37,533 bases of DNA from Polyangium fumosum (lineage in GTDB: Bacteria > Myxococcota_A > Polyangia > Polyangiales > Polyangiaceae). This document shows, in pieces, positions 1-37,533 of this stretch. Made by a program: the position numbers and the translations under genes. The stretch is from NCBI RefSeq assembly GCF_005144585.1, contig NZ_SSMQ01000096.1:1-37533 (forward strand). The letters are read 5' to 3'. The notes under the pieces are model-generated. The model did not search any database and was not told where the DNA came from. It saw only the letters and a list, made by a program, of their open reading frames with translations. The first letter of the stretch is position 1, and each line of letters begins with the position of its first letter.

Positions 1-290
1 AGGCCCCAGCAGGGGCTGTCCGCCCCTGCACCCGGACCAGCCAGGGGCTGGACCCAAGCTCGATGAACTGCGCGATGCGCAGTTCATCGAACAGGCCCGG
101 TCAAGACCAGCAGCGGCGTTGCCAACCGAGACCGCCGCGCTGCGGGTTCTCCTGGCGACCTGGCCTCTTCGTCGGCCTGTTTGAAAAACTGCGCGGAGCG
201 CAGTTTTTCAACCCTGGGTCCAGCCCCTGGCTGGTCCGGGGTCGAGGGGGCGGACAGCCCCTCGCGGGGTCCGGGGCAGCGCCCCGGCGC
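1..290. repeat. Intergenic hairpin-repeat cluster 1
   Basis: There is no credible gene here; the stretch is a set of inverted repeats. A GC hairpin lies at 9-29 (GGGGC stem). The block at 11-55 recurs in inverted orientation at about 214-261. Inside these arms sit two long perfect hairpins, 61-89 (13-bp stem, loop GAT) and 181-211 (14-bp stem, loop GGA). They share the core ACTGCGC/GCGCAGT but have different outer arms (CGATGA versus TTGAAAA), each correctly paired. About 90 bases of non-repeated sequence lie between them. The cluster ends in a GGGGCAGCGCCCC hairpin just beyond the 3' end of the minus-strand gene at 326. A second cluster of the same design lies at 29883-30137. Confidence 0.75.
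271..287 (-). terminator. Possible terminator hairpin, GGGGCAGCGCCCC type
   Basis: A CCGGGG stem pairs with CCCCGG across a CAGCG loop, 39 bases past the stop of the minus-strand gene at 326. There is no U-tract, so rho-independent function is uncertain. The same stem-loop core recurs at 30117-30137, again just past the end of a minus-strand gene. Confidence 0.35.
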
Positions 291-325
291 GACGCTTCCC
301 ATCTCTGAGGAGACCCATGCTCGGC

Positions 326-1042
326 TCAGGGCGCTTCGTTTGTCCCGGCCGCCTCGTCCTCGCCCGTGCCTTCGCTTGGCTTTTCGCCCCTCAGGAAGAA
401 CGACTCCACGAAGTCCCGTTGCCCCGGAAAAAGCGCGCCGAGCGAGCGGTGAATGCGCTCGAGCTCCAATCGCAATCGGCCCTTCGCGACGAGCTCCTCG
501 GAGCGCTCCTTCGACCAGCCCATCTGCGCGCTGTCGTTCGTGTGGATCGCATGCTGCGCGCGATCGGCGGCGTCCTTCAACTTGCCCACGAGGACCGCGC
601 GCTCGCCGAAGTCTTCGCCGGCTTCGAGGCGCCCGGCCGCCTCGTTCGCGAGCTTCGGGCGCTTGTCGATCGGCGCGCGCGAAAAACCCGTGAGCAGGCC
701 GGGGAGGAAGGAGAGGACGGCGGGGTGCTTTTTCGAGCCTGCACCGAGGCGAATCGTGACGAGCGCGAGCGCCTCGTCGATTCTGCGCTTGAGCAGGACG
801 AGCGTCGCATTTTGCTTGGCCTGCGCGGAGGGGCGGCCGAAGAGCTGGGCCTCCTGCGTGTCGCGCGCTTCCTTCAGGAGGGCGTCGAGGTGGGTCTTGA
901 GGGAGACGGAGAGCTTCTCGATCTCGGCCCGCTCGGTGGGCTTGAGGTCCGGAAACTCCGCCCAGGCGCAGAGGGAAGACCACGAGAAGGATGCAAAGAC
1001 GAGGTGAACCCAGGAGGAAGCTGTCTCGTTGGGCAGGCGCAT
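326..1042 (-). CDS. Exported protein of unknown function, helical
   Basis: A 238-residue protein that I do not recognise. The chosen start (ATG at 1042) gives a signal-peptide-like N-terminus, with a hydrophobic stretch at about residues 12-28 ending in an Ala-Trp-Ala-Glu cleavage-like site. The frame stays open upstream for 175 codons but is Arg/Pro-rich there and looks non-coding. The mature part is mostly charged helix (Lys, Glu, Arg, Leu), with FPGQRDFVESFF near the C-terminus followed by an acidic Glu/Gly/Ala tail. It is probably periplasmic or surface-located. It is divergent from the lipoprotein gene at 1298, with about 255 bases between them that could hold promoters for both. The assignment as a real gene rests on the signal peptide, length and codon bias. 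Confidence 0.7.
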   Translation of the reverse strand: MRLPNETASSWVHLVFASFSWSSLCAWAEFPDLKPTERAEIEKLSVSLKTHLDALLKEARDTQEAQLFGRPSAQAKQNATLVLLKRRIDEALALVTIRLGAGSKKHPAVLSFLPGLLTGFSRAPIDKRPKLANEAAGRLEAGEDFGERAVLVGKLKDAADRAQHAIHTNDSAQMGWSKERSEELVAKGRLRLELERIHRSLGALFPGQRDFVESFFLRGEKPSEGTGEDEAAGTNEAP

Positions 1043-1297
1043 GGGGAGAAGGCTCCGGGAAGGTTTTCGGGACTCCTGAGGAGACGGGGAGGAAGCTAAC
1101 GAGAGTGGGAAGCGGGTGTCAAGGCAGACAAGAGGCGGTAGACCGTGCGTTGCAGGAGGGTCAGGGAGGCGTGGAGGAAGGGTCGTGAAGGGCCCGGGGA
1201 TGTGCAGGGAGGGCGCGAGGAGACGCGCGGCGGCCTGCGGAGGGGATCGCTGGACCGAAGCGTTGACGGCGTTCGAGGGAGCTGGTCGCATCCGGCG

Positions 1298-2035
1298 ATG
1301 ACGTGCCCGCGCGTACGAACCATGCTCTCGTTGGGGCTCCTCGGTTGCGCGACGTTGTCGCTCGTGCCGCTCGGCTGTGGGGCCAAGATCACCTATCCGG
1401 CGGCGAGCGAGGGCCCGCGTGTGCCGGATGCCACCGCGGAGCGGCTGCGCGCGTGTGTGGATGAGTTCGGTGGTGATCTTGACCGGGGGTACTACACGTT
1501 CGACTACAAGGTGCTGGCCGACCCAGAGGGCCGCGTGGTCGATGTGGCGTCGAAGGGCGTGCCCCATGCGGATCTCGCTGGGTGTACGCGGATCGCGCTG
1601 CGAGGCATGACGGTGCCAGAGGGTCTCCTGAAGCTGCGGCTGGCCGAGCCGATCGCCCGGACGAACGGGCAGACGATGCCGGAGCGTGCGCTGGTGGGTG
1701 AGGTTGTGATCGTGACCGTGACGACCGTAACGATCGTCTTCGTCGACCTCCTCATCGAAGCGGGCGTGGCGACGATGGTGTTTGCCGTCACCCTGGAGAT
1801 TGCCAAGGATATTGCGGAGGCGATTCAGAAGAAGCCGAGGTGGAAGGAGCTATGCGATGAAGAACTGAACGATTGTCTGGACTCGCCAAAGCAGAGCATA
1901 CCGGGGTCCGTCGAGGGTTCATCGTTATGCCTCTGGTGCCGCGAGAAATGCACGAGCAAGGGTTGGCCAGAAGCAGTCAAAAAAGACGGGAAGCTTCTGC
2001 CTTGTATTTTCAACAAGCAACGGCAGCACCAATGA
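1298..2035 (+). CDS. Lipoprotein with hydrophobic middle and Cys-rich C-terminal domain
   Basis: A 245-residue protein. The start at ATG 1298 gives Arg residues, a hydrophobic stretch and a lipobox-like VPLGC at Cys27, so lipid anchoring is likely; a second Met lies eight residues in. Residues about 40-120 contain a TonB-C-like stretch (DYKVLADPEGRVVDVASKGV), as in proteins with an energy-transducer-type or Gly-Cys-rich fold. Residues about 130-170 form a Val/Thr/Ile-rich membrane-like hairpin. The C-terminal roughly 60 residues hold six cysteines (around CDEELNDCLDS and CLWCREKC) and are basic. Its stop overlaps the start of the next gene (ATGA at 2032-2035), so the two are translationally coupled. 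I infer a membrane-delivered effector or sensor with its partner next door; the exact function is unknown. Confidence 0.72.
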   Translation: MTCPRVRTMLSLGLLGCATLSLVPLGCGAKITYPAASEGPRVPDATAERLRACVDEFGGDLDRGYYTFDYKVLADPEGRVVDVASKGVPHADLAGCTRIALRGMTVPEGLLKLRLAEPIARTNGQTMPERALVGEVVIVTVTTVTIVFVDLLIEAGVATMVFAVTLEIAKDIAEAIQKKPRWKELCDEELNDCLDSPKQSIPGSVEGSSLCLWCREKCTSKGWPEAVKKDGKLLPCIFNKQRQHQ

Positions 2036-3153
2036 CCACGGAAGAAGAACGAGTCGACCAAATCTTCTCTGAATTCGCGAAAGAGGGTGACGCCCTCTTT
2101 TTAAAATCGACAGATTGGACACGGAGCTTTGCCGAGGTGGTTGAAGACTATCGCCGGGCCGAGGTGAAGTACGTGGCGCGGATGGGCGACAGCGCATCCG
2201 GCGTACTGGAGATAAATCGACGCATCGCCGAATGGATTCTATGGGCAGCGCAGCGCCGTCACCCCCCCTTCGAGGTCTGCCGCGAGGCGTGGAACGATTT
2301 GGTTCGGGTCGGCTTCACGGACATTGAACGAGAATGCACGATGACAGGGTTTTATGCGGACTGCTGCGCGTACGACGAGAAGCCCGAGGTGGGGCTGGCC
2401 GTGCTCGAGCGCCTCCTCGCGGAGATCGAGCGACGGCTCGAAGAACGCAGGTCGACGCAGAGCCCCACGGAGTTTTACGAAGAGGAACTCGAAAAGCTGG
2501 GGGACCTCCGGGACGAGCTCGAAGCCCAGCGAAGGGGTCATATCAGCCCAGGACGAATCACGCGGCGTATGGACGAGGCGTACCAGCCGACCCCGGAAGA
2601 GGAGAAAGTCGACAAGCTCGACGACGCGTTCTGGGAAGCGCGGCGCCCTATCTTCAAAACCTTTGCAAGATCGCCGGATCGGAGCTTCGCCGACGTCGCC
2701 GCCGACTACCGACGGGTGGAGGCGGATATCGTGGCGCGCGCAGGCGAAGGCGAGGCCTACAAGGCCTTCGTGCTCGAAGTGAGGCAGCGCATTGCCGAAG
2801 ATATTCTCTCGGCAGCCCATAGGCTCAAACAACCCTTCGAGGTCTGCCGGGAGGCCTGGAACGAGCTGGTTCGCCTAAGCTTCAGGCGCATCTGGGAACA
2901 ATGCAAAATGACACGCATGTACGCGGAGTCCTGCGGGGATAACCAGAAGCCCGAGGAGGGCCTCGCCGTACTCGAACCGCTGCTCGCGGAGCTCGAGCGG
3001 CGGCTCGAAGCCGAGCTCGCGCGACGGAGCGAGGCGCGCGCGAAAGGCGAAGCACCCACGAAAGAGGAGTCGCCGCCGAGGTATTACCGAGAAGAGCTCA
3101 AGTCCCTCGGCGAGCTCCGGGACAAGCTCGAAGCCCAACGCAAGGGCCCGTGA
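2032..3153 (+). CDS. Internally duplicated helical protein, coupled to the upstream lipoprotein
   Basis: A 373-residue soluble protein made of two homologous halves: residues about 3-165 and about 187-373. Each half begins with an EEE(R/K)VDxL/I helix and continues with SFA(E/D)V-x-DYRR. The most conserved core is PFEVCREAWN(D/E)LVR, followed by a Cys-x-MT motif, a KPE-x-GLAVLE helix and a final EEL-x-LG(D/E)LRD-LEAQR helix. The second half begins with MDEAY, which looks like an old start codon, so fusion of two tandem gene copies is likely. There is no signal peptide, so it should stay in the cytoplasm. Start ATG 2032 overlaps the upstream stop by four bases. I recognise no family. An immunity or chaperone-like partner of the upstream protein is an inference from the coupling and duplication only. 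Confidence 0.8.
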   Translation: MTTEEERVDQIFSEFAKEGDALFLKSTDWTRSFAEVVEDYRRAEVKYVARMGDSASGVLEINRRIAEWILWAAQRRHPPFEVCREAWNDLVRVGFTDIERECTMTGFYADCCAYDEKPEVGLAVLERLLAEIERRLEERRSTQSPTEFYEEELEKLGDLRDELEAQRRGHISPGRITRRMDEAYQPTPEEEKVDKLDDAFWEARRPIFKTFARSPDRSFADVAADYRRVEADIVARAGEGEAYKAFVLEVRQRIAEDILSAAHRLKQPFEVCREAWNELVRLSFRRIWEQCKMTRMYAESCGDNQKPEEGLAVLEPLLAELERRLEAELARRSEARAKGEAPTKEESPPRYYREELKSLGELRDKLEAQRKGP

Positions 3154-3187
3154 GCACGCGCCGCGCGTGGACGACGCGACCGTGGGC

Positions 3188-3217
3188 TTGACGTCTCGCG
3201 GAGGTTTGTCGTACCGT
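3188..3217 (+). promoter_or_regulatory. Candidate sigma-70-type promoter, nearly leaderless
   Basis: TTGACG, an 18-base spacer, then TACCGT. The ATG at 3227 lies 15 bases after the first base of the -10 element, so the transcript would have almost no leader. The same layout precedes the genes at 17843, 21280 and, more weakly, 6541. Confidence 0.5.
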
Positions 3218-3226
3218 CGCCCCACG

Positions 3227-3484
3227 ATGCTTGGAAAAACCGTCCCTCTCCCGACCGAGCTGCTCGCACATTATGACCGCCTCGCGGAACACGAGAACGA
3301 GGCGCGGGAGCGCGCCGGCCTGGGCCCGATCACCGGGCTCGATCTCCTCCACGTCGTCGCGGCGCGTTTCGCTGGGCTCCCGACGCCGCATGACGTCGAC
3401 CTCGACGCGGTTCGTGCGCGGGAGGGGTTGTCCGCGGATATGTGGACCCCGCCGAACCCGCCGGTCGGGAAGCCCCCCACGTGA
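3227..3484 (+). CDS. Small soluble protein, first gene of a three-gene overlap operon
   Basis: An 85-residue acidic protein without a signal peptide. It is largely helical in its first half (LPTELLAHYDRLAEHENEAR) and ends in a Pro-rich tail. I do not recognise a family. The ATG at 3227 is preferred over an in-frame upstream start at 3167 because a TTGACG-N18-TACCGT promoter lies between them, so the upstream start would not be on the transcript. The stop overlaps a GTG of the next gene (GTGA at 3481-3484), which implies translational coupling with a membrane protein. A role with its two membrane neighbours, perhaps as a cytoplasmic partner, is inference. Confidence 0.62.
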   Translation: MLGKTVPLPTELLAHYDRLAEHENEARERAGLGPITGLDLLHVVAARFAGLPTPHDVDLDAVRAREGLSADMWTPPNPPVGKPPT

Positions 3485-4149
3485 GCCTTGCTCTGGCGTC
3501 CGCAGTTTTGCACGGGGTGGCTTGCGTGTTCTGCGTCGTGTACGCGTATGCCCGGCGAGCCTCCCCGGAGCGACAAGCGGCGTACGTCCTCGCTTTGGTT
3601 TGGTGTACGTGGTTCGGGCTGTCCGTTCTGCACGATTTCATCGTGCGCGCGATCCCGTCGCCCGAGCTCGAACCTGTCTTGAGCCGCAAAACGCTCGTCC
3701 TCCTGAACGTAGAACGCTCCATCTATCTCGCGTGGCCCGCTGGGATCCTCGCGTGGGTTCGCTGGACGTTCCGACGTAGCAATCCCTGGCCGTTCGTGCT
3801 CGCGTGGTTTGCAGCATCGGTCCTCCCCATCGTCGTTCACCCGGCGCTCAAAGGTCGCGCATGGTTTCCGTACGCCGGAGCCATTCACCTCGCCGCGCTC
3901 GCCGGTGAGATCACCGCTTTCGCGTCGTGGGCTCGCCTTCGTGAGCCGCCGCGTCCATGGCATTCGGTCGCGATCGTCGCGATCCCGATATGCGCTTTTC
4001 CTGCGATTCCGTTCTTCGCTTCCGACGAGGCCCGGACGGGGTACCTCCTGTGGGTGCTCCGCGGGCTCGTCGCCCTTCATTTGGCATGTATCGCTGTTCT
4101 CGGAGGGGATTTATGGAATCAACGCTCACGTGGATCTTCGCGCTCGTGA
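3481..4149 (+). CDS. Polytopic membrane protein of unknown function
   Basis: A 222-residue protein with about six hydrophobic helices: near residues 3-22, 33-50, 78-98, 105-125, 128-150 and 160-210 (the last region holding two). Charged loops are short. The start is the GTG at 3481, which overlaps the upstream stop; an ATG 39 bases upstream in frame would add a Pro/Glu-rich stretch that reads as the tail of the previous gene. I see no catalytic signature. It overlaps the following gene by 37 bases. Its position between a small soluble protein and a membrane-anchored coiled-coil protein suggests one membrane complex, but nothing in the sequence says what it does. Confidence 0.75.
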   Translation: MSLALASAVLHGVACVFCVVYAYARRASPERQAAYVLALVWCTWFGLSVLHDFIVRAIPSPELEPVLSRKTLVLLNVERSIYLAWPAGILAWVRWTFRRSNPWPFVLAWFAASVLPIVVHPALKGRAWFPYAGAIHLAALAGEITAFASWARLREPPRPWHSVAIVAIPICAFPAIPFFASDEARTGYLLWVLRGLVALHLACIAVLGGDLWNQRSRGSSRS

Positions 4150-4757
4150 TGACGAGCTTGGCCCTCGCAGTGCCGATCTTTTTGCAGCGACGCGCGGACG
4201 CAAAAATCCGCGCGCTCATGGACGACCGCTCCCGCATCCTCGACCGGGAACGCGAGCTCGCCTCTCGCTTCCTGGCCGAACAAGAGGCGCATGCAGCGGC
4301 GCGCGCGCAGCTCGCCGCAAACGAGGAAGACCGAGGGCAGCTCCTCGCAGAGCTCGATCACCGGCATCGTCGCATCGCGGATGCGCTCACGCGGATCGCC
4401 TCGGCCGTCGAGCACCAGGAGAGCGAACTCGAACGTTATGCCCAAGCAGGCGCGGAGAGCATCCTCTCCCGGTTCCCGGACCTGCCCAACCACCCGGAGC
4501 GCGGGCTCGGCGGGACGCTCGGCGCCCTCATGACGGTGCAGAGTTATTGCAATGCGGCTCTCTTGCGGCAAATCCGCCACGCCGAAGAGACGATGACCGA
4601 AGAGGAGCTTTTGGTGAACGTGATCCCATTCGCTCCCGGATCGGGGAGGCGCGCGGCAGCGGAGAGCGACGCGCCGGCCTCCGGGCCGCCGAGCTCCCCG
4701 ACCGCGGGATCACTCCCCGCGTTCACGCCCCCGGTGTCGACCCCCGCGAGCGCCTGA
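4113..4757 (+). CDS. Membrane-anchored coiled-coil protein
   Basis: A 214-residue protein. The ATG at 4113 follows a good Shine-Dalgarno stretch (CGGAGGGG at 4101-4108) and gives one N-terminal membrane helix (residues about 5-22). A long charged helix follows (about 25-125, rich in Arg, Glu, Ala and Leu), typical of a coiled coil such as those in chemoreceptor-like or DUF-type anchors. The C-terminal 45 residues are Pro/Ser/Ala-rich and disordered. It begins inside the previous gene, so it belongs to the same transcript. Its 3' end overlaps the end of the convergent cytochrome gene by 35 bases. The function is unknown; it may be a structural or scaffolding partner of the polytopic protein. 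Confidence 0.75.
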   Translation: MESTLTWIFALVMTSLALAVPIFLQRRADAKIRALMDDRSRILDRERELASRFLAEQEAHAAARAQLAANEEDRGQLLAELDHRHRRIADALTRIASAVEHQESELERYAQAGAESILSRFPDLPNHPERGLGGTLGALMTVQSYCNAALLRQIRHAEETMTEEELLVNVIPFAPGSGRRAAAESDAPASGPPSSPTAGSLPAFTPPVSTPASA

Positions 4758-6495
4758 AACGGCCGAGAAGCACGAGCGCAACGAGCCCGAGGGACGCCGC
4801 AATCCCCGGGGATTCGTCTGGTCCGCCGAGTCGGCACGAGCATCCCTCCCCTGCCCCGGGATCCCGTCCGCCGCCGCTTCCGCTCCCGCTTCCGCCGCCG
4901 CTCCCGCCTCCGCTTCCGCTTCCGCTTCCGCCTCCGAAATCGATCACGACCTCCGCCTTCGAGACGACGAAGGGCGGCGACGCGCCCTCGGATTCATAGA
5001 TCGCGAGCAATTCCTGCCCGCTCGAATCCGTGACGTTCGCCGCTGCCAGGTGCTCGACGTATTTCCGTGTGATCGGCTGATAAAGAACCCGCGCGAACAG
5101 GGTCGTTTCTCCCGTCAACCCCGCCGGCGCAGCCACCGTGAACGTCGCCTCGTCCCAGGAGCGCACGCCTCCCGCGCCGTCCCCATACGCGATCTCCCCC
5201 GTCGGTCGCGTCGTGGTCGTCGGGACGAACCCCTTCGGCGGAATCCGTGTATCCGAGAGGATCATGTCGTGCCGCGCGAGATCCTCCCCCGGCTCGGCCG
5301 CGGTTCCATTCCACCGGCCATGCTGCGCGCGGTACACGTGCGTCGGCGGAGACGCCTCGATCTCGCCTTTCGCCCCATCGTACCCGCCGAGCAAGGACGT
5401 CTCCTCGCCGGCCCTATCGACGAGCGAAAGCGCAATCCACGCGCGGCGGCCTTCGGCATACCCCGTCGGGAACTTGTGGCCGCTCAGGTTCTCCACGCGC
5501 ACCGTGACGGAGAACGGCTCGCCAGGCGCGGACGAGGCAGGCGCGCTCGTGATTTCGATCTTCGCCGCCATGGAGAGCGTCTCCTCCGTGCGCGCGAGGG
5601 CCAACGCGAACGCGTCCGGGAACGCCGCGGCGCGCGCGGGGTCCTTCGCCATGACGGCGCGAATGCCGAAGAGATTTCCGCCGGCGAACACGTGATCCCG
5701 TGGATCGTTGCGGAGCGGCGCGACGGGCACGGTCGCGACGGGGAATTCGCCTGTCTTCCGGCGGGTATGGCAATCGACGCAGCTTTGCCCGCCCGGCTGG
5801 GCGTACGCGCTCTGCGCCCATTCTTCGTAGGTGGTGTCGAGCGGGAACGCGAGCGCCGTCTCGGCGCCGTCCGCGTCGCGCAGCCGCCGCCCTGGGTTCG
5901 TCACCTGGTGGCATTGACCGCAAAACGCGGAGCTCGAAAGCGCGCCGTCGGCAGCCGTCCCGTGGACCTGCGCCACGCTGTCGGCATGAGGGCCGCGTTT
6001 GTCGAGGGTATCGTCGTAGACGATCTGCGCGTCCCCCCGATGGTACGGCGCCTCGGGCGGGCCCGAGGTCACGGCGCGATGGCAGGTGTCGCAGCCGACG
6101 CCTTGCATGTCGACGGCGTCGAACGCGCTCCCGTCGGGCGGGGTCGCGTGTCCGCGGACAAACGCGATTGGGGAATGGCAACGCAAGCAAAACGTGCCCA
6201 CGCCGGGTTCGTCCTGGTTCGCGATCGAAAGCGCCGCGCGAAAGACGGGATCCCGCGCAGCATTGCCCATCATGGTCCCGGCCCACCCGTCGTGCGGGAG
6301 GTAGCTGCGGTCGCCGTCGTGGCCGCCGCCGTGGCATAACGCGCAGCCGTCGGCCCCTTCGAACTGGCTGCCCTGGCCGAGTTCTCCGGGCTTCGTGCCC
6401 GCAAGGTCCTCGAAGCCAGCGGACGCGGAGGCGGGCAGCACGAGGGGCGTGAGGGCGGCAAACGCGACACGGGCGAGCCCTCGAAGGTCCGGCAT
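4723..6495 (-). CDS. Five-haem c-type cytochrome with MYXO-CTERM anchor
   Basis: A 590-residue exported protein with a Sec-type signal peptide (residues 1-26, ending in SASA). It has five CXXCH haem sites: CALCH, CLRCH, CDTCH, CGQCH and CVDCH, all within the first 250 residues. They resemble the cytochrome c554-type arrangement of multihaem proteins with extra His ligands (for example GGGHDG and DPVFRAAL nearby). Residues about 320-500 look like a beta-sandwich domain containing NLSGHKFPTGYAEGRRAW, which is common in such multihaem proteins. A Gly/Ser linker is followed by GCSCRLGG, a hydrophobic helix and an Arg cluster, i.e. a MYXO-CTERM surface-sorting tail. It is likely an outer-surface electron carrier. 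Its partner reductase is not in the window. Confidence 0.9.
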   Translation of the reverse strand: MPDLRGLARVAFAALTPLVLPASASAGFEDLAGTKPGELGQGSQFEGADGCALCHGGGHDGDRSYLPHDGWAGTMMGNAARDPVFRAALSIANQDEPGVGTFCLRCHSPIAFVRGHATPPDGSAFDAVDMQGVGCDTCHRAVTSGPPEAPYHRGDAQIVYDDTLDKRGPHADSVAQVHGTAADGALSSSAFCGQCHQVTNPGRRLRDADGAETALAFPLDTTYEEWAQSAYAQPGGQSCVDCHTRRKTGEFPVATVPVAPLRNDPRDHVFAGGNLFGIRAVMAKDPARAAAFPDAFALALARTEETLSMAAKIEITSAPASSAPGEPFSVTVRVENLSGHKFPTGYAEGRRAWIALSLVDRAGEETSLLGGYDGAKGEIEASPPTHVYRAQHGRWNGTAAEPGEDLARHDMILSDTRIPPKGFVPTTTTRPTGEIAYGDGAGGVRSWDEATFTVAAPAGLTGETTLFARVLYQPITRKYVEHLAAANVTDSSGQELLAIYESEGASPPFVVSKAEVVIDFGGGSGSGSGGGSGGGSGSGSGGGRDPGAGEGCSCRLGGPDESPGIAASLGLVALVLLGRFRRSRGSTPGA

Positions 6496-6502
6496 GCCCG
6501 CT

Positions 6503-6532
6503 TTGTAGCACGGGTACGGCTTGTGATAACGT
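6503..6532 (+). promoter_or_regulatory. Weak candidate promoter, leaderless layout
   Basis: TTGTAG, an 18-base spacer, then TAACGT. The ATG at 6541 is 14 bases after the first base of the -10. The -35 match is poor, so this rests mainly on the spacing it shares with the promoters before 3227 and 17843. Confidence 0.3.
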
Positions 6533-6540
6533 CGGCCATC

Positions 6541-7944
6541 ATGCCTCGCCCCCGCTCCACCTCGTATGTCTTGTTGTCCCTTTTCACGCTCGCCGCATCG
6601 ATCGTCGGGGTCGCGACCACGGAGGCCGGGTGCGCCAGCGCGACGCCGTGCGAGATCAACAGCGACTGCATCGAGGGTGCGTGCGTCGACGGCGAGTGCA
6701 AGCGCGAGTGCGCCGACTCCGAGCGCGACTGCAAGGCTGGATTCCGGTGTTATGCCGGCCAGTGTTTGCCCGACGAGGGCCAGGGCGGCGGCGGGCCCGG
6801 CTCCGGCGGCATGGGCGGTGCAGGCGGCCTCGGGGGAATGGGCGGCGCGTCGAGCTCGAGCGCGTCGTCGAGCAGCAGCGCTTCATCGAGCAGCAGCGCT
6901 TCATCGAGCAGCAGTTCCTCGTCGAGCAGCGCTTCGAGCGGCTCCGGGGGCGGCGGCGGCGCGACGAAAGGCGAGCTCGATCTGTGCGCGGCCGACGGAG
7001 AATGCGAAGCAGGGCTCACGTGCGAGCCGATGTGGAAAAACGGGCCGAAGCGCTGCACGCGCGCCTGCATCGCGGACGGCGGCTGCCCGAGCGGGATGCG
7101 CTGCAGCGCGGTGGGCTCCGAGAAATACTGCACGGCGAGCGACGTCGGAAAGACGTGCGCGAATGCCTCGGCCTGCAATTTCGGCTGCCTCGAAGGTCCA
7201 GGGTATTGCACGGTGGCTTGCGCCACGGGCTCGGAATGCCCGAACGGCTACGGGTGCATGCCCGTCGGCAGCCCGCCCACGAAGGTCTGCGTGAAGGCCG
7301 AGGCGTATTGCGAGTCCGGAAACACGTCCGCGTGCATCGTGCCGGCCGCGTGTGACACGAGCTCGCTGCTCGTCGGGGCCTGCACGCTCGCCTGCACGAC
7401 GAACGCCGATTGCCCGCAGCGGGCCTCGCTCCTCGCGCCCTGGACCTGCACGAACGGCCTCTGCGCACGGCCGCCGGACGTGTTCGGCCCGATGCCCGGC
7501 GGCAGCTCGCCCACCGAATGGCATTGTGATCCGTTCGGCAACACCGTGAACCTCTGCAACGACGCCCAGCACATGAACTTCCAGCAGTTCACGATCCCAC
7601 CTCCGCCCGCGGTGAACTGCGCCTCGCCCGTCTCGTTCGAGGGCCCGGCCGGGGACGCGTGCGTGGATTCGTGCCGGTATCAGGGCGCCTGCGCCTTTGG
7701 TTTTTCCTGTACGGCCGTCGGCAACATCCAGGGCGGGCGCATCGGCCTCTGCCTGCCCACGGGCGCGGGCGAGGTGGGCGCGGCCTGCGCGAACGACACG
7801 CAATGCGTGTTCGGTTATTGCAACAACGGCAAATGCACCCGCGATTGCACGGCCGATGGGGTCTGTCCGAATGGAACGACGTGCACGGCCGCCGGGGGCG
7901 CAGCGCCGAACGTGGAGGGGATGCCGTTCCGGAGATGCCTTTGA
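6541..7944 (+). CDS. Cys-rich exported protein with Ser-rich spacer
   Basis: A 467-residue protein. The N-terminal signal sequence ends near a lipobox-like EAGC (Cys about 32), so a lipoprotein is possible. Next comes a small Cys-rich module (CEINSDCIEGACVDGECK), then a Gly-rich and Ser-rich spacer (about residues 80-140) encoded partly by an 18-base tandem repeat. The remaining 320 residues contain many evenly spaced cysteines in repeated blocks of the form Cys-x-x-x-x-(D/E)C-x-x-G-x-x-C. Such blocks are widespread in secreted myxobacterial proteins and resemble EGF/dickkopf-like disulfide modules. ATG 6541 is chosen over a GTG 18 bases upstream because the latter overlaps the putative -10. 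It is divergent from the cytochrome gene by 45 bases. Adhesion or a structural surface role is only a guess. Confidence 0.82.
   Translation: MPRPRSTSYVLLSLFTLAASIVGVATTEAGCASATPCEINSDCIEGACVDGECKRECADSERDCKAGFRCYAGQCLPDEGQGGGGPGSGGMGGAGGLGGMGGASSSSASSSSSASSSSSASSSSSSSSSSASSGSGGGGGATKGELDLCAADGECEAGLTCEPMWKNGPKRCTRACIADGGCPSGMRCSAVGSEKYCTASDVGKTCANASACNFGCLEGPGYCTVACATGSECPNGYGCMPVGSPPTKVCVKAEAYCESGNTSACIVPAACDTSSLLVGACTLACTTNADCPQRASLLAPWTCTNGLCARPPDVFGPMPGGSSPTEWHCDPFGNTVNLCNDAQHMNFQQFTIPPPPAVNCASPVSFEGPAGDACVDSCRYQGACAFGFSCTAVGNIQGGRIGLCLPTGAGEVGAACANDTQCVFGYCNNGKCTRDCTADGVCPNGTTCTAAGGAAPNVEGMPFRRCL
6871..6924 (+). repeat. 18-base tandem repeat in the Ser-rich spacer
   Basis: Two exact copies of AGCAGCAGCGCTTCATCG (6871-6888, 6889-6906) and one diverged copy (6907-6924) encode Ser/Ala runs. 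The unit length is a multiple of three, so copy-number change would alter spacer length without a frameshift. Confidence 0.8.
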
Positions 7945-7986
7945 GCCGCCCCACCGTGGGACGTCCAACCTTCCGACCCCCAACGA

Positions 7987-8487
7987 TCAGAGCGTGTCGC
8001 GCGCGTCCGGATCGAGCCTGCGGATCGCGTCGCGGATGAGGTCCGGGATGGGGACCGGTCGGCCCGTGTTCGGGGCGAGCAACACGACGACGGCGCTCCC
8101 GGTGGCGACGACGGCCTGCTGGCCCACCGACGTCACGCGGTAGTCCATGGTCAGGCTCGTGCGGCCGAGGCGGGTCGTCTTGCCTTCGACACGCACGCTG
8201 TCGGGCCAGAAGACCGGGCGGAGGAAGTCGACGGAGGTCGAGGCGAGCACGGGCGTCTGCGACGCGCCGGTCGAGAGGTCGACGCCGATCATGCGCAGGT
8301 AGACGAGCCGCGTCTCTTCGAGCCAGCCGAAGTAGCGCGTGTTGTTGACGTGCCCGAGCGCGTCGATGTCGCCCCAGAGCACCGCGATCTCCTGACAAAC
8401 CGAGAACCGCGCGGCCGCAGGAGGCGGGGGAGGCGCGAACGTGGTGGAGCTGCGCCCCGTGGGCTTGTCGAAGCGATCGGAAGACAA
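7987..8487 (-). CDS. Hot-dog acyl-CoA thioesterase, 4HBT/YbgC family
   Basis: A 166-residue protein of the 4-hydroxybenzoyl-CoA thioesterase family, which hydrolyses acyl-CoA or acyl-ACP thioesters in the cytoplasm. The signature is WGDIDALGHVNNTRYFGWLE at about residues 38-57, with the catalytic Asp in the DxDxxGHVNN motif (Asp42). The family core (about 130 residues) follows a Pro-rich N-terminal extension of about 25 residues, which is unusual but not disruptive. The hydrophobic strands after the motif (LASTSVDFLRPVFW, SLTMDYRV, VVATGSAVVVLL) fit the hot-dog sheet. It stands alone, convergent with the Cys-rich protein and divergent from the ABC binding protein. The substrate is not predictable. 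A second, unrelated-type thioesterase lies at 16301. Confidence 0.9.
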   Translation of the reverse strand: MSSDRFDKPTGRSSTTFAPPPPPAAARFSVCQEIAVLWGDIDALGHVNNTRYFGWLEETRLVYLRMIGVDLSTGASQTPVLASTSVDFLRPVFWPDSVRVEGKTTRLGRTSLTMDYRVTSVGQQAVVATGSAVVVLLAPNTGRPVPIPDLIRDAIRRLDPDARDTL

Positions 8488-8622
8488 GGCAACCTCGTGG
8501 ATCTGACGCCGCGTTCGCCCGTCCCCGCGAAGGCGGAACGTGCGCCCGCAAGGGAGGGTGGCTGTGTAGTTTCCGCGGCGTCAAGCCTGTGGCATGCTCG
8601 GCCGCAGGGAGAGCGAGGACCA

Positions 8623-9798
8623 ATGCTCGGACGACGTCGTTGGATCGGGACTGTGGCCGGCCTTTGTTTGCTGTCGGCGCTCGGGGTGGGTTGCGGGAAG
8701 AAGGACGGCGGAGGCGCGGGCCCGGAGCCTGCCTCGAACGAGTGGAAGGTGGGCGCCTACCTCAGCCTCTCCGGCGCCGAGACGCAGTTCGGCAAGGACA
8801 CGCAAGAGGGCACCGAGCTCGCGGTCGAGGAGATCAACGCGAAGGGCGGCGTGAAGGGCAAGAAGGTCCGCGTGCTCTTCGAGGACGACAAGTCGAACCC
8901 GCAGGAGGCGTCGAACAAGGTCCTTCAGCTCATCAACCGGGACAAGGTCGTCGCGCTGCTCGGCGAGGTCGCGTCGTCACGCTCGAAGGCCGGCGGCATC
9001 GTCGCGAACAAGAACAAGATCCCGATGATCTCGCCCTCGTCGACGAACCCGGACGTGACGAAGGTCGGTCCGTTCGTCTTCCGCGTCTGCTTCACGGACG
9101 ACGTGCAGGGCCAGATGGGCGCGCGGTTCGTCAAGAACAAGCTGAACAAGAGCAAGGTCGCGGTGCTCTATGCCTCGGACGACCTCTACTCCTCGGGGCT
9201 CGCGAACGAGTTCAAGAGCGAAGCGAAGAAGCTCGGCATGACCATCGTCGCCGAGAAGAGCTTCCTCAAGAACGAGACGAACTTCACGACGTACCTGAAC
9301 GAGATCAAGAGCGCCGAGCCCGAGGCGATCTACGCGCCGGTCTACTACAACGCGATGGTGCCGATCGCGCGGCAGGCGAAGGCCGCGGGGATCCCGGGGA
9401 ACATGTTCGTCGGCGGCGACGGCTGGCACTCGGACTCGCTCGTAAACGACGCGGGCGAGGAGATGGAGGGCGCGTACTTCACGAACCACTTCTCCCCGGA
9501 CATGCCCTCGCCGAGCTCGCAGGCGTTCGTGAAGAGGTACGTGGAGAAGTACAAGCGCGAGCCGAGCGCGCTCGCAGCGCAAGGCTACGACTCGGCGATG
9601 CTGCTCTTCGACGCGATGGGCCGCGCGAAGGGCGACACGCCCGAGTCGATCCGCGACGCGATCGCCGAGACGAAGAACTTCCAGGGCGCGACGGGCGCGA
9701 TCACCATCGACGCCGAGCGCAACGCCGAGAAGCCCATCGTGATCGTGCAGATCAAGGGCAAGAAGTTCACGTACTTCGACACGGTGACGACGAAGTAG
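8623..9798 (+). CDS. Branched-chain amino acid-type ABC substrate-binding lipoprotein
   Basis: A 391-residue periplasmic binding protein of the Leu/Ile/Val (Peripla_BP_6) type, which captures amino acids or related amides for an ABC importer. The start at ATG 8623 has a purine-rich upstream stretch (GAGCGAGGA at 8611-8619) and a lipoprotein signal with lipobox ALGVGC (Cys24). The family pattern is clear: VGAYLSLSGAETQFG near the mature N-terminus, ELAVEEINAKGGVKGKK, ALLGEVASS, VAVLYASDDLYS, and AAQGYDSAMLLFDAM near the C-terminus. No permease or ATPase genes lie next to it, so it is an orphan binding protein that either serves a distant transporter or acts as a sensor. Length is normal for the family. 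Confidence 0.93.
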   Translation: MLGRRRWIGTVAGLCLLSALGVGCGKKDGGGAGPEPASNEWKVGAYLSLSGAETQFGKDTQEGTELAVEEINAKGGVKGKKVRVLFEDDKSNPQEASNKVLQLINRDKVVALLGEVASSRSKAGGIVANKNKIPMISPSSTNPDVTKVGPFVFRVCFTDDVQGQMGARFVKNKLNKSKVAVLYASDDLYSSGLANEFKSEAKKLGMTIVAEKSFLKNETNFTTYLNEIKSAEPEAIYAPVYYNAMVPIARQAKAAGIPGNMFVGGDGWHSDSLVNDAGEEMEGAYFTNHFSPDMPSPSSQAFVKRYVEKYKREPSALAAQGYDSAMLLFDAMGRAKGDTPESIRDAIAETKNFQGATGAITIDAERNAEKPIVIVQIKGKKFTYFDTVTTK

Positions 9799-9805
9799 CC
9801 CGACC

Positions 9806-11722
9806 TCAGCCCGGCACCACGAGCGCACGCGTGGCCGCGCGCGCCGCCTCGGCCTCGGCGAGGGCCTCCTCCTCGGCGCGCGCGTCACGATCGTTCGTGG
9901 CGTCGAGGGGCGTGTCCTCGGCCGTCCGTTCGAGCGCGGCGAGCGCGTCCGGCGCGACGGTCTCCATCCAGCGCCGCATCGCGCCGTACGTACGGAGCTC
10001 GCGCTTGATCCGCGGGATCTCGCCGGCGCCGGCCGTCTCCGGGTTCGTCGCGGCGCGCACGGTGTCGATGAGCAGCTCCTCGCGCGCAGAGAGCGGCAGA
10101 TCGTGCCCAGCCCGCGTGGCGAGCTCCGCTGCGCCCTTCAGATCCCCCTGCCGGATGCGCGAGAGCAGGCGCACGCGGAAGAGGGCGCGGCTCTTGAACG
10201 GGTATGCCGGGGGCAACGAGGCGAGCTCGGCTTCGGCCTCCGCGTGTCGATCCATGGCCGCGAGGAGGAAGGCGCGCTCGCTGATCAAATCGGGCAGGAG
10301 GATGTCGGAGGCCGAGATGCGGACGGTGTACTGCGTGAGCCGCGCGAGGCCCCGATCGCAGAGCTCGAGGGCGCGCCGAAGATCACTCGTCCTCTCGGCG
10401 ATGCGCGCGAGCGCGAGATCGGCCTGCGCAGCGAGGATCGAGAGGCGGCTCGACGAGAGGCGCTCGAGCGCCGCGCCGCCCGCGGCGAGATCCCCCTTCG
10501 CGACGAGGTTCAGCGCGGTGAACAGATCCTTAGATTCCTTGCGCGCCCGGAGGAACCAGTAGACACGGACGACGACGAGCGCGGCGAAGACCGCGAAGAC
10601 GATCAGGCCGAGCGGCAGGGTCGGATCCATCGGCTCTTCGTAGTCAAACCCGCCGTCGCTCTCCGCGCCCGAGGGCAAGAGCACCTGGTAGACGGCGACG
10701 AAGAGGGCCACGAGCACGGCCCACAACACGATGATCCGGCCGGCCTTTGGCCGGTTCCTCGCAGGCGTGGTCTTCGCGGCCGCCTTGCGCGCCTCCGCGA
10801 CGGCCACCTTCGCGGCCTCGGTGGCTTCGGCCGCGGGCATCTCGCCGGTCTTGTCGGGCCGCGCGCCGGAGACCTCGACGAAGGGCGCGGCCTCGGGCAC
10901 GACCTGCGCGATCCAGTCGGCGAGCGGCGGCTCCTCGCTGTCGGCGTCGCGCTTGGCACCCTTGCGATACACGCTCGTCGCGGTCGTCTCGAGCATGCGC
11001 TGGAAGGCGCGGACGATCGTGCGCTCGCGGCGGTCCGTGGCGTCGAAGAGCAATTCGTGGTGCGTGACGAGGTGCTCGCGCAACGCCTCGCGATCGCCCG
11101 CGCGTTCGAGCAGGATCGCCTCGGCGAGGGCGACGCGGCCGAGGCCTTGCGGCAACACGTCGGGGCTCTCGCGCACGGCCTCGATGTCCTCACGGGCGCC
11201 CGCGCGCTCCCCGCTCGCCGCGCGCAAGAAGGCGCGCATGCCGCGCGCGTTCACGATGTGCATCCGGAGCTGCGCGCGGGAGAGGACGCCGAGCGGGGAC
11301 GTGATGGCGCGATCGAGGTGCGCGATCGCCGCCGGAATGTCGCCCCTGCGCATGTCGATGAGGCCACGCTGCACGGCGGCGACGCAGGTGATGACCGGTT
11401 GCGCGCGGCCCTGCTCGGCGCGATCGAGGTGCGCCTCGGCCTCGGCGAAGCGGCCGCGGTTGATGAGATCAAACGAGGTGTTGACGATCTGCACGCCTAC
11501 GCCCATCCGCCGGCCCACGAGGCCGAGCACGGCGAACACCCCGCCGAGCACGGCGCAGAGCGGGCCGAGGATCATGATCCCTGCGCTCGCCGCCCCAAAC
11601 AGGCCGAACAGGCCGAAGCTGAAGACGCTCAGGAGCAGGAGGAACCCGCCCATGACGACGAGCATGGTGTGGTACCGATGCGTCGCGTGGCGGGGCACGT
11701 TGTTCGAGGCAGGTGCGCTCAT
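9806..11722 (-). CDS. Membrane protein with TPR-like helical repeats
   Basis: A 638-residue protein. The start (ATG at 11722) puts two hydrophobic helices at about residues 20-65, followed by TPR-like repeats (GRFAEAEAHLDRAEQGRA and GDIPAAIAHLDRAI) to about residue 270. Then comes an Ala/Lys-rich linker, two more membrane helices (about 335-385), and a second TPR-like block (DLAAGGAALERL, LRRALELCDRGLARL, RHAEAEAELASLP), ending with an acidic Ala/Glu tail. TPR modules bind partner proteins; the two copies on either side of a membrane hairpin suggest a scaffold or assembly role. It is divergent from the methyltransferase at 11788 (65 bases between) and convergent with the binding protein, with 7 bases between their ends. 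No specific family is recognised. Confidence 0.8.
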   Translation of the reverse strand: MSAPASNNVPRHATHRYHTMLVVMGGFLLLLSVFSFGLFGLFGAASAGIMILGPLCAVLGGVFAVLGLVGRRMGVGVQIVNTSFDLINRGRFAEAEAHLDRAEQGRAQPVITCVAAVQRGLIDMRRGDIPAAIAHLDRAITSPLGVLSRAQLRMHIVNARGMRAFLRAASGERAGAREDIEAVRESPDVLPQGLGRVALAEAILLERAGDREALREHLVTHHELLFDATDRRERTIVRAFQRMLETTATSVYRKGAKRDADSEEPPLADWIAQVVPEAAPFVEVSGARPDKTGEMPAAEATEAAKVAVAEARKAAAKTTPARNRPKAGRIIVLWAVLVALFVAVYQVLLPSGAESDGGFDYEEPMDPTLPLGLIVFAVFAALVVVRVYWFLRARKESKDLFTALNLVAKGDLAAGGAALERLSSSRLSILAAQADLALARIAERTSDLRRALELCDRGLARLTQYTVRISASDILLPDLISERAFLLAAMDRHAEAEAELASLPPAYPFKSRALFRVRLLSRIRQGDLKGAAELATRAGHDLPLSAREELLIDTVRAATNPETAGAGEIPRIKRELRTYGAMRRWMETVAPDALAALERTAEDTPLDATNDRDARAEEEALAEAEAARAATRALVVPG

Positions 11723-11787
11723 CGTGGTGGAGGTCGGCGGTCCGCGGCCCTCCCCGCGGCGCGCCTTCGGCTCCATCCTAAGCCGAC

Positions 11788-12618
11788 ATGGGTCCAGCGA
11801 TGTTGACGATCCTCGATGGACCGATGGGAACGGAGCTCGCCGCGCGGGGCGTCCCCACGCCCGCGCCGCTCTGGAGTGCGCTCGCGCTCGACCACGCGCC
11901 CGAGGTCGTGTCGGCGATCCACCACGAATACGCGGCCGCGGGCGCGACCGTGCACACGGCAAACACGTTCCGAACCAAGCGGAGAAGCGCGGGCGCGCGC
12001 TGGGAGGTGCTCGCGCGGAGGGCGGTCGCGCTCGCGCGTGAAGCCGTGCCGGCGGGGCATCGGATCGCGGGGAGCGTGGCGCCGCTCGAAGATTGTTATC
12101 GACCGGATCTCTCCCCGACGAACCCCCGGCCGGAGCACCGCGAGCTTTGCGAGGTGCTCGCGGACGCGGGGGTGGATTTGATCCTTTGCGAGACGTTTCC
12201 GCACGTGGGCGAGGCGCTCGTGGCGGTGGAGGAGGCCGTGCGGACGGGTTTGCCCGTATGGGCGGCGTTCACCGCGGGCCCGGACGCGGATCTGCTGACG
12301 CCGGCGGAGGTCCTCGCGGGCGCGCGGGAGGCTGCGGCGCGGGGGGCGAGCGCCGTGTTGATCAATTGCACGAAGGCGACACGGACGCGGACGTTCGTGG
12401 AAAAACTCGCGCAGGCGGGAATTCCATTCGGTGTTTATGCCAATGCGGGCGCCGTGGAGGAGGGCATGGGCTGGGGAATGACCACGCGCGGGGCGGATCT
12501 TTATGCGGATCTGGCGGAGGCCTGGATCCAGGCGGGGGCGACGATCGTGGGCGGATGCTGCGGGACGGGCCCGCTCCACGTGCGGGCGATCGTCGAGCGC
12601 GCGCGCGGAGTTCGTTGA
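11788..12618 (+). CDS. Homocysteine S-methyltransferase family protein
   Basis: A 276-residue (beta/alpha)8-barrel enzyme that transfers a methyl group to homocysteine, typically from S-methylmethionine or S-adenosylmethionine, in the MmuM-like group. Evidence: LDGPMGTELAARG at about residues 9-21, NTFRTKR near 59-65, the first zinc cysteine in LINCTKAT (Cys194), and the paired zinc cysteines in GGCCGT (Cys257, Cys258). All three Zn ligands are present, so it should be active. The start at ATG 11788 is conventional; an in-frame ATG 12 bases later would also work. The length is slightly shorter than classic MmuM (about 310), so the methyl donor is uncertain. Its 3' end meets the promoter-like part of a decayed DUF2330 copy. 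Confidence 0.9.
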   Translation: MGPAMLTILDGPMGTELAARGVPTPAPLWSALALDHAPEVVSAIHHEYAAAGATVHTANTFRTKRRSAGARWEVLARRAVALAREAVPAGHRIAGSVAPLEDCYRPDLSPTNPRPEHRELCEVLADAGVDLILCETFPHVGEALVAVEEAVRTGLPVWAAFTAGPDADLLTPAEVLAGAREAAARGASAVLINCTKATRTRTFVEKLAQAGIPFGVYANAGAVEEGMGWGMTTRGADLYADLAEAWIQAGATIVGGCCGTGPLHVRAIVERARGVR

Positions 12619-12850
12619 TGTTCGGAAACCTTGGGGGTCGTACCATCGTGCAGGCGCCCGCGTGCAGGACGGGCGCGACGAGAAATGGGAGGGACAAGCT
12701 GAGAGCACGAAGGCAATGAGGGGCCACGTAGGCGCGCCTCCGATGGGTGCAGCTCAGTCGCAGGACCGGGCGTCGAGCTTGTTCGGGGCGCTCGCGCTCC
12801 TCGGCGGCGCCGCGCTCGTGACCGCCGCGCGTCGCCGCCTTCGTCGCTGA
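12614..12850 (+). pseudogene. Rearranged remnant of a DUF2330 gene
   Basis: This stretch carries three pieces related to the intact DUF2330 gene at 14284-15621. First, 12614-12650 resembles its upstream region (GTTGATG, TTCGG, then TCGTA-C/G-CATCG and AGGCG at matching spacing). Second, 12652-12716 resembles its signal-peptide coding part but in the opposite orientation: the minus strand encodes LRALSLSLPFLVAPVLHAGA, close to LRALVLSLPFLAAPVLHAGD. Third, 12770-12853 matches its C-terminal hydrophobic tail and stop in the forward orientation, with about ten mismatches over 84 positions by eye. Nearly all of the body of the protein is missing. A small translated product from the tail alone is possible but unlikely. 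Confidence 0.65.
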
Positions 12851-12859
12851 CGGACGCCG

Positions 12860-14095
12860 TCAAACCCGTTCGAGGATCGTGGCGATGCCCTGGCCGCCGC
12901 CGATGCACAAGGTGACGAGCGCGGTCTGCGCGTTGCGGCGCTCGAGCTCGTCGAGCGCGGTGCCGAGCAGCATCGCGCCCGTCGCGCCGAGCGGGTGGCC
13001 GAGCGCGATCGAGCCGCCGTTGACGTTCACCCGATCCGGGTCGATCCCGAGCGCGCGCGTCGTTTGCAGCACGACGCCCGCGAAGGCCTCGTTGATCTCC
13101 CACAGGTCGATGTCACGCGCGTCCATCCCCGCGGCGCGCAGCGCTTTCAGGCTCGCGGGCGCCGGCCCCGTGAGCATGAGCAAGGGCTCGGTCCCGACGC
13201 TCGCCATCGCGAGGATCCGAGCGCGCGGCTTGACGCCTTTCTCCTTCACGTACCGCTCCGACGCGAGCACCACCGCGGCCGCGCCGTCGACGATGCCGCT
13301 CGAATTGCCGGCCGTGTGGACGTGCCGGATCTCCTTCGCGTGCGGGTACGCCGCGAGCGCGATCTGATCGAGCGTCTCGCCGTTCGGGCCGGCCGGCGCG
13401 CTCCCGAGCGCGACGAACGCGGGCTCGAGCGCGGCGAGCCCCTCGGCTGTCGTGTTCGGCCGCGGGAACTCGTCCTTCGCGAGCAGCGCCGCGCCCGTCG
13501 CGGGATCCGTCACGGGGATGAGCGAGCGCGCGAAGCGCTTCTCCTCGATGGCGCGCGCCGCGTTCTTCTGCGAGCGCAGCGCCACGCCGTCGATCTCCTC
13601 GCGCGTAAACCCTTGCAGCGTGGCGATCAGGTCGGCGCTGATGCCTTGCGGCACCTGGAACACGCGCTTGCGGAGCTGCGTGTTGCCGCCGTCCTGCCCG
13701 CCGCCGTCGGAGCCCATGGGGACACGCGACATGCTCTCCACGCCGCCGGCGACGACGAGGTCCATCGCGCCCGAGCCGACCGCCATGGCGCCGAAGTTGA
13801 CCGCCTGGAGACCCGAGGCGCAGAAGCGGTTGAGCGAGACGCCTGGTATCTCGTCAGGCCACCCCGCCGCGAGCACCGCGTTGCGGGCGAGGTTCGCGCC
13901 TTGCTCGCCGACCTGCGAGACGATGCCCGCCATCACGTCCTCCACCTCGCGCGGATCGAAGCCCACGCGCTGCGGGAGCGCCCGGAGCACCTGCGCGAAG
14001 AGCTCCTGCGGGTGGACGCTCGTCAGCGCCCCCTTCCCCAGCTTGCCCCGACCTCGCGGCGTCCGTGCAGCGTCGATGATGTAGCTCGTGCCCAT
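12860..14095 (-). CDS. Thiolase (acetyl-CoA acyltransferase family)
   Basis: A 411-residue thiolase. It catalyses CoA-dependent cleavage of 3-ketoacyl-CoA in beta-oxidation or the reverse condensation of acyl-CoAs. The nucleophilic Cys is in [11 protein letters not shown] (Cys92). The other catalytic residues lie in GHPLGATGA (His367) and CIGGGQG (Cys397). [12 protein letters not shown] is the usual loop after the first half-domain. Length is normal. The start at ATG 14095 is preceded by an AAGGGAG ribosome-binding site. A TTGACA -35 and a palindromic operator matching the one in front of the TetR gene at 15687 lie directly upstream, which suggests control by that TetR protein. The degradative and biosynthetic types cannot be separated by eye; the C-terminal and loop motifs favour FadA/FadI-like beta-oxidation. 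Confidence 0.94.
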
Positions 14096-14113
14096 GATGA
14101 TCGCTCCCTTCGT

Positions 14114-14153
14114 ATGACCTTCATCATATGATGATCATCATGCGACCTGTCAA
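14114..14153 (-). promoter_or_regulatory. Thiolase promoter with TetR-type operator
   Basis: On the minus strand a TTGACA (plus-strand 14148-14153) is followed by palindromic AT-rich DNA at 14114-14141, about 20 bases upstream of the thiolase ATG. On the plus strand, 14114-14127 reads ATGACCTTCATCAT, which differs at one position from the half-site ATGACATTCATCAT of the TetR-gene operator. The other half, 14128-14141, is the perfect palindrome ATGATGATCATCAT. The operator covers the spacer and -10 region, a position expected for repression. Confidence 0.7.
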
Positions 14154-14188
14154 GCGGGGGGGCTCCTGGGAGAGCGAGACGACATTCG

Positions 14189-14220
14189 TTGATGCTTCGG
14201 CCCGCCGAGGCTCGTAGCAT
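14189..14220 (+). promoter_or_regulatory. Tentative promoter element of the DUF2330 gene
   Basis: TTGATG and TAGCAT separated by 20 bases, about 64 bases upstream of the DUF2330 start. The spacing is long for a sigma-70 promoter. The main support is that the same two blocks at the same distance (12615-12620 and 12641-12646) survive in the decayed copy. Confidence 0.35.
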
Positions 14221-14283
14221 CGCGGAGGCGCGCTGCCATCGACGGCGCGCCGACGTGGATCCTCTTGCCTTGGAGATATCGCG

Positions 14284-15621
14284 ATGAAGCTCCTTCGTGC
14301 TCTCGTCTTGTCCCTCCCGTTCCTCGCCGCGCCCGTCCTGCACGCGGGGGATACGCAGGCGTGCGGCGGCTGCATCGTCAGCCAGTCCGAGTCCACGCAG
14401 GTCACCGGACACCGGATGATCCTGTCGATCTCGCAGCAGCAGACGACCCTCTGGGATCAGATCACCTACGCCGGCGACCCCTCGTCGTTCGCGTGGGTGC
14501 TGCCGATCAAGGGGCAGGTGGAGGTCGGGCTCTCGTCGGACGCGCTCTTCTCGACGCTCGAGGAGAGCACACGGGTGCAGATCAACTCGCCCACCATCGA
14601 TTGCTCGTTCTGCGGCTCGAACGGCCAGGGCGGCGCGGGCGGCACGGGCGGCGCGAACAACGGCGGCGGCGGCGTCGTCATCATCGCCGAGGAGGTCGTG
14701 GGGCCTTACGCCACCGTGCAGCTCTCCTCGCAGGACCCGAACGCGCTCGCCACCTGGCTCACGACGAACGGCTACAACGTCCCAGCCGATATCCAGCCGG
14801 TCATCGACACGTACGTACAAGAGGGGTTCAACTTCCTCGCGCTCAAGCTCGTGCCCGGGCAAGGGATCGACTCGATGCGCCCCGTGCGCGTCACCTCTGA
14901 CGGCGCGTCGCTCTCGCTGCCGCTGCGCATGGTGGCCGCGGGGACGGGCGCGAAGACGCCGATCAACTTGTGGGTCCTCGGCGAGGGTCGGTACGAGCCG
15001 AAGAACTTCCCGCACTTCGTGATCAAGCAAGCGGATCTCGTGTGGAACTGGGACACGCAGTCGAGCAACTACAAGGAGCTGCGGCAAAACGCGTTCGACG
15101 CATCCGGCGGCAAGGCGTGGCTGATCGAGGCGAGCGAGTCGTTCTCGTCGTTCTACTTGGAGGAGGGTCTCCTCTATCTGGCCGAGAACAATCCCTCGGA
15201 GAGCGGGTATGGCGGGGAGCCCGGAGGGCCGACCGCGCTCGAGGAGTGCCAGGCCGACCTCGACAAACTCTACGGTTCGATCCCCAAGGCGAGCCAGTGG
15301 GTGACCCGGATGAGCGCCGAGCTCACGCGCCCGGCGCTCGCGGCCGATCTCGTCGTCGGCGCGGCGGCCGATCAGTCGACGGTCGCGCGCTTCCTGACCG
15401 TCAACAAGTCGGTGGGCACGGCGCCCAGTTGCCCGTGCGGCCCGATCGGCGAAGGAGGCGGGGGGGCCATGGGCGGAGCGAACGGCGGGAACGGCGGGAA
15501 CGGCGCCTCGGACAGCGGCGGCGGATGCGCCGTCGGCGGGGCGTCGAGCCTGCCCGGGGCGCTCACGCTCTTCGGCGGCGCGGCGCTCGTGTCCGCCCTG
15601 CGTCGCCGCCGTCGTCGCTGA
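14284..15621 (+). CDS. DUF2330 surface protein with MYXO-CTERM-like tail
   Basis: A 445-residue exported protein of the DUF2330 family, known from myxobacteria and some other bacteria, with no established function. It has a signal peptide (residues 1-23, ending in LHAG). The family start is clear: CGGC near residues 27-30, TGHRMILSI, then FAWVLPIKGQVEV and LFSTLEE. A Gly/Asn-rich insertion occurs around residues 115-133. The region about 370-410 has a Cys-Pro-Cys motif and a Gly/Asn linker. The C-terminus has Cys, a hydrophobic helix and seven Arg residues, matching a MYXO-CTERM surface anchor. It is divergent from the thiolase and upstream of the TetR gene. A partly deleted, partly inverted copy lies on the other side of the thiolase gene. 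Confidence 0.88.
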   Translation: MKLLRALVLSLPFLAAPVLHAGDTQACGGCIVSQSESTQVTGHRMILSISQQQTTLWDQITYAGDPSSFAWVLPIKGQVEVGLSSDALFSTLEESTRVQINSPTIDCSFCGSNGQGGAGGTGGANNGGGGVVIIAEEVVGPYATVQLSSQDPNALATWLTTNGYNVPADIQPVIDTYVQEGFNFLALKLVPGQGIDSMRPVRVTSDGASLSLPLRMVAAGTGAKTPINLWVLGEGRYEPKNFPHFVIKQADLVWNWDTQSSNYKELRQNAFDASGGKAWLIEASESFSSFYLEEGLLYLAENNPSESGYGGEPGGPTALEECQADLDKLYGSIPKASQWVTRMSAELTRPALAADLVVGAAADQSTVARFLTVNKSVGTAPSCPCGPIGEGGGGAMGGANGGNGGNGASDSGGGCAVGGASSLPGALTLFGGAALVSALRRRRRR

Positions 15622-15651
15622 CGGCCGCTCGCTCGTTTGCTGCCCACCGAG

Positions 15652-15684
15652 TTGACATGATGAATGTCATATGACATTCATCAT
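15652..15684 (+). promoter_or_regulatory. Autoregulatory operator of the TetR gene
   Basis: A perfect 28-base palindrome at 15657-15684 consists of ATGATGAATGTCAT joined to its exact reverse complement, ATGACATTCATCAT. A TTGACA overlaps its left edge (15652-15657), and its right edge is 2 bases before the TetR ATG at 15687. Binding there would block transcription initiation. It stands out sharply as AT-rich DNA in a GC-rich genome and is nearly repeated before the thiolase. Confidence 0.8.
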
Positions 15685-15686
15685 GC

Positions 15687-16304
15687 ATGAAGAAGGAGCC
15701 CCTCTCCAAGGCCGAGCGCTGGGAGCGCACGCATGAAACGCTGCGGCTCACGGCCGCGCGCCTCTTGCGCACGCGAGGCCTGCGGCTGCCGTCGGTGGCC
15801 GACGTCATGAAGGGCGCGAAGCTGACGGTCGGCGGCTTTTACGGGCACTGGGAGAGCAAGGAGGCGCTCTTCGAAGAGGCCCTGCGCGACGCGCTGCGGA
15901 GCAACTGGTCCGCGCTCGTGCAAGAGGCGCGCGGGGAGACGGCGAAGGAGCGGCTCACGTGGATCCTGCGCCGTTACCTCTCCCGCTCGCACCGCGATAA
16001 CCCCGAGGCCGGCTGCCCGCTGCCTTCCTCGCTCAGCGACATCTCCGTGCTCGGCGCGCCGTACCAGAAGGCGTTCGCCGAGGAGGTCGAGCACCTCGCC
16101 GCGGAGCTCGGCGAGATCGCCGGGCCGATCGGGGGCAAGCAGCTCGTTCTCGGGCTCTTCGCCTTGATGGTCGGCGGCCTGAGCTTGGCCCGCGCCACGG
16201 AGGGGACGCCGCTCTCGGACTCCATTCTCGCGGCGAGCCGCGCGCTCGCCTACGCCGCCCTCGATCGCGCCGAGCAAAAAGCCTCGGAGAAGGACGAACC
16301 ATGA
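15687..16304 (+). CDS. TetR/AcrR-family transcriptional regulator
   Basis: A 205-residue TetR-family protein: an N-terminal helix-turn-helix at about residues 20-65 (RLTAARLLRTRGL, then SVADVMKGAKLTVGGFYGHW and SKEALFEEAL) and a ligand-binding helical C-terminal domain. Such proteins repress by binding palindromic operators and let go when a small ligand binds. Its own start sits 2 bases after a perfect palindrome, so it very likely represses itself. The same half-site occurs in the thiolase promoter 1.5 kb away. Its stop overlaps the next gene's start (ATGA at 16301-16304), a thioesterase, so the likely ligand is an acyl-CoA or related compound; that is inference from context. Length is typical. 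Confidence 0.93.
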   Translation: MKKEPLSKAERWERTHETLRLTAARLLRTRGLRLPSVADVMKGAKLTVGGFYGHWESKEALFEEALRDALRSNWSALVQEARGETAKERLTWILRRYLSRSHRDNPEAGCPLPSSLSDISVLGAPYQKAFAEEVEHLAAELGEIAGPIGGKQLVLGLFALMVGGLSLARATEGTPLSDSILAASRALAYAALDRAEQKASEKDEP

Positions 16305-16753
16305 CGACGACCGAAGAGACCCCCTGGTTGAAGAAGATGCGCGCGATCCTGAAAGGCGCCGAGCCGCCGCCGATCGCCAAGCTGATCGGCTTCGAGCTCG
16401 TCGACGTCGGCCCCGGCTCCGCGATCTTCACGCTGGTCGGTGATCCGAGCCGTCACGCGAATCCGATGGGCACGATGCACGGCGGCGTGCTGGTCGATCT
16501 CGGCGACGCCGCGATGGGCTTCGCCATGGCGAGCACGCTCGGCGAGGGCGAGAGCTTCACGACGGTGGAGCTCAAAGCAAATTATTTCAAACCCGTATGG
16601 ACAGCGCGCCTGCGCGCCGAGGCGCGGATGGTGAAGCGGTCGCGATCGCTCGGGTATATCGAGTGCGATATCGTGGACGAGGAGAAAGCGCTGGTGTGCA
16701 AGCTCGGCAGCACGTGCATGGTGCTGCGCGGCGAAGCGGCGGCCGGTCGCTGA
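16301..16753 (+). CDS. PaaI-type hot-dog thioesterase
   Basis: A 150-residue acyl-CoA thioesterase of the PaaI/YdiI hot-dog group. Signature HGGVLVDLGDAAMGFA at residues 60-75, with His60-Gly-Gly and the catalytic acid Asp67 as expected. Other strands are SFTTVELKANYFKP and SLGYIECDIVDEEKALVC. The cytoplasmic enzyme would release free acids from aromatic or medium-chain acyl-CoAs, and so protect the CoA pool. It overlaps the TetR gene by four bases and shares its transcript, so it should be controlled by that repressor together with the thiolase. The N-terminal 25 residues form a charged extension. Substrate specificity cannot be read from the sequence. Confidence 0.9.
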   Translation: MTTTEETPWLKKMRAILKGAEPPPIAKLIGFELVDVGPGSAIFTLVGDPSRHANPMGTMHGGVLVDLGDAAMGFAMASTLGEGESFTTVELKANYFKPVWTARLRAEARMVKRSRSLGYIECDIVDEEKALVCKLGSTCMVLRGEAAAGR

Positions 16754-16781
16754 AAGGATTCCGCCGCGCCGCGCGCCTACG

Positions 16782-17741
16782 TCATTCGCATCCGATGCGG
16801 GTCTTGGCGAGGGCCACGTCGTCGAACCACAGGTTCATTTCCTGCCCGGCATAACTCTCCCAGCCGAGCTTCAGGTCCGTGAGCTTCGGCTTCCAGCCCG
16901 GCTTCTGCGTGAGCCATTGTTGATCGACGTCGGGCGTCGGCGTCCCGTCGATGACGAGGCCCGCGACGTCGGTCCCGTCGACCCAGGTGCGGATCGCGCC
17001 CGCAGCGCCGTCGACCTGGAACTCGATGCAGCGCCATTGGTTCGCCGTGAGCGGGACGCTCATCCCGATGCCGGTGGGGCTGAGCGAGGGCAAGGTGGCG
17101 TCATCGGATTCGCGGTTCCACATGAGGATCTTGCTCTGGCCGCCCATGCGGAGATCCTTGTTGTTGTCGTTCGTGTCCCGCATCGTCATGAACGTCGTGT
17201 GGCCGTCGCCCTGCGCGGCCGACATGCGCACGTAGAAGCGGCCATAAAAGACGTCGCCGAGCTCCGCGAACGCCGCAGTGTGAGAAAGGAAGATGTGATC
17301 GCAATAGGTGCCCTTGCCCGTCACGAGCACCGAGTTCTTGCCGCTGTGCGCCTGGGTCGAGTCGACGGCGAGCGTGCCCGCGCCCATGCAGTTCGGGCTG
17401 ACGACCGCCCAGCGCGCGGGATCGGGCGCTTGGCCGGCCGTCGCGGCCTCGAAATCGTCACAAAGGGGCAAACCCGTGCAATGGAAGGCGCTGCCGCCCG
17501 CGCCGCCCGCGCCGCCGGTGCCGCCCATTCCGCCCATTCCGCCCGATCCGCCGCTCGCGGAGCTCGAGCTCGACGCGGACATCCCCCCCGCCCCGCCCTG
17601 CCCTCCGCCGCCGGCCTGACCGCCGCTGCCGCCCTGACCACCGCTGCCGCCGGCTACGCCTTCGCCCTCGTCGCAGGCGACCAGCGGGATGGCGAGGACG
17701 AGGGAGAGAAACACGTGAGGAAGCATCGTTCGTAGGTTCAT
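16782..17741 (-). CDS. Lipoprotein with Cip1/polysaccharide-lyase-like sandwich
   Basis: A 319-residue lipoprotein: signal peptide with lipobox LVAC (Cys23), then a Gly/Ser-rich linker to about residue 88. A beta-sandwich follows with the pattern CDDFEAA near the start, the paired strands VFYGRFYVRMS and TFMTMRD, and a final block WRCIEFQVDG, WVDG, LGWESY and LWFDDVALAKTRIGC. This end block is typical of the Cip1-like core and related polysaccharide-lyase jelly rolls that bind or cut plant or microbial glycans. No catalytic residues can be assigned by eye. Surface attachment through lipid is likely. It is divergent from the kinase at 17843, which may share regulation through the 101-base gap. 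Confidence 0.82.
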   Translation of the reverse strand: MNLRTMLPHVFLSLVLAIPLVACDEGEGVAGGSGGQGGSGGQAGGGGQGGAGGMSASSSSSASGGSGGMGGMGGTGGAGGAGGSAFHCTGLPLCDDFEAATAGQAPDPARWAVVSPNCMGAGTLAVDSTQAHSGKNSVLVTGKGTYCDHIFLSHTAAFAELGDVFYGRFYVRMSAAQGDGHTTFMTMRDTNDNNKDLRMGGQSKILMWNRESDDATLPSLSPTGIGMSVPLTANQWRCIEFQVDGAAGAIRTWVDGTDVAGLVIDGTPTPDVDQQWLTQKPGWKPKLTDLKLGWESYAGQEMNLWFDDVALAKTRIGCE

Positions 17742-17805
17742 CAGGGCTGCCTACCAGGGTTTCCCCGAGCAAGCGAGGCCGCCGGACATACTGAACATTT
17801 GCTCA

Positions 17806-17834
17806 TTGCCAACGGTCCGACCGTCGTCTACCGT
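17806..17834 (+). promoter_or_regulatory. Candidate leaderless promoter of the kinase gene
   Basis: TTGCCA, a 17-base spacer, then TACCGT. The TTG start at 17843 is 14 bases after the first base of the -10, so the mRNA would begin about at the start codon. There is no ribosome-binding site, which fits a leaderless transcript. Confidence 0.5.
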
Positions 17835-17842
17835 GGCCCCGC

Positions 17843-19258
17843 TTGATCGGAGAGACCCTGGGCCAGAAGTACAAGCTCATGTCCCTGCTCGGGCGCGGGG
17901 GAATGGGCGCCGTCTACGAGGCCGCGCACACCGAGACGGGCGCGCGGGTCGCCGTGAAGGTGCTCCATCACCACCTCGCCGCGGGCGAAGGGCTGCGGCG
18001 TTTTCGGCGGGAGGCGCAGGCGGTTTCGCGGATCCAGAGCCCGCACATCGTCCGCATCCTCGATACCGGGACGGACGAGCCGAGCGGAGCGCTTTATCTC
18101 GTGACGGAGCTGCTCGAAGGCGAGGATTTGCAGCGGCTCATCGACCGGATCGGCACGCTTTCGCTGCGCGGCGCCCTCGGCATCACGAGCCAGATCCTCC
18201 GCGGGCTCGCCGCCGCCCACGCGGCGCGTGTCGTGCACCGCGATATCAAGCCGGCCAATCTGTTCCTCGCCCGCGAGCCCAATGGCACGCTGACGGTAAA
18301 AATCCTCGATTTCGGCATTGCGAAGGTCCGCGCCGAGCCCCTCGGCCTCGGGCAGACGACGGACCTGACGGCCACCGGCAATCTGCTCGGCTCGCCGCTC
18401 TACATGTCGCCGGAGCAGGTGCAAAACAGCCGCGACGTCGATCATCGGACGGATCTGTGGTCGCTCGGGTGTGTGCTGTACGCAGCGCTCGCCGGGCGGG
18501 CGCCCCATCAACACCTTTCGTCGATCGGGCAGCTCCTCGTGGCCATTTGCGTGACGCCCGCGAGGCCGCTCGTGGAGGTCGCGCCGTGGGTGCCCGCCGA
18601 CGTGGCCGAGGTGGTCGCGCGCGCGCTCGCGATTCCCGCGGAATCACGGCCGCAGAGCGCGGAGGTGATGCTCTCGGAGCTCGCGCGATTCGTTTCGCCG
18701 GACGAAACGCTCCGGGAGGATCTGCTCGCGACCGGGGAGAGGTCCCGCGGGGTGGCAGCTTCGAGCACGCCGCCAAGCCCGCCTTCGTCGATGTCGACGC
18801 CGCGGTTCGTCGTGCCGCCCGCCTCGGAGCGGCCCTTGCGCGGCGACGAGCCGACGGAATTCGCGGGATCCGTCGCGGATCGGGTGCCCTCGGAGGATCC
18901 GCGATCGGCCGCTCGGTCGGCGGTGCCGAAGCTGCCGACGCGCGTGGGGAGCCGGCACGTGACCGTGGATCCGCGTCGATTTCTCGGGGAGCAGAGCGAG
19001 CTTTGGACGCTCTCCCTCGACGTTCACCCCAATCTTTCGAGCTTGATCGCGCGGATCTGGAAAGCCATGCGGCGCGCCGGCGCGAAGGTGCCTCCGATGA
19101 CGTACGGAAAAGAATGGATCCTGTTCGAGCCGCGGACGAAGCGGTTCGTCGAGGACGACGTCGGCGAAGGCGGTGCGCGTTTGTCCCTGGAGGCCGCAGG
19201 GATCCGGCCGGGGGCGGTGCTCTGGGTGATGACGCCCGAGGAGCGCGAGACGGCGTGA
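17843..19258 (+). CDS. Ser/Thr protein kinase with unusual C-terminal domain
   Basis: A 471-residue cytoplasmic Hanks-type kinase. All core elements are present: glycine loop GRGGMG (residues 17-22), Lys39 in VAVK, Glu57, HRDIKPAN (Asp134), DFG (Asp157) and GSPLYMSPEQ. After the kinase fold (about residues 1-280) comes a Ser/Pro-rich linker. The final roughly 90 residues contain LDVHPNLSSLIARIWKAMRR, a middle TYGKEWILFEPRTKR and SLEAAGIRPGAVLWVM at the end. This last segment resembles the closing strand of beta-grasp (ubiquitin/YukD-like) domains, but that is inference. The start is TTG 17843; no better ATG or GTG exists in frame. The stop is part of TGATCA, which also contains the stop of the convergent second kinase. 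It is likely a signalling protein; the substrate is unknown. Confidence 0.93.
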   Translation: MIGETLGQKYKLMSLLGRGGMGAVYEAAHTETGARVAVKVLHHHLAAGEGLRRFRREAQAVSRIQSPHIVRILDTGTDEPSGALYLVTELLEGEDLQRLIDRIGTLSLRGALGITSQILRGLAAAHAARVVHRDIKPANLFLAREPNGTLTVKILDFGIAKVRAEPLGLGQTTDLTATGNLLGSPLYMSPEQVQNSRDVDHRTDLWSLGCVLYAALAGRAPHQHLSSIGQLLVAICVTPARPLVEVAPWVPADVAEVVARALAIPAESRPQSAEVMLSELARFVSPDETLREDLLATGERSRGVAASSTPPSPPSSMSTPRFVVPPASERPLRGDEPTEFAGSVADRVPSEDPRSAARSAVPKLPTRVGSRHVTVDPRRFLGEQSELWTLSLDVHPNLSSLIARIWKAMRRAGAKVPPMTYGKEWILFEPRTKRFVEDDVGEGGARLSLEAAGIRPGAVLWVMTPEERETA

Positions 19259-21205
19259 TCAGGGAGCGCGGTTTGTCCGCGTGTCCCGGCCTTCACGCTC
19301 CGTGATCGCCTTTCCCCAGGGATACTTCGCCACGAGCGCGCGCCCTTTCTCCCGGAGCGCGCTCGGCAGTTTTCCGCGGCTCGCCAGCGTGAACGCGGAG
19401 GCAAACGCCTCGGCGCTCGGGAACCGATCAGCGGGCTTTTTCGCGAGCGCGAGGGCCAGGACGAGGTCCACGTCGCGCGGGAGGTTCGGCACGATGTCCG
19501 AGGCGCGCGCCGGCGTTTTGTAGACGATCTCGAAGAGGATCTGCGGCGTGTCCGTGCCCGAAAACGGCGGCCTGCCGGTGAGCGCGCGGTACGCGACGGC
19601 GCCGAGGGAAAACAGATCGCTGCGCACGTCCGCTTCGATGCCCTGCGCCTGCTCGGGCGACATGTACCCCGGGGTGCCGACGACCGCGGCCTGCGTGAGC
19701 GTGCCCTTGGAGCCCTGGAGCTTCGAGACGCCAAAATCGAGGATTTTCCAGGTCGGCGCGCCTCCGTCCGCCTGCGACAGGAAGAGGTTCTGCGGCTTCA
19801 GGTCGCGATGCACGATCGACGCGGCGTGCGCCGCCGAGAGGCCCCGGGCGACCTGCTCGAGCAGCTCCGTGACGCGGGCGAGATCGATCTGTTTTTCCTG
19901 GCGCAGGTGGTGCGCGAGATCCTTGCCTTCGAGCAGCTCCATCGCGATGAACGGCGCGCCGTCGTCCGTCGCGCCGACCGCGAAGACGCTGACCACATGG
20001 GGCGATTCGAGACGCTGCGAGATCTCGCCCTCGCGCAGGAAGCGCTCGACGAGCGCCGGATTTTCGAGCCCCGCCGCCGAGAGCAGCTTCACGGCCGCGC
20101 GCTCGCCCGTCTCCACGTGCGCCGCCGCGTAGACCTCGCCCATCGCGCCGCGGCCGATCACCTCGGCGAGGCAATACGCACCCGCGATCGCGCCCGTGTG
20201 GCGACCGTCGAGGCCCGCGCCGGCGCGCAAGGCACGTTCGAGGATGAGGTGCGCTTCGTCGAGCTGCGCCTCGCGCTGGGCCGCGAGTCGGCTCGCCTCG
20301 ACCGAGCGCTTCATGGCCTCGATCGCCGCGATGCGGCTCGTGCGCGTTTGCCACGCCGCGATCGCGAGGACGCTCGGCACGTAGAGCGTCATGAACAGCC
20401 GCGCGTTCGGCGCCGCGTCGGTCGCACGGAAGAGCCCCACGTCCGGCAGGACGCCGGTCCCCACGAGGATCGCGAGCACGAGGTAGAGCGAGATGGCCCC
20501 GCCCGCCGCGCCGTACATGAAGCGCCGGTCGTCGCTCATCCCGAAGACGCCGAAGGCCAGCGTGACGAGCAGCGGCGCCGGCGAGAAGACGCCCAGGTAG
20601 TAGATGGTCATGGGCATCATGAGCAGGCACGCGACCACGAAGATCCGAAGGACGCGGTGCGTGTAGCGGGCCTCGTCCCTGCCGCGCCACCACACCCAGG
20701 CGCCGACGCTCCCCATCGCCACGAGCGCGACGCTGAACGGCAAGCGGATGATCGTGTCGGGCGCGAGCGGCAACGAGACCACGCCGAACGCGCAGAGGAT
20801 CACGATGACGCGGCCGAACGCGCTCGCCCGCGCCGCCTCCTCCGTGTGCAGCGCCTCGGCCATCGTGTAGCCGGCCGTCGTCGGGCGCAGGATCGAGGGC
20901 GACGCGGAGATGCGCCCCGTGGCGGAGATACGCCCTGTGCGCACGGAGGCCGGCGGCAAGGAGATGCGCGACGGCGGTGGCAAGGAGACACGCGGCGGCG
21001 GCGGCGTCGTGCGGCGTACGCCCGCCATCGAGGGCGTCTCGGCCAGCGTCGGCTCCTCGCTCGTGAGGCTCGTGTGGTCGAGCAGCTTCGGTCCGAGCGC
21101 GACGGGATCTTCGATCGACGAGGCAGGCGGGGCGTCTGTCCCCGGCGGGAGCTCCGTCGCCCGGGCGAGCGCTCCCTCCGTCGTTCCCCGTCCCGAAAAC
21201 GCCAT
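19259..21205 (-). CDS. Membrane Ser/Thr protein kinase with six helices
   Basis: A 648-residue protein. Residues 1-125 are cytoplasmic and Pro/Ser/Arg-rich, with repeats of R(V/I)SLPP at about 72-85 and GRIS at 91-100. Six hydrophobic helices (about 131-150, 157-173, 187-204, 210-224, 235-253, 272-286) are followed by a charged helix. A Hanks-type kinase domain runs from about 345 to 610: GRGAMGEV loop, Lys373 in AAVK, HRDLKPQN (Asp468) and DFG (Asp490), so it looks active. The architecture is an N-terminal membrane sensor with a C-terminal kinase, the reverse of the usual bacterial PASTA kinase. It converges on the kinase at 17843 with no base between their stop codons. It is divergent from the phosphoesterase operon at 21280. 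Confidence 0.93.
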   Translation of the reverse strand: MAFSGRGTTEGALARATELPPGTDAPPASSIEDPVALGPKLLDHTSLTSEEPTLAETPSMAGVRRTTPPPPRVSLPPPSRISLPPASVRTGRISATGRISASPSILRPTTAGYTMAEALHTEEAARASAFGRVIVILCAFGVVSLPLAPDTIIRLPFSVALVAMGSVGAWVWWRGRDEARYTHRVLRIFVVACLLMMPMTIYYLGVFSPAPLLVTLAFGVFGMSDDRRFMYGAAGGAISLYLVLAILVGTGVLPDVGLFRATDAAPNARLFMTLYVPSVLAIAAWQTRTSRIAAIEAMKRSVEASRLAAQREAQLDEAHLILERALRAGAGLDGRHTGAIAGAYCLAEVIGRGAMGEVYAAAHVETGERAAVKLLSAAGLENPALVERFLREGEISQRLESPHVVSVFAVGATDDGAPFIAMELLEGKDLAHHLRQEKQIDLARVTELLEQVARGLSAAHAASIVHRDLKPQNLFLSQADGGAPTWKILDFGVSKLQGSKGTLTQAAVVGTPGYMSPEQAQGIEADVRSDLFSLGAVAYRALTGRPPFSGTDTPQILFEIVYKTPARASDIVPNLPRDVDLVLALALAKKPADRFPSAEAFASAFTLASRGKLPSALREKGRALVAKYPWGKAITEREGRDTRTNRAP

Positions 21206-21279
21206 GCCCCAGATGCTACGAAAAAAACGTCCGAGGCGCGCGGTGCTCGCTCGTGGGGGTCGTGCTACCGCTGTCCCGC

Positions 21280-22257
21280 GTGAGGAAGCCCCGCGATATC
21301 GTCGTCGCCACGCACGGCCACTGCTTCGATGGGATGGCGAGCGCCGTCATGTTCACGCATCTCGTGCGCTGCCTCTCCCCCGAACAGGCGCTCTCGTTCC
21401 GGTACCGCTCGTGCGGCTACGGACCGGGCATGGCGACAATCCCGGAAGGGTGGCTCGACGGCGACGAGAACGCGATCCTGGATTTTCGCTACACGAAGAG
21501 CCAGCGTCTGTCCTGGTACTTCGATCACCACATCACGGCGTTCGGCTCGGCCGAGGAGCAACGCGCGGCGCTCGCCTCGGGGGACGCGACGCATCACGTG
21601 TTTTACGAGCCCACCTACGGCTCGTGCACCAAGCTCATCGCGGACGTGGCGAGCGCGCAGTACGGCGTCCGGAGCGAGGCGCTCGCGCCGCTCGTCGCCT
21701 GGGCCGACGTGATCGACGCGGCCCGTTTTCCCTCGGCCGAGGCCGCGGTCGATCGCGAGGAGCCCGTGCTCAAGCTGGCGTCGGTCGTCGAGCACCACGG
21801 CGACGGGCCCTTCTTGAAGGACATGGTGCCGCGGCTGCTCGAACGGCCGCTCGACGAGGTGGCGCGCGGGGCCGACATCGCCGAGCTCTTCCGGCCGCTC
21901 GGCGCCGCGCGCGAGACGTTCATCCGCCGCGTGAAGCAGGTCGGGACGACGATGGGACGCGTGGTGCTCGTGGACCTCAGCGACGCGCCGCTCGACGCGG
22001 CGGCGAAGTTCGTCACGTACGCCCTTTTCCCGGAGGCCATGTACTCCGTGACGCTCACCCGCCAGAAGCAGCACTGCAAGGTGTCGGTCGGGTACAACCC
22101 GTGGTGCGGCAAGGAGCGGCGGCACGACATCGCCGCGATCTGCCGGCGCTACGACGGCGGCGGGCATCCGGTCGTGGGGGCGGCGTCGTTCCCGCTCTCG
22201 GAGCTGCCGCGGGCGCGCGCCGTGGCGCTCTCGATCGCGCGGGAGCTCGACACGTGA
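21280..22257 (+). CDS. DHH/DHHA1 family phosphoesterase
   Basis: A 325-residue cytoplasmic metal-dependent phosphoesterase of the DHH superfamily, whose members cut oligonucleotides, cyclic dinucleotide products or polyphosphate. Motifs: THGHCFDGMAS (Asp17) in place of the usual N-terminal DxDG, ILDF (Asp68), FDHH (Asp82-His83-His84) and the DHHA1 motif GGGHPVVGA (residues 293-301). The start is set at GTG 21280 because a TACCGC lies 14 bases upstream, like the leaderless promoters before 17843 and 3227; GTG codons at 21253 and 21262 are also in frame. Its stop overlaps the next start (GTGA at 22254-22257), coupling it to a GDPD phosphodiesterase. The precise substrate is unknown. Confidence 0.87.
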   Translation: MRKPRDIVVATHGHCFDGMASAVMFTHLVRCLSPEQALSFRYRSCGYGPGMATIPEGWLDGDENAILDFRYTKSQRLSWYFDHHITAFGSAEEQRAALASGDATHHVFYEPTYGSCTKLIADVASAQYGVRSEALAPLVAWADVIDAARFPSAEAAVDREEPVLKLASVVEHHGDGPFLKDMVPRLLERPLDEVARGADIAELFRPLGAARETFIRRVKQVGTTMGRVVLVDLSDAPLDAAAKFVTYALFPEAMYSVTLTRQKQHCKVSVGYNPWCGKERRHDIAAICRRYDGGGHPVVGAASFPLSELPRARAVALSIARELDT

Positions 22258-23006
22258 GGTGGCGCGGCGCAGCAGCCCTCCGGCGCGCAGAAGGGCGGCC
22301 GCCGCTCGTGTACGGGCACCGCGGCGTGCGCGGGGCGCGGCCGGAGAACACGCTCGCGGCGTTCGAACTCGCAGCCGCGGAAGGCGCGGACGGGGTCGAG
22401 CTCGACGTGCGTGTCGATCGGGACGGCGAGCTCGTCGTGCTGCACGATCCGACGTTCGAGCGCGTGACGGGCGGCGCGGACATGCGGGCCGCTTCGGATC
22501 TGCCGTACGAGGAGATCCGGCGGGTCGACGTGGGGAGCGGGGAGCGCGCGCCGCGGCTCACGGAGGTGCTCGCGCTCGTGCAAGCGCGCGGGCTCGCCGT
22601 CAACGTGGAGATGAAGCACGACGTGCCGGATCGAGCGGCCGTGGTGCGCGCGACGGCGCGGAAGCTCGGGGCCTTCGATCCACGCGTGCCGGTGATCGTG
22701 TCGTCGTTCGATCCGCGCATGGTCGCGGCGTTCGGCGCGCTCGCGCCGCGGATCCCGCGGGCGCTTTTGGTGCATCGCACGCGCTGGTCGTGGGCCGCGC
22801 TCGAGCTCGCGCGGGGCCTCGGGCAAGCGGCGCACGTCGAGCGGATCCTCACGCAGGGCAGCACGGTGCGGCGGCTTCTGCAGAGCGGGCTCGTGGTGAA
22901 CGTGTGGACGGTGAACGACACGCGCGAGGCGCTGGATCTCGCGGCCCTCGGCGTGGACGGCATCATCACGGACGTGCCGGGGCTCATCCGCGCGGCGCTC
23001 GGGTAG
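22254..23006 (+). CDS. Glycerophosphodiester phosphodiesterase, GDPD family
   Basis: A 250-residue (beta/alpha)8 enzyme that hydrolyses glycerophosphodiesters to glycerol-3-phosphate and an alcohol, with Ca or Mg. Motifs: YGHRGVRGARPENTLAAF (His22, Arg23, Glu31), GVELDVRVDRDGELVVLHD (Glu49, Asp51, His64) and NVEMKHD. Near the end, VVNVWTVND and GVDGIITDVPG are the standard closing strands. There is no signal peptide, so it acts in the cytoplasm on lipid-derived diesters. The start is the GTG at 22254, which overlaps the DHH stop by four bases. Pairing with a DHH phosphoesterase suggests a shared pathway of phosphate ester recycling, but this is inference. Length is normal for the bacterial UgpQ type. 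Confidence 0.93.
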   Translation: MRWRGAAALRRAEGRPPLVYGHRGVRGARPENTLAAFELAAAEGADGVELDVRVDRDGELVVLHDPTFERVTGGADMRAASDLPYEEIRRVDVGSGERAPRLTEVLALVQARGLAVNVEMKHDVPDRAAVVRATARKLGAFDPRVPVIVSSFDPRMVAAFGALAPRIPRALLVHRTRWSWAALELARGLGQAAHVERILTQGSTVRRLLQSGLVVNVWTVNDTREALDLAALGVDGIITDVPGLIRAALG

Positions 23007-23015
23007 CCGCGCGCT

Positions 23016-23909
23016 CTACTTGTCGCAGGTGACGAAGAGCTTGCGGACGCCGCCGGGCTCGGTCTGCTGGAAGGCGCCGGGCACGAGGGGCGGGTTCCAC
23101 TGGGCTTCTTTGTACTGGAAGATCACGTCTTCCTCGGTGTGCGGCACGCGCATGCGGATCGAGCGCGGCAGCTCCGCGTCGCAGGCGCCGCCGATGGGCT
23201 GGATCGGGTCCTCGATGCCGTCGGGATCGACCCGCGGGGGCGCGGTGCGGGCGGCCTCGTGGTTCGAGAGCTCGGCCTGGTAGAGGTCGGCGCCGCGCTG
23301 CGAGACGAGCACGGAGAGGACACGCACGCGCTGCTGGGCCCAGGGTTTGTCCCAGTCCTCGGGCCGGATGCCGAGGTGGATCTCCTGCTGGGCGTCGCGC
23401 GTGCTCGGCACGAGGACGCGGTAAAACCCGTGGTCGGTGTCCCAGGTGATCGTGGGGGCGCCGGGCTGGTGCAAGAGGACGGGCGCCTCGCCGCGGAGGA
23501 GCGAGACGAGCGCGTGCCCGGGGATGGGGACGCGGGTCATGCGCGCGAGGTTGCAGGGGCTCGCCGGGCCGAAGAGGAACTGCTTCTCTTTGACGTCGAG
23601 CATCTGGAAGCGCTCGCCGTCGGCCGTGAGGGTGTAGAGCATGGCGCCGAAGGGGCTGACCACGTCGAAGCGGACGCGGTCCGGGTTCACGGCGAAGAGG
23701 TGTACCTCGCCGCGCACGCGGCCCTCGGGCGCGAAGCGGTCGATCTTGGCCTGGCCTTGCACGCCGTTGACGCACGCGTACGTGGCCTTCATCCGGCCGA
23801 GCGCGTCGTCTCCGGTGGGGAAGACCGACGGGGGCGGACGCGTGCCGCCGCACGCCGTGGCGAGGAGGAGGGCCGAGACGAAGGAACACCGTGCGACGTG
23901 GGCGCGCAT
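23016..23909 (-). CDS. LolB-like outer-membrane lipoprotein
   Basis: A 297-residue lipoprotein. The ATG at 23909 gives a short signal peptide with lipobox LATAC (Cys20). The N-terminal half contains GVQGQAKIDRFAPEGRVRGEVHLFAVNPDRVRFDVVSPFG-type alternating strands, followed by LYTLTADGERFQML. This matches the LolA/LolB half-barrel seen in DUF4292-type proteins, which handle lipoproteins or outer-membrane lipids. The C-terminal half is less typical (FQYKEAQWNPPLVPGAFQQ and a final VTCDK). An in-frame extension upstream of ATG 23909 lacks a signal-like start and looks non-coding. It is convergent with the GDPD gene (9 bases apart) and divergent from the phosphatase at 24040. A lipid or lipoprotein handling role is an inference from the fold pattern. 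Confidence 0.8.
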   Translation of the reverse strand: MRAHVARCSFVSALLLATACGGTRPPPSVFPTGDDALGRMKATYACVNGVQGQAKIDRFAPEGRVRGEVHLFAVNPDRVRFDVVSPFGAMLYTLTADGERFQMLDVKEKQFLFGPASPCNLARMTRVPIPGHALVSLLRGEAPVLLHQPGAPTITWDTDHGFYRVLVPSTRDAQQEIHLGIRPEDWDKPWAQQRVRVLSVLVSQRGADLYQAELSNHEAARTAPPRVDPDGIEDPIQPIGGACDAELPRSIRMRVPHTEEDVIFQYKEAQWNPPLVPGAFQQTEPGGVRKLFVTCDK

Positions 23910-24039
23910 GCGGGCTCGACCGTTGCAGGAAAGTCCGAGCCCGTCAACGAGGCGAGGGTGGGAGGGGGTTCGGCGGGGAAGCGCATTTCTGGCCGCAACG
24001 CTCTTTGCGAGCGCGCCACGGGTGGCGTAGACCCGGACG

Positions 24040-25053
24040 ATGCACGCGCGGATCCCCTCGCTCGCCGTGGCCGTCGTCGCCCTCGCCCTCACCGCCTGCG
24101 ACAAGCCCATCCCGGAGTCGACCCCGGCGAAGCCCCCCGCCGCCGCGGGGCCGCAGGCTTCTCCCGGCGCCGCGCCGAGCGCGAGCGCGCAGGCGGCGTT
24201 CGAGCAACCGAAGCGCATCGCGGCTCCGGCCCGGATCGTCGCGATCGGAGATGTGCACGGCGACCTCGCGGCGACACGCACGGCGCTGCGGACCGCGGGC
24301 GCGATCGACGAGAAGGACCACTGGATCGGCAAGGATCTCATGGTCGTGCAGACCGGGGACGAGATCGATCGCGGCGACGCGGATCGCGAGATCGTGGACC
24401 TCTTCGAGCGCCTCGCCGACGAGGCCAAGGCCGCGGGCGGCGCCGTGATCGCGCTGAACGGCAACCACGAGGTGATGAACGTCCAGCTCGATCTGCGCTA
24501 CGTGACCGACGGCTCCTTCAAGGATTTCGAGGGCGTCCCCGGCATCACGACCACGGATCCGCGCCTCGCGCGCGTCCCGGAGAACGAAAAGGCGCGCGCC
24601 GCCGCGTTCCTGCCGGGGGGTCCGTACGCGAAAAAGCTCGCCAAGCGGGGCATCGTGGCCGTCGTCGGCGACACGGTGTTCGTCCACGGAGGCATCTCGC
24701 CCAAGCACGTGCGGTATGGCCTCGACCGGATGAACCGCGAGGTGAGCGCGTGGATGGACGGCTCGGCGCGGGATCTGCCCGGGCTCATCACCGCGGAGGA
24801 CGGCCCGGTCTGGCTACGGCGTTACTCGGCGGCGCCTGGCCCGGACGATTGCCGGGTGCTCGCGGAGACGCTGACGATGCTCTCCGCGAAGCGCATGGTC
24901 GTGGGTCACACGCCGCAGCGCGGCGGCATCACGTCGGCGTGCGGCGAGCAGGTGTGGCGGATCGACGTGGGGATGTCGAAGCACTACGGCGGCAAGCCGG
25001 AAGTGCTGGAGATCAAGGGCGCCGAGGTACGGCCGATCCGCGCGGAGCCCTGA
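24040..25053 (+). CDS. Metallophosphoesterase lipoprotein, Shelphs-like
   Basis: A 337-residue protein with signal peptide and lipobox LTAC (Cys20), then a Pro/Ala-rich spacer to about residue 62 and a calcineurin-type phosphatase domain. Motifs: GDVHGD (Asp71, His73), GDEIDRG (Asp107), GNHE (Asn142, His143), VHGGI and VGHTPQRGG. The order and spacing resemble the Shewanella-like phosphatases (Shelphs), which act on phosphoproteins or small phosphoesters. Because it is a lipoprotein, the active site should lie outside the inner membrane. All metal ligands are present, so activity is expected. It is a single gene; the next operon starts 145 bases downstream. The natural substrate is unknown. 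Confidence 0.92.
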   Translation: MHARIPSLAVAVVALALTACDKPIPESTPAKPPAAAGPQASPGAAPSASAQAAFEQPKRIAAPARIVAIGDVHGDLAATRTALRTAGAIDEKDHWIGKDLMVVQTGDEIDRGDADREIVDLFERLADEAKAAGGAVIALNGNHEVMNVQLDLRYVTDGSFKDFEGVPGITTTDPRLARVPENEKARAAAFLPGGPYAKKLAKRGIVAVVGDTVFVHGGISPKHVRYGLDRMNREVSAWMDGSARDLPGLITAEDGPVWLRRYSAAPGPDDCRVLAETLTMLSAKRMVVGHTPQRGGITSACGEQVWRIDVGMSKHYGGKPEVLEIKGAEVRPIRAEP

Positions 25054-25133
25054 GCTCCGGCGTCGAGCTCCCCGCCCCGCCCGCGCTCCCGTGGGGACCT
25101 CGCGGACGCGCCTGGATTCCTCGTTTGTGCGTT

Positions 25134-25152
25134 GAAAATGATATTCATTTAC
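25134..25152 (+). promoter_or_regulatory. Fur-box-like operator before the RCC1/di-haem operon
   Basis: GAAAATGATATTCATTTAC matches the classical 19-base Fur consensus (GATAATGATAATCATTATC) at 15 of 19 positions by my alignment. It stands out as AT-rich DNA in a very GC-rich region and overlaps the -35 of the promoter at 25148-25176. If used by a Fur-family repressor, the operon would be repressed when iron is plentiful. No fur gene lies in the window. Confidence 0.65.
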
Positions 25153-25176
25153 ATCTTCGCCACAGCGGACTAGCCT
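25148..25176 (+). promoter_or_regulatory. Promoter of the RCC1/di-haem operon
   Basis: TTTACA (25148-25153), a 17-base spacer and TAGCCT (25171-25176) form a good sigma-70-type promoter. Transcription would start near 25183, 16 bases before the ATG at 25199. The -35 is inside the Fur-like box. Confidence 0.6.
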
Positions 25177-25198
25177 CGGCATCCTAGGTAGGTACGGG

Positions 25199-26893
25199 AT
25201 GAGAACAGGCTTCCTTGCATGGGCGCTGGCGTCGGCGCTGGTGCTTTGCACAGGCGCTGGTTGCAGCGACGAAGGAGAAGCGGGCCCTGGACAGGGCAGC
25301 GCAGGTGGATCAGCGCCCGCAGGCAGCGGCGGTAGCGGCGGCATTGGCGGTAGCGGCGGCGTTGGCGGCGCTGGCGGCGCTGGCGGCGCCGGCGGCAGCG
25401 GTGGCATTGGCGGTAGCGGCGGCGCTGGCGGCGCTGGCGGCGCTGGCGGCAGCGGAGGCATTGGCGGCAGCGGAGGCGTCGGCGGCACCGGCGGCGAAGG
25501 GGGCGGCGCTCCCCCCGACACGACTCCGCCCATCGTGACGCTCGGAGGCCCCCAAAGCGGCGCCCTGCTCCGCACGGCGCGCCTCCACGTCTCCGTGCAC
25601 GCCGAGGATCCAGGCAGCCTGGCCAAGGTCGAATACACGTGGAACGGCGCCCCCGCCGTGACCCTCGACATGAGCAGCGGCGTGCCGGTGTTCGACGGCG
25701 CCGTGGACGAGCGGCCGACCCGCGGGAAAAACACGCTCCTCGTGGCCGCCGAAGATCTGGCGGGCAACCGGACGGAGGTGCCGCTCGAAGTGACGTTCGA
25801 ACGAAGGCTCGGCGCCGGTGGCTCCCACACCGGCGCGATCACGGCGGGCAAGGTCGCCGTGTGGGGCCGCAACAATCTCGGTCAGCTCGGCCTCGGCGTC
25901 GGCGACACGACGTCGCGCTTCGAGCCCGTGCTCGTGCCCGGCCTCGAGGAGATCACGGCGATCGATCTCCGCCAGAACCAATCGCTGGCGCTCCGCAAGG
26001 ACGGCGTCCTGTTCGTCTGGGGAACCAACACCGACGGCCGGCTCGGCCTCGGCGCCCCGGGCATGCCCGATGCCGACAAACGCGAAATCGCCACGCAAAA
26101 CCCGAGCCTGACCGGCGTCCTCGCGGCGACGTTCGGCTACGATCACACGCTCGTCTTGCTCGACGACGGGACGGTGCGCGCGTTCGGCGACAATAGCTCC
26201 GGGCAGCTCGGCGACGGCACGGCCGAGGACCGCCATTACCCCGTGGTGGTCACGGGGCTCGACGATGTCATTCAGATCGTCGGCGGATCGAAGCACTCGC
26301 TGGCGTTGCGGCGCGACGGCACGGTCTGGGCCTGGGGGAGGAACCAATACGGTAACCTCGGCCAGGGGACCGCCGACACCGATCCGCACCCCATGCCGGT
26401 CCAGGTGCCGGGCTTGACCGACGTCGTGCACCTCGCTTCCGGGCGGGATCACGTGCTCGCGTTACGCGCCGACGGGACGGTCGCCGCCTGGGGGCTCAAC
26501 CAGAGCGGCCAGGTCGGCAATGGAATGAGCGGCGCGGACGCGGACGTGCTTTCGCCGACGGCCGTCGTGGGATTGCGGGACGCGGCGGCGGTGTTCGCCG
26601 ATGGAAACTACAGCTTCGCGGCCCGGAAGAACGCGAGCGCGGCCGGCTGGGGGCAAAACTTCAATGGGCAGCTCGGCATCGGCGGGGACGATACCGTCGA
26701 TCGGAGCGCGCCGGACGCGCCGCTCGCGCTGCCCGCGACGCTCGACATCGACCCCGGCGCGACCCACGCAATCGGGCTGACGCCGGACGGCGCGGTCTAC
26801 ACGTGGGGATGGAGCACGAACGGCAGCCTCGGGCGGCCGAACCTGCTCAACAACTGGGCCTACCCGACGCCGGGGCTCGTGACGCAGCCATGA
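25199..26893 (+). CDS. RCC1-repeat beta-propeller lipoprotein (first of pair)
   Basis: A 564-residue lipoprotein. Signal peptide with Cys22 in GAGC, then a long Gly/Ala/Ser linker (about residues 30-105, from tandem codon repeats). An Ig-like sandwich follows (about 105-200, beginning DTTPPIVTLGGP and ending VPLEVTFER). The rest is a propeller with seven clear RCC1 repeats, each with a WG-x-N-x-x-G-Q-L-G-type turn: GRNNLGQLGLG, GTNTDGRLGLG, GDNSSGQLGDG, GRNQYGNLGQG, GLNQSGQVGNG, GQNFNGQLGIG and GWSTNGSLG. RCC1 propellers bind proteins or surfaces; they have no known catalytic role here. It is the first gene of a Fur-box operon. The stop overlaps the next start (ATGA). Location is probably the outer membrane or cell surface. 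Confidence 0.92.
   Translation: MRTGFLAWALASALVLCTGAGCSDEGEAGPGQGSAGGSAPAGSGGSGGIGGSGGVGGAGGAGGAGGSGGIGGSGGAGGAGGAGGSGGIGGSGGVGGTGGEGGGAPPDTTPPIVTLGGPQSGALLRTARLHVSVHAEDPGSLAKVEYTWNGAPAVTLDMSSGVPVFDGAVDERPTRGKNTLLVAAEDLAGNRTEVPLEVTFERRLGAGGSHTGAITAGKVAVWGRNNLGQLGLGVGDTTSRFEPVLVPGLEEITAIDLRQNQSLALRKDGVLFVWGTNTDGRLGLGAPGMPDADKREIATQNPSLTGVLAATFGYDHTLVLLDDGTVRAFGDNSSGQLGDGTAEDRHYPVVVTGLDDVIQIVGGSKHSLALRRDGTVWAWGRNQYGNLGQGTADTDPHPMPVQVPGLTDVVHLASGRDHVLALRADGTVAAWGLNQSGQVGNGMSGADADVLSPTAVVGLRDAAAVFADGNYSFAARKNASAAGWGQNFNGQLGIGGDDTVDRSAPDAPLALPATLDIDPGATHAIGLTPDGAVYTWGWSTNGSLGRPNLLNNWAYPTPGLVTQP
25320..25510 (+). repeat. Gly-rich linker microsatellite
   Basis: Imperfect tandem 9- and 18-base units of the GGCGGTAGCGGC / GGCGGCGCTGGC kind encode Gly-Gly-Ser, Gly-Gly-Ile and Gly-Gly-Ala runs in the first RCC1 lipoprotein. 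All units are multiples of three, so expansions change linker length without breaking the frame. Confidence 0.75.
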
Positions 26894-28362
26894 GGCTCCG
26901 CGCGCTCGCCCTGTGCACGCTCGCCAGCGTCGTAGCGGTCGCGTGCTCCGACGATCCGCCGGCAGGCACGACGACCGCCGCGGGCTCGACCGGCGCGGCG
27001 GGCGCAGGGGGCACGGCCGCAAGCAGCGGCAGCGGTGGGAGCGGCGGGAACGGCGGGAGCTCGACCGGGGAAGGCGGAGGCTCGAATCCGGACGAAAAGG
27101 TCGTTCTCACGCTCGTGAGCCCCCTGCCCGGGCTGGCCTTCGAGCGACGCCATGTGGACGTGGATGTCGCCTTCTCCGTGCCGGAAGGCGGCGCGACGCT
27201 CCGGCTCGCGCTCGGCGAGGCGATCACCGACGAGCAATCGATCGATACGACGGTGACCACAGGAACGGCGCGGCTCCGGCTGCCACGTGTGCGCGGCGCG
27301 AATGTGTTTGTCGTGACGATCGTCTCGGCGTCGGGAAAAACGTCGACCGTGGAGGGAAATCTCCACGGCGGGCGCCTCGTGACCACCTCCATCGACACGA
27401 TGTTCGCCCTCCGGGACGGGACCCTCGTGCAATGGGGCGGCGGCGACCCGACCCCCGCCAAAAAGGACGCGCCGACCGCGCTCGTGTCCGTCGCCGAAAA
27501 TGGAGACACGCTCTTCGCGCTCGACGCCGAAGGGCACGTATTCAAGGCTCCCGGAGGACCATCGGCCTTCGAGCCCGTGCCAGGGCTCGAGGACATCGCG
27601 GCAATCGCGCCCGGCGGAGGCCATGCCTTGTTCCTGCGCGCGGACGGCCGGCTCTTCGCCGCCGGGCTCAACAACCGAGGCCAGCTCGGCACGGGCGACA
27701 CGGAGAGCCATGCAGGCGTCGTCGAGGTCCCGCTCGACGGGATCGTCGCGATCGCCGCCTCCGACGACGCGTCGTTCGCGGTCGACACGAAGGGCCTCGT
27801 GCACGCGTGGGGCTCGAACGACGAAGGGCAACTCGGCCTCGGCGACGAGGACGCCTCGCCCCACCCCGATCCGCTCATCGTCCCGAACCTCGTGGACATC
27901 GTGGACGTGGCCGCCGGGCGGGACCATGTCCTCGCCTTGACCGCTGCCGGCGGGCTTTACGCCTGGGGGCTCGGTTCGAGTGGCCAGCTCGGCGACGGAT
28001 CGGCCGGGATCCTGGCCTCGAAGCCGCAGCCCGTTCCCCTCGTGCTCCCCGGCCCCGCGATCGCGCTCGGCGCCCGGGGAAATACGAGCCATGTCGTACT
28101 GGCGAGCGGCGAGCACCTCGTCTGGGGGCAAAACAGCCTCGCGCAGCTCGGCGTGGGCGACACGAACCTGCGGACCAAGCCGACGCCCAGCCTCCTTGGC
28201 CACGTGCGCGCGATCTCCGCAGGCCTCACCGGCGGCGTGGCCGTGGACGAAAGCGGCGGCCTCCAGGCGTGGGGATCGAATACGAGCGGGCAGCTCGGTC
28301 TCCCGCTGCCGCCCGAAGGCCCAGAACGATCGAGCATACCTGTCGTGGTGCCGTGGCCGTGA
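26890..28362 (+). CDS. RCC1-repeat beta-propeller lipoprotein (second of pair)
   Basis: A 490-residue paralogue of the preceding protein, with the same architecture: lipobox (VAVAC, Cys19), Gly/Ser linker, Ig-like domain (about residues 75-165, beginning KVVLTLVSPLPG) and an RCC1 propeller. Five repeats are clear (GLNNRGQLGTG, GSNDEGQLGLG, GLGSSGQLGDG, GQNSLAQLGVG and GSNTSGQLGLP). Two earlier blades lack the typical turn (near LVQWGGGDPT and VFKAPGGPSAF), so the first part of the propeller has diverged. Start ATG 26890 overlaps the previous stop, and its stop overlaps the next start (GTGA), so the three proteins should be made in fixed order. The tandem arrangement implies duplication followed by divergence, perhaps to bind two different partners. 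Confidence 0.92.
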   Translation: MRLRALALCTLASVVAVACSDDPPAGTTTAAGSTGAAGAGGTAASSGSGGSGGNGGSSTGEGGGSNPDEKVVLTLVSPLPGLAFERRHVDVDVAFSVPEGGATLRLALGEAITDEQSIDTTVTTGTARLRLPRVRGANVFVVTIVSASGKTSTVEGNLHGGRLVTTSIDTMFALRDGTLVQWGGGDPTPAKKDAPTALVSVAENGDTLFALDAEGHVFKAPGGPSAFEPVPGLEDIAAIAPGGGHALFLRADGRLFAAGLNNRGQLGTGDTESHAGVVEVPLDGIVAIAASDDASFAVDTKGLVHAWGSNDEGQLGLGDEDASPHPDPLIVPNLVDIVDVAAGRDHVLALTAAGGLYAWGLGSSGQLGDGSAGILASKPQPVPLVLPGPAIALGARGNTSHVVLASGEHLVWGQNSLAQLGVGDTNLRTKPTPSLLGHVRAISAGLTGGVAVDESGGLQAWGSNTSGQLGLPLPPEGPERSSIPVVVPWP

Positions 28363-29873
28363 GCCTCCGCGCGGCGCGTCGGATCGCCCTCCTCGCCGTG
28401 ATCCCGCTCGGGGTGGCGTGCTCCGACGAGGCCCCCGCGGGCCCCGGCGGCTCGGCTTCGGGCCCCGGCGGGGCGGGCGCATCGGGCGGCGGACCTGGCA
28501 GCGGCGGTGTTGGTGGCGCCGCAGGCGCAGGCGGCGGTCTTGGCGGCACCGGAGGCACAGGCGGAGCCACGCCGGCCGCCTTCGAGCCCGGCGAAGAGCG
28601 CCCCGGCGGCGACACGACCATCGATACACGCGACGAAAAAAGCTTCCTGCGGCCCGCGGCAAACCTCTCCCTGGAGCGCCTCGGGACCTTCGAGGCCGGG
28701 CTCGCGCTCTTCGACGTCGCCTGGACCGTCGGAGGCGAAGTCGACCGCGACGGCCTGGGCCCCACGTACGTCGGCACCTCCTGCCGAAGTTGCCATTTCC
28801 GAGGCGGCCGAGGCGCGCCGCCGCCCCCGGGCCAGCCGATGACATCGATGCTCGTGCGGCTGTCGATCCCATCCGCGGACGGCGCCACCTTCGTCCCCGA
28901 TCCTCGCTACGGCGATCAAATCCAGAACAAGGCCATCCCCGGGGTCCCGCCGGAAGGCTGGTTCTCCGTCGCCTACGAAGCCAAAGCCGCCGCATATGCC
29001 GACGGCACCACATACGAGCTGCTGGAGCCGACCTACACGGCCCACGATCTAGCCTTCGGCCCGCTCGCCGAGGGCACGCGTTTCTCCCCGCGCGTGGCGC
29101 AGCCCATGATCGGGCTCGGCCTGCTCGCCGCAATCCGCGACGAAGACATCGAAGCGCTCGCCGACCCCCACGACAAAAACGGAGACGGAATCCGCGGCCG
29201 CAGAAACCACATCTCCGTCGATGGAAAGCTCGCACCCGGGCGATTCGGCTGGAAAGCAAACGAGGCGGATCTCGCGCGACAAACCGCAGGGGCCTTCCTC
29301 GGGGACATCGGCATCACCTCCCCGCTGCACCCGACCGACAACTGCCCGCCCCTCCAGGCAGCCTGCGCCGCAGCCGCAAGCACGACGCTGGACATCGACG
29401 CAGCTCGCTTCGACGCGATCGTCGTGCTCTCGCACCTCGTCGCCGTACCCCACCGCCCCGAAGCCGCCGAGCCCGACGTGCTGCTCGGCAAGGCGCTCTT
29501 CTCGCAAGCCGGTTGCAGCACGTGTCACGTCCCGTCCTTCGTCACCGGCGCACTTGCAGGTTTTCCCGAGGTCGAAGGGCAGCACATCTATCCGTACACC
29601 GACCTCTTGCTCCACGACATGGGCGCAGGTCTCGCCGACGAACGCCCCGACCACGAAGCCGGAGGGCGCGACTTCCGCACCGCGCCACTCTGGGGCATCG
29701 GCCTGACGAGCCTCGTCTCCGGTCACACGCGGCTCCTGCACGACGGACGCGCCCGAAGCATCGAAGAAGCCATCCTCTGGCACGGCGGCGAAGCCGAACC
29801 CGCACGCGCGTCCTTCCGCGCGATGTCTGGTGTAGACCGGGCAGCGCTTCTGCGGTTCGTCAGCTCGCTTTGA
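28359..29873 (+). CDS. Di-haem oxidoreductase lipoprotein (DUF1111/DHOR-like)
   Basis: A 504-residue lipoprotein related to the thiol-oxidoreductase-like di-haem family DUF1111, distant relatives of cytochrome c peroxidases. It has a lipobox at Cys21 (PLGVAC), a Gly-rich linker to about residue 70, and two haem sites: CRSCH with FRGGRG (N-terminal half) and CSTCH (C-terminal half). Family blocks include ERLGTFEAGLALFDVAW, DPRYGDQIQN, the Asp-rich DKNGDGIRGRRN, GRFGWKAN, YTDLLLHDMGAGLAD and FRTAPLWGIGL. It acts outside the cytoplasm, so haem would be added after export. Start GTG 28359 overlaps the upstream stop. As the third gene of the Fur-box operon with two propeller lipoproteins, it may work in iron-responsive redox chemistry at the cell surface; the substrate is unknown. 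Confidence 0.92.
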   Translation: MSLRAARRIALLAVIPLGVACSDEAPAGPGGSASGPGGAGASGGGPGSGGVGGAAGAGGGLGGTGGTGGATPAAFEPGEERPGGDTTIDTRDEKSFLRPAANLSLERLGTFEAGLALFDVAWTVGGEVDRDGLGPTYVGTSCRSCHFRGGRGAPPPPGQPMTSMLVRLSIPSADGATFVPDPRYGDQIQNKAIPGVPPEGWFSVAYEAKAAAYADGTTYELLEPTYTAHDLAFGPLAEGTRFSPRVAQPMIGLGLLAAIRDEDIEALADPHDKNGDGIRGRRNHISVDGKLAPGRFGWKANEADLARQTAGAFLGDIGITSPLHPTDNCPPLQAACAAAASTTLDIDAARFDAIVVLSHLVAVPHRPEAAEPDVLLGKALFSQAGCSTCHVPSFVTGALAGFPEVEGQHIYPYTDLLLHDMGAGLADERPDHEAGGRDFRTAPLWGIGLTSLVSGHTRLLHDGRARSIEEAILWHGGEAEPARASFRAMSGVDRAALLRFVSSL

Positions 29874-29882
29874 GCAGCCGCG

Positions 29883-29899
29883 CCGGGGTTTCACCCCGG
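29883..29899 (+). terminator. Possible operon terminator hairpin
   Basis: CCGGGG and CCCCGG pair across a TTTCA loop, 9 bases after the di-haem gene stop. There is no U-tract, so intrinsic termination is uncertain. Confidence 0.4.
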
Positions 29900-29906
29900 A
29901 CCCCGA

Positions 29907-30092
29907 CCAGGGGCTGTCCGCCCCTGGACCTGGACCAGGGCCAGCCCTGGACCTCAGGTGCATCAACCGCGATGCGGTCGATGCAAAGGTGCATGGATTC
30001 GCGGCGTCGCTGAGGCAGCAACGCGATCGTTTGAGGACCCATGAAGGGGTGGGGAGCGTCCCGCTGTTCATTTGTGCTCAAACGAACAGCGG
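29907..30092. repeat. Intergenic hairpin-repeat cluster 2
   Basis: Same design as the cluster at 1-290. A GC hairpin lies at 29907-29927, with the same GGGGCTGTCCGCCCC core as 9-29. A GGACCAGGG/CCAGCCCTGG module follows. There is a hairpin at 29959-29985 (stem TGCATC-ACCGC type, loop GAT, one mismatch), about 75 bases of unpaired DNA, and then a second hairpin at 30061-30092 (14-bp stem, one mismatch, loop TGCT). The stem sequences differ from those of cluster 1 but the pairing is kept. No gene is visible in this stretch of about 270 bases. Confidence 0.7.
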
Positions 30093-30116
30093 CGACAGAT
30101 GAGCGGGCGGGAAGGT

Positions 30117-30137
30117 GTGGGGGGCAGCGCCCCCCAC
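30117..30137 (-). terminator. Possible terminator hairpin, GGGGCAGCGCCCC type
   Basis: GTGGGGGG and CCCCCCAC pair across CAGCG, 6 bases past the stop of the minus-strand HARE-HTH gene. It has the same core as the hairpin at 271-287, which also lies beyond a minus-strand gene. No U-tract. Confidence 0.45.
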
Positions 30138-30143
30138 CCAGGA

Positions 30144-31967
30144 TCAGGAGGCGCGGAGCGCGTCGAGCAGGTCGACGTCCGGAATCGCGATCGGAAGCCG
30201 CGCCCGGATGACCGCCACGTCGTTGTCCTCGCACATCCGCGCCACGGCGAGGCCGTCATACAGCGCGATCGGCGCCGTCCCCGGCACAGACGCCTCTTCC
30301 CGCGCGCCGGACAAGGTTTGTCCCGCCGTGAAGATCCAGCCGACCGTGGCCGGTCCATAGTGGTGCAGCGAGCCGCGCAGCTCCGTCACCCGCTCGCGAC
30401 CCACCTCGCGGCCGTCGCGCCGAATCACGATCGCCACCCGAATCTCGTCGTTGCCCATGCGCAAGACGCCCGAGAAGTGCGACTCGCCGCCAGGCGCACC
30501 CGCGCGGCGCACCGCGCGAAGCTGCCCAACACCCATACGCTCGAGCGCGAGGACACAAACCTCGATGAACGCATGCCCCGGCAACTCGCCGAGCTTGCGA
30601 GCGAACGCGCGACGAGCCCCATCGCGATACCGCTCCACCGCAGCGAGGGCCTCCTGCTCCAGCCGCGCGAGATCGCCGCCGAGCAGCCAGTCCGTCAGGG
30701 CCACGCGGCCCCCCGCGAACCGGAAGCGCGGCCGCTGCCCCGCAGCAATCCGCCGGGCATTGTCAGCGCGCACCGCAGCAGCCACCTGCGACTGCACGAG
30801 CTGCGCATCCCCCGAGAGGCGACCACGTCGCTGCGCCGTCTCGGCGATCTGCCGCAGAGACACAGCACCCGCGTTGCGATCGAACGTCGACAGGATCGCA
30901 GCCACCGCATCGGCGAGCTCACGACCCGCAAGATCATCCAGCGCCGGATGACCTTCCCCAGGGGTCAACTCGATGACCTGCGGGCCCCGGTACACAGCCT
31001 CGGTCGGCGCCACATCACGCACGATCTCGCGGTCACGCTCGCGACCCACGTCACGGTCGCGGTCCCGGCCCACGTCGCGATCCCGATCGCGGCCGCCCAT
31101 GTCACGGTCGCGGCCATCGCGACGAACCTCGAACGCGGGCGTCGCCGTGTACGAAGGCAGCCCGCCTCCGCTCGTCGGCACGGCCTGCGCCTCGCCGTTC
31201 GTGCTGCGACCCCGGCGACGGCGGCGACGACGGCGACGACCTTCCCCTCCGGCATCGGCAGCGCCCCCACCGGCGCGCTCATCCCCACCACCGAGGATCG
31301 GCTGATCGTCGTCCTCTTCCTCGTCGAACATCTCGGCGGCGCCAGCAGCCGCTTCCGCGCGCATCACGTCGTCGGGGCCGGCGGGGCCAGCGTCGATCTC
31401 TTCCTCCTCGGCAGCGCGCGTGTACGACGGCGCCGACGGCCGGGGCATGGGCGGAGCGAGTTTGGCCGCGGGAGCCGGAGAAACGAGCGTCTCGTCGTCG
31501 TCCTCGTCAGCGTCTTCCTCGGCGGCAACGACCTCGACGGGGGCGGCGGGGGCGGCCTCGATCACCTCGGGCGCCTCGTCCCTCTCGGCCTCCGCGGCCT
31601 CCGCCTCGCCTTCGGCCTCTTCTTCAACGGCCTCCGGGGCGCTGACCTCTTCCTCGACCTCGTGCCGGGCAGCCTTGGCAGGCTCTTGTTTGCCGCCGCG
31701 CTTGCCCTTCTTGCCATCGAGACCCGCGCGGAGCGTCTTCTCGTCCCACTCCCGCAGCGCGAAAACGCCGGGCTTCACCCGGATGAGCGGCGTGTCGGAC
31801 GAGTCCTTCTTGAGCATCGCGGCGAGCCGGGCGCCCATCGTGACCTCGGGGCTCTTCCCGACGTGGCTGAGCAAGTTCTTCTCTATCGCGATATCGGTGA
31901 TCTCTTTGTAGTGGAGCGGCCTGCCGACGAGGCGAAGCACCTCGGCCGCTGCATCGGTAAACGTCAT
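30144..31967 (-). CDS. HARE-HTH protein with degenerate Mrr-like nuclease domain
   Basis: A 607-residue protein. Residues 1-75 (FTDAAAEVLRLVGRPLHYKE to FALREW) form a HARE-HTH domain, a winged helix-turn-helix found in RNA polymerase delta subunit and in proteins tied to DNA modification. A long low-complexity middle is first Glu/Asp/Ala-rich, then a run of Arg, then (R/E)DRD repeats. Next comes a helical block, then a C-terminal domain of about 140 residues: LPGHAFIEVCVLALERMG, IRVAIVIRRDG, VTELRGSLHHYGPATVGWIFTAGQTLSGARE and an ending with LYDGLAVARMCEDNDV. This follows the Mrr-type restriction endonuclease pattern. The acidic and QxK catalytic residues are not evident (GGESHFSG and VIR instead), so it may be a DNA-binding, non-cutting form. 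The start is ATG 31967; upstream in-frame sequence lacks coding character. Confidence 0.85.
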   Translation of the reverse strand: MTFTDAAAEVLRLVGRPLHYKEITDIAIEKNLLSHVGKSPEVTMGARLAAMLKKDSSDTPLIRVKPGVFALREWDEKTLRAGLDGKKGKRGGKQEPAKAARHEVEEEVSAPEAVEEEAEGEAEAAEAERDEAPEVIEAAPAAPVEVVAAEEDADEDDDETLVSPAPAAKLAPPMPRPSAPSYTRAAEEEEIDAGPAGPDDVMRAEAAAGAAEMFDEEEDDDQPILGGGDERAGGGAADAGGEGRRRRRRRRRGRSTNGEAQAVPTSGGGLPSYTATPAFEVRRDGRDRDMGGRDRDRDVGRDRDRDVGRERDREIVRDVAPTEAVYRGPQVIELTPGEGHPALDDLAGRELADAVAAILSTFDRNAGAVSLRQIAETAQRRGRLSGDAQLVQSQVAAAVRADNARRIAAGQRPRFRFAGGRVALTDWLLGGDLARLEQEALAAVERYRDGARRAFARKLGELPGHAFIEVCVLALERMGVGQLRAVRRAGAPGGESHFSGVLRMGNDEIRVAIVIRRDGREVGRERVTELRGSLHHYGPATVGWIFTAGQTLSGAREEASVPGTAPIALYDGLAVARMCEDNDVAVIRARLPIAIPDVDLLDALRAS

Positions 31968-32254
31968 CTTTTGTCCAGCCCTTCGGGCGCTCCCATCACT
32001 CGGGGCGCTCCTCTTGGTGCGCGTCGCACGTGCCGCCCTTGTTCCGACGCCACGCGCTGGGCCTCTGCCCGCCACGACCGGGAAGCGCACATTCGCTCCC
32101 ACTCGGCCGGACACGCTACTGAACAGCCGCATAACACGGGACGATCCACGAGTCAACCACGCCAGCCCGCCCTACCCTCCCCCCTCGCACGAACTCGACG
32201 CGAAAGTTCGTCCTGGACGGAGTTTTTTTTCCACGAACCCGCGTCGCCTGCCCG

Positions 32255-33799
32255 CTAAGGCCGGTGCGTCTTCGGGTTCGCGAGCTTGCTCGGCAACCAG
32301 CGGAAAAAGTCGAGGATCGTGGACGAATCGAAGATGCCGTCGGACGAGTCCCACACGATGAACTCCACCGTGGCGATCTCCCCGGGCACGATCGGCGCCT
32401 CCGTGGTCAGCCATCCCGTGCTGCCGCCGATCGAGCTTGGCGTGTTGTTGCAAGGCGAGTCGAAGTCGTCGTAGCCCGTGCCCGCGAGCTCGGATTTGCC
32501 CCCCGAGCAGAAATTGAACCCTGGCGTGCCGAAACAACCCGTCGGACCGGCCACGCAACGATCGAAGAAATTCAGGTTCACGGAGCCGGGCGTCCCCTGG
32601 CCGTCGAACACCACGTTGCGGTTGTTGGCGATTCCCGGCGCGTTCGTCTTCAAAAGCACCACCCAAAGGTCGTTGAACGGCGAGCAGGCATACTCCGGGT
32701 ACTCCGACGACCCGTACGCATGATCAAACGCAAAACTGTTCGCATTTGTAGGCGTACGCACCTGAATCTTGAGATTGACCGGATTGAACGCGGTGGACGC
32801 GAAGGGAACCGGGCATCCTGATTTGTTGGTCGGGAAGCCGGGGGGCGTGGCCGACTGCGTGCCGGTGTCCGTGCCGCCCTGCGGCGTGCCGAACTGGAAG
32901 TACGGCTGGCTCGGCGTGGCCGCGAGCCCCGTCGAGAGGAAGACGAAATTCTGGTTCGCCCGCGGGCCGAGCACGTTGCCCATGGACGTGATGATCGCGT
33001 GCGACTGCGGGAACGGCGTACCCGTGCCGTCCGCGAGCCGCAGCTCCGCCGTGATCACGCCCCAGCGCTTGTTCGCGCCGGTCGCATTCAGCGTCGTCGT
33101 CTGGCAAAGCTCGATCGACTTCGCGTAGTCGAGCGGATCCTGCGAGGTGTACTGCAAGCCCGCGCTGCAGGCGGTGTTCGGGTTGTCGATGCCGCCGTCG
33201 CAGTCGTCGTCCTTCCCGTTCGGGAAGTCAAACGCGCCCGGGTTCACCAGCGGATCGGCGTCGTTGCAGTCCCCGTCGCAGACCGTGTAGCCATCCCCGT
33301 CGGCATCCGGGCAGGAGCCGTCCGGGATCACGTCTTGCGGGACGTCCTGCGGCACGTCGACCGGGACATCCACAGACACGTCTTCCGGGACGTCTTCGGG
33401 CACGTCTTCGGGCACGTCCTCGGGCACGTCGACAGGGACATCGATCGGCACGTCGATCGGCACATCCACCGGCACATCCACCGGCACGTCCTCGAGGACG
33501 TCGATCGGCACATCCTCGACCACGTCGAGCAGCGCGTCCTCGACGCTCTCCTCCACCACGTCGAAGACGACGTCCGGCGAAACATCGGGCGAGACATCGG
33601 GCGAGACATCGGGCGAAACGTCGGGCGAAACGTCCGGCTGCGCGTCGTCACCGGGCGCGTCGGGGCCGGCGTCGTCTTCGTCCTCGTCGAGGGTGTCGTC
33701 GTCCTCGATGTCGGTGCGCGCGCCGCAGCCCGGTCCGAGCCAGACGGCCGGCGTGGCGAGCGCAACAAGAACGAGCCCCCAGCGAAACGAAAAGCGCAC
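32255..33799 (-). CDS. Lipoprotein with DVP repeats and MopE-type metal-binding motif
   Basis: A 514-residue protein. The GTG at 33799 has a good GGGAGG ribosome-binding site and gives a signal peptide with a lipobox-like LGPGC (Cys25). Residues about 35-160 are an acidic stalk of SPDV and (P/E/I)DVPxDVP repeats. Then comes the motif DADGDGYTVCDGDCND, followed by NPGAFDFPNGKDDDCDG: the putative Ca- or Cu-binding motif named after MopE. The C-terminal 270 residues match the choice-of-anchor L layout (alternating strands such as NQNFVFLSTG and FNDLWVVLLKT, and ATVEFIVWDSSDGIFDSSTILD near the end). It is surface-attached by lipid, with the stalk holding the domain away from the membrane. The roughly 287 bases beyond its start region towards the HARE-HTH gene hold nothing I can identify. 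Confidence 0.85.
   Translation of the reverse strand: MRFSFRWGLVLVALATPAVWLGPGCGARTDIEDDDTLDEDEDDAGPDAPGDDAQPDVSPDVSPDVSPDVSPDVSPDVVFDVVEESVEDALLDVVEDVPIDVLEDVPVDVPVDVPIDVPIDVPVDVPEDVPEDVPEDVPEDVSVDVPVDVPQDVPQDVIPDGSCPDADGDGYTVCDGDCNDADPLVNPGAFDFPNGKDDDCDGGIDNPNTACSAGLQYTSQDPLDYAKSIELCQTTTLNATGANKRWGVITAELRLADGTGTPFPQSHAIITSMGNVLGPRANQNFVFLSTGLAATPSQPYFQFGTPQGGTDTGTQSATPPGFPTNKSGCPVPFASTAFNPVNLKIQVRTPTNANSFAFDHAYGSSEYPEYACSPFNDLWVVLLKTNAPGIANNRNVVFDGQGTPGSVNLNFFDRCVAGPTGCFGTPGFNFCSGGKSELAGTGYDDFDSPCNNTPSSIGGSTGWLTTEAPIVPGEIATVEFIVWDSSDGIFDSSTILDFFRWLPSKLANPKTHRP
33331..33640 (-). repeat. DVP/SPDV-coding tandem repeats
   Basis: Imperfect 12- and 6-codon-scale units of the GACGTCC and ATCGG/ACATCGG types, all in phase, encode the DVPxDVP and SPDV stalk. 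The in-frame, asymmetric units and absence of regular spacers exclude a CRISPR array. Confidence 0.75.
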
Positions 33800-33915
33800 G
33801 ACGTAAGCCTCCCGAAGACACCCCCGGCGGCAGCCCGCGCCGTCGCCCACCCGGAGAATATCAGGAAACGCAGGAAACGTACGCGGTCTGCCTCGAACGG
33901 GAGTACGCTCAGGGG

Positions 33916-34281
33916 ATGGAGCTCGGGCGGCTCCTTCAGGAGCTCATTCAAGCCGCGCGCAAGGCGGGCATCACCGTGCGCTCCGAGTCCTTCGACCCCT
34001 CGCTCTCCGACGGCGGCAAGAAGTGGCGCGGGGGGCTCTGTGTCATCCGCGGCAAACGCGTCATCCTCGTGGACGAACGCGCGCCGCTCGTCGACCGCAT
34101 CGCCACCGTCGCCGCCTCGCTCGCCAGCGTCGACCTCGAGCACGTGTTCCTGCCCCCCATCGTCCGCGCGACGATCGGCGCCTACCAGCGCGAGGCCCCC
34201 GAGCGGCCCGTCCCGAACGCGACCGTCCCCCTCCCCCCCGTACGCGCGCGGCTCCGCCGCACCGACGACGACGACCCCTGA
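33916..34281 (+). CDS. Small protein of unknown function
   Basis: A 121-residue protein with helical N-terminal half (LGRLLQELIQAARKAG) and the strand pattern WRGGLCVIRGKRVILVDER, followed by a helix with LVDRIATVAASLASVDLEHVFLPP and a Pro/Arg-rich tail ending in five acidic residues. No signal peptide is present. I do not recognise a family. It is divergent from the choice-of-anchor protein with 116 bases between starts, and the ATG is at a good distance from the coding strand's upstream region. Codon bias and composition fit a real gene. Its function is not inferable from context. Confidence 0.68.
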   Translation: MELGRLLQELIQAARKAGITVRSESFDPSLSDGGKKWRGGLCVIRGKRVILVDERAPLVDRIATVAASLASVDLEHVFLPPIVRATIGAYQREAPERPVPNATVPLPPVRARLRRTDDDDP

Positions 34282-34551
34282 ACCCCGCATCGCGTTCGTC
34301 CGCGCACACCGAGGCAAAGCCACCTCTATCGCCGGCGCGTGCAGGACGGCCCGATCACGCTCTGGACCGCCGTGCCGCGTGCACCCTCGACGCCGCCTCG
34401 CCACGATTGCGCGAAAAAGGAACGTTTCCAAAATGGCACACGCGTTGCTCTGTAATGGTGCGCGCCTTCGAGCGCGTCGCGGGAGCGCAGGGCCCACCTC
34501 CTTCACCGACCCCTTTTTCGGGCCCCATGACGCACTTCGCGCTTCCTTCCC

Positions 34552-34917
34552 ATGACGCAATCCCCGCCACGGGTCACGCCTCCGCGGGCCACGCAGGCCC
34601 CCGGGAGATCCCGTCGACCCGATTCCACACAGGTCCCCACGCCCGGATCGAACCGACATTCGCCGAGCGTGCCGCCGAGCGCCGAACCTCTGCGCGCGAA
34701 GCGCTCCTCGCCGAGCGTGCCGCCGCCTCCCGCGCCCGGCCTCTCCGACGCCGCCGCCGCGCTCTCCGGCGCCGCCGCCGCGCTCCACGACGCAGCCGCC
34801 GCCCTCGAAGGCGCGGCCGCCCGGCTCGCCGCGATCCGACCTCGCGCCCGTACGAGCACGCACACAGGCGCGACACCCACGCCGCCCGGCACTCCGCCGG
34901 ATCGCGAACGAACGTAG
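34552..34917 (+). CDS. Doubtful gene: Pro/Ser-rich protein with Ala heptads
   Basis: A 121-residue open frame. It begins Pro/Ser/Arg-rich, then has four seven-residue repeats of the type (S/G/D)-AAAAL-x (DAAAALS, GAAAALH, DAAAALE, GAAARLA), which could form a short coiled coil, and ends Pro/Thr/Arg-rich. There is no ribosome-binding site and no recognisable family. It could be a small structural protein or chance open frame in GC-rich DNA. The 270 bases before it (34282-34551) contain nothing else I can support. Confidence 0.35.
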   Translation: MTQSPPRVTPPRATQAPGRSRRPDSTQVPTPGSNRHSPSVPPSAEPLRAKRSSPSVPPPPAPGLSDAAAALSGAAAALHDAAAALEGAAARLAAIRPRARTSTHTGATPTPPGTPPDRERT

Positions 34918-34988
34918 GGAACGGGCATCCACACGACTTGACGCGCACTTCCGTCCCCGTTCTCCTTCCGCTTCTTGGAGGTTGGAAG

Positions 34989-37250
34989 ATGCGGAGAACG
35001 ATGAAGGCGCTTGGTGGGATGTTGATCTTGGCCCTCGGAGGCGTGGCCGCATGCAGCGGCGGCGGTGAGGGGACGGGGGCCGGTGGCACCGCGGGCACCG
35101 CGGGCGCGGGGGGAATGGCCGGCGCGGGGGGAATGGGGGGGACGGCCGGCGGTGGAATGGGCGGGGACGGCGGATCGGGCGGCGTGTTCGTCCCGGGATG
35201 CCCGTCCGGCATCGTCTGCGGCACGGGTGATTGCTGCGCGCAGGGCTCCGAGTGCGTGATCGACGCTTGCTTGCCGGCCTGCGCCACGAACGTCCGTTGC
35301 GGCGCCGATCTCTCGGTGTGCTGCGGGGCCGGCGAGGTCTGCGTGGCGGATCAATGCGCCCAGCCCGGCGGCAATTGCCTCGACTGGGCCGATTGCGCCG
35401 AGGGCGAGTTCTGCGAATCGACGCTCGGCGTCTGCTTGCCGCAGCCGCCCCCGGGCGCCGCGACCTGCGAATACAAGCCGCCGCCCGGACCGCTGAAGCC
35501 GGTGCTGGAATGGTCCTGGACGGAGAGCACCATTTTCCCGGCGTTCCACCAGGTCATCAACATGCCCGTGGTCGTCGATTTGGAGAACGACGGCACCCCG
35601 GACGTGGTGATCGTGACGTCGAACAACTTCAACGCGAGCCAGACGGCCTACCTGCGCGCCTTGAATGGCAAGGACGGCATCGAGAAATGGGACGCGGCCG
35701 TGGACGTGTACGCCGACGCGAACCGCGTGCAGCCGCGCGTGACGCCGGCGGCGGCCGACATCGATGGCGACGGATTCGTCGAGATCGTGACCGGCAAGGC
35801 GGGCGGCGGGCTCATCGCGTTCGAGCACGACGGCAAGGTCAAATGGACGTCCAAGCAAGCGGACGGCACCACGAACTGGACCGTGGCGCTCGACTCGGCC
35901 ACGGTGGCGATCGCAGACCTCGAGGGGGACGGCAAACCCGAAATCGTCGTCGGCGGCGCCGTCTTCGATGCGAATGGCGTCCTTCGGTTCAACGGCGGCG
36001 CGTTCTTCGGGGCCAACACGGGCACCTACGGCGCCGTCAGCATCATCGCCGACCTCGACGGCGTGATGCCGCAGGAGATCGTGAGCGGCAAGAAAGCGCT
36101 CCGGTCCGACGGCACCACGTATTGGGAGCAAGCCGCGCTCAGCGACGGCTACCCCGCGATCGCGGATCTCGACCTCGACGGCAAGCCCGAGCTCGTCGTG
36201 GTCTCGAACGACACCGTGCGTGTCCAGAACCCGACGACCGGCGCGGTCATCGCCAGCGTCGAGATGCCCGGCAATGGCCTCGGCGGCCCCCCGACCATCG
36301 CCGATTTCGACGCCGACGGCCGCCCGGAGATCGCGGCCGCGAACGGCACGGCGTACTCCGTCTTCGAGTTCGAGGCCGGCGAGACCGCGACGCTCAGCGT
36401 GAAATGGCAAAAGACGACGCAGGACGGCTCGTCGAACCGCACCGGATCGAGCGTCTTCGATTTCCAGGGCGACGGAGCGGCCGAGGTCGTCTACAACGAC
36501 GAGTGCTATTTCCGCGTCTATGACGGCGCCACCGGGGACACGCTCTTCGAGGAGAAGAATCCGTCGGCGACGATCCACGAGTACCCGGTCGTCGCCGACG
36601 TCGACGGCGACAACAACACCGAGGTCGTGCTCGCGGCGAACGACCTCTTCCACCTGAATGGACAAAACGGCTGCCCCTACGGCGCCAACGGCCTGCGGCA
36701 CGGCATCTACGTCTACGGCGACGCGGACGACAACTGGGTGCGGACGCGCAAGATCTGGAACCAGCACGCCTACCACCTCACGAACGTGAACGCGAACGGC
36801 ACCGTGCCCTCGCCCGAGTCCGCGAGCTGGATCAGCCCCTTCGGCCTCAACAACTACCGCCAGTCGAACCAGGGCGCCGGCGTCTTCAATGCCCCCGACC
36901 TCCAGGTCAGCCTCGAAGCTTCGCTCGCCCCCTGCCCGGGCGGCGTGGATCTCCGGGCGTTCGTGCAAAACAAGGGCACGGACGGCGTCCCGCCCGGCGT
37001 GAAGGTGAGGTTTTACCGGGGCAATGGCCCGGACGGCACGTTCATCGGCGAAACGACCACCACGAAGGCACTCCTGCCCGGCCAGTACGAGCTCGTCGTC
37101 ATGCCCTACAAGACGCTGGCGAGCGACGTCGTCATGTCGTTCTACGTCGAGGTCGACAAGGACGAGGCCGGAGAGGGCGGCCTGAACGAATGCCTCGAAG
37201 ACAACAACGGCGCCACGCTCGGCGGCGTCGAGTGCGGCGACCTGAACTGA
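34989..37250 (+). CDS. FG-GAP/VCBS beta-propeller lipoprotein
   Basis: A 753-residue lipoprotein. The ATG at 34989 has GGAGG at 34977-34981 and gives a signal peptide with a lipobox at Cys22 (GVAAC). A Gly/Met linker and a Cys-rich block (about residues 70-160, with CCAQGSECVIDAC-type pairs) follow. Then comes a propeller with about eight FG-GAP-like calcium loops: DLENDGTPDVVI, DIDGDGFVEIVTG, DLEGDGKPEIVVGG, DLDGVMPQEIVSG, DLDLDGKPELVVV, DFDADGRPEIAA, DFQGDGAAEVVY and DVDGDNNTEVVLA. The end (about 640-753) looks like a CARDB-type adhesion sandwich with late cysteines. It is likely a surface adhesin or matrix protein; the ligand is unknown. A strong hairpin lies just after its stop. Confidence 0.93.
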   Translation: MRRTMKALGGMLILALGGVAACSGGGEGTGAGGTAGTAGAGGMAGAGGMGGTAGGGMGGDGGSGGVFVPGCPSGIVCGTGDCCAQGSECVIDACLPACATNVRCGADLSVCCGAGEVCVADQCAQPGGNCLDWADCAEGEFCESTLGVCLPQPPPGAATCEYKPPPGPLKPVLEWSWTESTIFPAFHQVINMPVVVDLENDGTPDVVIVTSNNFNASQTAYLRALNGKDGIEKWDAAVDVYADANRVQPRVTPAAADIDGDGFVEIVTGKAGGGLIAFEHDGKVKWTSKQADGTTNWTVALDSATVAIADLEGDGKPEIVVGGAVFDANGVLRFNGGAFFGANTGTYGAVSIIADLDGVMPQEIVSGKKALRSDGTTYWEQAALSDGYPAIADLDLDGKPELVVVSNDTVRVQNPTTGAVIASVEMPGNGLGGPPTIADFDADGRPEIAAANGTAYSVFEFEAGETATLSVKWQKTTQDGSSNRTGSSVFDFQGDGAAEVVYNDECYFRVYDGATGDTLFEEKNPSATIHEYPVVADVDGDNNTEVVLAANDLFHLNGQNGCPYGANGLRHGIYVYGDADDNWVRTRKIWNQHAYHLTNVNANGTVPSPESASWISPFGLNNYRQSNQGAGVFNAPDLQVSLEASLAPCPGGVDLRAFVQNKGTDGVPPGVKVRFYRGNGPDGTFIGETTTTKALLPGQYELVVMPYKTLASDVVMSFYVEVDKDEAGEGGLNECLEDNNGATLGGVECGDLN

Positions 37251-37262
37251 TTCTCCCTGCGC

Positions 37263-37308
37263 GATAAGGAAAAGGGCGGACCCACGTGGGCCCGCCCTTT
37301 TCCTTATC
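37263..37308. terminator. Large bidirectional terminator hairpin
   Basis: A 17-base stem (37263-37279, AT-rich GATAAGGAAAA then GGGCGG) pairs perfectly with 37292-37308. Inside is the palindrome CCCACGTGGG after one mismatch. It lies between convergent gene ends (37250 and 37339), and T-rich arm sequence would give U-rich ends in both directions. Confidence 0.75.
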
Positions 37309-37338
37309 CGCGCGGGCCCACGACGGGCCCGCGGCTTC

Positions 37339-37533
37339 TCATGCGGCCTTGCGCCGCCGCCCGATCACGAGGCCGAGCGCGCCGAGCACCACGAGCAGCG
37401 AGCCCGCGGGACCCTCGTCCGCGCCGGGCGCCGTCCGGCAGCCGCAACCGCCGTCGTCGGGTCCCCCGCCACCCGCGCCGCCGGCGCCAGCGTCGCCGCC
37501 CGCGCCGCCGGCACCACCCGCGCCACCGGCGCC
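37339..37533 (-). CDS. C-terminus of a MYXO-CTERM surface protein (partial)
   Basis: Only the last 64 residues lie in the window; the start is beyond the right edge. Reading in from the edge, a Gly/Ala-rich linker is followed by GGGCGCRTAP, a hydrophobic helix (AGSLLVVLGALGLVIG) and an RRRK cluster before the stop at 37339-37341. This is a textbook MYXO-CTERM signal, cleaved and used for anchoring at the myxobacterial surface. The function of the whole protein cannot be judged. Confidence 0.8.
   Translation of the reverse strand, partial: GAGGAGGAGGAGGDAGAGGAGGGGPDDGGCGCRTAPGADEGPAGSLLVVLGALGLVIGRRRKAA

Follow-up and report, generated by a model that had tools for sequence, protein, structure and literature searches.

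A candidate 28-bp operator shared by a TetR-family regulator gene and a FadA-type thiolase gene in Polyangium fumosum

In the soil myxobacterium Polyangium fumosum, a gene for a TetR-family regulator starts beside a long palindrome, and a similar sequence precedes a thiolase gene on the opposite strand. Does one regulator act on both genes through a common site, and if so, which molecule would it sense? These questions were approached by computational analysis of a DNA stretch of 37,533 nucleotides (the window), of the whole host genome, and of related genomes from the same genus and family. A sequence-only reading of the window had proposed a shared operator for the regulator and the thiolase. 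Our comparisons agree with this proposal, and we assign a probability of roughly 85% to the prediction that the two genes share an operator and are locally controlled by this TetR protein. The features of the locus are collected in Table 1.

Table 1. Features of the regulator-thiolase locus, in window coordinates
Feature	Position	Strand	Remarks
FadA-type thiolase gene	12860-14095	-	411 aa
Candidate thiolase-side operator	14114-14141		full 28-bp site, two abutting 14-bp dyads
TTGACA, -35-like element of thiolase promoter	14153-14148	-	six bases before the thiolase site
DUF2330 / MYXO-CTERM protein gene	14284-15621	+	between both operators, outside the conserved unit
TTGACA, -35-like element of TetR promoter	15652-15657	+	overlaps first two bases of the 30-mer
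Candidate TetR-side operator, perfect 30-bp palindrome CATGATGAATGTCATATGACATTCATCATG	15656-15685		28-bp pattern inside, 15657-15684
TetR-family regulator gene	15687-16304	+	205 aa, one cysteine (C110)
Hotdog-fold thioesterase gene	16301-16753	+	150 aa, 4-base overlap with TetR gene

The site at the regulator gene had been described as a perfect 28-base palindrome that abuts the start codon. The palindrome is indeed perfect, but it is 30 bp long and one base separates its end from the ATG. Its arm measures 15 bases, whereas 100 first-order Markov simulations of the window gave no arm longer than 13 bases, a length reached once. The thiolase promoter carries ATGACCTTCATCAT at 14114-14127, one mismatch away from the TetR-side half-site, followed directly by ATGATGATCATCAT, a perfect 14-bp palindrome at 14128-14141. 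Both elements had been noticed before, as a half-site with one mismatch and another palindrome, but jointly they make up a second full 28-bp site. The layout common to the two sites is ATGA-N6-TCAT followed immediately by a second ATGA-N6-TCAT, each unit being 14 bp in length.

Plain identity between the two sites is 19 of 28 positions, only slightly more than the 17 of 28 reached by the highest-scoring unrelated stretch of the window, at 17185. The pattern ATGA-N6-TCATATGA-N6-TCAT, with 16 fixed positions, matches the window exactly twice, and 100 shuffled sequences gave a mean of 0.00 matches at up to three mismatches. A third window match, with three mismatches, lies at 14100 and overlaps the thiolase site. 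It is this 28-bp pattern, rather than plain identity, that separates the thiolase and TetR sites from the background. The half-site gives a similar picture, with five window matches at up to three mismatches, every one within the two operators, where 0.43 would be expected. The pattern was built on the two window sites, which makes it circular to count their matches as evidence, and independent support comes from relatives only. A TTGACA element adjoins both operators, as the sequence-only reading had noted, and is found at 10 of 10 promoters when the corresponding sites of five genomes are included. The promoter scan found no consensus sigma-70 promoter at either gene, and its two terminator-like matches fall away from the operators.

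In the 12,979,202 bases of the whole host genome, the exact 28-bp pattern occurs in these two places only, and the backward control occurs nowhere. Allowing up to two mismatches adds one site (C179:102481-102508; positions 1501-1528 of L003), which keeps 15 of 16 fixed positions and ends at the ATG of a gene coding for an SDR oxidoreductase of 255 amino acids. No score above cut-off was obtained for this protein among the best 25 models. The same place in G077 keeps 14 of 16 positions, and in G086 nothing there resembles the operator. The SDR match in G056 starts at residue 36 and an operator was not found at that place, and the SDR was not found in G093 or G014 at E 1e-40. From these sequence comparisons, the SDR gene is a likely third target, with a weaker site than those of the TetR and thiolase genes.

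A pattern of three half-sites, with at most one mismatch, gave one exact match besides the three known sites (C137:16550, L078) and one-mismatch extras on C118, C119, and C138 (L084, L085, and L086, respectively). L084 and L085 were rejected as operators on account of their positions inside predicted genes. L078, which overlaps an ATG and carries no second dyad, and L086, roughly 100 bases upstream of a predicted gene, were not counted, and may nevertheless be real sites. A separate search with a relaxed pattern added one match, on C66, which has a GATATC centre and one mismatch and was taken as chance.

The two exact sites had also been thought to mark a single regulon for acyl-CoA breakdown, and this broader claim is overstated. 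The only extra site within two mismatches is that of the SDR gene, and the seven matches to 3-hydroxyacyl-CoA dehydrogenase (3HCDH), five of them strong, all lie on other contigs, where no operator site was found within two mismatches. With three sites in the genome at this threshold, which would miss weaker ones, control of a beta-oxidation gene set of the FadR type was not found. As predicted from sequence, the regulon is small, comprising the regulator, the thioesterase, the thiolase, and probably the SDR.

Close relatives of the TetR protein (92-99% identity) are encoded in four of the five other genomes of the genus (G056, G077, G086, and G093). Each of these four genomes has exactly two sites at one mismatch or fewer, located at the TetR and thiolase genes, and all eight sites fit the window-derived pattern exactly. 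G056 is nearly identical to the window genome (99% TetR identity) and adds little independence. Across all ten sites from the five genomes, none of the 12 positions outside the pattern is identical throughout. In the remaining genus genome, G014, neither a site nor a thiolase (at E 1e-60) was found, and the one TetR match is weak and partial. Joint absence of this kind would be expected of a regulator, an operator, and a target that form one unit.

Spacing to the start codons is kept as well, with two bases between site and ATG at the TetR gene in all five genomes and 17-18 bases at the thiolase gene. One or two bases separate the TetR operator from the ATG, and no ribosome site is visible there in any of the five, which suggests that the predicted TetR mRNA might be leaderless.

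The thiolase and TetR genes of G056, G086, and G093 are directly divergent, and the 135-166 bp between them hold both sites. A DUF2330 gene, which the sequence-only reading did not mention, separates the two genes in the window and also in G077, where it is a partial frame; in both cases each site stays beside its own gene. Because the sites remain with their genes despite this intervening gene, each most likely acts on its own promoter. Required looping between the sites was considered and rejected, as the distances between site starts (88, 102, 118, 1043, and 1543 bp in the five genomes) show no fixed spacing. Downstream of the thiolase gene, at 12611-12860, the window also holds the remnant of a second DUF2330 gene, which is complete at this place in G056 (L038). 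The remnant lacks its middle and consists of four blocks, two in inverted orientation, that are 87-91% identical to the G056 DUF2330 region.

These arrangements are consistent with a model in which a local, autoregulating TetR repressor would control its own operon, consisting of the regulator and thioesterase genes, and would also control the separately transcribed thiolase gene through the second copy of the 28-bp operator. The third, weaker copy would probably bring the distant SDR gene under the same control. Since the operator consists of two abutting dyads whose ATGA/TCAT half-sites are ten bases apart, or one helical turn, two TetR dimers would most likely bind side by side, one per 14-bp unit. 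Positioned at TTGACA or immediately downstream of it, the sites occupy DNA that RNA polymerase needs, and bound repressor would therefore keep the polymerase off both promoters. A small effector would then release the repressor from both.

The TetR and thioesterase genes overlap by a shared ATGA, in agreement with the coupling that had been proposed for them. The assignment of the thioesterase to the PaaI type was less fortunate, as the protein scores 38.7 bits against the PaaI equivalog TIGR02286 (cut-off 118.9) and 66.5 bits against the general hotdog thioesterase model TIGR00369 (cut-off 36.6). The thiolase scores 562.8 bits against NF006090 (PRK08242; curated cut-off 514), and its best solved relatives are 3svk and the mycobacterial FadA Rv0859. 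It carries the motifs CASG (92), NEAF (335), GHPLG (366), and CIGGG (397), which presumably have catalytic roles. Our leading candidate for the effector, held tentatively, is an acyl compound handled by these enzymes, either a CoA thioester or a free acid. Some other small molecule is an alternative candidate.

The regulator itself scores 35.9 bits against the TetR helix-turn-helix family (PF00440; cut-off 24), and its structural model is all-helical, with TetR folds as best matches. No Pfam family matched its C-terminal part. The closest solved relative both by sequence (E 9.9e-26) and by structure (Z 15.0) is 2fd5, a Pseudomonas aeruginosa protein that we take to be the product of PA3133. 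The two proteins share LTVGGFY and HRD..GCPLP. In the accessible portion of the literature naming PA3133 together with TetR, no operator, target, or effector was found for it. Among 18 aligned relatives of the window regulator, the DNA-reading segment LTVGGFY and a segment RD....GC are invariant, the former in line with the kept operator. Below 2fd5, structure comparison places PA2196, NemR, EilR, QacR, CifR, and Sulfolobus FadR within 2 Z units of one another. Foldseek ranks NemR 16th, and DesT and Thermus FadR with acyl-CoA 37th and 42nd; Bacillus FadR does not appear among the matches listed, which carries no weight either way. An assignment of the effector class from the fold was rejected, the candidates being too close in Z to tell apart.

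The same circuit could instead have Cys110 as its sensor, by analogy with NemR, and respond to a thiol-reactive electrophile or an oxidant. C110 is the regulator's sole cysteine, is invariant in the 18 relatives, and aligns with the GC cysteine of Escherichia coli NemR (Cys106 by our count), a protein with one of the best scores in the structure comparison (Z 13.5). That cysteine suffices for the bleach response of NemR, according to the accessible part of the report (PMC3739934), and the TetR repressors AltR and DitR are likewise described, in the sections available, as being released through cysteines (PMC13178969, PMC9342713). The resemblance to NemR may extend to an autoregulated operon with the regulator gene first. 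However, the targets here are acyl-CoA enzymes rather than reductases or glyoxalase, and the 28-bp double dyad of the operator is a further difference from NemR, AltR, and DitR. The GC pair is shared by further TetR proteins (3qbm and 3eup, for example) and may be structural, and a shared fold shows no function. We consider an electrophile or oxidant a less likely effector than an acyl compound, though a serious candidate. More doubtful is the wider conjecture that a subfamily of single-cysteine, NemR-like TetR repressors in these myxobacteria, with the 28-bp double dyad as operator, senses reactive lipids or electrophiles and couples this signal to a dedicated FadA-type thiolase, a thioesterase, an SDR, and, in another genus, alpha/beta hydrolases. 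If true, it would constitute a disposal circuit for damaged lipids that is separate from fatty-acid-responsive control of beta-oxidation.

Returning to the operator, its palindromic form is long enough for two dimers, as in QacR, whose operator is reportedly bound in this way. The difference is that two 14-bp dyads abut here, and the predicted stoichiometry is drawn from their arrangement. For an acyl-responsive circuit, the nearest described system is FadR of Sulfolobus acidocaldarius, a TetR-family repressor of fatty acid metabolism with four genomic sites, for which binding, release by acyl-CoA, and targets have been measured, as far as the available part of the source goes (PMC6449355). 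The two systems have in common the TetR family and fold (6en8, Z 11.9), few genomic sites, and thiolases among nearby genes, and the one operator of FadR is bound by two dimers, as given in the same portion of that source. In contrast, the system described here has two or three predicted sites, and its lipid genes are the thiolase and thioesterase only. The acyl-CoA function is also described in the accessible text as convergent between TetR lineages (PMC6449355), and it is consequently not transferable from Sulfolobus FadR to the present regulator.

In the wider family, the exact pattern was found at 13 sites in 7 of 108 genomes, and the backward control at none. All 13 sites adjoin gene starts and a TetR of the same subfamily as the window regulator. 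Ten are the TetR/thiolase pairs of the five genus genomes. The other three belong to another genus (G098 and G100; L066, L067, and L068, each at 1501-1528) and abut the start of an alpha/beta-hydrolase-like gene, assigned by weak model matches, and the next gene codes for a TetR that is about 41% identical to the window TetR. A relaxed-pattern survey at one mismatch or fewer covered 21 sources, namely the window, the SDR locus, and the 19 TetR loci with the top TetR matches. Each of its 18 matches precedes a gene for a TetR, a thiolase, or an SDR, and 8 of the 19 TetR loci gave no match to this pattern. The upstream DNA of L050 and L051 has a clear variant with TTGAC and an AT-rich double dyad, and L042, L047, L049, and L055 have partial forms of the operator. 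L053 has a partial match 171 bases upstream, and in L056 the contig end cuts the upstream region.

The regulator's neighbours at these 19 loci include a thiolase at 10 and a thioesterase at 7. At L048:4626-5397, L049:6315-8656, and L054:3093-4567, relatives of the TetR gene stand beside SDR genes, and the promoters there carry TTGAC and AT-rich palindromes. Small local switches of this sort may therefore be more widespread. Matches to the thiolase at E 1e-150 numbered 54 in 52 of the 108 genomes, and 30 of these 54 loci were examined. Among the 20 thiolases with at least 71% identity, 11 carry, within 160 bp, a site that keeps 10-12 of 12 positions, three lie just downstream of a TetR gene, one has 8 of 12, and five have no site. 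None of the 10 thiolases with 66-69% identity has a site, the best reaching 7 of 12 at most.

The recurrence of near-identical sites with relatives in other genera could also mean that the operator is characteristic of the whole family, and that a different TetR reads the thiolase site. Some genomes indeed carry many paralogues, with 11 matches in G020 and 14 in G059. The thiolase genes of G032, G059, and G079 have a site, although more than 4 Mb separate each of them from the best TetR match. In G059 and G079, weaker TetR paralogues are found closer to the thiolase, at about 40-50 kb, and the partner regulator there may be either the distant best match or the nearer paralogue. In the window genome, however, the only full-length match is this TetR itself, the two others being weak and confined to residues 16-86 and 22-68, and thiolase, TetR, and sites are missing together in G014. 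A separate regulator for the thiolase therefore appears very improbable.

AT-rich palindromes occur generally in mobile-element ends and hairpins, but a reading of the palindromes as such structural DNA, or as chance, is scarcely credible when every exact site in the 108 genomes stands next to a gene start and beside this TetR subfamily, when the palindrome length was never reached in 100 simulated windows, and when the terminator-like matches lie elsewhere.

Control of both genes by this TetR protein through a common operator is thus the reading that we prefer. A gene switch of this sort is of an ordinary, known kind. What the analysis adds is a precise, testable candidate operator for a TetR subfamily for which, in the portion of the literature covered, no described operator was found, together with a regulator-thiolase link that recurs across genera. 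Identifying the effector would reveal how a thiolase is regulated in these bacteria separately from the remainder of beta-oxidation. In addition, with only two exact sites in a 13-Mb genome, the regulator and its operator would make a clean switch for myxobacterial work.
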